A stretch of DNA of 64,000 nt, from positions 3,410,001-3,474,000 of the forward strand of contig NZ_CP109327.1 of NCBI RefSeq assembly GCF_035918155.1, written 5' to 3'. Made by a program: the position numbers and the translations under genes. Below the pieces are notes generated by a model that did not search any database, was not told the DNA's origin, and saw only the letters and a program-made list of their open reading frames with translations. This document shows positions 1 through 64,000 of the stretch, one piece after another. This DNA is from Streptomyces sp. NBC_01591. GTDB lineage: Bacteria; Actinomycetota; Actinomycetes; Streptomycetales; Streptomycetaceae. Numbering within the stretch: position 1 is the stretch's first letter; the number at the start of each line of letters is the position of its first letter.

Positions 1-379
1 TGTCGCCGGTCGGGGCCGCGGTGGCGATGTTGCCGCCGAGCGTGCCGGCGTTACGGATCTGGGGCGGGCCCGCGGCGCGTGCCGACGCGGCCAGAGCGGG
101 GATGAGGGCGGCGAAGTCGGGCCGCCCCATGCGTGCGTGGGTGAGGCCGGCGCCGAGCAGGGCGTGGCCGTCCTGGTAGTGCCAGCCGCGCAACTCGCTG
201 ATCCGGCCGAGGCCGACCAGGCCCGAGGGCCGCAGCAGCCCCTTGTTGACGGCCGACATCAGGTCTGTACCGCCTGCCACGGGAACGGCGGCGGGCATGG
301 CGCTGAGCGCCGCCACGGCCTCGTCTAGCGAGGCCGGCAGCGTCACGGACTGCGTCGCCTGCGGTGCGTGCGTGGTCAA
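1..379 (-). CDS. Xanthine dehydrogenase-type FAD-binding subunit (5' part only)
   Basis: The gene runs off the left edge; only about 126 N-terminal codons are present. The translation shows the FAD-PCMH fold of the medium subunit of molybdopterin hydroxylases: an early VAGGTDLM flavin loop (about residues 36-43) and the family signature RNAGTLGGNIATAAPTGD at the truncated end. In this family the subunit carries electrons from the molybdenum subunit and Fe-S clusters to NAD or O2. I chose the TTG at 377-379 because it follows a purine-rich stretch (GGGAAGGGG) and gives a normal N-terminus. Partner subunits would lie to the left, outside the window. The family is secure; the substrate (xanthine, aldehyde or CO) cannot be told from this piece. 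Confidence 0.85.
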   Translation of the reverse strand, partial: MTTHAPQATQSVTLPASLDEAVAALSAMPAAVPVAGGTDLMSAVNKGLLRPSGLVGLGRISELRGWHYQDGHALLGAGLTHARMGRPDFAALIPALAASARAAGPPQIRNAGTLGGNIATAAPTGD

Positions 380-753
380 CCCAGCTGCCCCTTCCCGGTG
401 TCCCGGCTGTCCGGCTGTTTCGCCGTACGGTACGTGCTCAAAGCCTGGACGTGGCAACTCTGGCACATCTTCGGATCGGACCGACGCGAGGGTCCGCGAA
501 GGGCGCATCCATCCCCGATCAGGGGAATGTTCCCGTTTCACCCCGCTTCGGCGCAGAGTGCGAATTGCAACTTTTCGGTAGGTCTTGTTGGTGATTGCTC
601 TGTTCTGGTACCTCGTTGCGGTGTCCCGGTTCCGGCGTTCCGATCCGACGCCCGATCCGGCCTTCCGTTCCGGCAGGGCGAGTTCCGGACAAAAAACTGC
701 CGGCCGGCACGCCCCCTCGGAGCGCACCGACCGGAGACCGGGTGCGGCCGGGA
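380..753. other. Intergenic region between the FAD subunit and the GH20 gene
   Basis: No coding signal on either strand. It must hold the promoter of the leftward FAD-subunit gene and the 3' end of the GH20 transcript. Near 690-712 the GH20-strand transcript would contain the 12-bp palindrome TGCCGGCCGGCA followed by a run of six T, which may act as a weak terminator although the palindrome leaves almost no loop. I see no clear -35/-10 pair. Confidence 0.4.
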
Positions 754-2427
754 TCACACGTTCGGGGGCACTCCGTCGATGGGTCGTCCCAGTACGCCGG
801 GGCGCTGCTGCCGGGGCAACGGGCCGCCCGGCGGCCGGTAGTCGACGCCGAGGGCGTCAAGTCGGGCGTAGTGCGTGGTCATTCGGCGTTCGAAGTCGGC
901 GAAGTCCCGCTCGGCGGAGGTGGGCAGCGGCGACCAGGCGACCTCCGCGAACGCCGCGAGGCGCGGGAAGACCTGGTAGTCGACGCGGGCCCGGTTCTGC
1001 ATCACCTCGGTCCAGACATTGGCCTGGGTGCCCAGGATGTGACGGGCAGCCTCCTCGGAGAGGCCCGCCGGTACGGGCTCGAAGCGGTAGACGTCCTCCA
1101 GGGTGCGGACGAAGCCGATGGGCATCGGCTCGTCCGGGCCGCCGTCCTGACGGTGATCCAGGTACACGTGCTGCTCCGGACACATGACGACGTCGTGGCC
1201 GGCCTCGGCGGCGGCGATGCCTCCGGCGTACCCCCGCCAGGACGACACGGCGGCGCCCGCCGCGAGGCCGCCCTCCAGGATCTCGTCCCAGCCGATCAGC
1301 CGGCGCCCGCGCGCGGTGAGCCAGGTGTCGAAGTGCCGGATGACCCAGGACTGCAGCTCGTCCTCGTTGGCCAGGCCGAGTTCGCCGATCCGGGCCTGGG
1401 CGACCGGCGACTCCTTCCACTGGTCCTTGCGGCATTCGTCGCCGCCGATATGGATGAACGGCGAGGTGGCGGCGGGGAAGAGGTCGAGCACCTCTTCGAG
1501 GACGCCTTCGAAGAAGCGCAGGGTGTTGTCAGTGGGGGCGAGTACGTTCGCGTTGATGCCCCAGGTGTCCCAGACGGAGAGGGTGGTGGTGTCGATGACG
1601 TCGGTGTTGCCCAGTTCGGGGTACGCGGCGATGGCGGCCTGCGAGTGGCCCGGGATGTCGATCTCGGGGACGACGCGGATATGCCGCTCGGCGGCGTACG
1701 CGACGATCTCGCGGATGTCGTCCTGCGTGTAGTAACCGCCGTGCGGGGTCTCGTCCCACAGCTCGGACGCCCGGTGGCCGTGCTTCGTACGGGACCGCCA
1801 GGAGCCGACCTCGGTGAGCCGCGGGAAGCGCTTGATCTCGATGCGCCAGCCCTGGTCGTCGGTGAGGTGGAAGTGGAAGACGTTCAGCTTGTGCGCGGCG
1901 AGGAGGTCGAGATAGCGCAGGACGTCGTCCTTGGGCAGGAAGTGCCGTGCCACGTCGAGCATCATGCCGCGCCAGGGGAAGCGGGGGCTGTCCTCGATGT
2001 CCGTGAAGGGGATCGCGCGCCGTGTGCCGGGGCTGACGGGTGCCCGGCGGAAGGCTTCGGGGCCCAGGAGCTGACGGAGGGTCTGCGCGCCCCAGAAGAC
2101 CCCGGCGGGGCTGCCCCCGGTGATCTCGACGCTCTCGCCGGTTCCGGTGCTCAGCCGGTAGCCCTCCGGTTCCAGTGCCGGGTCGATGCCCAGCCGGACG
2201 GTGTTCGTGGCGTGTTCGCCGCCCGGGGCGAGCGGCAGGCCGAAGGCGGCGCCGAGCGTGGCGCGCAGCCAGCATTCGGTGTTCTCCGTGCCGGGGGCCG
2301 CCGTGATGGTGGTGGACGGGTCGAACAGGAAGCCGTCCCGTCCTTCACCACCGGCGCGCACGGGTGCCGGGACAATGTGCGCGGGCGCGGGCGCGGGCGC
2401 CGGGGCCATGTCTTTGTCCGTGTCCAT
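754..2427 (-). CDS. Beta-N-acetylhexosaminidase, glycoside hydrolase family 20
   Basis: A 557-residue GH20 enzyme that releases terminal GlcNAc or GalNAc from chito-oligosaccharides, wall fragments or glycans. The catalytic Asp-Glu pair of substrate-assisted catalysis lies in HIGGDE (D330, E331). Other family marks are PWRGMMLDVARHF (151-163), the FHLTDDQGWR segment (186-195) and PEIDIPGHSQAA (254-265). There is no obvious signal peptide; the N-terminus is an Ala-Pro repeat, so it is probably cytoplasmic and acts on imported disaccharides. It starts 5 bp after the stop of the decayed permease remnant, so it was the last gene of a sugar-uptake operon. The GH20 itself looks intact. Confidence 0.93.
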   Translation of the reverse strand: MDTDKDMAPAPAPAPAHIVPAPVRAGGEGRDGFLFDPSTTITAAPGTENTECWLRATLGAAFGLPLAPGGEHATNTVRLGIDPALEPEGYRLSTGTGESVEITGGSPAGVFWGAQTLRQLLGPEAFRRAPVSPGTRRAIPFTDIEDSPRFPWRGMMLDVARHFLPKDDVLRYLDLLAAHKLNVFHFHLTDDQGWRIEIKRFPRLTEVGSWRSRTKHGHRASELWDETPHGGYYTQDDIREIVAYAAERHIRVVPEIDIPGHSQAAIAAYPELGNTDVIDTTTLSVWDTWGINANVLAPTDNTLRFFEGVLEEVLDLFPAATSPFIHIGGDECRKDQWKESPVAQARIGELGLANEDELQSWVIRHFDTWLTARGRRLIGWDEILEGGLAAGAAVSSWRGYAGGIAAAEAGHDVVMCPEQHVYLDHRQDGGPDEPMPIGFVRTLEDVYRFEPVPAGLSEEAARHILGTQANVWTEVMQNRARVDYQVFPRLAAFAEVAWSPLPTSAERDFADFERRMTTHYARLDALGVDYRPPGGPLPRQQRPGVLGRPIDGVPPNV

Positions 2428-2432
2428 GGCGT

Positions 2433-3517
2433 TCAGTCCTTTACCGCTCCGCCGAGTCCCGAGACCAGGCGGCGCTGTACGAGTACGAAGAAGACCAGCA
2501 CGGGAATGGTCATCACCGTCGAGGCTGCCATGATCCCTCCCCAGTCGTTCTCATCGGGTTTGAAGAAGACCAGCAGCGCCACATCGGAAGCGTCGACTGG
2601 GAGGTGTCGCTGATGAGGAACGACTTCGCGAACAGGAAGTCGTTCCAGGTCGAGATGAACGAGAAGACGCTGGTCACCACCAGACCGGGGAAGACCAGCG
2701 GGAAGAGGATCTGCCACAGGGAAGCGGGTGCGGCTCGCGCCGTCGATGCAGGCGGCCTCCTCCAGCGCCTCCGGCACGGCCTTGACGAAGCCGCGCAGCA
2801 TCCAGATCGCGAACGGCAGCGAGAAGGCGAGGTGCGGCAGGATCAGCGAGCCGAGCGTGTTCAGCTGGCCGAAGTCCCTCATCAGGGAAGAACAGCGGGA
2901 TGGTCAGCGCCTCGACCGGCACCATCTGCGCGACCAGGAACATGATCAGCAGCGTGGTGCGGAAGCGGAACTTGAACCGGGTCACGGCCGTCGCCGCCAG
3001 GAAGGCGATCAGCGCGGAGACGATGACGACCGTTCCGGCGACGAGCAGGCTGTTGAGGAAGTACCGCCCGAAGTCGTTCTGTTCGAAGACCCGGCGGAAC
3101 GAGTCCAGGGACGGCGACAGCGTCCAGGGGCGGGGGTCGGTGGACTGGATCTCGCCGGCCGGTTTGAGCGCGAGAGCACCATCCGGCGGTGTCGGTGTTG
3201 CCGTACTCGATGAGGTCCGGGGCGCTCTCGGGGTCGTTGAAGGCCGCCTTGATGCGCTGCGCCCGGGTGTCGACCGGTATGTACTCGATCTCGACCTTCG
3301 CGCCCTCGTGGGCCTTCCTGAAGTCGGCGACCGCCGCGTCGACGACCTGCTCCTTGGGCTTGTTGCCGACTTCCTGGAACAGCCAGACACGCAGCGTGCC
3401 GGTCTTCTCGTCCCCCTTGGCTCCGGTGCCGGAGGTCTGCAGCGCGCAGGCGGCGGCGGTGAGACCCGCCAGCACAAGCGCCGCGGCCGGGGCGGCAATT
3501 CGGACAGACAGCTTCAT
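2433..3517 (-). pseudogene. Collapsed sugar ABC importer: binding-protein/permease fusion remnant with frameshifts
   Basis: The first 112 codons (from ATG 3515-3517) are a normal lipoprotein binding protein: signal peptide with lipobox LTAAAC, then GTLRVWLFQEVGNKP and PDLIEYGNTDTAG. At about 3183-3190 the homology jumps, in another frame, to the N-terminal part of a MalG-type permease (LALKPAGEI...). So the rest of the binding protein, all of the MalF-type permease and the start of the MalG-type permease are gone, by inference around 2 kb. The permease part is broken again by an extra C near 2887, an extra C near 2720 and a lost base near 2585; its EAA loop (EALEEAACIDGASRT) and C-terminus remain readable. 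Upstream is a DasR-type operator and downstream an intact GH20 gene. Confidence 0.85.
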
Positions 3518-3612
3518 CCGGGAACCCCTACCGATAGGCGTTGCAACATACGCAACGTGCGTTCCGTTCTGCACAACTGGCAGGAGAGTAGGTGCGCACA
3601 CAGACGCCGACA

Positions 3613-3628
3613 AGTGGTCTCTACCACT
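3613..3628. promoter_or_regulatory. DasR-responsive element (dre) candidate
   Basis: The 16-mer AGTGGTCTCTACCACT has perfect half sites AGTGGT/ACCACT and differs from the dre consensus (A[GC]TGGTCTAGACCA[GC]T, as I recall it) only in the two central bases. It lies 96 bp upstream of the remnant binding-protein start. DasR is the GntR-family repressor released by glucosamine-6-phosphate that controls chitin and GlcNAc uptake genes, which fits a GH20-containing operon. Confidence 0.7.
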
Positions 3629-3730
3629 CTGTGACCCGGTGAAGCAGTCCGCGCAACGCAAAGGGCCCCCGGGGCGCGCGCCTACGCGCGCCCCGGGGGC
3701 CCGAAGCAATGTCGCCGGACGGGCTCCGGA

Positions 3731-4024
3731 CTACTTCTTGTCCTTGCCGCCCTTGCCCTTGTCCTTGTCGCCACCGGCGCCCATGGACTCGTAGATCTCC
3801 TTGCACATGGGACAGACCGGATACTTCTTGGGGTCGCGCCCCGGTACCCAGACCTTCCCGCACAGTGCGACCACGGGGGTGCCCTCCAGGGCACTCGCCA
3901 TGATCTTGTCCTTCTGGACGTAATGGGCGTAGCGCTCGTGGTCGCCGTCGCCGTTCGACACCTGCGGCGTCGGCTCCACGAGGGTTCCGGTACCTGCCCC
4001 GCGCTCGGGCTCAAGAGTGCTCAT
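3731..4024 (-). CDS. DUF3039 family protein
   Basis: A 97-residue protein of a small actinobacterial family of unknown function. The conserved core is VALCGKVWVPGRDPKKYPVCPMCKEIY, with a lone Cys followed by a CPMC pair that looks like a small metal-binding knuckle. The C-terminus is a Lys/Asp/Gly-rich tail. I chose ATG 4022-4024 over the in-frame TTG nine bases upstream because the protein then starts MSTLEPER, as is usual in this family, and the GGTACCC..GGCGG stretch gives some ribosome-binding potential. It is followed 3' by the decayed ABC operon's promoter region and preceded by yqgE on the same strand. Confidence 0.8.
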   Translation of the reverse strand: MSTLEPERGAGTGTLVEPTPQVSNGDGDHERYAHYVQKDKIMASALEGTPVVALCGKVWVPGRDPKKYPVCPMCKEIYESMGAGGDKDKGKGGKDKK

Positions 4025-4054
4025 AACCGCCAAGGGTACCGACAGCCCGGAGCT

Positions 4055-4615
4055 TCAGTTCAGCGAAGGGTCGTCCGGATACGTGGCGATCATCGCCAGT
4101 TCGCTGCGCTGACGGCGCAGGACCGCGCGCCAGAGGTGCTCCGGGCGCGGGGAGGAGACGTCCCCGGGTTCGGACTCGACCACGTACCAGGCGCCCTCGG
4201 TCAGTTCGGTCTCCAGCTGCCCCGGGCCCCAGCCCGCGTACCCGGCGAAGATCCGCAGCGAGCCGAGCGCCGCGGCCAGCAGCTCCGGCGGCGCCTCCAG
4301 GTCCACCAGACCGATCGCCCCGTACACCCGGCGCCAGCCGAGCGGCCCCTCGTCGCCCGGGATGACGGCCACGCCGAGCGCCGAGTCGAGCGAGACCGGG
4401 CCGCCCTGGAAGACGACGTCCGGCTCACCGGTCAGGCCGGCCCAGGGCGTGAGGATGTCACCGACGCCGACCGGGGTCGGGCGGTTCAGGACCACGCCGA
4501 GTGAGCCCTCCTCGTCGTGGTCGAGGAGCAGCACCACCGCGCGGTCGAAATTCGGGTCCGCGAGCGCGGGTGTGGCCACGAGCAGTCGCCCTGTGAGCGA
4601 GGACACCTCGGTCAT
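4055..4615 (-). CDS. YqgE/AlgH family protein
   Basis: A 186-residue member of the UPF0301 (YqgE/AlgH) family. Family marks are the start TGRLLVATPALADPNFDRAV, the HDEEGSLGVVLNRPTPVGV segment, VFQGGPVS, and the YAGWGPGQLETEL motif near residue 123. AlgH in Pseudomonas was tied to alginate regulation, but the biochemical role is unresolved. It is soluble with no signal peptide. It lies about 30 bp upstream of the DUF3039 gene on the same strand and probably shares its transcript, and is divergent from murA. Confidence 0.93.
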   Translation of the reverse strand: MTEVSSLTGRLLVATPALADPNFDRAVVLLLDHDEEGSLGVVLNRPTPVGVGDILTPWAGLTGEPDVVFQGGPVSLDSALGVAVIPGDEGPLGWRRVYGAIGLVDLEAPPELLAAALGSLRIFAGYAGWGPGQLETELTEGAWYVVESEPGDVSSPRPEHLWRAVLRRQRSELAMIATYPDDPSLN

Positions 4616-4891
4616 GGCAGAAATGATCCCGCATCTTCGCCCCCCGCGGGGACCAAGTGGGCCGCCCGGTCGCCGGGTGGGACGGAGCGCAGCTCAGGGC
4701 GCACAGGTGCACGGGGAGCGCGCCCTCCGGAGGACCATGCGGACGGTAACCCTCCGCAAGACCTGGGGAGCAGAGCGTGTTGTGGCGGATTCATGACGTT
4801 CGTACACCCCCCGTTCTCTTACGGAATGGGGGTAGTGGGCCATTACTCTTTCGTTTGGCCCCCTGCCCGACCACTCCGGAACGCGAGATTC

Positions 4892-6232
4892 ATGACCGGC
4901 ACAGACGATGTCCTGCTTGTCCACGGCGGAACCCCGCTCGAGGGCGAGATCCGCGTCAGAGGCGCCAAGAACCTGGTGCCGAAGGCGATGGTCGCCGCGC
5001 TGCTCGGCAGCGGGCCCAGTCGGCTGCGCAATGTGCCCGACATCCGCGACGTGCGGGTGGTCCGGGGGCTGCTGCAGCTGCACGGTGTGACGGTCCGCCC
5101 CGGTGACGAACCGGGCGAGCTGATCCTGGACCCGACCCATGTGGAGAGCGCGAACGTCGCCGACATCGATGCCCACGCGGGTTCGTCGCGCATCCCGATC
5201 CTCTTCTGCGGCCCGCTGCTGCACCGGCTCGGCCACGCGTTCATCCCGGGGCTCGGCGGCTGCGACATCGGCGGCCGGCCGATCGACTTCCACTTCGACG
5301 TGCTGCGGCAGTTCGGCGCGACCATCGAGAAGCGGGCGGACGGGCAGTACCTGGAGGCCCCGCAGCGGCTGCGCGGCACGAAGATCCGGCTGCCGTACCC
5401 GTCGGTGGGCTCCACCGAGCAGGTGCTGCTGACGGCCGTGCTCGCCGAGGGCGTCACCGAGCTGTCCAACGCGGCCGTGGAGCCGGAGATCGAGGACCTC
5501 ATCTGCGTACTGCAGAAGATGGGCGCGATCATCTCGATGGACACCGACCGGACGATCCGGATCACCGGTGTCGACCGGCTGGACGGTTATACGCACCGGG
5601 CGATCCCGGACCGCCTGGAGGCGGCCTCCTGGGCGTCCGCGGCGCTGGCCACCGAGGGCAACATCTACGTACGGGGCGCACAGCAGCGCTCGATGATGAC
5701 GTTCCTCAACACCTTCCGCCGGGTCGGCGGCGCCTTCGAGATCGACGACGAGGGCATCCGCTTCTGGCACCCGGGCGGCGCGCTGAACGCCATCGCCCTG
5801 GAGACGGACGTGCACCCCGGCTTCCAGACCGACTGGCAGCAGCCGCTGGTGGTGGCCCTGACGCAGGCCACGGGCCTGTCCATCGTCCACGAGACGGTGT
5901 ACGAGTCGCGGCTCGGATTCACCTCCGCGCTCAACCAGATGGGCGCGCACATCCAGCTCTACCGCGAGTGCCTGGGCGGCTCCGACTGCCGCTTCGGCCA
6001 GCGCAACTTCCTGCATTCGGCGGTCGTGTCCGGGCCGACGAGGCTGCAGGGCGCGGACCTGGTCATCCCGGACCTGCGCGGCGGTTTCTCGTACCTGATC
6101 GCCGCGCTGGCGGCGCAGGGCACGTCGCGGGTGCACGGCATCGACCTGATCAACCGCGGCTACGAGAACTTCATGGAGAAGCTGGAGAAGCTGGGCGCGA
6201 AGGTGGAGCTGCCGGGCGGGGCGCTGGTCTGA
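4892..6232 (+). CDS. murA: UDP-N-acetylglucosamine 1-carboxyvinyltransferase (MurA)
   Basis: 446 residues; catalyses transfer of enolpyruvate from PEP to UDP-GlcNAc, the first committed step of peptidoglycan synthesis, in the cytoplasm. The N-terminal GAKN motif supplies the conserved Lys (K26). The mobile loop reads GLGGCDIGGRPIDFH with the catalytic, fosfomycin-target Cys at about residue 124, so the enzyme should be fosfomycin sensitive unless otherwise protected. Although the frame is open far upstream, I place the start at ATG 4892, giving MTGTDDVLLVHGGTPLEGEI, the usual MurA N-terminus. Streptomyces genomes commonly carry more than one MurA; this is the copy beside hup. It ends at a strong hairpin shared with hup. 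Confidence 0.95.
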   Translation: MTGTDDVLLVHGGTPLEGEIRVRGAKNLVPKAMVAALLGSGPSRLRNVPDIRDVRVVRGLLQLHGVTVRPGDEPGELILDPTHVESANVADIDAHAGSSRIPILFCGPLLHRLGHAFIPGLGGCDIGGRPIDFHFDVLRQFGATIEKRADGQYLEAPQRLRGTKIRLPYPSVGSTEQVLLTAVLAEGVTELSNAAVEPEIEDLICVLQKMGAIISMDTDRTIRITGVDRLDGYTHRAIPDRLEAASWASAALATEGNIYVRGAQQRSMMTFLNTFRRVGGAFEIDDEGIRFWHPGGALNAIALETDVHPGFQTDWQQPLVVALTQATGLSIVHETVYESRLGFTSALNQMGAHIQLYRECLGGSDCRFGQRNFLHSAVVSGPTRLQGADLVIPDLRGGFSYLIAALAAQGTSRVHGIDLINRGYENFMEKLEKLGAKVELPGGALV

Positions 6233-6299
6233 GACCGGGCGCCGGGCGGCTGCTGACGGGGGTTCGGGGCGCTGCCCCGGGCCCCCGTTCGTCGTTTCC

Positions 6300-6352
6300 T
6301 GAGCGTTCCCGAGGCGTTCCCGGGGCATTTCCGGGGCATTTCCGGGGCTCGG
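6300..6352. repeat. Short tandem repeat after murA
   Basis: Four degenerate copies of an 11-bp unit (two of GCGTTCCCGAG/GG type and two of GGCATTTCCGG) lie head to tail in the murA-hup spacer. They are non-coding; no function is visible. Confidence 0.6.
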
Positions 6353-6419
6353 GCAGGCCCGGCCGGGGCGCAGGGCGGGCCGCAGAAGCCCAGAACGGGG
6401 CCTCTCGGGCCGGTACACC

Positions 6420-6454
6420 GAAGGGCGGTCACCCTGGTGGGGTGACCGCCCTTC
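6420..6454. terminator. Bidirectional terminator between murA and hup
   Basis: Perfect 14-bp stem GAAGGGCGGTCACC / GGTGACCGCCCTTC around a short loop, placed between two convergent genes, so it can end both transcripts. Confidence 0.85.
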
Positions 6455-6470
6455 GTCGCGCCTGTGGGGC

Positions 6471-6752
6471 TTACTTGCCCTTGGCGGCTTCCTTGAGCTT
6501 GGAGCCCGCGGAGACCTTCACGCTGTAGCCGGCCGGGATGTTGATCGGGTCGCCGGTCTGCGGGTTACGAGCGGTGCGAGCGGCACGGTGGGTGCGCTCG
6601 AAGGTCAGGAAGCCGGGGATGGTGACCTTCTCGTCGCCCTTGGCGACGATCTCACCGACGGTCTCGGCGAGCGCGGCCAGCACGGCGTCGGCGTCCTTGC
6701 GAGTCACCTCGGCGCGGTCGGCCAGGGCGGCCACCAGCTCACTGCGGTTCAT
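6471..6752 (-). CDS. hup: HU-family nucleoid DNA-binding protein
   Basis: A 93-residue HU protein of the short actinobacterial type, without the long Lys/Ala tail of HupS. It bends and compacts DNA as a dimer. It starts MNRSELVAALADRAEVTRKDA and carries the beta-arm sequence with the conserved RNPQTGDPINIPA (about 62-74) that inserts into the minor groove. The start is supported by GGGAGTAACAAC just before ATG. It is a single-gene transcript, convergent with murA. In S. coelicolor the equivalent vegetative gene is called hupA/hup1. Confidence 0.95.
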   Translation of the reverse strand: MNRSELVAALADRAEVTRKDADAVLAALAETVGEIVAKGDEKVTIPGFLTFERTHRAARTARNPQTGDPINIPAGYSVKVSAGSKLKEAAKGK

Positions 6753-7099
6753 GTTGTTACTCCCGTGTTCTTCTTGCCTGTGAGGCGTGAGATCGAAGCC
6801 GATGCTGCCAGGGCCCTCGGACAGTCCCCGGACCCGGGTCTGTCGTCAGACCCTCGCGCCCGATTACGCATCCTGCCCCCACCTGCGGCGGTAACGCCAA
6901 TCCGGCACCCTCCGGAGTCACACGAAAAGCGCCAGTGCCTCGTCGTGGTGACGTTCCGTCGACTCTCCGAAAGCGTTCCGCAGTGGATGCGGGGCTTGGC
7001 AGGACGCGCCGCCCGCCCACCCTAAAGGGGCGTTTGGGGCGCCGCGACCCGCGACGCGCCGTAGGCCGGACCGACGTGGGGCGCCGCGGGCGTGGACGG
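6753..7099. other. Intergenic region upstream of hup
   Basis: No gene is supported here. It holds the promoter of the leftward hup gene. The most visible element is the inverted repeat GGGTCTG-TCGT-CAGACCC at 6836-6853, about 85 bp upstream of the hup start, which could be an operator or a leader hairpin. The part next to 7100 is featureless GC-rich DNA. Confidence 0.4.
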
Positions 7100-7132
7100 C
7101 GCCGACAGGAGCCGTGCCGGGTCCTGTCGGCG
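7100..7132 (-). terminator. Terminator of the malic enzyme gene
   Basis: An 11-bp perfect stem CGCCGACAGGA / TCCTGTCGGCG with an 11-nt loop, starting 9 bp after the malic enzyme stop codon. There is no U tract, as is common in Streptomyces. Confidence 0.75.
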
Positions 7133-7140
7133 GAGCGGGG

Positions 7141-8577
7141 TCAGCCGAGGTCGCCCGAACCCGCCACGGCGCCGCCGGCCGCCTTCGCGGCGTCCCGGAC
7201 GGCGCCGGCGACCGCGCCCGCGACCCGGTCGTTGAAGACCGACGGGATGATGTAGTTCGCGTTCAGCTCGTCCTCGGCGACCACATCGGCGAGGGCACCC
7301 GCCGCGGCGAGCATCATCTCCGTGTTGACGGTGCGGGACTGAGCGTCCAGCAGACCGCGGAAGACACCCGGGAAGACCAGCACGTTGTTGATCTGGTTCG
7401 GGAAGTCGGAGCGCCCGGTGGCGACAACTGCCGCCGTCTGGCGAGCGATTGCCGGGTCCACCTCGGGGTCCGGGTTCGCGAGCGCGAACACGATCGCACC
7501 CTCGGCCATGGCCGCGACGTCGGCGCCGTCCAGCACGTTCGGGGCGGAGACGCCGATGAAGACGTCGGCGTCCACGACGGCCTGCTTGAGGGTGCCGGTC
7601 ATGGACTCCGGGTTGGTGTTGTCGGCGATCCAGCGCAGCGGCGAATCGGCGTCGGCGGAGACCAGGTCCTCGCGGCCGGCGTGCACCACGCCGTGGATGT
7701 CGGCGACGACGGCGTGCTTGACGCCCGCGGCGATGAGGAGCTTCAGGATGGCCGTACCGGCCGCTCCGGCGCCGGACATGACGACGCGTACGTCCCCAAT
7801 TCCCTTGCCCACCACGCGCAGCGCGTTGGTCAGCGCTGCCAGCACGACGATCGCGGTGCCGTGCTGGTCGTCGTGGAAGACCGGGATGTCCAGGGCCTCG
7901 CGCAGCCGTGCCTCGATCTCGAAGCAGCGGGGGGCGGAGATGTCCTCCAGGTTGATGCCCGCGAAGCCGGGGGCGATCGCCTTGACAATCTCGACGATGG
8001 CGTCGGTGTCCTGGGTGTCCAGGCAGATCGGCCAGGCGTCGATGCCGGCGAACCGCTTGAAGAGGGCCGCCTTGCCCTCCATCACCGGGAGGGCGGCCAT
8101 CGGACCGATGTTGCCGAGACCGAGCACGGCGGAGCCGTCCGTCACAACTGCGACGGAGTTGCGCTTGATGGTGAGGCGGCGGGCGTCCTCGGGGTTCTCG
8201 GCGATCGCCATGCAGACCCGGGCCACTCCCGGGGTGTAGATCATCGAGAGGTCGTCACGGTTACGGATGGGGTGCTTGGACGCCATCTCGATCTTGCCGC
8301 CGAGGTGCATCAGGAACGTACGGTCGGAGACCTTGCCCAGGACGACGCCCTCGATGCCGCGCAGGCCCTCGACGATCTCGTCCGCGTGCGAGGTGGAGGT
8401 GGCCGCGATGGTGACGTCGATCCGCAGCTTCTCGTGACCGGAGGCGGTCACGTCGAGGCCGGTGACCGATCCGCCGGAGGACTCCACGGCCGTGGTGAGC
8501 TGGGAGACCGCTGTGCCGCTCGCGGGCACCTCCAGCCTGACCGTCATCGAGTACGAGACGCTGGGCGCCGTTGCCAT
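7141..8577 (-). CDS. NAD(P)-dependent malic enzyme with N-terminal ACT domain
   Basis: 478 residues; oxidative decarboxylation of malate to pyruvate. Residues 1-90 form an ACT-like regulatory domain (VSYSMTVRLEVPASG...). The malic core follows with SMIYTPGVARVCMAIAE, TDGSAVLGLGNIGP, the metal-binding FHDDQHGTAIVVLAAL, and the Rossmann loop SGAGAAGTAILKLLIAAG. The C-terminal part contains ANPDPEVDP and SDFPNQINNVLVFPG. The frame is open to 8985, but ATG 8575-8577 is preceded by GAAGGA at the right distance and gives MATAPSVSYS, so I chose it. The gene is monocistronic between two terminators. NAD versus NADP preference cannot be fixed by eye. Confidence 0.93.
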   Translation of the reverse strand: MATAPSVSYSMTVRLEVPASGTAVSQLTTAVESSGGSVTGLDVTASGHEKLRIDVTIAATSTSHADEIVEGLRGIEGVVLGKVSDRTFLMHLGGKIEMASKHPIRNRDDLSMIYTPGVARVCMAIAENPEDARRLTIKRNSVAVVTDGSAVLGLGNIGPMAALPVMEGKAALFKRFAGIDAWPICLDTQDTDAIVEIVKAIAPGFAGINLEDISAPRCFEIEARLREALDIPVFHDDQHGTAIVVLAALTNALRVVGKGIGDVRVVMSGAGAAGTAILKLLIAAGVKHAVVADIHGVVHAGREDLVSADADSPLRWIADNTNPESMTGTLKQAVVDADVFIGVSAPNVLDGADVAAMAEGAIVFALANPDPEVDPAIARQTAAVVATGRSDFPNQINNVLVFPGVFRGLLDAQSRTVNTEMMLAAAGALADVVAEDELNANYIIPSVFNDRVAGAVAGAVRDAAKAAGGAVAGSGDLG

Positions 8578-8840
8578 GGCCGAGTCCTTCGCTTTCCTTA
8601 GCTTCATTGCCGCGCGACCGGGGCGCTCGCCTCGGACACGCTTCCCGATCGTCGCACCTACTGGCCGGTAGCCGGTAATGACTGCCACTCTTCGGAAAGC
8701 AATTTCCACCATACGAGATATGACCGCTTCAGCGGAACCCCCAACCGGGCCCGGCTGGATTCGGTATCGGCCACCTACGCGGGTGGGGACGCCCGGTGCG
8801 CGGGACCAGGCCCCGCGCACCGGAACAGCCTCCGGAAACA

Positions 8841-8884
8841 AGAACAGACCCGCGCCACCGGAAGGTGACGCGGGTCTGTCTTCT
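8841..8884 (-). terminator. Intrinsic terminator upstream of the malic enzyme gene
   Basis: Stem AGACAGACCCGCG / CGCGGGTCTGT extended by CACC/GGTG around a GGAA-type loop with one internal mismatch; on the minus strand it is followed by TTCTTGTTT. It would stop transcripts from the helicase gene or from the candidate sRNA before the malic enzyme gene. Confidence 0.75.
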
Positions 8885-8980
8885 TGGTCAAGCGGCACCG
8901 ACCCGCCATGCTCGCCTCGCGGCAAGTGGTCGCTCGTAGCGACGAAGGTTGGGCCCGGGGGCTTGGATCGAGCCGGTGCC
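8841..8980 (-). ncRNA. Candidate structured small RNA in the malic enzyme-helicase spacer
   Basis: The 507-bp spacer (8578-9084) has no credible gene, but on the minus strand a good -10 hexamer TAGCCT (8987-8992) is followed by about 140 nt rich in stems (for example GTCGCT-ACGA-GCGAC near 8928) that ends in a strong intrinsic terminator with a U-rich tail. This is the layout of an independent sRNA. I recall a small RNA being reported near the matching helicase gene of S. coelicolor but cannot verify it. The alternative is a long 3' UTR of the helicase transcript or a leader of the malic enzyme gene. Confidence 0.45.
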
Positions 8981-9084
8981 GACACCAGGCTAACAAAGAC
9001 CCCGAAGAAGTGATTCCCCGCAGCACAAGTTGACCCGGAAAACAGTTTCGCCCGGGGTCCTCGCCGCCCCTGTCCGGCCCCGGC

Positions 9085-11508
9085 TCAGTCCCTCAGCAGG
9101 TCCGGGACACCGGCCTCGTCGGGCAGGTCCCGCTCCCCCGAGACCACCGTGAGCTGCTGCGTCGCACGCGTCAACGCCACGTACAGCACCCGCAGGCCGG
9201 CCGGGGACTCGTCCGCGATCTCCGCGGGCGAGACGACCACCGTGGCGTCGTACTCCAGGCCCTTCGCCTCCAGGCTGCCCAGCGCCACCACCCGCTCGCC
9301 GAGCTCGGCCAGCCAGGCGCGGGCCTGCGCCCGGCGGTTCATCGCGACGACCACACCCACCGTGCCGTCGACCTCGGCGAGCAACCGCCGCGCCTCCTCG
9401 CGCACCGAGGCGGCCAGATCGCCGTCCCGTACGGTCTCGAAGCGCGGCTTCACACCCGTGGAGCGGACCGCGGACGGCGACTCCATTCCGGGCATCGCCA
9501 GCGCCAGGATCTTCGAGGCCAGCTCGGCGATCTCCGCCGGGTTGCGGTAGTTGACCGTGAGGGTGAAGCGGCGGCGCGGCCGGCTGCCGAGTGCCTCGTC
9601 GCGCGCGCGGGCGGCCTCGTCCGGATCGGACCAGGAGGACTGCGCCGGGTCCCCGACGATCGTCCAGGTGGCGTGTCTGCCGCGGCGGCCGACCATCCGC
9701 CACTGCATGGGCGTGAGGTCCTGCGCCTCGTCGACGATGACATGCGCGTACTCGGTACGCTCCGCCGCCAGCCGCTCGGCGCGCTCGCGCTGGGTCTCCT
9801 CGCGCTGCGGCATCAGCTCCTCCAGACCGGAGAGCTGGTCCAGCGGGTCGAGTTCGCGCTTCTTCTTCGGCCGGTGCGGTGTGCCCAGCAGCGTCTGCAG
9901 CTCGTCGAGGATGGCCACGTCGTGCACGGACAGCGGCCCGTTCCCCTCGCGGTCGAGCCGCTTCAGGGAGCGGGCGAAGCGGCGCACCTCGCCCTGGTTG
10001 AGGACCCGGCGGGCCCAGCGGCCGAGCCGCTTCTCGTCGGCCATCGCGGCGAGCACTCCGCGCGGGGTGAGCTCGGGCCACCAGGCGTTCAGGAAGTCGA
10101 GGAAGACCGTCTCGGTGGAGACGTCCTCGTCGAAGGAGGAGCGCAGTTCGGCGGCGAGTTCGGGGTCGGTGTAGCGGCCCCGGCCCGAGGACTTGTTCCA
10201 CAGGGCGTCCAGGAGCAGTCTGCGGGCGCGCGGGCGCAGCAGGTTGACCGGGGCGGTGCCGCCGAGGACGGACTGCCGGATGCGGTGCAGCTCGTCGGCG
10301 TTCAGCTCGACGCGGGCGCCGAACGCGACGACCCGCAGCCGGGTGGGGGTGACCAGGGCTCCATCGACTCCGTCGGCCCCGTCTGCACCATCTGCACCAT
10401 CTGCACCATCTGCACCGTCGCCGAAGGACAGCTGGCCGTCCCGGTCCGCCGCCCTGCGGCGGGTGCCGGGCTGCTCCAGCGCGCCGCGGGACGCCTTGCG
10501 CAGCACCTGGAGCATCCGCGAGGAGCCCTTGATCCGGGCGACGCCGGGCTCGTCGTAGGTGGTGGCGCCCTCGACGCCGGCCGCCTCGTCGGAGAGCGAG
10601 CCGACGGCGCGGATCGCGACCTGCCCCTCCTCGCCCAGCGAGGGCAGCACGCCTTCGGTGTACGCGACCAGGAGCGGGGTCGGCGATACGACGAGGATGC
10701 CGCCCGCGTAACGCCGCCGGTCCTGGTAGAGGAGGTACGCGGCACGGTGCAGGGCGACGGCTGTCTTGCCGGTGCCGGGGCCGCCGGAGACCTCGGTGAC
10801 CGAGGCGGCGGGGGCCCTGATCACCAGGTCCTGTTCGGCCTGGATGGAGGAGACGATGTCCCGCATGGTGTGGCTGCGGGCCTGGCCGAGCGCCGCCATC
10901 AGGGCGCCGTCACCGATGACGGGCAGCTTGTCGCCGCCCAGGCACGCGGTCAGCTCGGGGCGCATCAGGTCGTCCTCGACCCCGAGGACCTTGCGGCCCT
11001 TGGAGCGGATGACCCGGCGGCGTACGACCCTGCCGGGTTCCTTCGGCGTCGACCGGTAGAACGGTGCGGCGGCCGGTGCGCGCCAGTCGATGACCAGCGG
11101 CGCGTAGTCGGAGTCGAGGACCCCGATCCGGCCGATGTGCAGCGTCTCCGCGATATCGGCCGACTGGTCGTCGCGGACCGCGTCGTCGGCCGGTTCGACG
11201 GAGGTGTACGCGCCGTCCGGGCCGCGTTCGCCGTCCTTGCCGAGCAGCAGATCGATCCTTCCGAAGAGGAAGTCCTCGAACTCGCTGTTCAGCCGGTTGA
11301 GGTGGATTCCGGCCCGGAACACCTGGGCGTCACGCTCGGCGAGCGCTCCCGGGGTACCGACCTGGCCGCGTTTGACGGCGTCGTTCATGAGAAATTCCGC
11401 CTCGTGGATCTTCTCTTCGAGGCGGTGATAAACACGGTCGAGATGTTCCTGCTCGACACCGATTTCCCGGTCCCGCAACGAATCGACAGCGGCATCCTGC
11501 GCGGCCAC
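9085..11508 (-). CDS. helD: HelD-like UvrD/Rep-family helicase (RNA polymerase recycling factor)
   Basis: 807 residues. The N-terminus (about 8-75) is a charged helical arm like the HelD coiled coil that enters the RNA polymerase secondary channel. Walker A is SGGPGTGKTAVALH (K248), motif II is IVDEAQDLTP, then TIVGDPAQSSW, the NYRNP motif, and late SLEAKGLEYDATVVV and LYVALTRATQQLTVV motifs. Actinobacterial HelD/HelR proteins dislodge stalled or rifampicin-bound RNA polymerase. Odd feature: residues 364-383 are an in-frame acidic DGA repeat encoded by 9-bp repeats with AT-ending codons unusual for this gene. I see no clear rifampicin-associated element upstream, so HelD versus HelR subtype is open. 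Confidence 0.88.
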   Translation of the reverse strand: MAAQDAAVDSLRDREIGVEQEHLDRVYHRLEEKIHEAEFLMNDAVKRGQVGTPGALAERDAQVFRAGIHLNRLNSEFEDFLFGRIDLLLGKDGERGPDGAYTSVEPADDAVRDDQSADIAETLHIGRIGVLDSDYAPLVIDWRAPAAAPFYRSTPKEPGRVVRRRVIRSKGRKVLGVEDDLMRPELTACLGGDKLPVIGDGALMAALGQARSHTMRDIVSSIQAEQDLVIRAPAASVTEVSGGPGTGKTAVALHRAAYLLYQDRRRYAGGILVVSPTPLLVAYTEGVLPSLGEEGQVAIRAVGSLSDEAAGVEGATTYDEPGVARIKGSSRMLQVLRKASRGALEQPGTRRRAADRDGQLSFGDGADGADGADGADGADGVDGALVTPTRLRVVAFGARVELNADELHRIRQSVLGGTAPVNLLRPRARRLLLDALWNKSSGRGRYTDPELAAELRSSFDEDVSTETVFLDFLNAWWPELTPRGVLAAMADEKRLGRWARRVLNQGEVRRFARSLKRLDREGNGPLSVHDVAILDELQTLLGTPHRPKKKRELDPLDQLSGLEELMPQREETQRERAERLAAERTEYAHVIVDEAQDLTPMQWRMVGRRGRHATWTIVGDPAQSSWSDPDEAARARDEALGSRPRRRFTLTVNYRNPAEIAELASKILALAMPGMESPSAVRSTGVKPRFETVRDGDLAASVREEARRLLAEVDGTVGVVVAMNRRAQARAWLAELGERVVALGSLEAKGLEYDATVVVSPAEIADESPAGLRVLYVALTRATQQLTVVSGERDLPDEAGVPDLLRD
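10380..10428. repeat. 9-bp tandem repeat inside the helD-like gene
   Basis: Several copies of GCACCATCT, three to four of them perfect, encode Asp-Gly-Ala triplets in the helicase. The codons GCA, GAT and GGT are rare in the surrounding gene, so the repeat grew by slippage rather than by selection for sequence. Confidence 0.8.
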
Positions 11509-11612
11509 CGAGGCCCCCTTCTGACGTGCATTGGGCAGCCGTCAACCTTATGCGAAGGGGGACCCGCCGCGCACCTGCCACGCATATCGAAATGGTCCGC
11601 CAGGGATCTCGG

Positions 11613-13244
11613 TCAGGCATCGACCTCCACCAGCCGCCTGCCGTCGAACGTGCGCACCTCGAAATGGTCGATGTCGCCCCGGTCCATGGCCGCGCCGCCA
11701 TGGACAAGGAGCGGGTATTCCGCTCCCGGGTACGGGGAGTCCTCGATGCCGTACCCCCGCTCCGGCACGGACCAGGAGGTGACGACCTCCTCCTCACCGG
11801 TCTTCGACACCGCGATCAGGCGGCATTTCCGCGGACCCGTGACGTTCCTGAGCTCCAGCACGGTGCTGGTGCCCCAGGGCTTCTCCGCCATGCCGATCGT
11901 GGCGTCGACCCCGGTGGCGGGGTCGGTGGCCCGAACCTTCTCCGAGAAGGCGTCCTCGGCGGGGCCGGTGGGATACGGGCCGGCCACCGGCGTCGACGGG
12001 CCGCCGTCGCCGCTCGCCATGACCGCGGCCACCGGGCCGCCGATGATCAGCGCCGCTGCCGCCGCCACCAGATACATGGAGCGGCGCCTGCGCCGGGCCC
12101 GACCGGCCGCCACCTCGTCGACCAGCCGCTCCAGCACGCGAGGTCCGGGCTGCCCCGGTACGTACCGGACGGCGCGGACGCCGGGTACCGCGGCGGCCGA
12201 GGACTCGGAGAGCAGCGCGAGCACGGGTTCCAGGCCGGCGAACTCGTCGAGCCGGGCGGCGCACGGTTCACAGTCGGCCAGGTGCGCCTCGAAGGCGGAC
12301 GCCTCGGCATCGTCGAGGACCCCGAGGAGGTACGCACCGGCGGCGTCGTGCCCGGAGAGGCCGGAGGGGCCGGAGGCGCCGGAGGGGCCGGAGGCGCCGG
12401 AGGGGCCGGAGGCGCCAGAGGCGCCAGAGGCGCCAGAGGCGCCAGAGGCGCCAGAGGCGCCAGAGGCGCCAGAGGCGCCAGAGGCGCCAGAGGCGCCAGA
12501 GGCGCCAGAGGCGCCAGAGGCGCCAGAGGCGCCAGAGGCGCCAGAGGCGCCAGAGGCGCCAGAGGCGCCAGAGGCGCCAGAGGCGCCAGAGGCGCCAGAG
12601 GCGCCAGAGGCGCCAGAGGCGCCAGAGGCGCCAGAGGCGCCAGAGGCGCCAGAGGCGCCAGAGGCGCCAGAGGCGCCAGAGGCGCCAGAGGCGCCAGAGG
12701 CGCCAGAGGCGCCAGAGGCGCCAGAGGCGCCAGAGGCGCCAGAGGCGCCAGAGGCGCCAGAGGCGCCAGAGGCGCCAGAGGCGCCAGAGGCGCCAGAGGC
12801 GCCAGAGGCGCCAGAGGCGCCAGAGGCGCCAGAGGCGCCAGAGGCGCCAGAGGCGCCAGAGGCGCCAGAGGCGCCAGAGGCGCCAGAGGCGCCAGAGGCG
12901 CCAGAGGCGCCAGAGGCGCCAGAGGCGCCAGAGGCGCCAGAGGCGCCAGAGGCGCCAGAGGCGCCAGAGGCGCCAGAGGCGCCAGAGGCGCCAGAGGCGC
13001 CAGAGGCGCCAGAGGCGCCAGAGGCGCCAGAGGCGCCAGAGGCGCCAGAGGCGCCAGAGGCGCCAGAGGGGCCGGAGGGGCCGGAGGCGCCAGAGGGGCC
13101 GGAGGCGCCAGAGGGGCCGGAGGCGCCAGAGGGGCCGGAGGCGCCAGAGAAGCTGTGTGAGCCACCCGGGCTGCGGGGGCCGCTGAGGCGGGTGGGGTCG
13201 GTCGGCCTGAGTCCGAAGGGCTCCCACTCGTGGTCGTCGTTCAT
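11613..13244 (-). CDS. rsuA: Zinc-finger anti-sigma factor (RsuA type) with giant Gly-Ala-Ser repeat
   Basis: 543 residues. After a 31-residue lead, residues 32-297 are almost entirely Gly-X-Y triplets (Gly-Ala-Ser, some Gly-Pro-Ser). The anti-sigma domain then starts HDAAGAYLLGVLDDAE and has the zinc motif H321-x3-C325-x2-C328. A single membrane helix follows at about 390-411 after an RRRRR stop-transfer run, with an extracytoplasmic C-terminal domain. In the family the zinc domain holds an ECF sigma at the membrane. The start ATG overlaps the sigma stop (ATGA at 13241-13244), so the two are translationally coupled. Synteny suggests RsuA, the anti-sigma of SigU, whose loss blocks aerial growth in S. 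coelicolor. The repeat is far longer than I expect for this protein. Confidence 0.8.
   Translation of the reverse strand: MNDDHEWEPFGLRPTDPTRLSGPRSPGGSHSFSGASGPSGASGPSGASGPSGASGPSGPSGASGASGASGASGASGASGASGASGASGASGASGASGASGASGASGASGASGASGASGASGASGASGASGASGASGASGASGASGASGASGASGASGASGASGASGASGASGASGASGASGASGASGASGASGASGASGASGASGASGASGASGASGASGASGASGASGASGASGASGASGASGASGASGASGASGASGASGASGASGASGASGASGASGPSGASGPSGASGPSGLSGHDAAGAYLLGVLDDAEASAFEAHLADCEPCAARLDEFAGLEPVLALLSESSAAAVPGVRAVRYVPGQPGPRVLERLVDEVAAGRARRRRRSMYLVAAAAALIIGGPVAAVMASGDGGPSTPVAGPYPTGPAEDAFSEKVRATDPATGVDATIGMAEKPWGTSTVLELRNVTGPRKCRLIAVSKTGEEEVVTSWSVPERGYGIEDSPYPGAEYPLLVHGGAAMDRGDIDHFEVRTFDGRRLVEVDA
12357..13149. repeat. Minisatellite: 73 perfect copies of a 9-bp unit with variant flanks
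   Basis: From 12412 to 13068 the unit GCGCCAGAG is repeated 73 times without a single mismatch (657 bp). On both sides are variant units containing GGGGCCGGAG, encoding Gly-Pro-Ser. The array is inside the anti-sigma gene, in frame, and encodes Ser-Gly-Ala with the Ser codon TCT, rare in high-GC actinomycetes. Because the unit is 9 bp, copy-number change keeps the reading frame. All six frames are open across it, which creates long false ORFs. Confidence 0.97.
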
Positions 13245-13852
13245 GCCGTGATCCCCCTCTCCTCCAGTGCCAGCTTCATCGAACGCAGCGCGTAGAAGAC
13301 CCGGGACCGTACCGTCCCGCTCGGGATGCCCAGCACTTCGGCCGCCTCGCCGACCGTGCGGCCCTTGAAGTAGGTCTCGACCAGGGCCTCCCGGTGCGCA
13401 GGGGTCAGATCGTCGAGCGCGTCGGAGAGCGTCATCAGCCACAGCGCCTTGTCCATCTCGTCCTCCGCGGGAACGGCCTCCAGCGGCGAGGCATCGACCT
13501 CGGGCGGCCGGGCCTGCCGGCTGCGGTGGCCGTCGATGACGATGCGCCGGGCGACCGTCACCAGCCAGGGGCGGACCGATCCGGTGGCGCCACCAAGCCG
13601 CCCGGCGTTTTTCCAGGCGCGGATGAGCGTTTCCTGCACCACGTCCTCGGCGCGCTGCCGGTCGCCGGCGACCAGGCGGAGCACGTACGCGAACAGGGGC
13701 CCGGCATGTTCGCGGTAGAGCGCCCGCATCAGCTCCTCGTCCGGGGCGGCGGCGGGCGACGTGTACGGAGACGTGGGCGTGGACGGGGGCGGCTCGCTGC
13801 GATGTCGAGCCCTGTGCGGACGATCATCGGCCACGGCCGCATCCTTGCGCAC
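13241..13852 (-). CDS. sigU: ECF-family RNA polymerase sigma factor (SigU type)
   Basis: 203 residues. Region 2 carries the LYREHAGPLFAYVLRLV helix and the EDVVQETLIRAWKN motif; region 4 carries DLTPAHREALVETYFKGRTVGEAAEVLGIPSGTVRSRVFYAL, a clear helix-turn-helix for -35 recognition. I prefer GTG 13850-13852 to the GTG six bases upstream because AGGAGG sits five bases before it. The N-terminus is a Pro/Ser-rich tail before region 2. It is co-transcribed with the overlapping anti-sigma gene. The sigU name rests on gene order (helicase, anti-sigma, sigma, CGNR, NnaR) and on general similarity, not on an alignment. Confidence 0.85.
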   Translation of the reverse strand: MRKDAAVADDRPHRARHRSEPPPSTPTSPYTSPAAAPDEELMRALYREHAGPLFAYVLRLVAGDRQRAEDVVQETLIRAWKNAGRLGGATGSVRPWLVTVARRIVIDGHRSRQARPPEVDASPLEAVPAEDEMDKALWLMTLSDALDDLTPAHREALVETYFKGRTVGEAAEVLGIPSGTVRSRVFYALRSMKLALEERGITA

Positions 13853-13940
13853 CCGCACCTCCTGGTCGAGACCCTGTGGAGCTCCTCGGTCATCGAATAC
13901 GGGGTCGGCCGCGATCTGTTCAAACCGGCCTCAGGATTCT

Positions 13941-14579
13941 TTACGGCACGGTCGCGTCCGGCACCGCAGCAGCCGCGTCCGGTACCACCACGGCCGCCGC
14001 CCGGCGCCGGTGCCGGGCCACCCGCTCGCGGTTCCCGCAGACCTCGCCGGAGCACCAGCGGCGTCGGCGCCCGCGCGAGGTGTCCAGGTAGAGGCGGCGG
14101 CAGTTGTCGGCCTCGCAGCAGCGCAGTCCGGCCCGTGCCACGGGGTCGGTGAGGAGTTCCACGGCGTCGCGGGCGACGACAGCCAGCAGTGCCCCGCACT
14201 CCGGGTCGGCGCTCAGCGTCCGCACCAGCTTGCCGCCCCTGCCGCGCACGGCCCGCAGGCCTGGTGGTGCCTCGGCGGCGAGCGCGTTGACCCGTTCCAG
14301 GGCGCTCCCGGCGCCGCGGCCGCCGAGCTCGGCCGTCAGCAGCCGGTCGACCCCGGTCCGCAACTGCCGGAAACGCACCACCCAGGTCTCGTCCACGGCG
14401 TCGAGGTGGGTGCCGCTCGGTACGAGTCCGGCGGCGACCAGCCAGTCGGCGAGCCGCTCGGCGCAGTCGAGCAGTTCACACGCGCCGCTGGTGCCGATCC
14501 CCGTCGCCACCAGGTCGAGGCAGGGCCGACCGGAGTCGAACCGCCAGTCGCACGAACTCTTGCCGGCCGCCATGCGCAT
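13941..14579 (-). CDS. CGNR zinc-finger / ABATE-domain transcriptional regulator
   Basis: 212 residues. The first about 150 residues form the ABATE (putative stress-responsive) domain, starting WRFDSGRPCLDLVAT. The C-terminus is the CGNR zinc finger: CCEADNCRRLYLDTSRGR followed by WCSGEVCGNRERVARHRRR. Such proteins are thought to be DNA-binding regulators, with unknown ligands. ATG 14577-14579 has GAGG eight bases upstream; an ATG six bases downstream is the only close alternative. It lies upstream of sigU on the same strand with an 88-bp gap. Targets are unknown; a neighbouring truncated GNAT is divergent from it. Confidence 0.88.
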   Translation of the reverse strand: MRMAAGKSSCDWRFDSGRPCLDLVATGIGTSGACELLDCAERLADWLVAAGLVPSGTHLDAVDETWVVRFRQLRTGVDRLLTAELGGRGAGSALERVNALAAEAPPGLRAVRGRGGKLVRTLSADPECGALLAVVARDAVELLTDPVARAGLRCCEADNCRRLYLDTSRGRRRRWCSGEVCGNRERVARHRRRAAAVVVPDAAAAVPDATVP

Positions 14580-14711
14580 GTCACCGCCTCGGGTCACCGG
14601 TGGGGTCTCCCCCAGGGTGCCCCTCGCGGGGCCCGCCCGGAACCCCTGCTGCCCCACGGGTCGTCGCACGCGGGGCCACAGCGGTGCACGGGCCGTACGG
14701 TGTCCGGACCG

Positions 14712-14990
14712 GACTCCGGCAGCGCGGAGGTGGGCTACTGGACGGCGGCGCCCGCCCGCGGCCGCGGGGTCGCGCCGCTGGCACTCCGGGCGCTCGGCGA
14801 CTGGGCGTTCGAAGCGTTCGCCGGGGACGGGCTGATGCGGCTGGAGCTGCTGCACCAGGTGGACAACGAGGCATCGTGCCGGGTCGCGGAGAAGAGCGGA
14901 TACGGCTTCGCGGAGGTGCTCCCGGCGCGGCCGCCGTGGCCACGCGACGGGCACCTGCATGTGCGGCTGCGTGCCGGAGATGCCCGGTAG
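14712..14990 (+). pseudogene. GNAT acetyltransferase remnant (C-terminal half)
   Basis: About 92 codons read as the acetyl-CoA-binding half of a RimJ-like GNAT: SAEVGYWTAAPARGRGVAPLALRALGDWAF, then LELLHQVDNEASCRVAEKSGYGFAEVL. The N-terminal half is missing: upstream, in every frame back to the CGNR gene start, there is no GNAT sequence and no good start codon with a ribosome-binding site. It is most simply a decayed gene truncated at the 5' side. It is distinct from the intact GNAT gene on the opposite strand at 15057-15620. Confidence 0.65.
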
Positions 14991-15056
14991 CCGTCCACGG
15001 GTGCCCCGGCAGCCGTCCTCCCCCGGCCCCGCAGCCATCCGCCCCCGGCCGGTCGC

Positions 15057-15620
15057 TCAGCCCGTCGGCGGGCCGTCGTGCAGGATCCGCTGGAACAGGC
15101 GGTGGTCGCGCCACTCACCGTTGATGTGGAGGTAGCGCGGGGCCATCCCGAACTGCTCGAAGCCGCACTTGGCGAGCACCCGCTGCGAGGCGACGTTGTC
15201 CACCACCGTCCCCGCCTCGACCCGGTGCAGGCGCAGCCCGTCCCTGGCCACCTCGCAGATCCGCTCCACGGCGGCCGTGGCGAGACCGCGGCCCGCGTAC
15301 TCGACATCGACCCAGTAACCGAGCGTCCCGCTGCGGAACGGCCCGAGCACGATGCCGTTCAGGTTGAACGCGCCGATTGCCCGGTCCTCCTCATCGGCGA
15401 GCACCCACGACATCACCCGCCCCGCGTCGCGGTCCGCGAGCACCCCGGCCAGCCGCTCCCGCTGCCCCTGCTCGGTGTAGAAGAAGTCGGGCCGCACGGG
15501 CTCCCAGGGCTGCATGTACGCGCGGCTGCGGGTCAGCGAGACGGCGAGGGAGGCGGCGTCGGCCGGGGTGACGGGACGGAGTCGTACCTCCGTGTCGAGC
15601 CGGTGGATGTCATGGGTCAT
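15057..15620 (-). CDS. RimJ/RimL-family GNAT N-acetyltransferase
   Basis: 187 residues, full length for the RimJ/RimL group that acetylates protein N-termini, amino groups of small molecules or antibiotics. Motif A is the LGYWVDVEYAGRGLATAAVERICEVA stretch (the Q/RxxGxG/A pyrophosphate loop appears as YAGRGLA), followed by LHRVEAGTVVDNVASQRVLAKCGFEQFG. It ends with HINGEWRDHRLFQRIL, the usual C-terminus of RimJ-like enzymes. It stands alone; the substrate cannot be inferred from context. Confidence 0.92.
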   Translation of the reverse strand: MTHDIHRLDTEVRLRPVTPADAASLAVSLTRSRAYMQPWEPVRPDFFYTEQGQRERLAGVLADRDAGRVMSWVLADEEDRAIGAFNLNGIVLGPFRSGTLGYWVDVEYAGRGLATAAVERICEVARDGLRLHRVEAGTVVDNVASQRVLAKCGFEQFGMAPRYLHINGEWRDHRLFQRILHDGPPTG

Positions 15621-15704
15621 CCCCGCACGCTATCCCGGTGCGATCCCGGCTCCACGCCTGGCCCAACGCCTGCCCGCGCCCGTCTCACCCCTCCCCGTGC
15701 CGTC

Positions 15705-16085
15705 TCACTGCTCCGCGTGCTCCTGCTCCGCCAGGGCCGCCAGCCGGTCGAAGGTGCGGATCAGCTCCGCGCGTCTGTCCTCCTTGTACCCCTGCTTGGG
15801 CTCCAGACCGTCGATGGTCCGCTCCCACACGTCCAGGAACGTCTTCTTCCAGCCCTCGACCACCGCCGGCTCCGGCACACTCACGCCGACGTGGTCCTGC
15901 TCCGCGATCAGGCACAACAGCTCGACATTGCACGGCACGGCGACGCCCCAGTAGTCGTCGGGCTCCAGGCCGACCGGGTCGCCGGCCATCGCCTCCTCGA
16001 TCTCCGAGACGAGTCGTCCGGTGATGCCCGACAGGTGATCCGCAGCCGTGTCACTGTCGAAATTCCCGCTGCCCCAGGTACCCAC
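15705..16085 (-). CDS. DUF4259 domain protein
   Basis: 126 residues covering the whole DUF4259 family: GTWGSGNFDSDTAADHLSGI at the N-terminus, then the acidic helical core with VPCNVELLCLIAEQDHVGV and a helical C-terminus ending in DRLAALAEQE. I chose GTG 16083-16085 because GGAAGGGGG sits just upstream and because family members begin MGTWGxGNFdnD. The function is unknown; it is cytoplasmic, small and acidic. It lies between the GNAT gene and the NnaR-type gene on the same strand. Confidence 0.85.
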   Translation of the reverse strand: MGTWGSGNFDSDTAADHLSGITGRLVSEIEEAMAGDPVGLEPDDYWGVAVPCNVELLCLIAEQDHVGVSVPEPAVVEGWKKTFLDVWERTIDGLEPKQGYKEDRRAELIRTFDRLAALAEQEHAEQ

Positions 16086-16199
16086 GGGGCCCCCTTCCAC
16101 TGGTCTTTCCTGCCTGTCCCCGTTCTACCAAGGGGCACTGACAACGGGACCTGCGACAGGGACCGGCACCAGGGCCGCCAACGAGCCCGGCAACAGGCC

Positions 16200-17336
16200 C
16201 TAGCAGTCCTCGCCGTCCCCCGCCGGGTCCAGCGCCAGCCGGTAGCCGCGTTTGACGACCGTCTGGATGAGGCCGGGTGCCCCCAGCGCCGTACGCAGCC
16301 GCGCCATGGCCGTCTCCACCGCGTGCTCGTCGGTGCCGCCGCCGGGCAGTGCGCGCAGCAGGTCGGCGCGGGCCACCACCCAGCCCGGCCGGCGGGCCAA
16401 GGTATGCAGCAACGCCATTCCGGCGGGCGGCACCATGCGCGGTTCGCCGTCGACGATCACGGTGTGACCCCGGATCTCGACCCGGTGCCCGGCGACCGGC
16501 AACGCGGGGGCCCTGGCCGGGAGTTCCTGGCACAGCAACTGGACGAGCGGGGCGATCCGGAAACGTTCCGGCTGGACGGTTTCGATGCCGCGGGCCTGCA
16601 GCGGCAGAGCGGTGACCGGTCCGACGCAGGCCACGAGGACGTCGTCGCGCAGCGCGCTCAGGAGCTCCGGGAGCAGCCCGTGTTTCTCGGCCCGGCCGAG
16701 CAGCGAGGCGGCGGCCGGTGCGCTGGTGAAGGTGAGGGCGTCCAGGCCGCGGGCCAGGGTGATGTCGAGCAGCCGGTCGAGCGGGGCGATGTCCTCGGGG
16801 TCCGTCCAGCGGTAGACGGGTACGGCGAGGACCTCGGCGCCCGCGGCGCGCAGCGACTCGATGAAGCCGGGGAGGGGTTCGCCGTGCAGCTGGAGGGCGA
16901 TACGGCGGCCCGCCACGCCCTCGTCCAGGAGCCGGTCCAGCACCTCGGCCATGGACTCGGAGGCGGGTGACCACGCCTCGGTCAGCCCGGCGGCCCGGAC
17001 GGCGCCCTTGGCCTTGGGGCCGCGGGCCAGCAGTTCGGCGCCGCGCAGGGCCTCCAGCAGGTGCTCGCCGAGGTTCCAGCCCCCGGCCGCCTCGATCCAG
17101 CCACGGAAGCCGACCGCGGTGGTGGCGACGACCACATCGGGGACGGATTCGATGATTTCCCGGCTGGCGGCGAGGAGTTCGCCGTCGTCGGCGAGCGGCA
17201 CGATCCGCAGGGCGGGCGCGTGCAGGACCGTGGCGCCCCGTCGTTCCAGCAGCGCGCCGAACTCCTCGGCGCGCCGTGCGGCGGTGACCCCGACGGTGAA
17301 GCCCGCGAGGGGCCCGTGCTGTTCGTCCTCGTGCAT
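16200..17336 (-). CDS. nnaR: Uroporphyrinogen-III synthase-like/winged-helix regulator (NnaR type)
   Basis: 378 residues. The first about 250 form a HemD fold (GFTVGVTAARRAEEFGALLERRGATV at the start; DALTFTSAPAAASLL and VACVGPVTALPLQARGI later). Residues about 285-370 form an OmpR/PhoB-type winged helix with HTVIVDGEPRMVPPAGMALLHTLARRPGWVVARADLLRAL. This architecture is that of NnaR (SCO2958 in S. coelicolor), which acts with GlnR to activate nitrate and nitrite assimilation genes. GGAAGACCAC just before ATG 17334-17336 supports the start. Whether the HemD part still makes uroporphyrinogen III here is unknown. Confidence 0.85.
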   Translation of the reverse strand: MHEDEQHGPLAGFTVGVTAARRAEEFGALLERRGATVLHAPALRIVPLADDGELLAASREIIESVPDVVVATTAVGFRGWIEAAGGWNLGEHLLEALRGAELLARGPKAKGAVRAAGLTEAWSPASESMAEVLDRLLDEGVAGRRIALQLHGEPLPGFIESLRAAGAEVLAVPVYRWTDPEDIAPLDRLLDITLARGLDALTFTSAPAAASLLGRAEKHGLLPELLSALRDDVLVACVGPVTALPLQARGIETVQPERFRIAPLVQLLCQELPARAPALPVAGHRVEIRGHTVIVDGEPRMVPPAGMALLHTLARRPGWVVARADLLRALPGGGTDEHAVETAMARLRTALGAPGLIQTVVKRGYRLALDPAGDGEDC

Positions 17337-17590
17337 GTGGTCTTCCCGGCTCTCGTCCCGCTGCTGCCCGATGATGCCGAGGGGCGAGCCTGCCAATGAT
17401 GCGTGACAGGGCTGGTTCACCCGTATTTCCCGCCCGTTACGTCGCATGACACCGAGCGGTCACGATCCTGCCCCGGCACCGCTGAGCAGCCGCTTCCCAG
17501 GCACACGGCCGGGCACGGGCTCGGCGGGATCCGGCCCGGCGAAGGTATACACGCGGTTGACGACGGTCCCCCGGTCGACGACCGGCACGG

Positions 17591-18601
17591 TCAGGTGGGC
17601 TTCAGCATCAGGGACGCGTCGGGCCCGGGAAGCCAGCTGCCGCCGGGACGCACCAGCCAGCCCTCCTCGGCACCCAGTCGATCCGCGGCCTCGCGCAGGG
17701 CGTCGAGACCGGGGTGGCGCAGCCCCTTGCGCCAGACCAGCAGGAGCGGCGAGAGCGGCACGGGCCGGACCAGCGGACGCACCACGGTGCCCGGGATCGG
17801 GGGGAAGTCGACCACGGCGAGAACAGGGTGCCGGGACTTGGCCATGACCCGCTGGAACTCGGCCACGCCTATCGCGAGCGGGGCGGGCGGCGCCAGTTCG
17901 ATGCCCCACTCGGCGAAGAGCAGCCGGGCGAGGTCCGTCCACTCCTCCGTGCGCGGGTTCCCGGCGCCCGCGTAGACGGTCTCACCGGCCAGGTCGTCGA
18001 GTGCGACGGCCTCGCGCGCGGCGAGCGGGTGGTCGTCGGGGAGCAGCACCGCCATCGGCTCGTACCGCACCGGCTGCACGCCCAGCCGTGCCCGTACCGC
18101 GGGGTCGAGTCCGGCGGCGCGGCCGAAGGAGACATCGAGCCGCCCGGCGAGGATCTCGTCCGCCGCCCAGGTCAGGCCGCTCTCGAAGCGCGCCATGAGC
18201 TCGCACGCCGGGGCCAGTTCCCGGGCTCGGGCGAGCACCCGGGAGGCCGCCATGCCGTCGGTGTTGAGGTCGACGAAGAGCGGCCGGGCGGCGGGGTCGG
18301 CAAAGGCCGCGGCGAGATCGGCGTGCGCGTCCAGCACCCGTCGGGCGTGCGGCAGGAGCCGCTCGCCGTCGGCGGTGAGGGCGACCTGCCGGGTGGTCCG
18401 TACGAACAGATCCGCGCCCAGCTCACGCTCCAGCCGCCGGATGTCGCGGCTCAGTGCCTGCTGGGCGATGTAGAGCCGGGCGGCGGCGCGGGTGAAGTGC
18501 AGCTCCTCGGCCACCGCGACGAAAGCGCGGAGCAGCCGCGGGTCGGTGTGGGAGTGGGCGGTACGTGTCTGGGTGCCCGGATCGGCAGCGGAGGAGGCCA
18601 C
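17591..18601 (-). CDS. LysR-family transcriptional regulator
   Basis: 336 residues. The N-terminal helix-turn-helix is [47 protein letters not shown] (about 20-66), followed by a periplasmic-binding-like effector domain to the end. It starts with GTG 18599-18601 and an 18-residue lead before the HTH. It is divergent from the MFS gene across an 82-bp spacer (18602-18683), the classic arrangement for a LysR regulator controlling its neighbour; that spacer contains the AT-rich stretch AGAATTTACAACAC, its likely binding area. The inducer is unknown. Confidence 0.92.
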
Positions 18602-18683
18602 ACCAGAATTTACAACACAGGTGCGTCAATCGGTACGGAGAAGGTGTTGGACCCCGGGGACCGCGCGCCCCGAGGCTTGATCC

Positions 18684-19943
18684 ATGCCGTACGAGAGAAC
18701 CCCCGCCACCGGCCCCATGCTCGCCGTCTCCGGTGACCTGCTGGTCATCGCCCCGCGCACCGCCCCCGCCCGGCGGGCGTCCACCAATCCGTACCGCAGG
18801 CTGCTCGCCACCCCGGGCGCCCGCGCCTTCACCGCCGGCAATCTCCTCGCCCGGCTGCCCATGGGAATGTTCAGCGTCAGCGCGGTCATCATGATCGCCG
18901 GTTCGCGCGGCTCGTACGCCCTGGCCGGAGGCGTCACCGCGACCGGCCTCGCCGCCACGGCCGTGGTCGCCCCCTGGACGGCCCGGCTCGTCGACCGGTA
19001 CGGACAGGCCAGGGTCGCGGTGCCCGCCACCGCGATCGCCGCGCTCGGCTCGCTGGCCCTGCTGCTCTGCGTGCACTACGACGCCCCGGCCTGGACCCTC
19101 TTCGCCTCCTACGCCGCGACCGCCACCACCCCCAACACCGGCGGCATGTCCCGGGCCCGCTGGGCCCATCTGCACCGGGGCGACCCGGCCGCCCTGCACA
19201 CCGCGAACTCCTTCGAACAGGCCGCGGACGAGCTCTGTTTCATGCTCGGCCCGGCCCTCGCCGCGCTGCTGTGCGCGGCGCTCTTCCCGGAGGCCGGAAC
19301 ACTCGTCGGGGCGATCCTGCTGATGACCGGCGTGCTGATCTTCGCCGCCCAGCGCGCCACCGAACCACCGGTGGCGCCCCGCACCCACGCGGGCTCCCCG
19401 CTCCGCACCCGGGGCATGCCTGCGCTGCTCGCCGCCTTCCTCGCCACCGGCGCGGTCTTCGGCGCGATGGAGGTCGTCACGATCGCCCACGCCGGGGGCG
19501 CGATCCTGGCACTCCAGGCGGCCGGATCGTGTGCGGCGGGACTGCTCTACGGCTCGCTGCGCCCGGCCGCGGACATCCGGCGCCGGCTGCTGATCTGCCT
19601 GACGGGGATGACGGCGCTGATGTCCCTCCCCCTGCTCGCCGCCGCCTCGACCCCTTCCCTGCCCGCCCTCGCCGGCGCACTGCTGCTGGCCGGCGCGGCG
19701 ACGGCGCCGACCATGGTCACCGGGATGACGCTGGTGCAACGCCTCACCCCGGAAGCCCAGTTGAACGAGGGCATGACGCTGGCCGTGACCGCACTCCTCG
19801 GCGGCATCGCCGCAGGTTCGGCGACCGGCGGCTGGATGGTGGAGCACGCGGGACAGGTGACGGGCTACGTCGTACCGGTCTGCGCGGCGGCACTGGCACT
19901 GACCGTCGCGGCGGCCGGGGTCCGGGTCCCCCGGAACCGATGA
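18684..19943 (+). CDS. Major facilitator superfamily transporter
   Basis: 419 residues with about 12 hydrophobic helices starting near residue 45 (GARAFTAGNLLARLPMGMFSV). The loop after helix 2 has WTARLVDRYGQARV, a variant of the MFS motif GxLxDRxGRR. It resembles the group of small actinobacterial efflux proteins found next to LysR regulators, so it probably exports a drug-like or metabolic compound, but the substrate is unknown. It is divergent from the LysR gene and ends at a terminator shared with ssrA. Confidence 0.9.
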   Translation: MPYERTPATGPMLAVSGDLLVIAPRTAPARRASTNPYRRLLATPGARAFTAGNLLARLPMGMFSVSAVIMIAGSRGSYALAGGVTATGLAATAVVAPWTARLVDRYGQARVAVPATAIAALGSLALLLCVHYDAPAWTLFASYAATATTPNTGGMSRARWAHLHRGDPAALHTANSFEQAADELCFMLGPALAALLCAALFPEAGTLVGAILLMTGVLIFAAQRATEPPVAPRTHAGSPLRTRGMPALLAAFLATGAVFGAMEVVTIAHAGGAILALQAAGSCAAGLLYGSLRPAADIRRRLLICLTGMTALMSLPLLAAASTPSLPALAGALLLAGAATAPTMVTGMTLVQRLTPEAQLNEGMTLAVTALLGGIAAGSATGGWMVEHAGQVTGYVVPVCAAALALTVAAAGVRVPRNR

Positions 19944-19952
19944 CCGGCACAA

Positions 19953-19994
19953 GAACGAGGACCCCGTTGCCGATGGGCAACGGGGTCCTCGTTC
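19953..19994. terminator. Bidirectional terminator between the MFS gene and ssrA
   Basis: An 18- to 19-bp near-perfect stem GAACGAGGACCCCGTTGCC / GGCAACGGGGTCCTCGTTC with a tiny loop, located 10 bp after the MFS stop and 13 bp after the 3' end of tmRNA. Confidence 0.9.
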
Positions 19995-20006
19995 ACATGG
20001 GAATTG

Positions 20007-20373
20007 TGGAGATGGCGGGAATCGAACCCGCGTCCAACGGTGCAGAATCAGGGCTTCTCCGTGTGCAGTTCGCTGCGCTTTTCTCAGCCCCGGAGATCAC
20101 GCGAACAAGTCTCCGACGGGCTCAGCCACTGTTTGATTTCCTTCCAGGCCCCGTGACCGGGTCTAGAAGTTTAGATCCCTTGATGATGCCAGGATCCGGG
20201 TCGGGATCACCCCCGGGCTGACACTTCGCAAGTCGCTACTTAGGCAGCGAGGGCGAAGGAATCGCGCTTGGTGTTGGCGATTATTGGTTGCGACATATGG
20301 TTTACGAGATCATTGCCGCTTCCTCGACACGCTTCCCCTGCTTCGACATCCGCTGTCGAAACCGATCATCCCC
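20007..20373 (-). ncRNA. ssrA: Transfer-messenger RNA (tmRNA)
   Basis: About 367 nt. The 5' end GGGGATGATCGGTTTCGAC pairs with the 3' end (…CATCTCCA) to form the tRNA-like acceptor; the T arm GCGGGTTCGATTCCCGC is present. CCA is not encoded and must be added. The resume codon GCC is at 20276-20278 and the tag reads A-ANTKRDSFALAA in short: A N T K R D S F A L A A, then TAA at 20240-20242. tmRNA with SmpB frees ribosomes stalled on broken mRNA and marks the product for proteolysis. smpB lies 120 bp upstream on the same strand. Confidence 0.96.
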
Positions 20374-20492
20374 ATGTTGTTTTTTCAAATGCGCGCACCC
20401 GCTGTGGGGTGCAGTGCCATCGTACGTGACCAACGCGCGACGATGCCAGCCTATTCCTGCCGACGCCCGGCGAGACCCGGCGGAGCCCGGTC

Positions 20493-20981
20493 CTACGCGC
20501 TCCGCTGACGCCTGCGCGCCGCCGAGATCGCGCGGTTGGTCTCCCTCGTGTCCTGCTTCTCGCGGAGGGTCTGGCGCTTGTCGTACTCCTTCTTGCCCTT
20601 GGCGAGCGCGATCTCGACCTTGACCCGGCCGTCCTTGAAGTACAGCGCGAGCGGCACGATCGTGTGGCCGGTCTCGCCCGACTTCGACTCCAGCTTGTCG
20701 ATCTCGGCCCGGTGCATCAGCAGCTTGCGCTTCCGCTTGGCCGAGTGGTTGGTCCAGGTCCCCTGCACGTACTCGGGCACATGGATGTTGTGCAGCCAGG
20801 CCTCGCCCCGGTCGATCTGGACGAAGCCGTCCACCAGGGAGGCCCGGCCCAGCCGCAGCGACTTGACCTCGGTGCCCATGAGCACGAGACCGCACTCGTA
20901 GGTGTCCAGGATGTGGTAGTCGTGCCGCGCCTTCTTGTTCTGCGCGATGAGCTTGCGCCCTGTGTCCTTTTCCTTAGCCAT
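20493..20981 (-). CDS. smpB: SsrA-binding protein SmpB
   Basis: 162 residues, full length. Family marks are [35 protein letters not shown] at the N-terminus, [13 protein letters not shown], and the basic C-terminal tail [22 protein letters not shown] that enters the empty mRNA channel of the stalled ribosome. It binds the tRNA-like domain of tmRNA and delivers it to the ribosome. It is directly upstream of ssrA on the same strand and 18 bp downstream of the S41 protease gene, so protease and smpB may be co-transcribed. Confidence 0.97.
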
Positions 20982-20999
20982 AGTGCGGCCATTTTCGCA

Positions 21000-22205
21000 C
21001 TACGACCCACCCCCGAGGCCACTCAATACTGTTTCGGCCCGCTGCTCGGCCCCGGAGCCGACCGCGAGGTCCGGGGTGATGCCCCGGCCGTCGACGCCCC
21101 GGCCCGCCGGGGTGCGGTAGTGGCCGACGGTCAGCTCGGCCACCGAGCCGCCCGGGAGCTTGCTGGGCATCTGGACCGAACCCTTGCCGAAGGTCCGCGA
21201 GCCGACGGTGACGGCGCGGCCCCGGTCCTGGAGCGCGCCGGTGAGGAGCTCGGCGGCGCTCATCGTGCCGCCGTCGACCAGGACGACGAGGGGCCGGTCG
21301 GTGTCGCCGCCCGGCTGGGCATAGAGGGCGCGCTGCTCGCCGTGCACGTCGTACGTGGCGACCAGGCCGCCGTCCAGGAAGGCGGAGGCGGCGGTGACGG
21401 CCTCGGTGACCAGTCCGCCGGAATTGCCGCGGAGGTCGAGGAGCACCCCGGCGTCCGACGGCGCGCCCCGGACCGCGTCACGGACCTTGGCGCCCGAGCC
21501 CCTGGTGAACGAGTCGACCTCGATCATGACGGCCCCGGAGGAGGCGGAGGAACCCGAGGAGGCGGAACGGGGTGGTCCGATTCGTCGCACGGTCACGGGC
21601 TCGGTGGTGAGCCTGGCCCGGCGCAGCGTCTCGGTCCGCAGGTCGGCGCCGCGCCCGACCTCCAGGACGACCGTGGTGCCCGCCGCGGCCTCCGTACGGT
21701 CCCCGCGCAGCAGGGCGACGACCTCGGCGACGGGGCGCTTGTCGACCCGGTGGCCGTCGATCGTACGGAGCAGGTCGCCGGGCTCGATGCCGGCCCGGTC
21801 TGCGGGACCACCGGGCTGCACCCGGGCCACCTCGACCTGCCCGTCGGCGGAGCGCTTCGCGGCGAGCCCGACACCGGTGTACGAGCCGTCCAGGGCCTGC
21901 TCGAACTCCTCGTACTGCCGCTCGTCGTACACCGCGCCCCAGCGGTCGCCGCTACGGCTGACGACCTCCTGGGCCGCCTCCTTGCCGGACTTGCCGTCGG
22001 CCACGGCGCGGGCGGCGGCGTCGGCCACCTCTTCGTGGTCGACGGTGGAGGCGACGGAACGGGTCGCGAAGGCCTCGGAGTTCGCGTTGCCGCGCGGCAG
22101 CGAGCCGGTGACCACCCCGGTGGCCAGCACGCTCGCGAAAACCAACGTCAGGGCCGCCCCGCGGCGCACGCCGCGGGGCCCGAAACACTGCGTGGGGCCC
22201 GACAT
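21000..22205 (-). CDS. S41-family C-terminal processing protease
   Basis: 401 residues. An N-terminal hydrophobic segment (about 16-34) acts as a signal or membrane anchor. A PDZ domain (about 108-185) precedes the protease core with LDLRGNSGGLVTEAV, the nucleophile in VDGGTMSAAELL (S316) and the catalytic Lys in SRTFGKGSVQ (K341). These enzymes trim or degrade exported proteins from the C-terminus. Start ATG 22203-22205 gives MSGPTQCFGPRGVRR; the upstream open frame overlaps a terminator and is not used. Downstream are smpB and ssrA. Confidence 0.92.
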   Translation of the reverse strand: MSGPTQCFGPRGVRRGAALTLVFASVLATGVVTGSLPRGNANSEAFATRSVASTVDHEEVADAAARAVADGKSGKEAAQEVVSRSGDRWGAVYDERQYEEFEQALDGSYTGVGLAAKRSADGQVEVARVQPGGPADRAGIEPGDLLRTIDGHRVDKRPVAEVVALLRGDRTEAAAGTTVVLEVGRGADLRTETLRRARLTTEPVTVRRIGPPRSASSGSSASSGAVMIEVDSFTRGSGAKVRDAVRGAPSDAGVLLDLRGNSGGLVTEAVTAASAFLDGGLVATYDVHGEQRALYAQPGGDTDRPLVVLVDGGTMSAAELLTGALQDRGRAVTVGSRTFGKGSVQMPSKLPGGSVAELTVGHYRTPAGRGVDGRGITPDLAVGSGAEQRAETVLSGLGGGS

Positions 22206-22224
22206 GTCGCCGAGTCTAGGACAA

Positions 22225-22268
22225 CGCCCCCTGGGCGCACGGCCGGTTGGCCGCGCGCCCAGGGGGCG
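22225..22268 (-). terminator. Terminator of ftsEX
   Basis: A 14-bp perfect stem CGCCCCCTGGGCGC / GCGCCCAGGGGGCG, beginning 5 bp after the ftsX stop and ending 20 bp before the protease start. Confidence 0.8.
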
Positions 22269-22272
22269 CATG

Positions 22273-23190
22273 TCACACCTTGAGGTACTTGCGGAGCGCG
22301 AAGAGCGCGGCAACGGCGGGCATCAGCAGGCCGATTGCCAGGACCAGGGGCAACTTGGTGAAGACCGCGTCCCAGCCGATGAAGTCGATCAGATTCAGCT
22401 TGCTCTGGAGTTCCAGACCGCCGTCGATCAGGAAGTACCGGCCCGCCAGCAGCATCACGCAGGCCAGGACACCGCCGATGAGACCGGCGAACGCGGCCTC
22501 CATGATGAACGGCATCTGGATGTAGAAGCCGGAGGCCCCGACGAGCCGCATGATGCCCGTCTCGCGCCGTCGGCTGAACGCCGACACCCGGACGGTGTTG
22601 ACGATCAGCATCAGCGCGATGACCAGCATCAGCGCCATCACGAAGAGGGCGGCCACGTTCATGCCGTTCATCAGCTGGAAGAGGTTGTCCAGGATGCTTC
22701 TCTGGTCCTGGACGGACTGCACCCCGTCACGGCCGGCGAAGGCGGTGGCGACGACCTTGTACTTCTTCGGGTCGTGGAGCTTGACCCGGAACGACTCCTG
22801 CATCTGGTCCGGCGTGATATTGCCCGCCATGGGCGAGTCGCCGAACTGGTCCTGATAGTGATCGAACGCCTCGTCGGCCGTCTCGTGCGTGACCGTCTGG
22901 ACGGCGTCCATCTTCTTGAGGTCGTCCTCGATCTGCTCCCTCTGCTCCTTGGTGACAGCACCCTTGGCGCACTTGGGAGTCGAGGTCACATCACTCTTGC
23001 TGCAGAGGAAGATCGAGACGTTGACCTTGTCGTACCAGTAGTCCTTCATCGTGCTGACCTGCTCGCGCATGAGCAGCGCGCCGCCGAACAGGGCGAGCGA
23101 GAGGGCGACGGAGACGACGACGGCGAAGGTCATCGTGAGGTTGCGACGGAGGCCGACGCCGATCTCCGACAGGACGAACTGGGCGCGCAT
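22273..23190 (-). CDS. ftsX: Cell division ABC transporter-like permease FtsX
   Basis: 305 residues with one N-terminal membrane helix (about 20-41), a large extracellular domain (about 45-170) containing a Cys pair (LCSKSDVTSTPKC), and three C-terminal helices from about 178. RRRETGIMRLVGASGFYI is the conserved cytoplasmic coupling segment. FtsEX transmits an ATP-driven signal across the membrane to peptidoglycan hydrolases at division or during sporulation. It follows ftsE with a 23-bp gap in the same operon. Confidence 0.96.
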   Translation of the reverse strand: MRAQFVLSEIGVGLRRNLTMTFAVVVSVALSLALFGGALLMREQVSTMKDYWYDKVNVSIFLCSKSDVTSTPKCAKGAVTKEQREQIEDDLKKMDAVQTVTHETADEAFDHYQDQFGDSPMAGNITPDQMQESFRVKLHDPKKYKVVATAFAGRDGVQSVQDQRSILDNLFQLMNGMNVAALFVMALMLVIALMLIVNTVRVSAFSRRRETGIMRLVGASGFYIQMPFIMEAAFAGLIGGVLACVMLLAGRYFLIDGGLELQSKLNLIDFIGWDAVFTKLPLVLAIGLLMPAVAALFALRKYLKV

Positions 23191-23213
23191 GGCGTCCTTT
23201 CAGTGCTCGATGC

Positions 23214-23903
23214 TCAGTGCTGGTAGCCGTAGACGCCGCGGGCCTGGTCACGTACGAGACGGCCCTGCTCCAGCTCGATGACGCGCTTGCGCATCTGGTC
23301 GACGATGTTCTGGTCGTGGGTCGCCATGATCACGGTGGTGCCGGTCCGGTTGATCCGGTCCAGCAGCTTCATGATGCCGACGGAGGTCTGCGGGTCGAGG
23401 TTGCCGGTCGGCTCGTCCGCGATCAGCAGCATGGGGCGGTTCACGAACGCCCGCGCGATCGCCACGCGCTGCTGCTCACCACCGGAGAGCTCACCGGGCA
23501 TCCGGTCCTCCTTGCCGCCGAGGCCGACCAGGTCGAGAACCTGGGGCACCGCCTTGCGGATCTCACCGCGCGGCTTGCCGATGACCTCCTGCGCGAACGC
23601 CACGTTCTCCGCAACGGTCTTGTTGGGGAGGAGCCTGAAGTCCTGGAACACCGTGCCGAGCTGGCGGCGCATGTGCGGCACCTTCCAGTTGGACAGGCGC
23701 GCGAGGTCCTTGCCCAGGACGTGGACCATGCCCTGACTGGCGCGCTCCTCGCGGAGAATGAGTCGCATGAAGGTGGACTTGCCGGAGCCGGATGAGCCCA
23801 CCAGGAAGACGAACTCGCCCTTCTCGATATCGAGAGACACATCCCGTAGAGCGGGACGGCTCTGCTTCGGGTAGGTCTTGGAGACGTTGTCGAATCGGAT
23901 CAC
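23214..23903 (-). CDS. ftsE: Cell division ATP-binding protein FtsE
   Basis: 229 residues. Walker A is GSSGSGKST, the Q-loop is [12 protein letters not shown], the signature is [14 protein letters not shown], Walker B is LLIADEPTG, and the switch His is in [12 protein letters not shown] chose GTG 23901-23903 ([12 protein letters not shown]) as the start; the longer upstream frame has no family similarity. It forms a complex with FtsX at the membrane. It is the first gene of ftsEX, with a 270-bp spacer to the divergent small membrane-protein gene. Confidence 0.96.
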
Positions 23904-24173
23904 GGATGCACCACGGTCGGCCGGGAGTAGGTGTGCGTGACCATACGCGACCCGGACTGAGGCGTGCAGGCGCGCGTCCGAGGATGGGCGATTTATGGCG
24001 GAACGGTACCGGCCGGAAGCGGGTCCGAAGCGCGACGGAACGGGCGATGCCCGGCGGGCCGCGCCGAAATCCGCGCGAGCTGGCACAGTGGTAGGGGGAA
24101 CAGTTGCGTTTCCCTGAGCGTTGTGCGGAGAGAAGGCGTATGCGGCTCCGCCGCGCGGGAGGAGGAAAAGCGC

Positions 24174-24374
24174 ATGACCTATGACCGACTGGTGTGCGCG
24201 AACTGCGCGGCGCCCGTCAACGAGGGCCGCTGCCCCGTGTGCCGGGCAAGCCGCGCACGGCTGCAGCAGGAACAGGGGCAGGGAATGTTCGCCGGGCTGA
24301 ACCCGGCGATGCTGGTGGCCCTGCTGGTGGTGCTGCTGGGCGCGCTGGCACTGCTGGCGCACCAGACCGTGTAG
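24174..24374 (+). CDS. Small zinc-ribbon membrane protein
   Basis: 66 residues, too small for a named family I can recognise, but a convincing gene: the ATG has a very strong ribosome-binding site (GGGAGGAGG, nine bases upstream). Residues 8-24 hold two CxxC knuckles (CANC, CPVC) as in a zinc ribbon; residues about 43-64 are one hydrophobic helix ([22 protein letters not shown]). So a small cytoplasmic metal-binding head is tethered to the membrane. It is divergent from ftsEX and ends at a terminator. Function unknown. Confidence 0.85.
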
Positions 24375-24420
24375 CCAAGCGCTCCGTCTGTCGGCCCGCA
24401 GGCGCCGGTACGTGTACGCG

Positions 24421-24458
24421 GAGGGGCCCGGGATGCCGATCGGCGTCCCGGGCCCCTC
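24421..24458. terminator. Bidirectional terminator between two convergent genes
   Basis: Long stem GAGGGGCCCGGGATGCCGAT / CGGCGTCCCGGGCCCCTC with a G-U pair, between the small membrane-protein gene and the LAETG protein gene. Confidence 0.85.
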
Positions 24459-24486
24459 TGTGCGTATCTGTTACCGCGGGTGGCCC

Positions 24487-25458
24487 TTAGGCGACCGTGC
24501 GGCCGTTCATCAGGCGCGGCAGGATCCGGAAGCCGATGCCTCCGGCGATCATCGTCGCGGCGCCGACCAGCAGGAACGTGGTCTCGGCGGCACCGGTCTC
24601 GGCGAGCTCGTCCTTGCCCTTGCCCTGCTCGACCGGCTGGTTGCCGGCGGAGTCGGGAGTGGTGTTGTCCGCGCACTTCGCGCCGTCGAGGTCGACGGTG
24701 CAGGTGTTGGCGTCGTCGCCGCCGGTGGTGGAGCCGGTGGTGCCGCCGTTACCGGTGGTACCGCCATTGTCCGTGCCACCGTTACCGGAGGTGCCGGAGG
24801 AACCGTTGCCGCCGTTGCCGTTGCCACCGTTGTTGCCGTTGCCGCCGGACTGGTGGCCGCCGTTGCCGTTGCCGCCGTTGTCCTGGCCACCGTTGTCGGT
24901 GCCGGCGTCGGTACCCGCATCGGTACCGGCATCGGTGCCCGCATCGGTACCGGCGTCCGTACCCGCGTCCGTACCGGCGTCGGTCCCGGCGTCCGTGCCC
25001 GCATCGGTACCGGCATCGGTACCGGCATCGGTGCCCGCATCGGTCCCGGCGTCCGTGCCCGCGTCCGTACCGGCATCGGTCCCGGCGTCCGTACCCGCAT
25101 CGGTACCGGCATCGGTGCCCGCATCGGTCCCGGCGTCCGTACCCGCGTCCGTACCGGCATCGGTCCCGGCGTCCGTACCCGCATCGGTACCGGCATCGGT
25201 GCCCGCGTCCGTACCGGCGTCCGTGCCGGCGTCGACGCCGCCGCCCACGTCACCGCCGTTGGACTCGCCCGCGGGAGACTTGATGTCGGCGTCGATCCCC
25301 AGACCGCCCTCGTCGACCTCGGCCTTCGTGGACACAACGCCGAGGTCGACATCGATACCGACCGCCGAAGCCGCACCGGCGGCGGTGAGCGAGGCGCCCG
25401 CGGCGATGACCGCACCTGCGGCGATCCGCGCGACGCGGACTCGCGTCTTCTTCGTCAT
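24487..25458 (-). CDS. Sortase-anchored LAETG surface protein with TDAG repeat
   Basis: 323 residues. A Lys/Arg-rich signal peptide ends at AGAASA. A short domain follows, then about 28 Asp-Ala-Gly-Thr units (about residues 75-187), then a Gly/Asn-rich stretch, then a Cys pair (CTVDLDGAKC). The C-terminus is LAETG (285-289), a hydrophobic helix and an Arg tail, the sorting signal of class E sortases in high-GC Gram positives (LAxTG). So it should be covalently attached to peptidoglycan with the acidic repeat as a stalk. The start has GGGGGTAG upstream. Function unknown. Confidence 0.85.
   Translation of the reverse strand: MTKKTRVRVARIAAGAVIAAGASLTAAGAASAVGIDVDLGVVSTKAEVDEGGLGIDADIKSPAGESNGGDVGGGVDAGTDAGTDAGTDAGTDAGTDAGTDAGTDAGTDAGTDAGTDAGTDAGTDAGTDAGTDAGTDAGTDAGTDAGTDAGTDAGTDAGTDAGTDAGTDAGTDAGTDAGTDAGTDAGTDNGGQDNGGNGNGGHQSGGNGNNGGNGNGGNGSSGTSGNGGTDNGGTTGNGGTTGSTTGGDDANTCTVDLDGAKCADNTTPDSAGNQPVEQGKGKDELAETGAAETTFLLVGAATMIAGGIGFRILPRLMNGRTVA
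24898..25236. repeat. 12-bp tandem repeat encoding Asp-Ala-Gly-Thr
   Basis: About 28 copies of a 12-bp unit of the form G(G/C)(T/C)ACCGGC(A/G)TC, with synonymous variation between copies and higher-order blocks (a longer block containing GCATCGGTCCCGGCGTCCGT recurs several times). Variation is mostly at third positions, so the protein repeat is kept while the DNA drifts. Confidence 0.9.
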
Positions 25459-25784
25459 GTGCTGCTACCCCCAGTAGCTGTTCTCGTCAGTGGAGCAGCC
25501 ATATGCGGGCCCCGGCTCTCCGGAGTTCGCTCCGAACGGCGCCACACAGAGCCGTGGTCATGCCGCCCGCCCCCGTTCACACCCGTCCCAGACATACGCA
25601 TGCTGCCCTAGCACCCTGTCCACAGTTAAGGACTACGTCAAGGCCGTTCCGTGCAATATGAACTGGTTCGTGCACAGTTGACCTTCATTCGGAATCACGA
25701 CTGTGACGCACTCACCACGACACCCACGCAACCAAGGCCCCAACTTCCCCTCGGGAACGGCCCCGTACCCGCCCCGACGAAAGC
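25459..25784. other. Intergenic region between the LAETG gene and prfB
   Basis: It holds the promoter region of the leftward LAETG gene and the tail of the prfB transcript. The middle (25600-25720) is relatively AT-rich for this genome, consistent with promoter DNA. No gene is supported on either strand. Confidence 0.4.
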
Positions 25785-25821
25785 GGCGGTGCCGGAAACC
25801 CCGTGGGGTTCCGGCACCGCC
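25785..25821 (-). terminator. Terminator of prfB
   Basis: A 16-bp stem GGCGGTGCCGGAAACCCC / GGGGTTCCGGCACCGCC around GTG, 47 bp after the prfB stop. Confidence 0.85.
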
Positions 25822-25867
25822 GTGAAGAGTTCGGGAACGGGCCGCCGGGCCCGCCCGCTTGCTTCTC

Positions 25868-26974
25868 CTACTTCTCCCGCTGCTTGCGCCAGCGGATGCC
25901 CGCCTCCAGGAACCCGTCGATCTCGCCGTTGAAGACCGCTTCCGGGTTGCCCATCTCGAACTCCGTACGCAGGTCCTTGACCATCTGGTACGGGTGCAGG
26001 ACGTACGACCGCATCTGGTTGCCCCAGGAGTTGCCGCCGTCGCCCTTGAGAGCGTCCATCTTGGCCTGCTCCTCCTGGCGGCGGCGCTCGAGGAGCTTCG
26101 CCTGGAGGACGTTCATCGCGGATGCCTTGTTCTGGATCTGCGAGCGCTCGTTCTGGCAGGAGACGACGATGCCGGTCGGGAGGTGGGTCAGACGGACCGC
26201 GGAGTCCGTGGTGTTGACGCCCTGACCACCGGGGCCCGACGAGCGGTACACGTCCACGCGCAGCTCGGACTCGTCGATCTCGATGTGGTCGGTCTGCTCG
26301 ACCACCGGCAGCACCTCGACGCCCGCGAAGGACGTCTGGCGGCGGCCCTGGTTGTCGAAGGGCGAGATCCGGACGAGCCGGTGGGTGCCCTGCTCGACGG
26401 AGAGCGTGCCGTAGGCGTACGGCACCTGGACGGCGAAGGTGGTCGACTTGATGCCGGCCTCTTCCGCGTACGACGTCTCGTAGACCTCGGTCTTGTAGCC
26501 GTGCCGCTCGGCCCAGCGGACGTACATGCGCTGGAGCTTCTCGGCGAAGTCGGCCGCGTCCACGCCACCGGCCTCGGCGCGGATGTTGACCAGGGCCTCG
26601 CGGGAGTCGTACTCGCCGGAGAGGAGGGTACGGACCTCCATCTCGTCGAGCGCCTTCCGCACGGACTCCAGCTCGGACTCGGCCTCCGCCAGGGCATCGG
26701 CGTCGCCCTCGTCCTGGGCGAGCTCGAAGAGGACTTCGAGATCGTCGATCCGGCCGCGGAGGGCCTCGGTCTTGCGGACCTCGGCCTGGAGGTGCGAAAG
26801 CTTGCTGGTGATCTTCTGCGCCGCCTCGGGGTCGTCCCAGAGGGAAGGCGCGGCCGCCTGCTCCTCGAGCGCGGCGATGTCCGCCCTCAGCGCATCCAGG
26901 TCCAGGACGGCCTCGATCGACCCCATGGTCGAGGAGAGGGACTTCAGCTCTTCGGAAATATCGACGACTGCCAC
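25868..26974 (-). CDS. prfB: Peptide chain release factor 2
   Basis: 368 residues. The stop-codon recognition tripeptide is SPF (204-206, in [12 protein letters not shown]), which defines RF2 (UAA/UGA). The catalytic GGQ is at 249-251 ([17 protein letters not shown]). Unlike E. coli, the gene is one continuous frame with no in-frame UGA near codon 26, so there is no programmed frameshift and no autoregulation of that type. This is the usual form in actinobacteria. It matters in a genome where UGA is the dominant stop codon. Confidence 0.97.
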
Positions 26975-27068
26975 GGGTCCAGCGTAACGGCTGTCGGCAC
27001 GGACGTTCCTCGGGCCGCATGATCACGACTCCGCAACCGTGTGCCGGACGCCTTCACGGGCCCTCGGG

Positions 27069-28346
27069 TCAGGGCGTTCCCGGCGCCGAGTTCCCCGTGT
27101 CCTGTGCGGGTGCGCCCTCGTCGTCGCCGCTCAGCGCCAGCCAGCCGCCCACGCCCAGCGCCACCACCAGCACCAGGGCCACGGCGCCCAGCGTGAGGCG
27201 GCGCTTGCGGACGGCCGCGGCCTTGTTGCGGGCCGAGCCGGGGCGGGGCGTGCCCGGGGAGCGGGGGGCCCTGGCCGTGCCGCGGGGGCCGCCGGAGAGT
27301 TCGTCGGGGGCCGGGACGCGCATGCTGGTGTGGGTGTCGCGGTTGGAGTCGGCGGACGAGCCGGGGACCAGCGGGACCGCGCCGCGGCGGCGGGGCTCCT
27401 CGGGGGCGGGGGTGTACTGCTGCTCGTCGTACGCCTGGGGTTCCGGCTCGGTGTCCGGTTCGTCCACGTCGAGTGGCGGGATGCCGGCCAGGTGCGGGAG
27501 CTGTTCGCGCAGCCGGGCCGCGAGCTCGGAGGCGCGGAGCCGGGAGGCGGGGGCCTTGGCCAAGCACTGGACCAGGAGCTGCCAGAGCTCGTCGGGGATG
27601 CCGGGGAGCGGTACGACCGTCTCCGTGACATGGCGGCGCAGGACGGCGCCGGGGTGTCCGCCGCCGAAGGGCGTGAAGCCGGCCAGGAGTTCGTACAGGA
27701 CCGTGGCGAGGGCGTAGATGTCGACGGCGGCGCGCGGCGGCAGCCCCTCGACTATCTCGGGGGCCAGGTAGTCCGGCGTACCGATGATCTTGGTGGCCTT
27801 GGTGCGGCGGGGGGTGTCGATCAGCTTGGCCACACCGAAGTCGGTGAGCAGCGCCGGGTGCGAGCCGCCGGGGCCGAGCGGGCCCTCCATGTCGAGCAGG
27901 ATGTTCTCCGGCTTGACGTCGCGGTGGACCACTCCGGCGGCGTGCGCGGCGGCGAGGCCGTCGGCGACGTCCGCGATGATCGCCACGGCGGCCTCGGGCG
28001 CGAGACGGCGTTCGCGGTCGAGGCGGGTGCGCAGGTCGGTGCCGCGTACGAGGTCCATGACCAGTGCCAGGTCGTTGCCGTCCACCACGAGGTCGCGGAC
28101 GGCGACGACGTGCGGGTGGTCGAGCCCGAGCAGGGCGGTGCGCTCCTGGACGAAGCGGCCCACGAGTTCCTGGTCGGACGCGAGGTCCTCGCGGAGCAGC
28201 TTGATGGCCACCGGGCCCTCGGGCCCTTCGCCGAGCCACACCGTGCCGGCGCTGCCGCGCCCCAGGATCTGGTGTGCGGTGTACCGGCTGCCAATATTCC
28301 GTGCCAAGACTGCTCCCTCAGCGGCTGGCGATGGACCGTCGCTCAT
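27069..28346 (-). CDS. pkaB: Membrane Ser/Thr protein kinase (PkaB type)
   Basis: 425 residues. Hanks motifs: glycine loop GRGSAGTVW, K49 in VAIKLL, catalytic loop HRDVKPEN (D143), DFG 169-171, APE 195-197. After the kinase domain comes an acidic then Pro/Ser/Thr-rich juxtamembrane linker with Thr-rich patches (SNRDTHTSMRVP) that could be autophosphorylated. One membrane helix (about 385-405) and a short extracytoplasmic tail follow, without PASTA repeats. Length and gene order match PkaB of S. coelicolor (417 residues). An unusual hairpin overlaps its ribosome-binding site. Confidence 0.9.
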   Translation of the reverse strand: MSDGPSPAAEGAVLARNIGSRYTAHQILGRGSAGTVWLGEGPEGPVAIKLLREDLASDQELVGRFVQERTALLGLDHPHVVAVRDLVVDGNDLALVMDLVRGTDLRTRLDRERRLAPEAAVAIIADVADGLAAAHAAGVVHRDVKPENILLDMEGPLGPGGSHPALLTDFGVAKLIDTPRRTKATKIIGTPDYLAPEIVEGLPPRAAVDIYALATVLYELLAGFTPFGGGHPGAVLRRHVTETVVPLPGIPDELWQLLVQCLAKAPASRLRASELAARLREQLPHLAGIPPLDVDEPDTEPEPQAYDEQQYTPAPEEPRRRGAVPLVPGSSADSNRDTHTSMRVPAPDELSGGPRGTARAPRSPGTPRPGSARNKAAAVRKRRLTLGAVALVLVVALGVGGWLALSGDDEGAPAQDTGNSAPGTP

Positions 28347-28347
28347 G

Positions 28348-28384
28348 ACCCCCGGTCGACAAAGTTACGCGTCGACCGGGGGGT
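28348..28384 (-). promoter_or_regulatory. Inverted repeat covering the pkaB ribosome-binding site
   Basis: On the pkaB strand, CCCCCGGTCGAC / GTCGACCGGGGG forms a 12-bp perfect stem with a 10-nt loop, ending one base before the ATG. The only G-rich ribosome-binding sequence (GGGGG) is inside the stem. It may control translation, act as a protein-binding operator, or be a terminator for pkaA read-through. Confidence 0.6.
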
Positions 28385-28488
28385 TGAGTGCCCGGGATGG
28401 TGCCAACCTTCACTTCTGCGGGCGATATGCGGTGGAAACTGGCCCGTGGAAGTCGATATAGCTACAGAGTTGATGGTGTTGCGGCCGC

Positions 28489-30180
28489 TCAGGGGCCGGT
28501 GTTGCCAGTGCTGCTGCCGCTGTCGCTGCCGCCGCCCAGTTTCGAGATCCAGTCCGTGACGGTGGAGACCGTGTCGCTGATCGCGTCCCAGTAGCTCTTG
28601 CCCTGGCCGATCCAGTCCTGCAACGGGGTCAGTTCCCAGATCAGCCAGCCCGCGACGAACAGCAGCACCAGGGTGAACAGACAGCCCTTGAGGCAGCCGA
28701 GGCCGGGGATCCTCATCGGGTTGGCGCTGCGCTGCCTCGGCTCGCGGGGCTGACGCGGGGCCGGCGGCTGGGGTGCCGGCTGTTGCGGGGGCGCGTACTG
28801 CTGGCGCTGGGGCTGCTGCTGGGGCTGGTGCTGGGGTTGCGGCTGGTACTGCTGCTGCCGGCGCTGGGGGTACTGCTGCTGCGGCTGCTGCTGCGGCTGC
28901 TGGTACTGCTGCGGCGGCTGCCGCCGCTGGGGCTGCTGCTGGGGCTGCTGCTGGGGCTGCTGACGCTGGGGGCGACGGCGCAGCGGGTCCTGGCTCGGGT
29001 CGAGGTACTGGACCTGGGTCTGGTCGTTGCGGTCGCGGGCCGCCTGGAGCTGGGACTGCCAGGGGTGCGGCCCGTCGGGCTGCGGAGGGCCGTCCGGGCG
29101 GGGCGGCACGGGCGGCAGGACCGAGGTCGGGTCGGCGGGCCCGCCCTGGCCCTGGCCGGGGGCGTGCTGCATGACGCTGGTGGCGGCGCTGGGGTCGTAC
29201 GAGCCCGCGTTGCTCGGCAGCACCTGCGTCGGGTCCGCCGCGCCGGGGGTCCCCGGAACGGCCGCGGGCGCCGGATCGGGTGCGAGCAGGGCGCCCACAC
29301 CGTCGGCCGCGGCGATCTGGGCGGAACTGGCGTGCACGCCGATACCGTCCGCGACGACGCGCAGGCCACGGGCCAGGTTCTCGGCGCTGGGCCGCCGGTC
29401 GGGGTCCTTGCTCAGGCAGCGCTCTATGACCGTCCACAGCGGGGCCGGGACGGTGGAGGGGCGGCGGGGCTCCTCGCTGAGGTGCCGGTGCAGCACTTCG
29501 AGAGCGGTGCCGCCGGCGAACGGCGGACGGCCGGTGACCAGCTCGTACAGCAGGATGCCCGCGCCGTAGATGTCGACGGCGGAGGTCTGCGGGCGACCCT
29601 CGGCGGACTCGGGCGCCACATAGGCGGGGGTGCCGACGAACTCGTGGGTCCGGGTGAGCCCCGGGGAGTCGGCCAGGCGCGCGATGCCGAAGTCGGTGAG
29701 CATCGGGTGCATCTGGCCGTCGCGCTCGTCGAGCAGGACGTTGGCGGGCTTCAGGTCGCGGTGGACGACGCCGTCGGCATGGCTGGCGGCGAGCGCGTCC
29801 GCGATCTGCGCGGTGAGCAGCGCGGCGGCGACCGGGGTGAGCGGGCCGTTCTCGCGGAGGTAGCGGTGCAGGTCGGGGCCGTCGACCAGGTCCATGACGA
29901 GGGCGAGGAGGTCGCCCTCGACGACCAGGTCGCGGGTGCGCACGATGTTCTCGTGAGTGAGCCGCAGCAGCACGGAGCGCTCGCGCAGGAACCGCATCAC
30001 GACGTCCGCGTCGTTGGCGAGCTCCTCCTTCAGGACCTTGATCGCCACGGTCTCGCCGGGCTCGCCGGCGACGGCCGCCTCGGCGCCTGCGGTCTCCCGC
30101 TGGCGGGCACGCCAGACGGTGCCCGTGGCGCCGCGTCCCAGCGGCTCCTCCAGGAGGTACTTGCTGCCTACCGGCCGCAC
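28489..30180 (-). CDS. pkaA: Membrane Ser/Thr protein kinase with Gln/Pro-rich linker (PkaA type)
   Basis: 563 residues. Hanks motifs: GRGATGTVW, K48 in VAIKVL, HRDLKPAN (D142), DFG 163-165, APE 189-191. Residues about 270-480 are low complexity, with a Gln/Pro/Arg-rich segment of about 100 residues, and then one membrane helix (GCLFTLVLLFVAGWLIWEL) and a short extracytoplasmic C-terminus rich in Gly/Ser. Length and order fit PkaA of S. coelicolor (543 residues). It lies upstream of pkaB in the same direction and divergent from the FHA gene. Confidence 0.9.
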   Translation of the reverse strand: MRPVGSKYLLEEPLGRGATGTVWRARQRETAGAEAAVAGEPGETVAIKVLKEELANDADVVMRFLRERSVLLRLTHENIVRTRDLVVEGDLLALVMDLVDGPDLHRYLRENGPLTPVAAALLTAQIADALAASHADGVVHRDLKPANVLLDERDGQMHPMLTDFGIARLADSPGLTRTHEFVGTPAYVAPESAEGRPQTSAVDIYGAGILLYELVTGRPPFAGGTALEVLHRHLSEEPRRPSTVPAPLWTVIERCLSKDPDRRPSAENLARGLRVVADGIGVHASSAQIAAADGVGALLAPDPAPAAVPGTPGAADPTQVLPSNAGSYDPSAATSVMQHAPGQGQGGPADPTSVLPPVPPRPDGPPQPDGPHPWQSQLQAARDRNDQTQVQYLDPSQDPLRRRPQRQQPQQQPQQQPQRRQPPQQYQQPQQQPQQQYPQRRQQQYQPQPQHQPQQQPQRQQYAPPQQPAPQPPAPRQPREPRQRSANPMRIPGLGCLKGCLFTLVLLFVAGWLIWELTPLQDWIGQGKSYWDAISDTVSTVTDWISKLGGGSDSGSSTGNTGP

Positions 30181-30682
30181 GTCATGCGCTCCCTGCAGAT
30201 CGTGATGATTGCGGTACTCCCGGATCCGCCCGGGAGTTTCCGGCCCACTCTAGGGCCTGTCCGGCGGGGGTGGGCGGCTCCGTCCGGTTGCTGTCCTCGC
30301 CCTGTGCGCCGTTGGCCGGATGCCGCCCCGAGGAGGCGTCGGCCGGTTGCGGAACAAGACGCTCAGATCGGGCGGATGGTTGCCGCACGCATGTGCGATG
30401 AACCGTTCCGGACGCTCTTCCGGAACGGGTTCCGTCGCCGCGGACACCATTCCAAGCAGGCACTTATGGGCGCACAGCCGACGTTTCATGATCACTTAGC
30501 GGTGACCCCCCGGCGTGTTGTCAGTGGCAGGTGCGAGGATGCCTCCAGCACGGACTGTGGGGTCGGGAGCCCCGCGGCACGTGACGAACCTGTACCGGAC
30601 GACGCGTCCGTGTCGGGTGGGGGGAATCACACAGGGCGTTTCCCCTGCCCGGCGCCCCGCGCAGAAGGGACCGCTGACGGCG
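30181..30682. other. Divergent promoter region between pkaA and the FHA/FtsK gene
   Basis: About 500 bp without a supported gene. The most visible element is an inverted repeat at 30401-30433, GAACCGTTCCGG / CCGGAACGGGTTC with an 8-nt spacer and one extra base, a candidate operator for either transcript. An open frame extends the FHA gene upstream to 30515, but it shows no domain and no good ribosome-binding site. Confidence 0.45.
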
Positions 30683-33600
30683 ATGCAGATCCGGCTGACC
30701 GTCCTCGCGCCGCGCAGCGGCCAGACCCCGGCGCGCGCGTGCGACGTGCTGGTCACCGCCCCGTCGGGGACGGCGCTCGCCACCGTGGCATCCAACCTGG
30801 CCGCGGCCGTCCTGGGGCCCGACGGCTCGCTCGGCAGCGGCGCGGTGGTGCTGTTCGCCGGGCGTGAGCGGCTCGACGCCCAGCGGTGCGCGCTGGGCGA
30901 GCCACCGCTGGTGGACGGAGCGGTGCTCTCGCTCCAGGTCCCGGGCGAGGACGAGGCGGTGGACGACGCCGTCCCGGCGCGGCTGCACGTGGTCGCGGGG
31001 CCGGACGCGGGCGGGGTCCATCTGCTGCACGGCGGGCAGATCCGGATCGGCCGCTCCGCCGACGCGGACGTCCCGCTCGACGACCCCGATGTGTCCCGGC
31101 TGCACTGCGCGGTGACGGTCTCCGCCGACGGCCTGGTCTCCGTGGCGGACCTCGGCTCCACCAACGGCACCCTGCTCGACGGCACGGAGGTCCGCGACCG
31201 CCCGGTCCGTCTGAAGCCCGGTGCGCTGCTGCGGCTCGGCGAGTCCACGCTCCGGCTGACCTCCGGCGCACCCGCGCCGACGCTGGCGACGGCACCGGAC
31301 GGCGAGGGCCATCTGCGGGTGTCCGGCACGGCGGCCACGGCCGGTACCGACGGCCGCTCCGCCACGGAGCACGGCTCCGGTCACGGCTACACCTCTGCCG
31401 TCTCCCCCGGTTCCGGGCCCGTCTCCCACGAAGGGGCCGATCCCGGCTACGGGAGCGGCGACGACGGGCGGACCGGCGGACGGCGACCGTCCTCCGCCGC
31501 CCGCCCCGCCCCCGCCCCGGACGACGGGTCGCCCCGGCGGGGCGGGATAGGCGCCTGGGCACGCAGACTCGCGGGCAACAAGGGCGAGCCCGTCCACGAG
31601 GCGACGCCCGACGGGACGGGGGCGGCCGACCCGTTCCCGGCTGCCCCCGTGGCACCGTCGGGGCCCGCCGCGCAGAGCGTCTGGCCCGACCCGGCGGCCG
31701 TGCTGCTGACCGCGCTCGGCCCCGGCCCCCGGCTGTGGGAGCGCGGCACCACCCACCCCGAGGCGCTCGTGGTGCGTCTGGGGACGACGGACCGGGCCGA
31801 GCTGCCCGCCGTGCCGGTGACGGTGGGGCTGCGGGAGGCCGGTTCGCTCGGGCTCGCCGGGCCGCGGACCCGGCTGGCCGGACTCGCCCGTTCGACGGTG
31901 GCCCAGCTCGCCGCGCTGCACTCCCCCGCCGATCTGGAGATCGTGCTGATCAGCACGGACCGCGCCCGCGGCGCGGACGAGCGCAGGCGCGAGTGGGCCT
32001 GGCTCGGCTGGCTGCCCCATCTGCGGCCGATGCACGGCCAGGACTGCCGGCTGCTCCTCGCGTACGACCGCGAACAGGCCACCGCCCGCACGACGGAGCT
32101 GGTGCGCCGGCTGGACGACGGTCCGCTCGGGCCCGGCTGGGCGAGCCTGGACCGCGCCACGGTCGCCGAGACCGCGGAGCGGTACGCGGGGCCGTACACC
32201 GTGGTGATCGTCGACGGCGACCCGGGCTCGGCGGCGCTGCGCGAGAACACCGCCCGGCTGGCCGCCGCCGGTGCCGCGGCCGGCATCCATCTGATCTGTC
32301 TGGCCGAGACCCCGGCCGCCACACCCACCTCACCGGTCGCGGCGACGTACGAGGCCGCCTGCCACGCCTCGATCGCGTTCCGCGAGTGCGGGGCGGTGGC
32401 GATGCTCAGCGGCGACGTGGCGACGGCCCTGCGGCTGCTGCGGACGGCGGACGGCCGGGCCGCGGGCCGCGGCACGGTCGCCGCGGTGGACGCGGTGTCG
32501 GCGCACTGGGCCGAGCGGTTCGGCCGGGCGCTGGCCCCGTTGCGTACGGAGGGTGCTTCCACGGCCCACGGCCGGCCGGCCTCGGCCTCGCTCCCGACGA
32601 CCGCCCGCCTGCTGGACGAGCTGGGCCTGGCCCGTGCCACCCCGGCCTCCCTGATGGCCCGCTGGGCCTCCACCGCGGACGACCAGCCCGGCGCCACGGT
32701 GCGCGGTTCGGGCCGCTGGACTGGCGGACCGGCGGGCGGCGGCACGGACGGCGGCGCCGATCCGGACACCCGCGGCTCGGGCCGTACGGAGTATCCGCGC
32801 GGCGCGGGTCCCCGCGTGGGCGCCCAGCGCACGGGCGGCGCGCCGGGCCCGGACGGCACGGGCGGATACGCCCCCGGCTCGGGCCGCACCCCGTACCCCG
32901 GCAGCGAGAGCGCCACCCACATCGGCACCCCGGGCCACGCCCTCGCCCCCGACGACGTCCACGACTCCGGGCGCACCCCGTACCCGGACTCGGGCCGCAC
33001 GCCGTACCCCGCCGGTTCGGCGCCCCGGGTCGGCGGGCAGCGTTACGGCAGCTCGCCCGGGGACACCCCGAGCTCGCGGACCGTTCCCGGGTCCGGGACC
33101 GCTTCCTGGGGCGGCGTCGACCGCAGTGGTGATGTCCAGGGGGCCGACAGTCTCCGTTCCGCCGGGTCCGGGCGCGGCTCGAACCGGGTCAGCGGGCCGC
33201 GCGGCGGCGACACGCCCCGGATCGCCGCGCGAGGCGCCGAGAGCGCCGCCACGGCCGGACGCACCGCCGCCGAGGGCGCCGACACGGGCACCGGCACACC
33301 CGCGCCGGCAGCCGCCCCTTCCCCGGCCGAAGGCACCGCCCCCGCCGCCGTCGGACGGCCCGTGGTGGTGCTCGGGGCCGGGCCCCGGGGCGCGGTCAGC
33401 GTGGATCTGGCGGAGGAGGGCCCCCACCTCCTCATCGAGGGACCGGCCGGCAGCGGACGTACGGAGTTGCTGCGGGCCGTCGCCGCCTCGCTCGCCGCGG
33501 CCGCCCGGCCCGACCTGCTGGGCATCCTGCTGGTCGACGGCGCGGGCGGCGACCGCGGCGAGGGCCTGCGCCCCTGTACCGAACTCCCGCACGCGTTCAT

Positions 33601-34381
33601 GCATCTGGTGGCCTCCGATCCGGTGCGGATGCGGGAGTTCGCCCAGGCGCTGGGCGGCGAGCTGAAGCGCCGCGCCGAGCTGCTCGGCCAGTACGACTTC
33701 ACCGAGTGGCACCACCGGCACGAGGTGGCACGGCGGGTGGTCGGCCAGCGCCCGCCGACCAGCACGGAACAGCACGGTGACGTGGACGCCCCGATGAGCG
33801 GGACGCTCCGGCTGCGCCCCGCCGCCCGGTCCTCGGACCCCGGTCCTTCCCCGCTGCCCCGGCTCGTCGTCCTGGTCGACGACTTCGACGCGCTGGTCGC
33901 CCCCGCGCTCGGCAGCCCCGGCCGCCCCGCCGCAGGTTCGGTGGTGCGGGCCCTGGAGGCCGTCGCGAGGGAGGGCGGCCGGCTGGGCGTCCACCTGGTC
34001 GCGGCATCCGCCCGCCCGGAGCGTACGGAGGACACGGACCTGGCCCACGGGGCGCGGCTGCGCATCGTGCTGGACGCGCCGGTGGTCCCGCGGTCGCCGG
34101 AGGACCCGGCGCCCGGACGGGGCAGGCTCGGGCACCCGGACGGGCGGGTGACGCCGTTCCAGGGCGGCCGGGTGACCGGGCGCATCCCGCGTACCGCCAC
34201 GCTGCGGCCCACCGTCGTGCCGCTGGAATGGGAGCGGATGGGGGATCCGCCGACCCGGCGCCCCGTCCGTGAGCTGGGCAACGGACCGACGGACCTGGCG
34301 CTGCTGGCCAGTGCGCTGGAGAGGGCGGCCCGGTCGGTGAACGCCGAGCCGATAGCCCCGTTCGGGCCCGTTCACCCCTGA
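30683..34381 (+). CDS. Large FHA-domain protein with degenerate FtsK/SpoIIIE-like ATPase
   Basis: 1232 residues. After a ubiquitin-like/YukD-like lead (MQIRLTVLAPRSGQ, about 1-90), an FHA domain spans about 98-190 with IRIGRS, SRLHC and LGSTNGTLLDG, the phosphothreonine-binding loops. A first FtsK-like segment lies at about 400-680. A Gly/Pro/Ser linker carries four SGRTxYP motifs (about 690-780). A second FtsK-like domain (about 890-1150) has GPAGSGRT (920-927), where Arg replaces the Walker A Lys, and VLVDDFDALV as Walker B. It resembles EccC-related proteins of type VII secretion. No membrane helix is evident. Its neighbours are two kinases, so it is a likely phospho-target or reader. The start has AGAAGGGA upstream. 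Confidence 0.82.
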   Translation: MQIRLTVLAPRSGQTPARACDVLVTAPSGTALATVASNLAAAVLGPDGSLGSGAVVLFAGRERLDAQRCALGEPPLVDGAVLSLQVPGEDEAVDDAVPARLHVVAGPDAGGVHLLHGGQIRIGRSADADVPLDDPDVSRLHCAVTVSADGLVSVADLGSTNGTLLDGTEVRDRPVRLKPGALLRLGESTLRLTSGAPAPTLATAPDGEGHLRVSGTAATAGTDGRSATEHGSGHGYTSAVSPGSGPVSHEGADPGYGSGDDGRTGGRRPSSAARPAPAPDDGSPRRGGIGAWARRLAGNKGEPVHEATPDGTGAADPFPAAPVAPSGPAAQSVWPDPAAVLLTALGPGPRLWERGTTHPEALVVRLGTTDRAELPAVPVTVGLREAGSLGLAGPRTRLAGLARSTVAQLAALHSPADLEIVLISTDRARGADERRREWAWLGWLPHLRPMHGQDCRLLLAYDREQATARTTELVRRLDDGPLGPGWASLDRATVAETAERYAGPYTVVIVDGDPGSAALRENTARLAAAGAAAGIHLICLAETPAATPTSPVAATYEAACHASIAFRECGAVAMLSGDVATALRLLRTADGRAAGRGTVAAVDAVSAHWAERFGRALAPLRTEGASTAHGRPASASLPTTARLLDELGLARATPASLMARWASTADDQPGATVRGSGRWTGGPAGGGTDGGADPDTRGSGRTEYPRGAGPRVGAQRTGGAPGPDGTGGYAPGSGRTPYPGSESATHIGTPGHALAPDDVHDSGRTPYPDSGRTPYPAGSAPRVGGQRYGSSPGDTPSSRTVPGSGTASWGGVDRSGDVQGADSLRSAGSGRGSNRVSGPRGGDTPRIAARGAESAATAGRTAAEGADTGTGTPAPAAAPSPAEGTAPAAVGRPVVVLGAGPRGAVSVDLAEEGPHLLIEGPAGSGRTELLRAVAASLAAAARPDLLGILLVDGAGGDRGEGLRPCTELPHAFMHLVASDPVRMREFAQALGGELKRRAELLGQYDFTEWHHRHEVARRVVGQRPPTSTEQHGDVDAPMSGTLRLRPAARSSDPGPSPLPRLVVLVDDFDALVAPALGSPGRPAAGSVVRALEAVAREGGRLGVHLVAASARPERTEDTDLAHGARLRIVLDAPVVPRSPEDPAPGRGRLGHPDGRVTPFQGGRVTGRIPRTATLRPTVVPLEWERMGDPPTRRPVRELGNGPTDLALLASALERAARSVNAEPIAPFGPVHP

Positions 34382-34522
34382 GAGGGACCGGGTCCGGACA
34401 TCCACTGACATCACGTCACGAGCCCATTACGATCAAGGAGTTGACACGAGAAGCGGTATTGCGGCGCCCCTGCACGGGGCGTAGGACTGTGCGCACACAA
34501 CGATGTGAGAGACGGGGAAGCA

Positions 34523-35884
34523 ATGCGCACAACCCTTCGGATCAGCAGGGCCGCCGCGGTGTTCACCGCCGTCGGCGCACTGGCCCTCACCGGATGCAGT
34601 GACGACGGCGGAAAGGACAACCCGGACAAGAGCTCGGGGAGCGGCAAGGGAAGCCCCTCCAGCGTCGTACTGCCCAAGCTGGACGGCGAGAAGCTCTCGG
34701 TCGCGGCCGTCTGGACCGGTACCGAGCAGGCCAACTTCGTCAAGGTCCTCAAGGAGTTCGAGAACCGCACGGGCGCGAAGGTCACCTTCGTCCCGGCGCA
34801 GGACCCGATCGTCAACTTCCTCGGTACGAAGATCGCGGGAGGACAGCCGCCGGACGTCGCGATGATCCCGCAGGTCGGCGCGATCCAGCAGGCCGCCCAG
34901 AAGAAGTGGGCGAAGCCGGTCGGCCCCGAGGCCAAGGCCCAGCTGGCCAAGAACTACTCGAAGGTCTGGCAGGACCTGGGCGCGGTGGACGGCGCCCAGT
35001 ACGGCGTCTACTTCAAGGCCGCCAACAAGTCCCTGATCTGGTACAACGCCAAGGCGTTCGAGAACGCGGGCGCGGCCGAGCCGAAGACCTGGAAGGACTT
35101 CCTCAAGACCGCCGAGACGGTCTCCGCATCGGGTGTCACCCCGGTCTCGGTCGGTGGCGCGGACGGCTGGACCCTCACCGACTGGTTCGAGAACATCTAC
35201 CTCTCCCAGGCCGGTCCGGAGAAGTACGACCAGCTGGCCCAGCACAAGATCAAGTGGACGGACCCGTCCGTCAAGGACGCGCTGACCACGCTCGCGCAGC
35301 TCTTCGGCAAGCCGTCGCTGATCGCGGGCGGCGCCGACGGCGCCCTGCAGACGGAGTTCCCGGCCTCGGTCACCCAGACGTTCACGGGCGGCGACCAGCC
35401 CAAGGCCGCGATGGTCTTCGAGGGTGACTTCGTGGGCGTCAACATCGCGCAGACGAAGGCGAAGATCGGGACCGACGCCAAGGTGTTCCCGTTCCCGGCG
35501 GTCGGTGCCGAGTCCCCCGTCGTGACCGGCGGCGACGCCGCGGTGGCGCTGAAGGACGGCAAGGGTGCCCAGGCCCTGCTGACCTGGCTGGCTTCGACCG
35601 ACGCCGCGCAGATCATGGCCGAGCAGGGCGGGTTCATCTCGCCGAACAAGGCCCTGGACGCCTCCGCTTACCCGAACGAGGTGCAGCGCACGATGGCGAA
35701 GGCGCTGATCTCGGCCGGTGACTCCGTCCGGTTCGACATGTCCGACCAGGCGCCGCAGTCGTTCGGCGGGACGCCCGGCAAGGGCGAGTGGAAGACCCTC
35801 CAGGACTTCCTGAAGAACCCGAAGGACATCGCGGGGACCCAGGCGAAGCTGGAGTCCGACGCGGCCAAGGCGTACAAGAGCTGA
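34523..35884 (+). CDS. Sugar ABC transporter substrate-binding lipoprotein
   Basis: 453 residues. Signal peptide with lipobox LALTGC, then a Ser/Gly/Lys linker, then a family 1 binding-protein fold (KVLKEFENRTGAKVTFVPAQDP, GGQPPDVAMIPQVG, and FPFPAVGAESPVVTGGDAAVAL late). It captures a sugar or oligosaccharide outside the membrane for the two permeases that follow. GACGGGGAAG lies before ATG 34523. A small hairpin (CGCCCC-TGCA-CGGGGCG, 34465-34481) is in the leader. First gene of a three-gene operon, with 4 bp between it and the next gene. Confidence 0.94.
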   Translation: MRTTLRISRAAAVFTAVGALALTGCSDDGGKDNPDKSSGSGKGSPSSVVLPKLDGEKLSVAAVWTGTEQANFVKVLKEFENRTGAKVTFVPAQDPIVNFLGTKIAGGQPPDVAMIPQVGAIQQAAQKKWAKPVGPEAKAQLAKNYSKVWQDLGAVDGAQYGVYFKAANKSLIWYNAKAFENAGAAEPKTWKDFLKTAETVSASGVTPVSVGGADGWTLTDWFENIYLSQAGPEKYDQLAQHKIKWTDPSVKDALTTLAQLFGKPSLIAGGADGALQTEFPASVTQTFTGGDQPKAAMVFEGDFVGVNIAQTKAKIGTDAKVFPFPAVGAESPVVTGGDAAVALKDGKGAQALLTWLASTDAAQIMAEQGGFISPNKALDASAYPNEVQRTMAKALISAGDSVRFDMSDQAPQSFGGTPGKGEWKTLQDFLKNPKDIAGTQAKLESDAAKAYKS

Positions 35885-35888
35885 CGGG

Positions 35889-37307
35889 ATGACGACATCC
35901 GCAGCGGGGGGCGCCGACGCGGTGCCCCCCGCCGACACGCAATCGTCCGCGGGGCCATCGGTACCCGCGCCCAGGAAGCCGTCGGATCCGCCGTCCGGCG
36001 GCCCGGGACGCAGCCGCCGAAGTGTGACCGGCACCCGCCGGTTCATCGCGGCCCTCTTCCTGGCACCCGCGCTGGTGCTGCTGGGCGCGCTCGTGGTCTA
36101 TCCGATCGTGTACTCCGTCTACCGGTCGTTCCTCGACCAGGCGGGTACGGGCTTCGCCGGACTCGACAACTACAAGGCGCTGTTCACGGACGACACCATC
36201 CGTACGGCGGTCAAGAACAACGCGATCTGGGTCGTGCTCGCGCCGACGGTCTCCACGGCCCTCGGGCTGATCTTCGCGGTGCTGACGGAGCGGATCCGCT
36301 GGGGCACGGCGTTCAAGCTGGTCGTCTTCATGCCGATGGCGATCTCCATGCTCGCCGCCGGCATCATCTTCCGGCTGGTGTACGACGCCGCCCCGGAGCG
36401 CGGGGTCGCCAACGCCGTATGGGTGGGTGTGCACGACACGTTCAACGAGTCGGCGGGGTACCCGAAGGCGCACCCGCTGCCCGTCCACCCGCTCAAGGCG
36501 GGCGACGGCGGCTCGTTCGTCACCAAGGCGCCGATACGGGCCGGGCAGCCGGTGCAGCTGCCGCTGGTCGGTGTGATCCCGGCGAACATGCCGAAGGACG
36601 CGAAGCCCGCGAAGGCCGCCGCGGCAGGGGACGGCGAGATCGCCGGCACCGCGTGGCTGGACTTCACCAAGGGCGGTGGCGGCCGGCCCAACGTCATCGA
36701 CACCAAGGAGCTGGGGCTCAAGGGCCTCAAGGTCGAGGCGGTCAAGGACGGCAAGGTGGTCGCCTCGGCGACGGCGGGCGCGGACGGTACGTTCACCCTG
36801 CCCGCGTCGGCGGACGGCGCCGGAATCCGGCTCCCCGTCTCGAACTTCAAGGAACCGTACAACGGGGTCGAGTGGCTCGGCCCGACCCTCGTCACCCCCG
36901 GGATCATCGGTTCCTACGTCTGGATGTGGGCCGGGTTCGCGATGGTGCTGATCGCGGCGGGGCTCGCGGGGCTGCCCCGTGAACTCCTCGAAGCGGCCCG
37001 GGTGGACGGCGCGAACGAGTGGCAGGTGTTCCGCCGGATCACGGTGCCGATGCTCGCGCCCGTGCTCGTGGTGGTGCTGGTCACGCTGATGATCAACGTG
37101 CTGAAGATCTTCGACCTGGTCTTCATCATCGCGCCGGGTTCCTCGCAGGACGACGCGAACGTGCTGGCGCTCCAGCTCTACCGGTCCTCGTTCGGTACGG
37201 ACGCGGACCTCGGGATCGGCAGCGCCATCGCCGTACTCCTGCTGCTGCTGGTACTCCCGGTGATGTACGTCAACATCCGCCGGATCCGGAAGGAGGGGCG
37301 CCGATGA
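35889..37307 (+). CDS. Sugar ABC permease (MalF type) with large extracellular insert
   Basis: 472 residues, much longer than the usual about 300. A long Pro/Ser-rich N-terminus precedes helix 1 (about 50). Between membrane helices, residues about 177-330 form an insert with a beta-sandwich look: GEIAGTAWLDFTKGGGGRPN, LKGLKVEAVKDGKVVASAT, and ADGTFTLP, resembling SdrD/carboxypeptidase regulatory-like repeats. The EAA loop is ELLEAARVDGANEWQVFRRITVP. It works with the downstream MalG-type permease, whose ATG overlaps its stop. E. coli MalF also has a periplasmic insert (P2) that touches the binding protein; by analogy this insert may do so. Confidence 0.93.
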   Translation: MTTSAAGGADAVPPADTQSSAGPSVPAPRKPSDPPSGGPGRSRRSVTGTRRFIAALFLAPALVLLGALVVYPIVYSVYRSFLDQAGTGFAGLDNYKALFTDDTIRTAVKNNAIWVVLAPTVSTALGLIFAVLTERIRWGTAFKLVVFMPMAISMLAAGIIFRLVYDAAPERGVANAVWVGVHDTFNESAGYPKAHPLPVHPLKAGDGGSFVTKAPIRAGQPVQLPLVGVIPANMPKDAKPAKAAAAGDGEIAGTAWLDFTKGGGGRPNVIDTKELGLKGLKVEAVKDGKVVASATAGADGTFTLPASADGAGIRLPVSNFKEPYNGVEWLGPTLVTPGIIGSYVWMWAGFAMVLIAAGLAGLPRELLEAARVDGANEWQVFRRITVPMLAPVLVVVLVTLMINVLKIFDLVFIIAPGSSQDDANVLALQLYRSSFGTDADLGIGSAIAVLLLLLVLPVMYVNIRRIRKEGRR

Positions 37308-38209
37308 CGACAGCGTCGACCACGAGCACGACAGCCGGAGATGTTCCGGTGAAGGCCGAGCGGTCCCTCGGCGCACGTCTCGCCGCCCGCGCCGGCGGCG
37401 GTGCGATGCGGATCTTCCTCGTCCTGGTGGCCCTGTTCTGGCTGATGCCGACGATCGGGCTGCTGCTGTCCTCGCTGCGCGGCGCGGACGACATCGCGTC
37501 GACGGGCTGGTGGAAGGTCCTCACGGCCCCGTCCCAGCTCACCTTCGACAACTACTCCCGGCTGCTCGACAATTCGACGATCACCAACTCCCTCCTCAGC
37601 ACGGTCATGATCACCGTCCCGGCGACCGTCCTGGTCGTCGTGATCGGTTCACTGGCCGGATACGCCTTCGCCTGGATGGAGTTCCCCGGCCGCGACTGGT
37701 GGTTCCTGGTGGTCGTGGGGCTGTTGGTGGTCCCGGTGCAGGTCGCCCTGGTCCCGGTCTCCAAGCTCTTCGGTGCGGTCGGGATCTTCGAGACGACCTT
37801 CGGCGTGATCATCTTCCACACGGCCTTCGGTCTGCCCTTCGCGATCTTCCTGCTGCGGAACTTCTTCGCGGAGATCCCGAGGGAGCTGCTGGAGGCGGCC
37901 CGGCTCGACGGGGCGGGCGAGATCCGGCTCTTCACCCGGGTCGTGATGCCGCTGGGCGGTCCGGCGATCGCCTCGCTCGGGATCTTCCAGTTCCTCTGGG
38001 TGTGGAACGACATGCTGGTCGCGCTGATCTTCGCGGACTCGGACTCCCCGCCGATCACGGTGGCTCTGCAGCAGCAGGTACGGCAGTTCGGCAACAACAT
38101 CGACGTGCTGGCGCCCGGCGCCTTCGTGTCGATGGTGATTCCGCTGGCGGTCTTCTTCGCCTTCCAGCGTCAGTTCGTCTCCGGCGTGATGGCGGGCGCG
38201 GTGAAGTAG
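37304..38209 (+). CDS. Sugar ABC permease (MalG type)
   Basis: 301 residues with six predicted membrane helices and the EAA loop ELLEAARLDGAGEIRLFTRVVMP. The start overlaps the upstream stop (ATGA, 37304-37307), with AGGAGGGG upstream, so translation is coupled. No ATPase gene follows; Streptomyces CUT1 importers usually share the multitask ATPase MsiK encoded elsewhere. The sugar cannot be told from sequence alone. The operon ends at a strong terminator. Confidence 0.94.
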   Translation: MTTASTTSTTAGDVPVKAERSLGARLAARAGGGAMRIFLVLVALFWLMPTIGLLLSSLRGADDIASTGWWKVLTAPSQLTFDNYSRLLDNSTITNSLLSTVMITVPATVLVVVIGSLAGYAFAWMEFPGRDWWFLVVVGLLVVPVQVALVPVSKLFGAVGIFETTFGVIIFHTAFGLPFAIFLLRNFFAEIPRELLEAARLDGAGEIRLFTRVVMPLGGPAIASLGIFQFLWVWNDMLVALIFADSDSPPITVALQQQVRQFGNNIDVLAPGAFVSMVIPLAVFFAFQRQFVSGVMAGAVK

Positions 38210-38226
38210 GCGGTGGAGCGAGGCGG

Positions 38227-38263
38227 CGCCGCCGGACGGGCCCGCGGGCCCGTCCGGCGGCGG
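38227..38263. terminator. Bidirectional terminator after the sugar importer operon
   Basis: A 17-bp perfect stem GCGCCGCCGGACGGGCC region pairing with GGCCCGTCCGGCGGCG over a GCG loop, between convergent genes. Confidence 0.85.
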
Positions 38264-38268
38264 CGTCG

Positions 38269-38643
38269 TCAGCGTTGCTGGCCCGCCATCACCGTGACGA
38301 GGCCGACGACCACGAGCAGCGAGCCGCCCCAGGTCCACATCGAGGTCCGCTCGTGCAGCACGGTCGCCCCGGCCAGCACGATCAGCAGATACCCGAGGGC
38401 GTTGAACGGGTAGGCGATGGACAGCGGCACCTTGGCCAGGGTCGCCATCCAGGCGAGGGCGGACACCGCGAAGACCACCAGACCCAGGACGACCCAGGGA
38501 CTGGTCGCGGCGCGCAGGGCGACGGAGCCGCCGCCGTGTCCCGCGGCGGCCGCGGCGCTCTTCATCCCGTGCTTGAGCATGATCTGGCCGCCCGCCGACG
38601 AGAACACGGCGAACAGCAGCAGCGTCAGACTGGGGAGGGTCAA
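38269..38643 (-). CDS. Small EamA/EmrE-like membrane protein (possible lipid-linked sugar flippase)
   Basis: 124 residues with four hydrophobic helices: TLLLFAVFSSAGGQIMLKHGM, PWVVLGLVVFAVSALAWMATL, PLSIAYPFNALGYLLIVLAGATVLHE, GSLLVVVGLVTVMAG. The pattern (half-size EamA, PxSxAYPxxALxY) is like ArnE/ArnF, which flip undecaprenyl-linked aminoarabinose. I chose TTG 38641-38643, since AGGAG lies eight bases upstream and no ATG or GTG fits. It follows the GT2-methyltransferase gene on the same strand and probably acts in the same surface-glycan pathway. Confidence 0.8.
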   Translation of the reverse strand: MTLPSLTLLLFAVFSSAGGQIMLKHGMKSAAAAAGHGGGSVALRAATSPWVVLGLVVFAVSALAWMATLAKVPLSIAYPFNALGYLLIVLAGATVLHERTSMWTWGGSLLVVVGLVTVMAGQQR

Positions 38644-38713
38644 GGCCTTGCTCCTGACTGCGTCGCCCGGGGCTTGCGATTCCGGGGCGGGGGTGGGACG
38701 GGGGACGGCGGCC

Positions 38714-40228
38714 TCAGACGCCGACCCGGTCGGCAGGGGCGTACTGTCGGTTGAGGATGTCCTGTACATCGACGTGCTCTCCAGCGATGATCGTCTCGGC
38801 CGCATGCGGGGTGAGCAGTGCGACGTGCTGATAGCCGAACAGCGTCGGCCGGATCCGGGTGAGCAGTTTCGACACTCCGCCCAGCACCGCGGGGAGCGGT
38901 CCTCCGCCGAGCAGCGCCCAGAACGGGGCCCCGGTCGACGCGATGCCGAGGACGTCGTAGCCCGCTTCCCTGACCGTGCGGCGCAGGCTGGCCCGGGTGA
39001 AGAAGCGCAGATGCGTTTCGTCGAGAATGCCGCGCCGGTCGTAACCGAAGACTCCGAGCGCGACCCGCAGCCGTGAGTACCAGTGGCTGAAGTTCGGTAC
39101 GGAGAGCAGCACATGGCCGCCGGGCCGCAGTACTTCGGCGACCTCGGCGAGTACCCGCTCGGGGCGGGAGAGGTGCTCGATGACGTCGCCGGCGACCACG
39201 TAGTCGTAGTCGACACCGATCTCGACCGGCAGCCCCTCCTCCAGGTTGGCGAGGTGGAAGTGGGTGCACTTCTCGCGTACCCCGGGGACCTCGACGTAGT
39301 CCACGCCCGTCACCTCGTGGCCGAGGGCTTCGAGGCGCTGTGCGAACAGGCCGCCGGAGCAGCCGAGGTCGAGGACCCGGCCGGGCGGGAGGCTGCGCAT
39401 CCTCTCCAGGATGACGGCGTGCGAGGAGCCGTCGCCCTCCTTGAACGCGTACTCGACGGGCTTGGGGATCCAGCCGCAGGTGCCGAATCCCTTGACGGCG
39501 AGCCGGTATTCGAGGACGTCCTTGACGACGTCCTTCGCGTACTTCATGCCGTTGACATAGCAGATCTCGTCGCCGTAGTACGTGGGGACGGGGATCTCCT
39601 TGATCCGCATCCCCTCGTTGAGCAGCTGGACGATGATCTGGGTGTCGAAGTCGAACGCGTCGGTGTTCCGGTGGATCGGCAGCTTCTTGAGTGCCGCGAC
39701 GCTGTAGGCGCGGTAGCCGGAGTGGAATTCGGTGAGCTGCGATCCGAGAAGGGTGTTCTCCAGGCGGGTGAGAATGCGGTTGCCGAGCCATTTGTACATC
39801 GGCATGCCGCCCTTGAGCGCGGACCCGGATTTCATCATCCGTGAGCCGAAGACGGCCTCGCATTCGCCGCGTTCGATCGGCGCGACCATGTCGGGCAGGA
39901 ATTCCGGGGCGTACTGTCCGTCGCCGTGCAGCAGCACGATGATGTCGAGTCCGTGTTCGGCGGCCAGCGCGTATCCGGCCTTCTGGTTTCCGCCGTATCC
40001 GAGGTTCTTGGTGTGCCGCATCACCACGGTGCGCGGCATTCCCTCCGTCTGCGACCAGCGGCAGCCCGCGGTGAAGGTCGCGTCATGGCTCGCGTCGTCG
40101 AGAATGAGGATTTCGGCGACCTTGGACCGGAAGTCCTCCGGAATGCGGTCGAGGGTCCTCTCCAGCGTCGTCTCGGCGTTGTACGCGACCACCAGGATGC
40201 CGATCCTGGGGCTCGGGCTTTCCTTCAC
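38714..40228 (-). CDS. Family 2 glycosyltransferase fused to a SAM methyltransferase
   Basis: 504 residues, two enzymes in one chain. Residues 1-245 are a DPM1-like GT2: ILVVAYNAETTLERTLDRIP, LILDDASHD, NLGYGGNQKAGYALA, HGDGQYAPEFLPDM, and FGSRMM. Residues about 270-430 are a class I methyltransferase with VLDLGCSGGLFAQRLEALGHEVTGVD (SAM-binding motif I), DVIEHLSRPERVL, LRPGGHVLLSVPN. The C-terminal part has a short hydrophobic stretch. It probably adds and methylates a sugar on a lipid carrier or a surface polymer. The next gene downstream is the small EamA protein, and the next upstream is a membrane glycosyltransferase, forming a likely operon. Confidence 0.92.
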   Translation of the reverse strand: MKESPSPRIGILVVAYNAETTLERTLDRIPEDFRSKVAEILILDDASHDATFTAGCRWSQTEGMPRTVVMRHTKNLGYGGNQKAGYALAAEHGLDIIVLLHGDGQYAPEFLPDMVAPIERGECEAVFGSRMMKSGSALKGGMPMYKWLGNRILTRLENTLLGSQLTEFHSGYRAYSVAALKKLPIHRNTDAFDFDTQIIVQLLNEGMRIKEIPVPTYYGDEICYVNGMKYAKDVVKDVLEYRLAVKGFGTCGWIPKPVEYAFKEGDGSSHAVILERMRSLPPGRVLDLGCSGGLFAQRLEALGHEVTGVDYVEVPGVREKCTHFHLANLEEGLPVEIGVDYDYVVAGDVIEHLSRPERVLAEVAEVLRPGGHVLLSVPNFSHWYSRLRVALGVFGYDRRGILDETHLRFFTRASLRRTVREAGYDVLGIASTGAPFWALLGGGPLPAVLGGVSKLLTRIRPTLFGYQHVALLTPHAAETIIAGEHVDVQDILNRQYAPADRVGV

Positions 40229-40239
40229 GGGGCGTTCTC

Positions 40240-40316
40240 CACTTGTGCTCGGTGCTCGATGCTCGGTGTTTGGCGCTCGGTGTCCGGCGCTCGACAGTCG
40301 GCGCTCGGTGCTTGCG
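40240..40316. repeat. Degenerate GCTCGGTGT-type tandem repeat
   Basis: Nine or so imperfect copies of an 8- to 10-bp unit (GCTCGGTGC, GCTCGATGC, GCTCGGTGT, GCGCTCGGTG) fill the 95-bp spacer between two glycan genes. Non-coding. Confidence 0.75.
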
Positions 40317-40323
40317 GGAGCGG

Positions 40324-41631
40324 TCAGTTGACGGCGGAACCGGTGGGCTGCGAGGTGCGGGGCGTCGTGACCGGGGTCCGCCCGGCGGGGGGCCGTGCGG
40401 GCGGGTCCGGCTGTGTGGCGAGGATCTTGCGGACTCCGCTGACGAGCCCCGCGGCGAGAACCACCCAGCCGGCCTCGCCGAGATGCAGCACCGTTTCGCT
40501 CCAGTGCACGGCGGAGCGTCCCTGGTAGCCGAGGACCGCTGTCAGACCGAGCAGGCAGCTGTACGCGGCGCCCTCCCAGAACCCGACGACGAACAGTCCG
40601 GCGGCGGCCCAGGTCAGGTACTGCAGCGCGGACGCGGTGGAGAGCAGCAGCAGGAGGCTCATCGTGACGGCGACGACGACCGGCAGTTGCGCGGGCCGCA
40701 GCCAGGCGAGCCAGACCCCGGCCGCCGCGCAGGCCAGTACGAACAGGAAGTGGCCGTCGCCCTCGATGAAGGTGATGAAGGACTGCGGCAGGCCGAACAG
40801 ATCGGCGAACCGGACCAGCCCCCAGAGGCGGTGGCCACCGCCCGCGTACTCCAGGACGTTCTCCTTGAGGTTCTGCGGCACGGTCATCAGGACCGGTCCC
40901 CAGACGAGGGCGACCAGGGCGGCGAACCCCGCGGAGAAGCGGACGAACGCCGGCCGGCCCGCCCGCAGCGCGACGAGGAACAGCGCCGGGATCACCACCA
41001 CGGGGATGAACTTGACGCTGATCGAGAGTGCGGCGGCCACCCCGGCGGCCAGCGGCGCCTTCCGGTCCACGAGGAGGTGGGCGGCGACCAGGGCGAAGGT
41101 GATGGCGACCGCGTCGGTGTTGCCGTGATAGCCGGAGGTCGCGATCAGTACGGGGCTGACGGCCACGCCCACACCGCAGGCGGCTGCGGCGCCGAGGGAA
41201 CCGCGCCGGCGCACGATCTCGAACACGAGCAGCGCGCAGAAGAAGTCGGCGATCGAGGCGGGCGATCTGATCAACGTTCCGAACGGGATTCCCAGTTCGG
41301 CAAGTTCATTGAGACCGAGCAGCATCCAGCCGGCCAGTGGCGGGTGGTTGTAGACGGGCAGTCCCGGGAGCGGCTGTTCGTAAATCCGAATGGGCCCGTA
41401 ACGCACGATCGCCTTTGCGAAACCATGAAAGATCCGCACGTCGGCCGGGCCCGGCATATTCGCCGCGATCAGCATTCGGGTGAGAAGACCCGCGGCCGCG
41501 GCAATGAGCACCACCGCCCTTGCACGTGACACGTCCCAGGTTTCGCATCGCACTCGGATACCCATGAAAGCAGAACGTAGCAACCCGAAGACGCTGAGCA
41601 ACGCACCTATGACCACACTTATATGGCCCAT
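40324..41631 (-). CDS. Polytopic membrane glycosyltransferase (GT87/ArnT-like)
   Basis: 435 residues with about 10-11 hydrophobic helices. The first extracytoplasmic loop contains NMPGPADVRIFHGFAKAIVRYGPIRIYEQP, with the Asp-containing D-x-R/H pattern seen in polyprenyl-phosphate-mannose-dependent transferases, and then YNHPPLAGWMLL, the second conserved loop. It should use a polyprenyl-phosphate sugar outside the membrane to glycosylate a polymer or protein. A GT2 of the DPM1 type next door could supply the donor. ATG 41629-41631 is the first start; an ATG 22 codons in is possible. The C-terminal tail is Pro/Thr-rich. Confidence 0.82.
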   Translation of the reverse strand: MGHISVVIGALLSVFGLLRSAFMGIRVRCETWDVSRARAVVLIAAAAGLLTRMLIAANMPGPADVRIFHGFAKAIVRYGPIRIYEQPLPGLPVYNHPPLAGWMLLGLNELAELGIPFGTLIRSPASIADFFCALLVFEIVRRRGSLGAAAACGVGVAVSPVLIATSGYHGNTDAVAITFALVAAHLLVDRKAPLAAGVAAALSISVKFIPVVVIPALFLVALRAGRPAFVRFSAGFAALVALVWGPVLMTVPQNLKENVLEYAGGGHRLWGLVRFADLFGLPQSFITFIEGDGHFLFVLACAAAGVWLAWLRPAQLPVVVAVTMSLLLLLSTASALQYLTWAAAGLFVVGFWEGAAYSCLLGLTAVLGYQGRSAVHWSETVLHLGEAGWVVLAAGLVSGVRKILATQPDPPARPPAGRTPVTTPRTSQPTGSAVN

Positions 41632-41717
41632 TACTTGAATGCACTGCGCATCCGCGCAAACATTCGCACCCCCGAATCACTCGAACGGTTCAGGGAGCGC
41701 GTGGTGAATCCGGCCCT

Positions 41718-41749
41718 CCGCCCGGCCGGCAGCGGCACCGGCCGGGCGG
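41718..41749 (-). terminator. Terminator of the first glycerophosphotransferase gene
   Basis: A 12-bp perfect stem CCGCCCGGCCGG / CCGGCCGGGCGG with an 8-nt loop, 7 bp after the stop codon. Confidence 0.8.
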
Positions 41750-41755
41750 TGCGGA

Positions 41756-44700
41756 TTACAGCATTCGGTCGACCACGCCCGCCGCCGCGTGCCCGTCGTC
41801 CAGGTCGCAGAAGTCCCGGCGGAATGCCTCGTACGCCTGCGCGTGTCCCGCGGTGGCCCGCTCCGGATCGCGCAGCGCCTCGACGAGGCCGGTGGAACCG
41901 GGGATCAGCGGGCCGGGGGCGCGGGCCTCGAAGTCGAAGCAGAAGCCGCGCAGGGTGTCGCGGTAGTGCGCCAGGTCGTAGGTGTGGAAGAGCATCGGGC
42001 GGCCGGTCCGGGCGAAGTCGAACATCAGCGAGGAGTAGTCGGTGACCAGGGCGTCGCTGATCAGCATCAGCTCGCCGACGTCCCCGTAGCGCGAGACGTC
42101 ACGGACGAAGCCACTGCTGCTGTCCGGGACGCGGTCGCTCACCAGGTAGTGGCGGCGCACCAACAGGACGGTGTCCGCGCCGAGTTCGCGTTCGGCGGCG
42201 GCCAGGTCGAGCCGCAGGTCGAGGGCGTAACGGCCGCCGCCGAGCGACTGGTCCTCCCGCCAGGTCGGCGCGTACAGCACGAGCCGCTTGCCCTCGGGGA
42301 CGGCGAGCCGCTCCCGTACCGCTGCGGCGACCTTGGTCCGGTCCGAGGCGTGGAACAGGTCGTTGCGGGGGTAGCCGCACTCCAGGACCTCGCCCCGGTA
42401 GCCGAACGAGCGCCTCAGGACGGGGGTGGAGAAGCTGTTCGGCGAGACCAGGAAGCTCCACTGGCGGGCACGGTGCTCGATGGTGGCGATGTGGGCGGCG
42501 TCGGCCCGCGCCGTACCCGCGAGGTCGAGACCGATGCGCTTGAGCGGGGTGCCGTGCCAGGTCTGGACGACACACTGGCCGTCGCGCCGCTCGAACCACT
42601 CGGGGAGCTGGGTGTTGGTGACGACGTACCGGCTGCGGGCCAGCGCCTCGTGCCAGGCGGCGGAGCCGTGCTCGACGGCCGTGGCGCCCGCCGGGATACG
42701 GGCCTGCTGGTCGCGCACCACCCACAGATGCTCCAGCTCGGCGCCGCGCCGGGCCACCTCCTCATGGATCGCACGCGGCGAGTCGGAGTACTGCCGGCCG
42801 TCGAAGCTGCTGTACAGCACCGTGTCGCGCAGCGGTGCGGTGCGCCGGGCCCGGTACCCGTCGCGCAGCAGCCGCTTGGCGCGCGGACCGCGTTCCCCGG
42901 CGGTGAGCACCGGCGCGCTGTTGATCAGCAGCTGGTCGTGGAAGCGCCGTTCGACGATGTACGTCCGGCCGGCGAGGGTGCGGGAGACGGGCAGGGTGCG
43001 GTGGGCGGCGGCCGGCATCCGCAGCGGGGCACCGTCCGCCTCGTCCCGGGCGCCCTTCTCGCGGAGGAAGAGGTACCAGTTCCCCTGGCCCAGCGGCAGT
43101 TTCCCGCCGGGGCCCTCGATGGCGTCCGGCCGGAGCGCGGCCCTGAACCGCCGGGCCCCGGCGGCCCCGGAGAGAGCGAGGGGGAAGACGGCCTCCTCGC
43201 CGTGCCCGCTGTGCCGGGCCACCAACTCGACGGGCCATTCCGGGCGATCCGGGAAGGTGCCCTCCGGAAGGCCGGGGAAAGTACTCTCCGGAAGGCCGGG
43301 GAACGTGCCCTCCAGGAGGAGCTGTCCGTCCTCCGTCCAGGTCGCCAGGTCGACGGCGGGCTGCACGGTGCGGTCGCTGATCAGCAGATTGCCCCGGGAG
43401 TCGGCGGTGAGGCCGAGTTCGCGCCGCTCGTCGCCGTTCCCGGCCAGCGGGTAGCGGCCCGGCAGTACCGGTCCCGGCACGTCGACCGGCGTCCCACCCC
43501 CGTCCGGTCCGACGAGATGCAGGCTGTACGGCATCTGGGCGCGCCCCGCCCCCTGTGCCGTGCCCGGCCGGGCGGCGGCGAAGGCGTCGAGCGGGACGTC
43601 CGCGGTGAACCGCCACCATCCCGCCGCCGAGGGCACGGTGCCCTCGTGCACCGTCACCGGGCAGTCGAAGGAGGTGCCGGAGGGACGGTGGGTGAGCGCG
43701 AGGCGCAGCGGCCCCTGGCCGAGCCGGTCGCGGATCATCCCGTCGATGACCACGGCGGCGGACCCGTCGCCCATGTCGCCCGCGCGGTGCGTCTCGAAGC
43801 GGGCGTCGATCCGCTCGGCGTGCAGCACCAGCTTGCCGCCGTCGAAGGCGGGCACGATGCGGTGGTCGCCGTCGGGGCGGTGCACGGGCGGCGGGGCGGC
43901 CGCCTCGTCCGTCGAGAGCTCGGAGCGGCGCAGCAGGCCGTGGCCGGCGATGCCGATCTCCGGGCGCCAGGTGAGCCGTTCGAGGCTGCCGCCCGCGTCG
44001 ATGCGGAGCCTGGCCGGGTCGACGACGGTCTCGAAGCCCGACCTGTCGTAGTCGTGCAGGCTCTGCCGGGACCGGGCGGTGGCCTCCGGCTCGTCGACCG
44101 TACGCAGCCGCAGCGGCACCACGTGCCGACGTCCGGCCCGCAGCCAGCCGGCCCGGAACTCGCCGGCCCGGGAACCGGCCGGCAGGTTGCGGATGTACGC
44201 GTATCCCCTGAGATGCAGCTTGCCGCCCTGCCAGTAGGCGTCCCGCAGCCGGGCGGTGAGCGGCAGGTCCCGGTCGCCCACCCGCAGCACCGAGCGCGGC
44301 ACCGGCCGGGTGAGGGCGGGGAAGGAGGCGGTGCGGCGGCGCACCCCCCGTACCGCGAACGCGCCCGGCTCGGCCTTGTCGAAGGCGAGCAGGTTCAGCA
44401 GTTCGTCGGTCCGCCGTTCGCGCACGAGGTACCACATCAGGCGCAGCCGCAGCGGCAGCGCGTCGAGGACGGCCGGGTCCGCCTGGTCGGTGAACTCGTT
44501 GGCGTACGTGACGAAGGCGCGCCGGTACTCCTCGTCGCCGTCGGGCAGCGCCTCCATGAAGTACCAGAGGTCGTTGGCGAGCACATGGGACTCGTACCGC
44601 CGCTTGTCGGCGGCGCCGCGGTGCTCGTCGAGGAAGGCGGAGACGCCCAGTACGTGCGAGACCCGGTCCTGGACGCCGCGGACGACGGCGCGGCGGGTGG

Positions 44701-45352
44701 TGGTCGAGCCCGCCCGCTCGCGCCAGTGGTAGACGGCGTCCTTCAGCACGTCGACGGAGCGGGCCAGGAAGTGGGCGGGCAGGACGACCGGGATGTCCTC
44801 GTGGAGGGCGCCGACCGGGAAGGCGAAGGCGTGCTCGTCCCAGAAGGACCGGCGGAAGACCTTGTTGCAGGCGGTCCGGTCGGCGGCCAGGTCCCAGTCC
44901 CGCGAGATGTGGGTGCGCAGCCGGGTGGTCGCCATCGGCTTGCGGAAGTTCGGCGACTGCTGGAGCCGGCCGCCGGTCAGCAGCCGCAGCACATTGCCGG
45001 ACGCGAGGTCCGAGCCCGTCTCGTCCAGGGCGCCGACGAGGAGTTCGTACGCGCGGGGCGGCAGCACGTCGTCGCTGTCGACGAAGGCGAGATGGCGGGC
45101 GCCCGGGTCGCAGTTGCGGACCCCGGTGTTACGGGCGTGCCCGAGCCCGCCGTTCTCCTGGCTCACCAGCCGGAACCTGCCGTCCTGTTCGGCGAACCCG
45201 GCGGCCAGGGCCGCGCTGTCGTCGGTGGACCCGTCGTCGACCATCACCACCTCCAGGTCGGCCATGGTCTGCTCCGCGAGGGACTTCAGGCAGTCCGTCA
45301 GATAGAGCTCGACGTTGTGGACCGGGACGACGACACTGAGCCGTGGCGGCAT
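41756..45352 (-). CDS. Giant bifunctional GT2 / CDP-glycerol glycerophosphotransferase
   Basis: 1198 residues. The N-terminal about 230 residues are a GT2 domain: LSVVVPVHNVELYLTDCLKS, VMVDDGSTDDS, GGLGHARNTGVR, and the metal-binding FVDSDDVLPP. Residues about 240-800 are beta-rich with no family I recognise. The C-terminal about 390 residues are a TagF-like domain: VVQTWHGTPLKRIG, VSPNSFSTPVLRRSFGY, GYPRNDLF, VLYAPTWRED, ALVTDYSSLMFDF, PMLFHTYDL. By family, the last domain polymerises glycerol- or ribitol-phosphate onto a wall teichoic-acid-like chain. The start MPPRLS is preferred over GTG nine bases upstream because the paralogue begins MKPRLS. It is divergent from that paralogue at 45589. 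Confidence 0.9.
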   Translation of the reverse strand: MPPRLSVVVPVHNVELYLTDCLKSLAEQTMADLEVVMVDDGSTDDSAALAAGFAEQDGRFRLVSQENGGLGHARNTGVRNCDPGARHLAFVDSDDVLPPRAYELLVGALDETGSDLASGNVLRLLTGGRLQQSPNFRKPMATTRLRTHISRDWDLAADRTACNKVFRRSFWDEHAFAFPVGALHEDIPVVLPAHFLARSVDVLKDAVYHWRERAGSTTTRRAVVRGVQDRVSHVLGVSAFLDEHRGAADKRRYESHVLANDLWYFMEALPDGDEEYRRAFVTYANEFTDQADPAVLDALPLRLRLMWYLVRERRTDELLNLLAFDKAEPGAFAVRGVRRRTASFPALTRPVPRSVLRVGDRDLPLTARLRDAYWQGGKLHLRGYAYIRNLPAGSRAGEFRAGWLRAGRRHVVPLRLRTVDEPEATARSRQSLHDYDRSGFETVVDPARLRIDAGGSLERLTWRPEIGIAGHGLLRRSELSTDEAAAPPPVHRPDGDHRIVPAFDGGKLVLHAERIDARFETHRAGDMGDGSAAVVIDGMIRDRLGQGPLRLALTHRPSGTSFDCPVTVHEGTVPSAAGWWRFTADVPLDAFAAARPGTAQGAGRAQMPYSLHLVGPDGGGTPVDVPGPVLPGRYPLAGNGDERRELGLTADSRGNLLISDRTVQPAVDLATWTEDGQLLLEGTFPGLPESTFPGLPEGTFPDRPEWPVELVARHSGHGEEAVFPLALSGAAGARRFRAALRPDAIEGPGGKLPLGQGNWYLFLREKGARDEADGAPLRMPAAAHRTLPVSRTLAGRTYIVERRFHDQLLINSAPVLTAGERGPRAKRLLRDGYRARRTAPLRDTVLYSSFDGRQYSDSPRAIHEEVARRGAELEHLWVVRDQQARIPAGATAVEHGSAAWHEALARSRYVVTNTQLPEWFERRDGQCVVQTWHGTPLKRIGLDLAGTARADAAHIATIEHRARQWSFLVSPNSFSTPVLRRSFGYRGEVLECGYPRNDLFHASDRTKVAAAVRERLAVPEGKRLVLYAPTWREDQSLGGGRYALDLRLDLAAAERELGADTVLLVRRHYLVSDRVPDSSSGFVRDVSRYGDVGELMLISDALVTDYSSLMFDFARTGRPMLFHTYDLAHYRDTLRGFCFDFEARAPGPLIPGSTGLVEALRDPERATAGHAQAYEAFRRDFCDLDDGHAAAGVVDRML
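43245..43318. repeat. 24-bp tandem repeat inside the glycerophosphotransferase gene
   Basis: Two and a half to three copies of a 24- to 30-bp unit (containing CCGGAAGGCCGGGGAA) encode TFPGLPES / TFPGLPEG / TFPDRPEW in the middle domain. It is absent from the paralogue, so it is a recent local duplication. Confidence 0.75.
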
Positions 45353-45588
45353 GTTGAGCACGTCCGTTCATCGGGGGACCTGGCTGTCCGTACGGCTCAA
45401 CCCCGTGACGGGCCGGGGGTCACCGGTCGCGGTCTCTCCCGAACGGATGACATCGGCTGCGCCCCGGTTGCCGGCCGGCCCTGCTCCGCGTCGCCGTCGT
45501 CGCTGTCGCTGTTGCTGTCGCCGAATCCCCTGTTCACCCGTTCGGGGCAGTGCCGGTGACCCGTGGCGCCCACCCCGGTTGACCGGGC
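45353..45588. other. Divergent spacer between the two giant transferase genes
   Basis: 236 bp that must hold both promoters. It contains a Gln/trinucleotide-like stretch (TCGTCGCTGTCGCTGTTGCTGTCGC form, 45493-45520) with a GTCGCT periodicity and otherwise no clear operator. Confidence 0.4.
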
Positions 45589-48500
45589 ATGAAGCCGCGC
45601 CTCAGTGTCGTCGTCCCGGTCCACAACGTCGAGGACTACCTGGAGGACTGCCTGCGCTCGGTGGCCGAGCAGTCGGTCACCGACATCGAGGTGATCCTCG
45701 TGGACGACGGTTCGACGGACGGCAGTACGGCCATCGCCGAAGCGTTCGCCGCCCGCGACCGCCGCTTCCGCTGCGTCCGCCGCCCCAACGGGGGCCTGAG
45801 CGCGGCCCGCAACACCGGCGTGCGGCACACCACGCCGGACGTGCCGTACCTGGCGTTCGTCGACAGCGACGGCATCGTCGTCCACGACGCCTACGCGCGG
45901 ATGCTGGCCTCCCTGGAGTCGACCGGCTCCGACCTCGCGACCGGCAATGTGTGGCGGCTGAACGAGCAGGGGCGGCAGCAGGCCCCGCAGTACCGCTGGC
46001 TGACCGGCAGCCGGGCCCGCACCCACATCAGCCGCGATCCGCGGCTGCTCGCCGACCGGTTCGCCTGGAACAAGGTGTTCCGGCGGTCCTTCTGGGACCG
46101 GCACGCCTTCGCCTTCCCGGAGGGCAAGCTCTACGAGGACACCCCGGTGATGATCCCCGCGCACTACCTCGCCGGCTCGGTGGACGTGCTGCACGAACAT
46201 GTCCACTACTGGCGGGTCCGGGAGGGGGCGATCACCCGGCGGCGTACGGACGTGCAGGGCGTACGGGACCAGATCTCGGCGTGCGAGCAGGTCAGCGCGT
46301 TCCTGGCGGGCCGGGGCGGGGTGGCGAACGGCGGTGCGCGGCGCCGCTACGACCTCTCGTGCCTACGCGACGACTTCGTGTACTTCCTGGAGGGGCTCGC
46401 CACGGGCGGGCCCGGGTACCGGGACGCGTTCATGGCGGACGCCGGGGCGTTCCTGGACCGGATGGAGCGGATGGACGGAGCGGGCCGCGCGGACCGGGCC
46501 GTGGCCCACGAGCTGCCGGTGGAGCTGCGGATCAAGTGGCAGCTGGTGAAGGAGCGCCGGCTTCCGGAGCTGCTGGAGGTGCTGGCCTTCGAACGGGCCA
46601 ACGGCGCGGGAACGTTCACGGTGAGCGGCGTACCGGGGCGGCGGCAGGCCGGTTTCCCCGGCATCCCGGACACCGCCCGGCTGTCCCGTACCGATCTCCC
46701 GGCCGTGGCACGGCTGTTGGAGGCGCGGTGGGGCGACGACGGGAAGCTGCGGCTGCGCGGTTACGCGTACATCCGCAATCTGCCGGTCGCGACGCCGCGC
46801 CACTCGCTGAGGATGGGCATGGTGCGCGCGACCCACGGACAGCAGCTGCGGACGATGCCGGTACGCGGCGTGCCCGCGCCCGAGGCGACCGTCGCCTCCG
46901 GCCAGCAGTTGCACGGTTACGACCACTCCGGCTTCGAGATGATCATCGACCCTCGCCGGCTGCGGCCCGGCGGCTGGCTGGTGGGCATGATGGTGGCCGC
47001 CCAGGGCGCGGTCCGCCGGGTGGCGGTGCGCGCCGTGGAGTCGGGGGCCGTCCAGCCGCTCGTCCATGAGCTGGGCGACGGACGGCGGGCGGTGCTCGAC
47101 TACCGGGGCGGGCGGCTGCGGCTGACCCTGGCGCAACTGCCCGCCCGTTGCGATACCCACCGCTTCGGCGAGGACCTGGAGCTGACCGGCAGGCTGTACG
47201 GGGGCGCCCGGCCGAAGGCCCTGGTGCTGACCTGCGACGGGGTGGCGGACCAGGAGTTCGGCCACCCCGTCGAATGCCGTCCGGACGGCCGCTTCACGGT
47301 ACGGCTCCCGCTCGCCGACCTCGCCGGGATGGCGGCCGCGCCACCGGCTCCGCACCGGGCGCCGCGCGAGGTCGAGCCGGAGCCCGGCGGGCGGTGGCGG
47401 GCGCGGCTGGTGCTGGCCGACGGAGTGCGGGTGCCGCTCGCGGCGGCCCCGGAGTCGGCCCCGCCGGTCGTGGCCGACGCGGCGGGCGAGCTGGTGCTGG
47501 ACCTGAGCGGGCAGCCGTTCGTGGACGGCGCCGTGTGGACGCCGGACGGGGCGCTTCGGGTGGAGGGGGTGGCCGGCGCCGGTACGGGCGTACGGCAGGA
47601 CGAGGGCCCGGACCGCCTCGTACTGCGGCACCGGGCGCTGCGCGAGACGGTGTCGGTGCCCGTCACCCATGACGAGCCGCGCGCGGGGATGCCGGAGGGA
47701 AGGGACGCGGGGGCGCGCGGGACGGCGTACGGGGGGCGTCGCTTCACCGCGTTCCTCGCGCCCTCGGTGGCCGCCGGGCTGCACGAGGGCCGCTGGGACG
47801 CGTATCTGGGCGGCCGTCCGGTCCGGGTGCTGACCGCGCTCGCCGCCCGGCTGCCGCTGCGCCGGAGTGGCCCGGTCGCCGCGGCCCCCGTGCCCGGCCG
47901 GGAGTTCGCCCTGGACCGCCGGTTCGGCGACCGGCTGACGGTGCGGGCCGGGCCGGTGCTCGCGCTCGCCGAACGCGGTGCGTACCGCCGGGCCGAGCTG
48001 CGCGGCACGCACTATCCGGCCCGGCGCACGATGCCGCTGCGGGACGCGGTCCTCTACACGGGCGGCGACTCACCGCGCGCCGTCCACGCCGAACTCCTGC
48101 GCCGGGGCGTGGAGTCGGAGCACCTCTGGGTCACCGACGGAGTCCACGGACACGTCCCGCCCACCGCCGTCCCGGTCGTCGAGCACAGCGCCGCCTGGTA
48201 CGGGGCGCTGGCGCGGTCCCGCCGCATCGTCACCGCCGACCAGCTGCCCGAGTGGTTCGAGCGGCGGCCCGGCCAGACCGTCGTGCAGACCTGGCACGGC
48301 ACCCCGCTCGGCCGCTTCGGCACGGATCTGGGCGGCACCCTGTACGCCGACCACCAGGAACTCGCCACGCTGCCGCACCGGTCGGCCCAGTGGTCCGTCC
48401 TGGTCTCCCCGAGCCGCCACTCCACCCCGCTGCTGCGGCGCGCGCTCGGCTACGGGGGCGAGGTCCTGGAGGCGGGCTCCCCCGCCAACGATCTGCTCTT

Positions 48501-49125
48501 CTCGGCCGACCGCGCCAAGACCGCGGAGCGGGTACGGCACAGGCTCGGCATCCCGGACGGCCGCCGGGTCGTGCTGTACGCGCCGACCTACCGCGAGCAG
48601 CTGGCCCATCCCTCCGGCACCGACGGCGAGCGGCCCCACTACCGCTGGGACCCGGCGCTCGACCCGGCCGCGCTGGCCCGGTCCATCGGTGGGGCCCACA
48701 CCGTGCTGGTGCGCCGCCACCCGCGGGTGACCGGGAACGTGGCCGAGCGGCCCGGCGTACGCGACGTGTCGGCGCATCCGGACATCGCGGAGCTGCTACT
48801 GATCGCCGATGTGCTGGTCACGGACTACGCGGGCCTGATGTTCGACTTCGCGCACACGGGCCGCCCGATGCTCTTCCACACCTACGACCTGGAGCACTAC
48901 CGCGACACGGTGCGCGGTTTCTGCCTGGACTTCGAGACCCGGGCGCCGGGCCCGCTGCTCGCCGGGGCGGACGAGGTCGCCGCGCTCCTGCGCGACGCCG
49001 ACAACCTGGCCGCGTCGGCGGCCCGGTACGCGGACGCGTACGAGAGCTTCCGCCGGGACTTCTGCGACCTGGACGACGGCGGGGCGGCGGCCCGGGTCGC
49101 GGACCGGCTGCTGGCCGAGGGGTAG
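45589..49125 (+). CDS. Giant bifunctional GT2 / CDP-glycerol glycerophosphotransferase, paralogue
   Basis: 1178 residues with the same three-part layout as the divergent gene: GT2 (LSVVVPVHNVEDYLEDCLRS, VDDGSTDGS, GGLSAARNTGVRH), an unassigned central region that repeats the YAYIRNLP segment, and a TagF-like C-terminus (VVQTWHGTPLGRFG, VSPSRHSTPLLRRALGY, VLYAPTYRE, VLVTDYAGLMFDF, PMLFHTYDLEHYRDT). In the GT2 active site, FVDSDD of the neighbour is FVDSDG here, a change next to the metal-binding Asp. The two proteins are old duplicates by divergence and probably act on different steps or sugars of one polymer. The ABC exporter at 49.9 kb is a likely partner. Confidence 0.9.
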   Translation: MKPRLSVVVPVHNVEDYLEDCLRSVAEQSVTDIEVILVDDGSTDGSTAIAEAFAARDRRFRCVRRPNGGLSAARNTGVRHTTPDVPYLAFVDSDGIVVHDAYARMLASLESTGSDLATGNVWRLNEQGRQQAPQYRWLTGSRARTHISRDPRLLADRFAWNKVFRRSFWDRHAFAFPEGKLYEDTPVMIPAHYLAGSVDVLHEHVHYWRVREGAITRRRTDVQGVRDQISACEQVSAFLAGRGGVANGGARRRYDLSCLRDDFVYFLEGLATGGPGYRDAFMADAGAFLDRMERMDGAGRADRAVAHELPVELRIKWQLVKERRLPELLEVLAFERANGAGTFTVSGVPGRRQAGFPGIPDTARLSRTDLPAVARLLEARWGDDGKLRLRGYAYIRNLPVATPRHSLRMGMVRATHGQQLRTMPVRGVPAPEATVASGQQLHGYDHSGFEMIIDPRRLRPGGWLVGMMVAAQGAVRRVAVRAVESGAVQPLVHELGDGRRAVLDYRGGRLRLTLAQLPARCDTHRFGEDLELTGRLYGGARPKALVLTCDGVADQEFGHPVECRPDGRFTVRLPLADLAGMAAAPPAPHRAPREVEPEPGGRWRARLVLADGVRVPLAAAPESAPPVVADAAGELVLDLSGQPFVDGAVWTPDGALRVEGVAGAGTGVRQDEGPDRLVLRHRALRETVSVPVTHDEPRAGMPEGRDAGARGTAYGGRRFTAFLAPSVAAGLHEGRWDAYLGGRPVRVLTALAARLPLRRSGPVAAAPVPGREFALDRRFGDRLTVRAGPVLALAERGAYRRAELRGTHYPARRTMPLRDAVLYTGGDSPRAVHAELLRRGVESEHLWVTDGVHGHVPPTAVPVVEHSAAWYGALARSRRIVTADQLPEWFERRPGQTVVQTWHGTPLGRFGTDLGGTLYADHQELATLPHRSAQWSVLVSPSRHSTPLLRRALGYGGEVLEAGSPANDLLFSADRAKTAERVRHRLGIPDGRRVVLYAPTYREQLAHPSGTDGERPHYRWDPALDPAALARSIGGAHTVLVRRHPRVTGNVAERPGVRDVSAHPDIAELLLIADVLVTDYAGLMFDFAHTGRPMLFHTYDLEHYRDTVRGFCLDFETRAPGPLLAGADEVAALLRDADNLAASAARYADAYESFRRDFCDLDDGGAAARVADRLLAEG

Positions 49126-49132
49126 TCGCCGC

Positions 49133-49738
49133 TCAGCTCTTGAGTGCGGCGACCGCGGCGACCGCCAGGTCGTCGAGGTAGCCCTTGGGCAGCGGGCCCC
49201 GGACGACGGCGAGCCGCCAGTAGAGCGGGCCGACGATCAGGTCCAGCGCCCGGTCCGGGTCGCTGTCCTCGGGCAGCTCACCGCGGGCCACCGCGTCCCG
49301 CACGACAACGGCGGCGATGCCCTGCTGCGGGTCCAGCAGGGCGGCCTTGATCGTGTCGGAGATCTCCGGACTGCGGGCCGCCTCGACCAGCAGGTCCGGG
49401 ATGACCTGCGAGGCGACGGGGTGGCGCAGGGCGTAGGAGGCGAGTTCGAGCACGGCCCGGACGTCCCCGTACAGCGAACCGGTGGCCGGAGCCGGCATGC
49501 CCTGGACCGCGACGGCGGAGACCAGGTCGAGGACCAGGGCCAGCTTGGACTTCCAGCGGCGGTACACGGCGGTCTTGCCGACACCCGCGCGCCGCGCGAT
49601 CCCCTCCATCGACATCCGGGCGAAGCCCACCGCGGCCAGCTCCTCGAAGACGGCGCTGCGAATCGCATCGGTGACGTCCTCGCGCAGCACAGCGGCTCCC
49701 GCGGGGACACGGCGGCGGGTTCCCGGGTCGGTGGTCAT
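49133..49738 (-). CDS. TetR-family transcriptional regulator
   Basis: 201 residues. The HTH is RSAVFEELAAVGFARMSMEGIARRAGVGKTAVYRRWKSKLAL (about 27-68), followed by a helical C-terminal domain of the TetR_C_11-like group. It ends 7 bp after the convergent transferase gene's stop and is divergent from the ABC exporter permease gene. The shared spacer carries a striking set of repeats, so it most likely represses itself and the exporter. Ligand unknown. Confidence 0.92.
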   Translation of the reverse strand: MTTDPGTRRRVPAGAAVLREDVTDAIRSAVFEELAAVGFARMSMEGIARRAGVGKTAVYRRWKSKLALVLDLVSAVAVQGMPAPATGSLYGDVRAVLELASYALRHPVASQVIPDLLVEAARSPEISDTIKAALLDPQQGIAAVVVRDAVARGELPEDSDPDRALDLIVGPLYWRLAVVRGPLPKGYLDDLAVAAVAALKS

Positions 49739-49758
49739 GGCCGAATCATAGTCCGTAA

Positions 49759-49831
49759 CGACGGAACGGTTGCGTTGCGACGTAAATGCGTCCTACCCTC
49801 GGCGTTGCGACGATACGGTCCCGTTCCGTCG
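49759..49831. promoter_or_regulatory. Promoter and candidate TetR operator between the TetR and ABC exporter genes
   Basis: Within 73 bp there is an 11-bp perfect inverted repeat (CGACGGAACGG at 49759-49769, CCGTTCCGTCG at 49821-49831) enclosing an 11-bp perfect direct repeat GCGTTGCGACG (49772-49782 and 49802-49812, 30 bp apart). Between the direct repeats sits a plausible promoter for the exporter, TTGCGT (49770-49775), 18 bp, TACCCT (49794-49799). Confidence 0.6.
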
Positions 49832-49879
49832 GTCGCACTGTTCCGCCTCCCCGTCCTTGCCCTCCCGTCGAAAGCGATC

Positions 49880-50821
49880 GTGGTGAGCCAGACAGCAACC
49901 CCAGCGGCCCCGGCCGACACACCCGCCGCCGCACCCTTCCCGGTGTACGCACCGGGCGAGCTCGCCGCGCTCGCCGCCCGGCACGGACTGACGATGAGCG
50001 GGGCCCGGCCCTCGCTGGTGGCGTACGTCCGGCAGCTGTGGGGGCGTCGGCACTTCATCACCGCGTTCGCCACCGCCAAGCTGACCGCCCAGTACAGCCA
50101 GGCGAAGCTCGGCCAGATCTGGCAGATCATGACGCCGCTGCTGAACGCGACGGTCTACTACTTCATCTTCGGCGTCCTGATGAACACCAAGCGCAACGTC
50201 GAGGACTTCGTGCCCTTCCTCGTCACCGGCGTCTTCATCTGGACCTTCACCAGCAGCTCGATCACCGCGGGCACCCGTGCGATCAGCGGCAATCTGGGGC
50301 TCGTCCGGGCGCTGCACTTCCCGCGTGCCTCGCTGCCGATCGCCCTGGCCCTGCAACAGCTCCAGCAGCTGATGTTCTCGCTGGGCGCGCTGGTGCTGAT
50401 CCTGGTGGGGTTCGGGCAGTTCCCCAGGCCGTCCTGGCTGCTGGCGATTCCGGCGCTGTTCCTGCAGGCCGTGTTCAACACCGGTGTCTCCATGGTGGTG
50501 GCGCGGCTGGCCGCCCGGACGCCGGACATCGCCCAGCTGATGCCGTTCGTGCTGCGCACCTGGATGTACGCGTCCGGGGTCATGTGGAGCGTGGACACGA
50601 TGCTCAAGGGGGACCGCGTTCCGCACTTCGTGATGGTGATGCTGGAGTGCAATCCGGCCGCCGTCTTCATCGATCTGATGCGGTTCGCGCTCATCGACAG
50701 CTTCGGCGCGTCCCACCTCCCGCCGCATGTGTGGGCAATCGCCGCGGGCTGGGCGCTCGTGTGCGGGGTGGGCGGATTCGTGTACTTCTGGCACGCGGAG
50801 GAGCGGTACGGACGTGGCTGA
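49880..50821 (+). CDS. ABC-2 type polysaccharide/teichoic acid exporter, membrane subunit (TagG-like)
   Basis: 313 residues. A cytoplasmic N-terminus is followed by YVRQLWGRRHFITAFATAKLTAQYSQAKLGQIWQIMTPLLNATVYYFIFGVLM, the amphipathic helix plus helix 1 typical of ABC-2 polymer exporters, and about six helices in all. It exports lipid-linked wall polymers together with the ATPase encoded next. The start is GTG 49880 (a second GTG follows directly). The upstream open frame overlaps the TetR gene and is not used. Its stop overlaps the start region of the ATPase gene. Confidence 0.9.
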   Translation: MVSQTATPAAPADTPAAAPFPVYAPGELAALAARHGLTMSGARPSLVAYVRQLWGRRHFITAFATAKLTAQYSQAKLGQIWQIMTPLLNATVYYFIFGVLMNTKRNVEDFVPFLVTGVFIWTFTSSSITAGTRAISGNLGLVRALHFPRASLPIALALQQLQQLMFSLGALVLILVGFGQFPRPSWLLAIPALFLQAVFNTGVSMVVARLAARTPDIAQLMPFVLRTWMYASGVMWSVDTMLKGDRVPHFVMVMLECNPAAVFIDLMRFALIDSFGASHLPPHVWAIAAGWALVCGVGGFVYFWHAEERYGRG

Positions 50822-51605
50822 CGACATGGCTGACAACAACGAGCGGGTCCCGACCGTCGTCGTGGACGACGTCCACATCACGTACAAGGTCAACGGCGCC
50901 CGTACCGGAAAGGGCAGCGCCACCTCGGCGCTCAGCCGGATCGTCTCGCGCCGGCAGGCCCCCGGCGTGCGCGAGGTGCACGCCGTGAAGGGGGTGAGCT
51001 TCGCCGCGTACAAGGGCGAGGCCATCGGCCTGATCGGCTCCAACGGCTCGGGGAAGTCGACCCTGCTCAAGGCCATCGCCGGTCTGCTGCCCGCGACGAA
51101 GGGCCGGGTGCACACCCAGGGCCAGCCCTCGCTGCTCGGGGTGAACGCCGCGCTGATGAGCGATCTGACCGGTGAGCGCAACGTGGTGCTGGGCGGCCTC
51201 GCGATGGGCATGACGCGCACCCGGATCCGCGAGCGCTACCAGGGGATCGTCGACTTCTCCGGCATCAACGAGAAGGGCGACTTCATCACCCTGCCGATGC
51301 GTACGTACTCCTCCGGCATGGGCGCCCGGCTGCGCTTCTCCATCGCGGCCGCCAAGAGCCACGACGTCCTCCTGATCGACGAGGCGCTGTCCACCGGCGA
51401 CGCCAGGTTCCAGCGGCGCAGCAAGGAACGGATCATCGAGCTGCGCAAGGAGGCCGGCACGGTCTTCCTGGTCAGCCACAGCAACAAGTCGATCACCGAG
51501 ACCTGCGACCGGGCGATCTGGCTGGAGGCGGGAACGCTACGGATGGACGGTCCGGCGGACGAGGTCGTGGCGGCGTACGAGAAGTTCACCTCCGGCAGGA
51601 AGTAG
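50814..51605 (+). CDS. ABC-2 polysaccharide/teichoic acid exporter, ATPase subunit (TagH-like)
   Basis: 263 residues. Walker A GSNGSGKST, signature YSSGMGARLRFSIA, Walker B VLLIDEALS, switch in LVSHSNKS. The signature form and the VHAVKGVSFAAYKGEAIGLIG start are typical of the TagH/RfbE/Wzt group of polymer exporters. GTG 50814 is chosen because GGAGGAG lies upstream and it overlaps the permease stop by 8 bp; ATG 50826 is an alternative. With the TagG-like subunit it should export the glycerophosphate-containing polymer made by the neighbouring transferases. Confidence 0.92.
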   Translation: MADDMADNNERVPTVVVDDVHITYKVNGARTGKGSATSALSRIVSRRQAPGVREVHAVKGVSFAAYKGEAIGLIGSNGSGKSTLLKAIAGLLPATKGRVHTQGQPSLLGVNAALMSDLTGERNVVLGGLAMGMTRTRIRERYQGIVDFSGINEKGDFITLPMRTYSSGMGARLRFSIAAAKSHDVLLIDEALSTGDARFQRRSKERIIELRKEAGTVFLVSHSNKSITETCDRAIWLEAGTLRMDGPADEVVAAYEKFTSGRK

Positions 51606-51620
51606 GGCGCGGCAACAGAA

Positions 51621-51661
51621 AGGGGAGGCGGCCACCGGAAGACCCGGCGCCCGCCTCCCCT
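51621..51661. terminator. Bidirectional terminator between the exporter and glutamate dehydrogenase genes
   Basis: Stem AGGGGAGGCGG / CCGCCTCCCCT, 11 bp, with a loop that can itself fold (CCGG..CCGG), between convergent genes. Confidence 0.75.
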
Positions 51662-51670
51662 CCCGACCGG

Positions 51671-54600
51671 CTAGGCGTGCGTACGGAGCAGGGTGCGCAT
51701 CGTCCGCATCGCCACCGACAGATTCGCCAGGTCGAACGCGTCCGACCCCTGGATCTCATCGAGCGTGGAGCGCGACCGCGTCAGGATCGCCGCGTTCTTC
51801 TCCTCCCACGCCTTGAACCGCTCCTCCGGCGTCGAGGTCCCGTTGCCCACCGGCAGCACGTCCGCGGTGAGCGCGGCGTGCGCGGCGTACAGGTCCTCGC
51901 GGATGGAGGCGCGGGCCATGGACTGCCAGCGGTCGGCCCGCGGCAGCTCGATGATCCGGTCCATCAGCTGGGTGATGCCCAGCCGGTCCGCGAGGTCGTA
52001 GTACACCTCGGCGACGGAGAGCGGGTCCTTCCCCGTGCGCTCCGCGATCGCCACGATGTCCAGCGCCGGGAAGGCGGAGGAGAAGCCGGCGACCCGCTGG
52101 GCCAGCTCGCCCGGGACGCCCGCCTCGGTGAGCTCGTCCAGGATCGACTGGTACCAGTCCAGGTCGGCGCCCATCAGCATCTTGGGCAGCTCGGCCCAGA
52201 CCTGGTCGACGCCCGCCTTGAAGAAGTCGATCGTCTCGGCGATCTCCAGCGGCTGCGGCCTGTTGCCGAGCAGCCAGCGCGAACCGCGCTCGACGAGCCG
52301 GCGCGAGTGCAGCCGGATCCGGGTCTGCACATCGGCGGCGACCTTGTTGTCGAGCGCCTCGACGGCGTCCCACACCTGGCCGAGGCCGAAGATCTCACGG
52401 GCCGCGAACTGGGCCCGCACGATCTCCTCGATCGAGGCACCGGTCTCTTCCCGCAGCCGGTGCAGGAAGGTCGAACCACCGCTGTTCACGGTGTCGTTGA
52501 CCAGGACCGTGGTGATGATCTCGCGGCGCAGCGCGTGCCCGTCGACCGCCTCGGGGAACTGCTCGCGCAGTTGCTGCGGGAAGTAGGCGTGCAGCAGCTT
52601 CTGCAGGTGCGCGTCGTCCGGCAGGCTGGTCCTGATCAGCTCCCGGGCCGCCGTGATCTTGGTGTAGGCGAGCAGCACGGCCAGTTCGGGCTGGCTGAGC
52701 CCCTTGCCGCCGTTGAGCAGCTCACGGATCTGACGGTCGGCGGGCAGGAACTCCAGCCCGCGGTCGAGGTCGCCGTCCCGGCCCAGCCGGCGCATGAAGC
52801 GCTGGTGGGCGTGGAGCAGCGAGGGCGACTGGGCCGTGGCATTGGCGAGCGCGACGTTCTGCGCGTAGTTGTTGCGCAGCACCAGGCGGCCGATCTCGTC
52901 GGTCATCTCGGCGAGCAGCTTGTTGCGCTGCTTGACGGTCATGTCGCCGTCCCGGACCAGGCCGTTGAGCAGGATCTTGATGTTCACCTCGTGGTCGGAG
53001 GTGTCCACACCGGCGCTGTTGTCGATCGCGTCGGTGTTGATCCGGCCGCCGCCGCGAGCGAACTCGATCCGGCCGAGCTGGGTGGCGCCGAGGTTGCCGC
53101 CCTCGCCTACGACCTTGGCCCGCAGGTCCTCGCCGTTGACGCGGATCGCGTCGTTGGCCTTGTCGCCGACGTCCGCGTTCGACTCGGCGGAGGACTTGAT
53201 GTACGTACCGATGCCGCCGTTCCACACCAGGTCCACGGGGGCCTTGAGGATGGTCTGCATCAGCTCGGCGGGCGTCATCTTGGTGACACCCGGCTCGATG
53301 CCGAGCGCCTCACGGACGTGCGCGTTGATCGGGATGGACTTGGCGCTGCGCGAGTGGATGCCACCGCCCGCGGAGAGCAGGTTCTTGTTGTAGTCGGCCC
53401 AGGAGCTGCGCGGCAGCTCGAACAGCCGGCGGCGCTCGGCGTACGAGGTGGCGGCGTCCGGGGTGGGGTCGAGGAAGATGTGCCGGTGGTCGAAGGCGGC
53501 GACGAGCCGGATGTGCTCGGAGAGCAGCATGCCGTTGCCGAACACGTCACCGGACATGTCACCGACACCGACGACGGTGAAGTCCTCGGTCTGGGTGTCG
53601 TGGCCCAGCTCGCGGAAGTGCCGCTTGACGGACTCCCAGGCGCCACGGGCGGTGATGCCCATGCCCTTGTGGTCGTAGCCCGCGGAGCCGCCGGAGGCGA
53701 AGGCGTCGCCGAGCCAGAAGCCGTACGTGACGGCGACCTCGTTGGCGATGTCGGAGAAGCTCGCGGTGCCCTTGTCGGCGGCGACGACCAGGTAGTTGTC
53801 GTCGCCGTCGTGCCGGACGACGTCCGTGGGCGGCACGACCTCGCCGGCCACCATGTTGTCGGTGATGTCGAGCAGCGCCGAGATGAAGGTGCGGTACGAG
53901 GCGATGCCCTCGGCCATCCAGGCCTCACGGTCGACGGCCGGGTCCGGGAGCTGCTTGGCGACGAATCCGCCCTTGGCGCCGACCGGCACGATGACGGTGT
54001 TCTTCACCATCTGCGCCTTGACCAGGCCGAGGATCTCCGTACGGAAGTCCTCTCGCCGGTCCGACCAGCGCAGACCGCCTCGGGCGACCTTGCCGAAGCG
54101 CAGGTGCACACCCTCGACGCGCGGCGAGTAGACCCAGATCTCGAAGGCGGGCCTGGGCGCCGGCAGGTCCGGGATGGACTGCGGGTCGAACTTCATCGAG
54201 ACGTAGCCGTGCGGCTTGCCGCTGTCCTCCCGCTGGAAGAAGTTGGTGCGCAGGGTGGCCTTGATGAGGACGAGGAAGGACCGCAGGATCCGGTCCTCGT
54301 CGAGCGAGGCGACCTGGTCCAGGGCCCCGTCCAGCTCTTCGAGGAGGCCGTCGGTCAGCTCGGTGCCGGCGCTCTGCCGCTCCGGGGACATCCGGGCCTC
54401 GAAGAGCGAGACCAGCAGCCGGGTGGTGTGGACGTTGTTGCGGAGAGTGCTCTCCATGTACTCCTGGCTGAACGGCGACCGGGCCTGACGCAGGTACTTC
54501 GCGTAGGCACGCAGCACCATCGCCTGGCGCCAGTTCAGACCGGCGCCCAGCACCAGCGAGTTGAAGCCGTCGTTCTCGGCCTCACCGGTCCACACGGCGG

Positions 54601-56683
54601 CGAAGGCGTCCTGGAAGCGGTCCCGGGCGTCGTCGGCGAGATAGTTGCCGCTGCCGTTGACCTGCGGCATCCGGAGCCCGAAGTCGTAGATCCAGGCGTG
54701 CGTACGGTCCGCGCAGCGCAGCTCGTACGGGCGCTCGTCGACGACCTCGACACCGAGCTGCTGGAGGGCCGGGAGCACGGCGGAGAGGGAGACCTGCTCG
54801 CCGGTCCGGTAGATCTTGAAGCGGCGCTCGCCGGGGGCGGCGCCCACCGGCTCGTACAGGCTGAGGGCGAAGTCCTTCTCGTCCTGCTTGAGCGCTTCGA
54901 GGTGGACCAGGTCGGCCACGGCGGAGCGCGGCGTGTGGTCGGCCTTGTAGCCCTCGGGGAACGAGTGGCCGTACTGGCGCAGCAGCTCGGCGGCACGTTC
55001 CTCGCCGCACTCGGCGCCCAGTGCTTCCTGGAAGCCGTCGGCCCAGGAGCGGGCGGCCTCGACGAGCCGGGCCTCGATGCGGTCGGCCTCGGCGTCGGTG
55101 AGATCGGGCAGTTCGGTGCCGGGTGCGACGCGGACGACGAAGTGCAGCCGGGAGAGGATCGACTCGGTGTTCCAGGCGGTGAAGTCGACGCTGATGCCGC
55201 CCAGTTCCTCCTTGAGGATGTCGATCAGACGCAGTCGTACACCGGTGGTGTAACGGTCGCGCGGCAGGTAGACGATCGCGGAGTAGTAGCGCCCGTACTC
55301 GTCCTGGCGCAGGTAGAGCCGCAGCCGGCGGCGCTCCTGGAGGTAGAGCACGGAGGTGACGACGGAGCGCAGCTGGTCGACGGGCGTCTGGAAGAGCTCG
55401 TCGCGCGGGTACGTCTCCAGGATCTGCAGCAGGTCGCGGCCGTCGTGGCTGTTGGGCGAGAAGCCCGCGCCCTCCAGCACCTCGGCGACCTTGCGGCGGA
55501 TGACGGGCACCCGGCGCACGGACTCGGTGTAGGCGGCGGAGGAGAACAGTCCGAGGAAGCGGCGCTCACCGATGACGTTGCCGTCCGCGTCGAACTTCTT
55601 CACGCCGACGTAGTCGAGGTAGCTGGGGCGGTGGACGGTCGAGCGGCTGTTGGCCTTGGTGAGGACGAGGAGCTTGCGCTCACGGGCCTTGGCCCGGGCG
55701 TCGGCGGGCAGCCGGTCGAAGGACGGGCTGACGGGGTGCGCCTCGTCGACGCTGTGGTGCGGGTCGGAGCGCAGGATGCCGAGGCCGGTGCCGGGGACGG
55801 CGGCCAGCGAGTCGGTGTCCTTCAGCTCGTACTCGCGGTAGCCGAGGAAGGTGAAGTGGTCGGCGGCGAGCCAGCGCAGCAGCTCCCTGGCCTCGTTCAC
55901 CTCTTCGTCGGCGAGGTCGTCGAGCGGCTCGCCGGGCAGGTCGTCGGCGATGCGCAGCGCGGCGTCGCGCATCTTGTCCCAGTCCTCGACGGTCTCCCGT
56001 ACGTCGGACAGCACGCGCAGCAGGTCGACGGAGATCTGCTGGAGGTCGGCGCGGTCGGTCTCGCGGTCGATCTCGACGTGGATCCAGGACTCGACGAGCG
56101 CGTCGTGCGGCAGCTCGCTCTTCGTGTCCGTGGCGCCAGCGTCGTTCTTGCGGCCATTGGAGCCCGCGGCGATGCCGTTGCCCTCGGCGAGGACCTCGAT
56201 GAGCTTGCCGGTGACGTCGCGGCGCACGACGACCTGCGGGTGGATCACGACATGGATGCCGCGCCCCTGCCGGGACAGCTCATTGGTGACGGAGTCGACC
56301 AGGAACGGCATGTCGTCGGTGACGACCTCGACGACGGTGTGGCTGCACGTCCAGCCGTTCTCCTCGACCGTCGGGGTGTGCACCCGGACGTTCGCCGTGC
56401 CCTGCGGGCGCATCTCGGCGAGCCGGTAGTGGGAGGAGGCGGCACCGAAGACGTCCACGGGGTCGCGGCCCGCGATGTCCTCCGGAGCGGTGTGCAGGTA
56501 GTAGCGCTGGAGGTAGGAAAGGAGCACGTCCTGTCCGGGACGCTCCTGCTCGGCCCCGGCGGCCGCAACATGCACCCGGGAGGTACCGCCCGGGCCACCG
56601 ACACCACCGCCCGGGCTGTTGTCAGCTACCTTGGCGGCCCGTGCGAGCAGCTCGGCCTTGGCTTCGTCCAGCTTGGTCTGCAT
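51671..56683 (-). CDS. NAD-specific glutamate dehydrogenase, large (180-kDa) class
   Basis: 1670 residues, full length for the class first found in Streptomyces clavuligerus. It converts glutamate plus NAD to 2-oxoglutarate, ammonia and NADH. The N-terminal half holds ACT-like regulatory segments (DDMPFLVDSVTNELSRQGRGIHVVIHP near 120). The catalytic core is in the second half: RWSDRREDFRTEILGLVKAQMVKNTVIVPVGAKGGFV, then DFTVVGVGDMSGDVFGNGML for the nucleotide fold, and WNGGIGTYIKSS. AGAGGAC before ATG 56681-56683 supports the start. It is monocistronic. In Streptomyces it serves glutamate catabolism rather than ammonium assimilation. Confidence 0.96.
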   Translation of the reverse strand: MQTKLDEAKAELLARAAKVADNSPGGGVGGPGGTSRVHVAAAGAEQERPGQDVLLSYLQRYYLHTAPEDIAGRDPVDVFGAASSHYRLAEMRPQGTANVRVHTPTVEENGWTCSHTVVEVVTDDMPFLVDSVTNELSRQGRGIHVVIHPQVVVRRDVTGKLIEVLAEGNGIAAGSNGRKNDAGATDTKSELPHDALVESWIHVEIDRETDRADLQQISVDLLRVLSDVRETVEDWDKMRDAALRIADDLPGEPLDDLADEEVNEARELLRWLAADHFTFLGYREYELKDTDSLAAVPGTGLGILRSDPHHSVDEAHPVSPSFDRLPADARAKARERKLLVLTKANSRSTVHRPSYLDYVGVKKFDADGNVIGERRFLGLFSSAAYTESVRRVPVIRRKVAEVLEGAGFSPNSHDGRDLLQILETYPRDELFQTPVDQLRSVVTSVLYLQERRRLRLYLRQDEYGRYYSAIVYLPRDRYTTGVRLRLIDILKEELGGISVDFTAWNTESILSRLHFVVRVAPGTELPDLTDAEADRIEARLVEAARSWADGFQEALGAECGEERAAELLRQYGHSFPEGYKADHTPRSAVADLVHLEALKQDEKDFALSLYEPVGAAPGERRFKIYRTGEQVSLSAVLPALQQLGVEVVDERPYELRCADRTHAWIYDFGLRMPQVNGSGNYLADDARDRFQDAFAAVWTGEAENDGFNSLVLGAGLNWRQAMVLRAYAKYLRQARSPFSQEYMESTLRNNVHTTRLLVSLFEARMSPERQSAGTELTDGLLEELDGALDQVASLDEDRILRSFLVLIKATLRTNFFQREDSGKPHGYVSMKFDPQSIPDLPAPRPAFEIWVYSPRVEGVHLRFGKVARGGLRWSDRREDFRTEILGLVKAQMVKNTVIVPVGAKGGFVAKQLPDPAVDREAWMAEGIASYRTFISALLDITDNMVAGEVVPPTDVVRHDGDDNYLVVAADKGTASFSDIANEVAVTYGFWLGDAFASGGSAGYDHKGMGITARGAWESVKRHFRELGHDTQTEDFTVVGVGDMSGDVFGNGMLLSEHIRLVAAFDHRHIFLDPTPDAATSYAERRRLFELPRSSWADYNKNLLSAGGGIHSRSAKSIPINAHVREALGIEPGVTKMTPAELMQTILKAPVDLVWNGGIGTYIKSSAESNADVGDKANDAIRVNGEDLRAKVVGEGGNLGATQLGRIEFARGGGRINTDAIDNSAGVDTSDHEVNIKILLNGLVRDGDMTVKQRNKLLAEMTDEIGRLVLRNNYAQNVALANATAQSPSLLHAHQRFMRRLGRDGDLDRGLEFLPADRQIRELLNGGKGLSQPELAVLLAYTKITAARELIRTSLPDDAHLQKLLHAYFPQQLREQFPEAVDGHALRREIITTVLVNDTVNSGGSTFLHRLREETGASIEEIVRAQFAAREIFGLGQVWDAVEALDNKVAADVQTRIRLHSRRLVERGSRWLLGNRPQPLEIAETIDFFKAGVDQVWAELPKMLMGADLDWYQSILDELTEAGVPGELAQRVAGFSSAFPALDIVAIAERTGKDPLSVAEVYYDLADRLGITQLMDRIIELPRADRWQSMARASIREDLYAAHAALTADVLPVGNGTSTPEERFKAWEEKNAAILTRSRSTLDEIQGSDAFDLANLSVAMRTMRTLLRTHA

Positions 56684-57072
56684 GTCCTCTGGCTCCTGTC
56701 GCGCGCCGTTGCGTGACGTAGGTGAAAAAGACGACGTACCGCCACGACACGGGGTTTCCGGTCTGAGTCGACGCTATGCCGCTATGAGAGATACCCGGGA
56801 CCATATTGGCCATTTTTGGCAGTCGATCCGGGTTGCGGGAATCAGCGGCGGCCCGGGTGCTGTGGCACTCCGGGCGCAGGCCGGGGGCTTCGCTGCCCCC
56901 GAGGCGTATCGCGCTGATCACGGGGTCCAGGCTATATCGCCCGCCCCCGTGCCCGTCACGAGCCGTTTGTGTAAAAAGATGGACCCGAACTTTGACACTC
57001 TGGACAGCGCGCGGGGCCGTATTGCCGCACTCTGGTAGACGGAACAGGCCGACGAACCGTGGGAGCCCCGCC
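56684..57072. other. Divergent intergenic region between glutamate dehydrogenase and the DJ-1 gene
   Basis: No gene is supported. It must hold both promoters. Toward the DJ-1 gene there is a good -35 box TTGACA at 56992-56997 with a weak -10 (near 57017-57022). An AT-rich patch (GTTTGTGTAAAAAGATGG) lies at 56963-56981, unusual for this genome. Confidence 0.4.
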
Positions 57073-57642
57073 ATGGCACCGAAGATCCTGATCGTCACCG
57101 GCGACGCCGCCGAGTCCCTGGAAGTCCTCTATCCGTACCAGCGGCTGCGTGAAGAGGGTTACGACGTCCATATCGCGGCCCCCGCCCGCAAGACGCTCCG
57201 CTTCGTGGTCCACGACTTCGTGCCCGGCTTCGACACGTACACCGAGAAGCCCGGCTACACCTGGCCCGCCGACCTGGCCTTCTCCGAGGTCGACCCCGGG
57301 GACTACGTGGCCCTGGTCGTCCCGGGCGGCCGGGCGCCCGAGTATCTGCGCAACGACGCCGAGCTGCGCAAGATCCTCAAGGCCTTCTTCGACTCGGACC
57401 GGCCGGTGGCCCAGATCTGCCACGGCCCGCTGATGACGGCGGCGGTCGGTGCGCTGGCCGGCCGCCATGTCACCGCCTACCCCGCGCTGGAGCTGGACAT
57501 GCAGGCGGCGGGCGCCACCTTCGAGGACCACGAGGCGGTGGTCGACGGCACGCTGGTCTCGGCCCGGGCGTGGCCGGACCACTCGGCGTGGATGCGCGAA
57601 TTCCTGAAGGTCCTCCGCACAAAGGCCCCGGTGACCACCTGA
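57073..57642 (+). CDS. DJ-1/PfpI-family protein
   Basis: 189 residues. The nucleophile elbow is AQICHGPLMTAA with C116-H117, and the LVVPGGRAPEYLRND segment carries the conserved glycine turn. The group includes proteases, glyoxalase-like deglycases and stress proteins; the activity here cannot be set from sequence. Start ATG 57073 gives MAPKILIVTGDAAESLEVLYPYQRL, the usual N-terminus; the open frame upstream has no similarity. It is divergent from glutamate dehydrogenase and convergent with the HAD gene. Confidence 0.93.
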   Translation: MAPKILIVTGDAAESLEVLYPYQRLREEGYDVHIAAPARKTLRFVVHDFVPGFDTYTEKPGYTWPADLAFSEVDPGDYVALVVPGGRAPEYLRNDAELRKILKAFFDSDRPVAQICHGPLMTAAVGALAGRHVTAYPALELDMQAAGATFEDHEAVVDGTLVSARAWPDHSAWMREFLKVLRTKAPVTT

Positions 57643-57706
57643 CCCGCCGGCCCGCCTCGCTCGCCCGCCGCTTCGCTCCTACTCGATCGCCGCTGTTCGA
57701 TCGCTG

Positions 57707-58378
57707 TTATTCGGCCATCTGCTCGGCGAGGTGCGCGGCCTCGGCCAGACTGTCCACCACCGGCACTCCGGCCGCCTCCAGACTGGCCCTGCTGTGCGAC
57801 CCACCGGTGTAGAGCACGGCCTTCGCACCGACATGGGCCGCGGCCACAGCGTCGTCCACCGCATCGCCGATGACCACCGTGTGCTCGGCGGATATCCCGT
57901 CCAGCGCGGCGATGTGCCGCTCCATGTGCTGGGCCTTGCTGCCGCCGGACGGCCCGGTGCGCCCGTCGACCCGTACGAAGTGCCGCTCGATGCCGTAACC
58001 CCGCACCACGGGGACCAGCTGGTCATGCCCGTACATGCTCAGGAGGGACTGGCTGCGCCCGGCCAGCTGCCACTGCGTGAGCAGCTCCTCGGCGCCTTCG
58101 GTGAGCCCGCAGGCGGCCCGTCGCTCGGTGTAGCGCTGGTGGAAGATTCCGTCCATCCGCTCCCACTCGGCCTCCGTGGGCAGCCTGCCCATCAGCCGTT
58201 CGTAGAAGCGGGGGATCGGGATGCAGTACATCTCGCGGTACTGCTCAAGCGTGATCGGCTCCAGGCCGACCTCGCCGAACGCGGCGTTCGTCGCGCCGAT
58301 GACCGCGTCGTTGTCGTCGAGCAGTGTGCCGTTCCAGTCCCAGACCAGATGCGTACGGTGCTTCCGATGCGTCCCCAT
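57707..58378 (-). CDS. HAD-superfamily phosphatase (phosphoglycolate phosphatase-like)
   Basis: 223 residues. Motif I is VWDWNGTLLDD (the nucleophile Asp followed by W-N rather than the common x-D, a frequent variant in actinobacteria). A helical cap follows (about 20-90). Motif II is LLSMYG, motif III is the Lys in GGSKAQHM, and motif IV is VVIGDAVDDAVAAAHVGAKAVLYTGG. So it should be a Mg-dependent phosphatase of the PGP group acting on a small phosphorylated metabolite. The ATG at 58376-58378 gives a normal N-terminus; no strong ribosome-binding site is visible. Confidence 0.9.
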   Translation of the reverse strand: MGTHRKHRTHLVWDWNGTLLDDNDAVIGATNAAFGEVGLEPITLEQYREMYCIPIPRFYERLMGRLPTEAEWERMDGIFHQRYTERRAACGLTEGAEELLTQWQLAGRSQSLLSMYGHDQLVPVVRGYGIERHFVRVDGRTGPSGGSKAQHMERHIAALDGISAEHTVVIGDAVDDAVAAAHVGAKAVLYTGGSHSRASLEAAGVPVVDSLAEAAHLAEQMAE

Positions 58379-58455
58379 GCATAGAAAATACCCGCCGCCT
58401 CCGACACCCGTTCGACAGCAGCCCCCGCTCCCTCTCCCCTCCCCCCTTTCCGGCT

Positions 58456-58962
58456 TCAGCCGATCAGGTTCGGGATCTCCTGGATGCCGAACCACAGCAG
58501 CTCGTGGTCCTCGGCGCCGTCCACGGTGAACTGTGCGTCGTCGTCACCGAGGTCCGCAGCCCCCAGCGCCGCGGCCGCGGCCGTGACGTCCTTCTTCGCG
58601 TCGTCCGCGTCGACATGCACCGCGGCGGCCTTGGCGAGCGCCACGGGGGACGCGATCCGCACCTCACCGAGCGAGGACGGGTCGAGGCTGTGGTCCGGGT
58701 CGGCGACGGCCGCGCCGTCCGGTACTTCGACGGCCACGACGACGCGCCTGCGGACCGCGTCGGGGTTCTGCGCGATCATGCGCAGCGAGGCGGAGGCGGC
58801 CCGGTTGAGCGCCGCGTACTCCAGCTCCTCGATGTCGTCCGAGACGTACCACTCGCGCAGTGCGGGGGTCACCGCGTACGCGGTGAGCGGACCGGGGCCG
58901 ATTTCGCCCGCCCGGTGCGCCGCTGCGAGACCGGACAGGGTCAGGGGGACGTACACGCGCAT
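58456..58962 (-). CDS. DUF6912 family protein
   Basis: 168 residues of an actinobacterial family without known function. The start MRVYVPLTLSGLAAAHRAGEIGPGP and the internal TPALREWYVSDDIEELEYAALNRAA are family marks; the C-terminus ends with ELLWFGIQEIPNLIG. It is soluble and acidic with no signal peptide. ATG 58960-58962 is used. It is followed on the same strand by the HAD gene 78 bp later; the two are often found close together in Streptomyces. Confidence 0.82.
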   Translation of the reverse strand: MRVYVPLTLSGLAAAHRAGEIGPGPLTAYAVTPALREWYVSDDIEELEYAALNRAASASLRMIAQNPDAVRRRVVVAVEVPDGAAVADPDHSLDPSSLGEVRIASPVALAKAAAVHVDADDAKKDVTAAAAALGAADLGDDDAQFTVDGAEDHELLWFGIQEIPNLIG

Positions 58963-59253
58963 GGCCGGGCCGCTTTCGTAGTCGGAAACGCCCTCAGGAT
59001 ACGTGCGACGTCCCCCTTTGGGGTCACGTGCACCGATGCCGCTCCGTCCACTCGGCAACCGCTCCTCACCCTCCCTGCGCCCGCCTCACACCCCGCCCGG
59101 CACCGGCCGCATCACCCGGATAGGTGATTCCTCCCGATCGTGCCCGGCGCCCCACTGCCGCTTGCGGCCTCCTCGGCCGTCGCCGTAGAAGGTCCCCAGC
59201 AGAAGTTACCGCCCGGTATTCACCGGGCCTCTGAAGCACGGGGGCGATGATCG

Positions 59254-59682
59254 ATGAGCACGAACAGGACCCGGCCCACTGGACGACGCGACCAGCGCAG
59301 GCCCGAAGCCGTACCACCTCAGCGCACCCGGACTCCCCGGCGCGTACGCCCGCACCACTGGTTCGCAGAGCGCCTCCTGGCGGTCCTCAGCGGCCAGCGC
59401 CCGGTGCACTGGATGCTCGGACACACCATCGGCGAGGCCTACGACCAGCTGGCCGAACTGGCCCCGCGCACCCCACTCAGGGCCCGCGGCGCCCGACCCG
59501 TCATCCGCATGTGCCACGGCGCCCAGCCGGCTCCGGGCGTGGTGGAGGCATGCGCGAGCATCGCGGCGGGCGAACAGGTACGGGCAATGGCCTTCCGCCT
59601 GGAACAGGGCACCGACCTCCGCTGGCGCTGCGCCGCGGTGGAGCTCGGCGACGAACACCTACAGGCAGCCCCGGCCCGCTAG
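59254..59682 (+). CDS. Rv3235 family protein
   Basis: 142 residues of the small actinobacterial Rv3235 family. The N-terminal 33 residues are Arg/Pro/Thr-rich. The core is HHWFAERLLAVLSGQRPVHWMLGHTIGEAYDQLAELAP, then RPVIRMCHGAQPAPGVVEACASIAAGEQVRAMAFRLEQ, and WRCAAVELG at the end. The family is generally found next to secA, as here, and its role is unknown; a part in Sec-dependent export is a guess from position. The conserved C-x-H in RMCHG is worth noting. Confidence 0.88.
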   Translation: MSTNRTRPTGRRDQRRPEAVPPQRTRTPRRVRPHHWFAERLLAVLSGQRPVHWMLGHTIGEAYDQLAELAPRTPLRARGARPVIRMCHGAQPAPGVVEACASIAAGEQVRAMAFRLEQGTDLRWRCAAVELGDEHLQAAPAR

Positions 59683-60435
59683 CCCGTGCGGCCTCCCGAA
59701 ACACGCCTCATCCCCACCCCGTCCTCCCCTGGGCTGGACAGGGTGGGGTGGGCCAGCAACGGAACAGAACCACGGAGGAATGCGAAGAACCAGACCAGAC
59801 CGGAACGGACCGGGGCCAGGCCCAGAGACTGACCCGCCCCAAGGGCCAGGGCTGGGCGGGCTCACAACCACCTTCAGCACCCCAGCGCCAGAGGCGAGGC
59901 CAAGCGGGCAACGGGCCAGGAGCCCGCCCTCCCCTTTTCTCAGCCCATCCAACGTGAGGAGCGAGACCCGGGCCAGAGCCCCGCCTACCGCACCCAGCCA
60001 CTCCCGCCCGGCGCCCGAAGTAACGGCACCGGGCGGGACCACGGGCTCCGATCCAGCCTCTGCCAGCCCCTGTGGCAAGCGAGCAAGGAAGCCAGCGAGC
60101 CAGCGAGCCCCAAGCCGCATACCCACCCCCAGCCCCTCCTGCCCCCTCTCAGCCCCGGCCCCAGCCCTCCTGGCGCCCCCAACCACCCTCCAACCCCGAC
60201 CAACCGCCTCCCGGGCACCCCTCCGGCCATCCCCAACCCGTCCCACCCCTCCTGGCCCCTCTCAGGCGTCCCCCAGCCCTCCTGGCCCCCTCAGCCATCC
60301 CCTCATACCTGTCCCACCCTCCTGGCCCCTCTCAGGCGTCCCCAACCCCGCCCGAACCCTCCTTGGCCCCTCAGGCGTCCCCACCCCGCCCGAACCCTCC
60401 TGGCCCCGCTCTCAGCCATCCTCAGCCCTCGTTAC
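59683..60435. repeat. C-rich, degenerately repetitive non-coding region left of the IS
   Basis: About 750 bp with strong strand bias (C over G on the plus strand). From about 60160 it becomes a degenerate array in which CCCTCCTGGCCCCTCTCAGG and CGTCCCC units recur with variants. A second element, GAGGAGCGAGACCCGGGCCAG (59957-59977), resembles the GAGGAGCGGAGTCCGGGGC motif at 62322. Open frames here lack codon bias, ribosome-binding sites and family similarity, so I call no gene. Confidence 0.7.
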
Positions 60436-60439
60436 CTTT

Positions 60440-60702
60440 TCTGTGGCCCCGAAATGGGGCGCCTGGCCCCCGGGTCCGGTATGGCTGTGTGCCCCCTGTC
60501 GAAGTCGATGACCTGGGGGGTGTTGCCGCCGGGCTTCGGGGCACCGCTTGACCGCTGATGAGGGGCCTGACGACTGCCTGGTCCGGTGCAACGCCGGACC
60601 TCTTCACGGGCGGGATGTCTGCGTAACGTGGTTGCCGGCGTGTGGTGCCGCAGGGACGGCCGGGACGGATGCGAAAGGCACGACCGAAGAGGGGCATCGC
60701 GC
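60440..60702 (+). ncRNA. IS110 left-end non-coding region, candidate bridge RNA
   Basis: In IS110-group elements the non-coding end before the recombinase gene encodes a structured bridge RNA whose loops pair with donor and target DNA. This region is stem-rich, for example GTCCGG-TGCAAC-GCCGGAC (near 60580-60598) and GCCGCCGGGCTTCGGGGC (near 60526-60543). I cannot define the loops or the guide pairing by eye; the call rests on family knowledge and position. Confidence 0.4.
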
Positions 60703-61938
60703 ATGGCCGACACCGTCATCGATATCTCCGGCATAGGTCTGTTCCTCGGCCTGGACCTGGGCAAGGAGTTCCACCACGCCCGCGGCCTGACCGGGCAGGG
60801 CAAGACCGTCCACGACAAGAAGCTGCCCAACACCGAGGCCCGCCTGCGGGAGTTGTTCGACAAGCTCAGGGCCAAGTTCGGCACCGTCCTGGTGATCGTG
60901 GACCAGGTCGCCAACATCGGCGCGCTGCCACTGACCGTGGCCCGCGCGACCGGCTGCCGGGTCGCTTACCTGCCGGGACTCTCGATGCGCCGGGCCGCCG
61001 ACCTCTACCCGGGCGAAGCCAAGACCGACGCCCGCGACGCCTTCGTCATCGCCGACACCGCCCGGACCATGCCGCACACCCTGCGCGCGGTGGACCGCGA
61101 CGACGAGAAGCTGGCCGAGCTGACCATGCTCACCGGCTACGACAACGACCTGGCCGGCGAGGTCAACCGCACCTCCAACCGGCTGCGCGGCCTGCTCTCC
61201 CAGATCCATCCCACCCTGGAGCGGGTGGTCGGCCCCCGGCTGGGCTACCCCTACATCCTGGCCCTCCTTGAACGGCACGGCTCCCCGGCCAGGCTGAAGA
61301 AACTGGGCCACGCCCGCTGCGAGGCCCTGCTCAAGGCGCACGGCTCGCGCAAGGCCCACCACCTCACCGCGGAGATCTTCGACGCGCTTGCCGAGCAGAC
61401 CGTCATCGTGCCCGGCACCGAGGCCAGCGCGCTGATCGTGCCCGGACTTGCCGCCCAGCTCGCCGCCGCCCACACCCAGCGCCGCCAGGCCGAGCAGGAG
61501 ATCGCCGCCCTGCTGGAGGCCCTCCCTCTTTTCCACCTCCTGACCTCCATGCCCGGCATGGGCGTCAGGACCACCGCCGCCGTGATCGTCGCCATCGGCG
61601 ACGGCACCACCTTCCCCACCGCAGGACACCTCGCCTCCTACGCCGGACTCGCCCCCGCCACCAAGTCCTCGGGCACCTCCATCCGTGGCGAGCACGCACC
61701 CCACCGCGGCAACCGACTCCTCAAACGCGCCCTCTTCCAGGCCGCGTTCGCCGCGATCGGCTGCAAATCCGACCGCTCCTCCCGCACCTACTACGACCGT
61801 CAACGCGCACGCGGCAAGACCCACACCCAAGCGATCCTCCGCCTGGCCCGCCAACGTGTGAACGTCATCCACGCAATGATCCGCACCGGGGCCCTCTACG
61901 AACCACGAACCCCCGGCGACATCGGCCTCGCGGCCTGA
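60703..61938 (+). CDS. IS110-family transposase (DEDD/Ser recombinase)
   Basis: 411 residues, full length and uninterrupted. The N-terminal RuvC-like DEDD domain starts LGLDLGKEFHHA (D18) and includes VDQVANIG and AKTDARDAFVIADTAR. The C-terminal Tnp2 domain has LLTSMPGMGVRTTAAVIVAIGDGTTFPTAGHLASYAGLAPATKSSGTSIRGEHAP in parts, with the candidate active Ser in SSGTS. GAAGAGGGG lies upstream of ATG 60703. The ORF is intact and so possibly active. Codon use is as GC-rich as the host, so it came from a related actinomycete. Confidence 0.95.
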   Translation: MADTVIDISGIGLFLGLDLGKEFHHARGLTGQGKTVHDKKLPNTEARLRELFDKLRAKFGTVLVIVDQVANIGALPLTVARATGCRVAYLPGLSMRRAADLYPGEAKTDARDAFVIADTARTMPHTLRAVDRDDEKLAELTMLTGYDNDLAGEVNRTSNRLRGLLSQIHPTLERVVGPRLGYPYILALLERHGSPARLKKLGHARCEALLKAHGSRKAHHLTAEIFDALAEQTVIVPGTEASALIVPGLAAQLAAAHTQRRQAEQEIAALLEALPLFHLLTSMPGMGVRTTAAVIVAIGDGTTFPTAGHLASYAGLAPATKSSGTSIRGEHAPHRGNRLLKRALFQAAFAAIGCKSDRSSRTYYDRQRARGKTHTQAILRLARQRVNVIHAMIRTGALYEPRTPGDIGLAA

Positions 61939-62037
61939 CAGCACCACCGCCCCTCCCTTCCTGACCCCATCACGCGCGCACCGGCACGGCCACCCCCGCC
62001 GTGCCGGCCACCGGGCTGCCCATCAGGCACCCGATCC

Positions 62038-62070
62038 GCCGGGAACGTCCCGCTTCGCGGGACGTTCCCA
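62038..62070. other. Hairpins at the right end of the IS
   Basis: The perfect 13-bp stem GGGAACGTCCCGC / GCGGGACGTTCCC with a TTC loop (62041-62069) follows a second hairpin CCGGCACGG / CCGTGCCGG (61981-62005). They can end transposase transcripts or be structural parts of the IS end. Confidence 0.65.
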
Positions 62071-62134
62071 AAAACCAGCACCAACTCCCACGAACCGACC
62101 CTGACAGGGTTGACGAAACAGATAGGGGCACCCC

Positions 62135-62477
62135 CCCTCCTGGCGTCCCCTCAACAGCCCTCCAACCCCGACCGAACCCCTCCCGGCTCCCCTCACCCAT
62201 CCCCCAACCCGCGCGCCACCCCCTCCTCGCCCCCAGCCCCCTCCTGCCCCCTCACAGCCCCTCCCCGGCCCGCCTCTCCCCTCCCCCGGCCCCACCCGCC
62301 CCCTTCCAGCCCTCCGGCGATTGAGGAGCGGAGTCCGGGGCAGAGCCCCGGTTTCGGGGAGGGGCGGGGAGGGGACAGGCCCCGCCCCAGCGGCCCACCC
62401 ACCCAGCTCACCCACCCACCCCCACCGAAAAGCCCACCGCACACACCACAACGCCCTCACGGGGCCAGAACCAAAAA
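62135..62477. repeat. C-rich degenerate repeat region right of the IS
   Basis: It continues the composition of the left flank. CCTCCTGGCG...CCCTCCAACCCCGACC...CTCCCGG (62135-62187) matches the left flank at 60167-60212 with scattered differences, which gives a direct repeat of about 80 bp on either side of the IS. At 62318-62356 GATTGAGGAGCGGAGTCCGGGG-CAGAGCCCCGG is a hairpin-forming sequence of a type found between many Streptomyces genes. No gene is supported. Confidence 0.6.
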
Positions 62478-62516
62478 GCCGGGGCCGGACGCCCAAACCA
62501 CGCGCCCGACCCCGGC
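62478..62516 (-). terminator. Intrinsic terminator of secA
   Basis: On the minus strand the stem GCCGGGGTCGGGCGC / GCGTCCGGCCCCGGC (with G-U/mismatch positions) is followed by TTTTTGG. It lies about 70 bp after the secA stop. Confidence 0.85.
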
Positions 62517-62583
62517 TACAACCCCACTACAGCCCGGCCACCGCAACGACGTCCGAAGACGTCACCGGCACCCGCGCCTCCGG

Positions 62584-64000
62584 CTACTTCTTACGACGCC
62601 GCCCGCCCCCACCATTCTTCTGGGCCTTGCGCCGCTCCGCCCGGGTCAGCCCATCGGACTCGGCCCCGGCCCCACTGTCACCGTTGGAGAAGTCGCCCTC
62701 GACGACCCCGCCTTCCCCGTCCACCGTGGGAGCGGAGAAGTGCAGCCGGTCCGGACGCTGCGGAGCATCGAGCCCCTTGGCCCGGATCTCCGGACGCGCC
62801 GCCGGCACGGCGTCCTCCTTGACGAGCGAGGTCCGCTCGGCCTCGTCCTGCACCGGCACCTCCTCGACCTGCTGCTCGACCTGGACCTCCAGGTTGAACA
62901 GGTAGCCGACGGACTCCTCCTTGATGCCCTCCATCATGGCGTTGAACATGTCGAAGCCCTCACGCTGGTACTCGACCAGCGGGTCCTTCTGCGCCATGGC
63001 ACGGAGGCCGATGCCCTCCTGGAGGTAGTCCATCTCGTAGAGGTGCTCACGCCACTTGCGGTCCAGGACGGACAACACCACACGCCGCTCCAGCTCACGC
63101 ATGATGTCCGAGCCGAGCTGCTTCTCGCGCTCGTCGTACTGCTCGTGGATGTCGTCCTTGATGGACTCGCCGATGAACTCGGCCGTGATCCCGGCCCGGT
63201 CGCCGGCCGCCTCCTCCAGATCGTCGACCGTGACCTTCACCGGGTAGAGCTGCTTGAACGCGCCCCACAGCCGGTCCAGGTCCCACTCCTCGGCGAAGCC
63301 CTCGGCGGTCTCCTGGCGGATGTAGTCGTCGATCGTGTCGTCCATGAAGTGGCGGATCTGGTCCTGCAGATCCTCGCCCTCCAGGACCCGGCGACGCTCG
63401 CCGTAGATGACCTCACGCTGCCGGTTGAGCACCTCGTCGTACTTCAGGACGTTCTTGCGCGTCTCGAAGTTCTGCTGCTCGACCTGCGACTGGGCCGACG
63501 CGATCGCCCGCGTCACCATCTTGTTCTCGATCGGCACATCGTCCGGCACGTTGGCCATCGACATGACGCGCTCGACCATCTGCGCCTTGAACAGCCGCAT
63601 CAGGTCGTCGCCGAGCGACAGGTAGAACCGGGACTCGCCCGGGTCGCCCTGACGGCCGGAACGACCGCGCAGCTGGTTGTCGATACGCCGCGACTCGTGC
63701 CGCTCGGTGCCCAGGACGTACAGCCCGCCGAGCTCCTTGACCTCTTCGAACTCCGCCTTCACGGCCTGCTCGGCCTTCTCCAGCGCGGCGGGCAGCGCGG
63801 CCGCCCACTCCTCGACGTGCTCGACGGGGTCGAGGCCGCGCTGACGCAGCTCCGCCTCGGCGAGGTCGTCGGGGTTGCCGCCGAGCTTGATGTCGGTACC
63901 TCGTCCGGCCATGTTCGTCGCGACCGTGACCGCGCCCTTGCGGCCGGCCTGGGCGACGATCGTCGCCTCACGGTCGTGCTGCTTGGCGTTGAGGACCTCG
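62584..64000 (-). CDS. secA: Protein translocase ATPase SecA (3' part)
   Basis: About 472 C-terminal residues; the 5' part lies beyond the right edge. The visible part includes [15 protein letters not shown] (helicase motif of NBD2), [41 protein letters not shown], and the helical scaffold and wing domains ([66 protein letters not shown]). SecA drives preproteins through SecYEG using ATP. The C-terminus ends [18 protein letters not shown], a basic tail without the zinc-binding CxCxSG motif, as usual in actinobacteria. Confidence 0.97.

Follow-up and report, generated by a model that had tools for sequence, protein, structure and literature searches.

A perfect 73-copy repeat in a Streptomyces anti-sigma factor gene: probable recent expansion of an old spacer minisatellite

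Our analysis concerns a window of 64,000 nucleotides from Streptomyces sp. NBC_01591, in which a predicted anti-sigma factor gene carries 73 identical, in-frame copies of a 9-bp unit. We consider it probable that this array is a recent expansion of an old minisatellite, encoding a flexible spacer in the anti-sigma factor RsuA. The product would be a long, uncharged and probably disordered tether rather than a collagen helix, and we expect its effect to be quantitative or near neutral.

The gene (11613..13244, minus strand) is intact and encodes 543 amino acids. Its product has a Pfam zf-HC2 match (3.2e-7, above cut-off) and a zinc anti-sigma motif, H-x21-H-x3-C-x2-C, at residues 299-328 (12261..12350, minus strand). 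This motif lies ahead of a likely transmembrane helix at residues 390-410 (12015..12077, minus strand), identified as the hydropathy maximum on a simple scale. An ECF sigma factor gene (13241..13858, minus strand; 205 amino acids) adjoins, with matches to Pfam Sigma70_r2 (4.9e-16) and Sigma70_r4 (9.9e-13) and, above cut-off, to NCBIfam NF007227 (1.2e-76). These features indicate a membrane-anchored zinc anti-sigma factor (ZAS) of the RsuA type, predicted to bind and inhibit its sigma factor, and agree with an earlier sequence-only reading that had proposed a membrane anti-sigma factor. The zf-HC2 match is present in 54 of 54 family members scanned (54 of 78 proteins, being the window's own and 53 of 77 from relatives).

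Downstream of the anti-sigma gene are genes for a HelD/HelR-like motor and a malic enzyme. In S. coelicolor, the same order is reported for SCO2951 (malic enzyme; PMC7494193), SCO2952 (HelD; PMC8655204), SCO2953 (rsuA) and SCO2954 (sigU; both PMC2267785). Hence, we take the pair as orthologues of RsuA and SigU, the assignment being by synteny and not by comparison with the S. coelicolor proteins. SigU is described as a negative factor for differentiation and a positive one for protein secretion (PMC6295645), so the proposed tie to a developmental sigma factor holds through synteny. Note that the sigma stop and anti-sigma start codons overlap as ATGA (13241..13244, minus strand). This overlap is kept in all 77 of the orthologous loci tested, as GTGA in one, and hence suggests translational coupling. 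Sequence relatives with known structures are mycobacterial SigL, for the sigma factor (PDB 6dv9 and others; 6dv9_F, E 2.5e-36), and the partner of SigL, presumably RslA, for the anti-sigma factor (PDB 3hug; 3hug_B, E 1.1e-5). The latter match, obtained with a query from which the tract had been removed, spans query residues 7-76, the zinc-domain region alone.

The repeat encodes an SG[A/P] tract of 87 triplets at residues 33-293 (12366..13148, minus strand), with 77 triplets written TCTGGCGCC, eight TCCGGCCCC and two TCCGGCGCC on the coding strand. Since the zinc domain precedes the membrane helix, the tract should lie on the cytoplasmic side, in keeping with the sigma-binding side named in the earlier reading. 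Its place within the protein differs from that proposal, being N-terminal to the zinc domain and not between this domain and the membrane. N-terminal to the tract is a conserved motif, EWEPFGLRP, at residues 6-14 (13203..13229, minus strand). We considered a start codon downstream of the tract, and this was ruled out; among codons 1-302, only codon 1 is ATG, GTG, TTG or CTG. As expected from the earlier reading, the 9-bp unit is in frame within an intact 543-codon ORF, and repeat number alters only length. The array thus has the form of a coding VNTR, with perfect tandem units and a unit length that is a multiple of 3 bp. Because steps of 9 bp never break the frame, an on/off switch is unlikely, and the suggestion of phase variation, in that sense, is not borne out.

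At the DNA level, positions 12412-13068 of the assembled sequence are exactly 73 copies of GCGCCAGAG, 657 bp with zero mismatches by direct sequence comparison. Period-9 identity is uninterrupted over 661 nt (12409-13069), and Tandem Repeats Finder (TRF) places the whole array at 12352-13149, with 88.7 copies and 97% matches. The claim of 73 perfect in-frame copies is thus confirmed. The architecture given with that claim needs correction at its edges, where the outer copies form 18-bp dimers; period-18 runs are perfect over 57 nt on one side (12360..12416) and 75 nt on the other (13075..13149). Three GCGCCAGAG units in tandem are confined to this array, genome-wide (71 overlapping matches, 0 elsewhere). 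Perfect period-9 arrays of at least three copies number three in 1.6 Mb sampled (0.8 Mb of this genome and 0.4 Mb from each of two relatives), and the longest is 43 nt. The 73-copy array is far above chance expectation. The same sample gave no clear sign of a genome-wide excess of 9-bp arrays, with one per 0.8 Mb here and one per 0.4 Mb in each relative, though these are small counts. Long plus-strand ORFs also span the array, which we judge to result from the repeat together with GC bias.

Long perfect arrays are prone to assembly error. Hence, the real array could be much shorter or longer than the one assembled. Three observations argue otherwise. The genome is in 3 contigs and the array is inside one of 8.8 Mb, suggesting a long-read assembly; the graded edges, with their 18-bp dimers, look biological; and the reading frame is intact. 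We regard an artefact as very unlikely.

The age of the expansion can be gauged from synonymous positions. Across the 73 core units there are 219 fourfold degenerate positions, with 0 differences. Between the window and Streptomyces sp. ADI95-17, among the closest relatives, fourfold sites differ at 19 of 119 in sigU, 20 of 136 in rsuA (tract excluded), and 49 of 503 in helD. Codon choice is also skewed. The gene has 77 TCT codons, all inside the tract. Across a sample of 285 ORFs from this genome, no ORF has more than five TCT, and the rate is 1.06 per 1000 codons; note that a GC3 of 0.85 or more was the condition for picking these ORFs, so that their TCT count is lowered and the contrast favoured. 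The five neighbouring ORFs have two TCT among 107 serine codons, and the spacers of relatives four among 260. A rare codon repeated throughout the tract suggests that a single DNA unit was copied, rather than that selection acted on the protein sequence. The large array is in this genome alone, among orthologues examined. We conclude that the expansion is recent, as had been supposed, given the identical units, the TCT load and the fourfold divergence of flanking genes.

The spacer itself is older. In one Streptomyces clade, RsuA has a common layout, with the motif [E/Q]WxPFGxRP, a spacer of Gly, Pro and Ser, and the zinc anti-sigma domain. In the form [E/Q/D]W-x-P-[F/W]-G, the motif is present in the window and 28 relatives; Trp, the first Pro and Gly are invariant across these 29 sequences, and Phe and Arg are each kept in 28. 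Three of 32 matches to the pattern (L082, L090 and L095) were left out, their N-termini being Gly-rich but different. Motif codons for Pro, Gly and Arg differ synonymously among relatives, and hence the motif is maintained at the protein level.

Segment length, from the start codon to the zinc domain, is 298 amino acids here versus 38-91 (median 64) in 27 motif-bearing relatives. In 49 relatives lacking the motif it is 4-41. Both counts come from a genome scan that found 110 related stretches and retained the 80 best, a step that could omit records very close to the window; length was measured for 76 of the 80, three being cut by a contig end and one (L111) having unread bases in the gene. A wider genome set yielded 38 distinct motif-bearing segments, of 31-91 amino acids. 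No motif-bearing relative measured has an N-terminal segment above 91 amino acids. In two of the closest relatives of the window, the segment is 43 amino acids (Streptomyces sp. ADI95-17) and 52 (S. atratus OK807, L042). A protein search with the part downstream of the tract as query matched 363 of 392 Streptomyces genomes (E of at most 0.001, paralogues included). Among the places listed in that search, only the window has an open frame above 502 amino acids (736 amino acids); hence, 502 is an upper bound on other N-terminal segments there. Note that the genome collections hold one genome per species, and length differences are therefore between species.

The short spacers of relatives are also periodic. 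Pooled over 27 species, nucleotide self-identity is in excess at lags 9 and 18 (z 15.2 and 21.2), and amino acid self-identity at lags 3, 6 and 9 (z 13.7, 21.3 and 9.5), with other lags tested below expectation; related species are treated as independent in these tests and in those of length class below, and the figures overstate that independence. The lag-9 signal is found in each of two subgroups (z 9.9 in 13 HDAAG species, z 11.9 in 14 HDAAA species) and in the five nearest relatives pooled (z 7.1, with z 6.3 at lag 18). Singly, 24 of 27 relatives have z above 2 at lag 9 or 18. Lengths follow a similar pattern in part. Of the 17 distinct segments in the HDAAA subclade, 16 belong to a single mod-3 length class, as steps of 9 bp would give; the lengths in this class are 40, 64, 67, 70, 73, 76, 82 and 91, and the exception is 81. 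The HDAAG group, which includes the nearest relatives of the window, has no such class (9, 7 and 5 of 21), and indels there are thus not exclusively 9-bp steps. We also compared 138 pairs with similar zinc domains and unequal lengths; in 90 of them, the length difference in residues is divisible by three. Such short periodic spacers, of varied length, argue that an old minisatellite spacer has here undergone an extreme and recent expansion. The anti-sigma gene spacers of two loci (L028 and L073) contain other three-residue repeats (DLP in L028 and LSG in L073).

Expansion could have been assisted by folding of the unit. The GGCGCC within it is self-complementary, and a strand can fold into one long hairpin. 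For 20 copies as a single hairpin, the predicted energy is -145.4 kcal/mol as RNA (z -18.5), and -80.4 and -82.6 for the two strands as DNA (z -15). Hence, a hairpin is a plausible aid to slippage. Note that a TCG variant of the unit folds better than the TCT unit that was amplified. A general GGCGCC slippage hotspot was considered and ruled out; rows of at least five GGCGCC 9-mer units occur in this and seven other Streptomyces genomes out of 392, versus 21 of 392 for a reversed control pattern. With such arrays uncommon, the hairpin alone is insufficient to explain the expansion. There are 69 overlapping matches here and at most three in each of the other seven genomes. In another Streptomyces genome (L138, G357:C1:106437-106496), GGCGCCAGA is interspersed with GGCGCCAGT over about seven units.

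With glycine at each third residue, the tract invites comparison with collagen. One possibility is that it forms a collagen-like triple helix, so trimerising the anti-sigma factor. The glycine pattern continues for a run of 89, and the protein matches Pfam Collagen (6.7e-37, above cut-off). Furthermore, for recombinant bacterial collagens longer than 150 residues, stability is reported to be less dependent on sequence (PMC7824840), and the tract has 261 residues. However, these comprise 87 Ser, 87 Gly, 79 Ala and just eight Pro (3%), with no charged residue, so that few X or Y residues are of the kind expected to stabilise a triple helix without hydroxyproline. Replacement of proline or hydroxyproline often reduces the stability of collagen (PMC7824840), and bacterial collagen appears to offset the absence of hydroxyproline through electrostatic interactions (PMC4066190). 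Nor is the pattern conserved in orthologues. The Pfam Collagen match occurs in one of 54 members scanned, that of the window, and the longest run of glycine at every third residue exceeds shuffled sequences, at the 5% level, in just three of 27 relatives' spacers. No further trimerising domain was detected by Pfam. We conclude that the tract is probably not collagen. Trimerisation by a triple helix is extremely unlikely, and the collagen-like function first proposed is not upheld.

Tandem repeats that do encode collagen are known from the Bacillus exosporium, namely Bams13 in bclA, and Bams30, with nine-base units in the Bams30 type as here; these repeats are reported to be among the most polymorphic of their species (PMC1479350). 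Those proteins are exosporium components whereas RsuA is a regulator, with 3% Pro in its tract and no collagen match in the orthologues scanned. By titles and the opening lines of abstracts, our literature search found no description of a collagen-like tract in an anti-sigma factor. Even if neutral, the array shows that a Pfam Collagen match can arise from a copied DNA unit.

We favour expansion of a spacer minisatellite, which would have proceeded as follows. In this clade, a minisatellite would long have encoded a flexible spacer between the N-terminal motif and the zinc domain of RsuA. Slippage or unequal recombination, acting on the 9-bp GGCGCC unit, may then have multiplied one unit to 73. 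The resulting Ser-Gly-Ala tether, long, uncharged and probably disordered, would leave the zinc domain with a lower effective concentration of the motif. In parallel, rare codons and a folded messenger could make RsuA synthesis slower and costlier relative to SigU. Both effects would give a somewhat looser brake and more free SigU, or be near neutral.

In a stronger form of the second effect, translation of rsuA would be cut by its 77 TCT codons and by the strong folding of its messenger, both within the first 880 nt, with a rise in free SigU as the result. The TCT count, against at most five in any of the 285 ORFs, is consistent with this, as is the overlap of sigU and rsuA with the coupling that it suggests. 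Similarly, 180-nt RNA windows have folding energies of -146.6 kcal/mol within the tract versus -68.6 to -102.6 outside the tract and its edges. Conversely, TCT is presumably decoded by the TCC tRNA, and the folding figures ignore translating ribosomes. Such an expression brake is possible but doubtful. The array is also a ready-made case in which to study the influence of rare codons and mRNA folding on an anti-sigma factor encoded in overlap with its sigma gene.

Alternatively, the array may be a selected tuner. A fast-changing length could set the balance between SigU and RsuA, and development or secretion would then vary among colonies of a single strain. The unit is in frame, segment length varies among species (in one subclade consistent with 9-bp steps), and the conserved motif is retained at the spacer's N-terminal end. 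There is also a precedent; the number of in-frame repeats within E. coli tolA is reported to change both protein and phenotype (PMC3477136). The tolA case concerns another protein and another unit, and there a phenotype was shown. The expansion is, moreover, found in a single genome. We think a selected tuner unlikely, if only slightly more so than the brake on expression.

A more specific version concerns the motif. Here, [E/Q]WxPFGxRP would sit on a minisatellite tether that lengthens or shortens mostly by 9 bp at a time, and tether length would set how far the motif helps in sigma capture or anti-sigma turnover. Repeat number would then act as a dial for development and secretion that can evolve, possibly within a colony, and that is set to an extreme in this strain. 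This is speculative, and we rate it below the general tuner. In-frame repeat dials are known from envelope and surface proteins (tolA and bclA). If the idea were true, a length-plastic spacer on the sigma-binding side of a transcription regulator would allow a developmental programme to be adjusted by repeat number, with the gene unbroken. Among the matches listed, and by title and start of abstract, this locus is absent from the literature on Streptomyces tandem repeats; neither sigU nor rsuA occurs in PMC4255298.

Other repeats are present in the window. The neighbouring helD-like gene has a second, small and perfect 9-bp array (10382..10416, minus strand; TRF and period-9 scan). This encodes (Asp-Gly-Ala)n with codons GAT, GGT and GCA, within a variable stretch. 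The run was not seen in the seven relatives, of 16 tried, where the helD site was located, and short D/G/A-rich stretches are found at that site in L042 and L045. Two 9-bp arrays within 2 kb, versus roughly one per 0.4-0.8 Mb sampled, is a curious arrangement, noticed post hoc. Elsewhere, TRF identified a period-84 repeat at 24895-25234 (four copies, 88% matches), a stretch for which periods of 24 and 36 bp were also reported, and an imperfect repeat of the GCTGGG/GCTGCT type at 28798-28969, with periods from 6 to 33.
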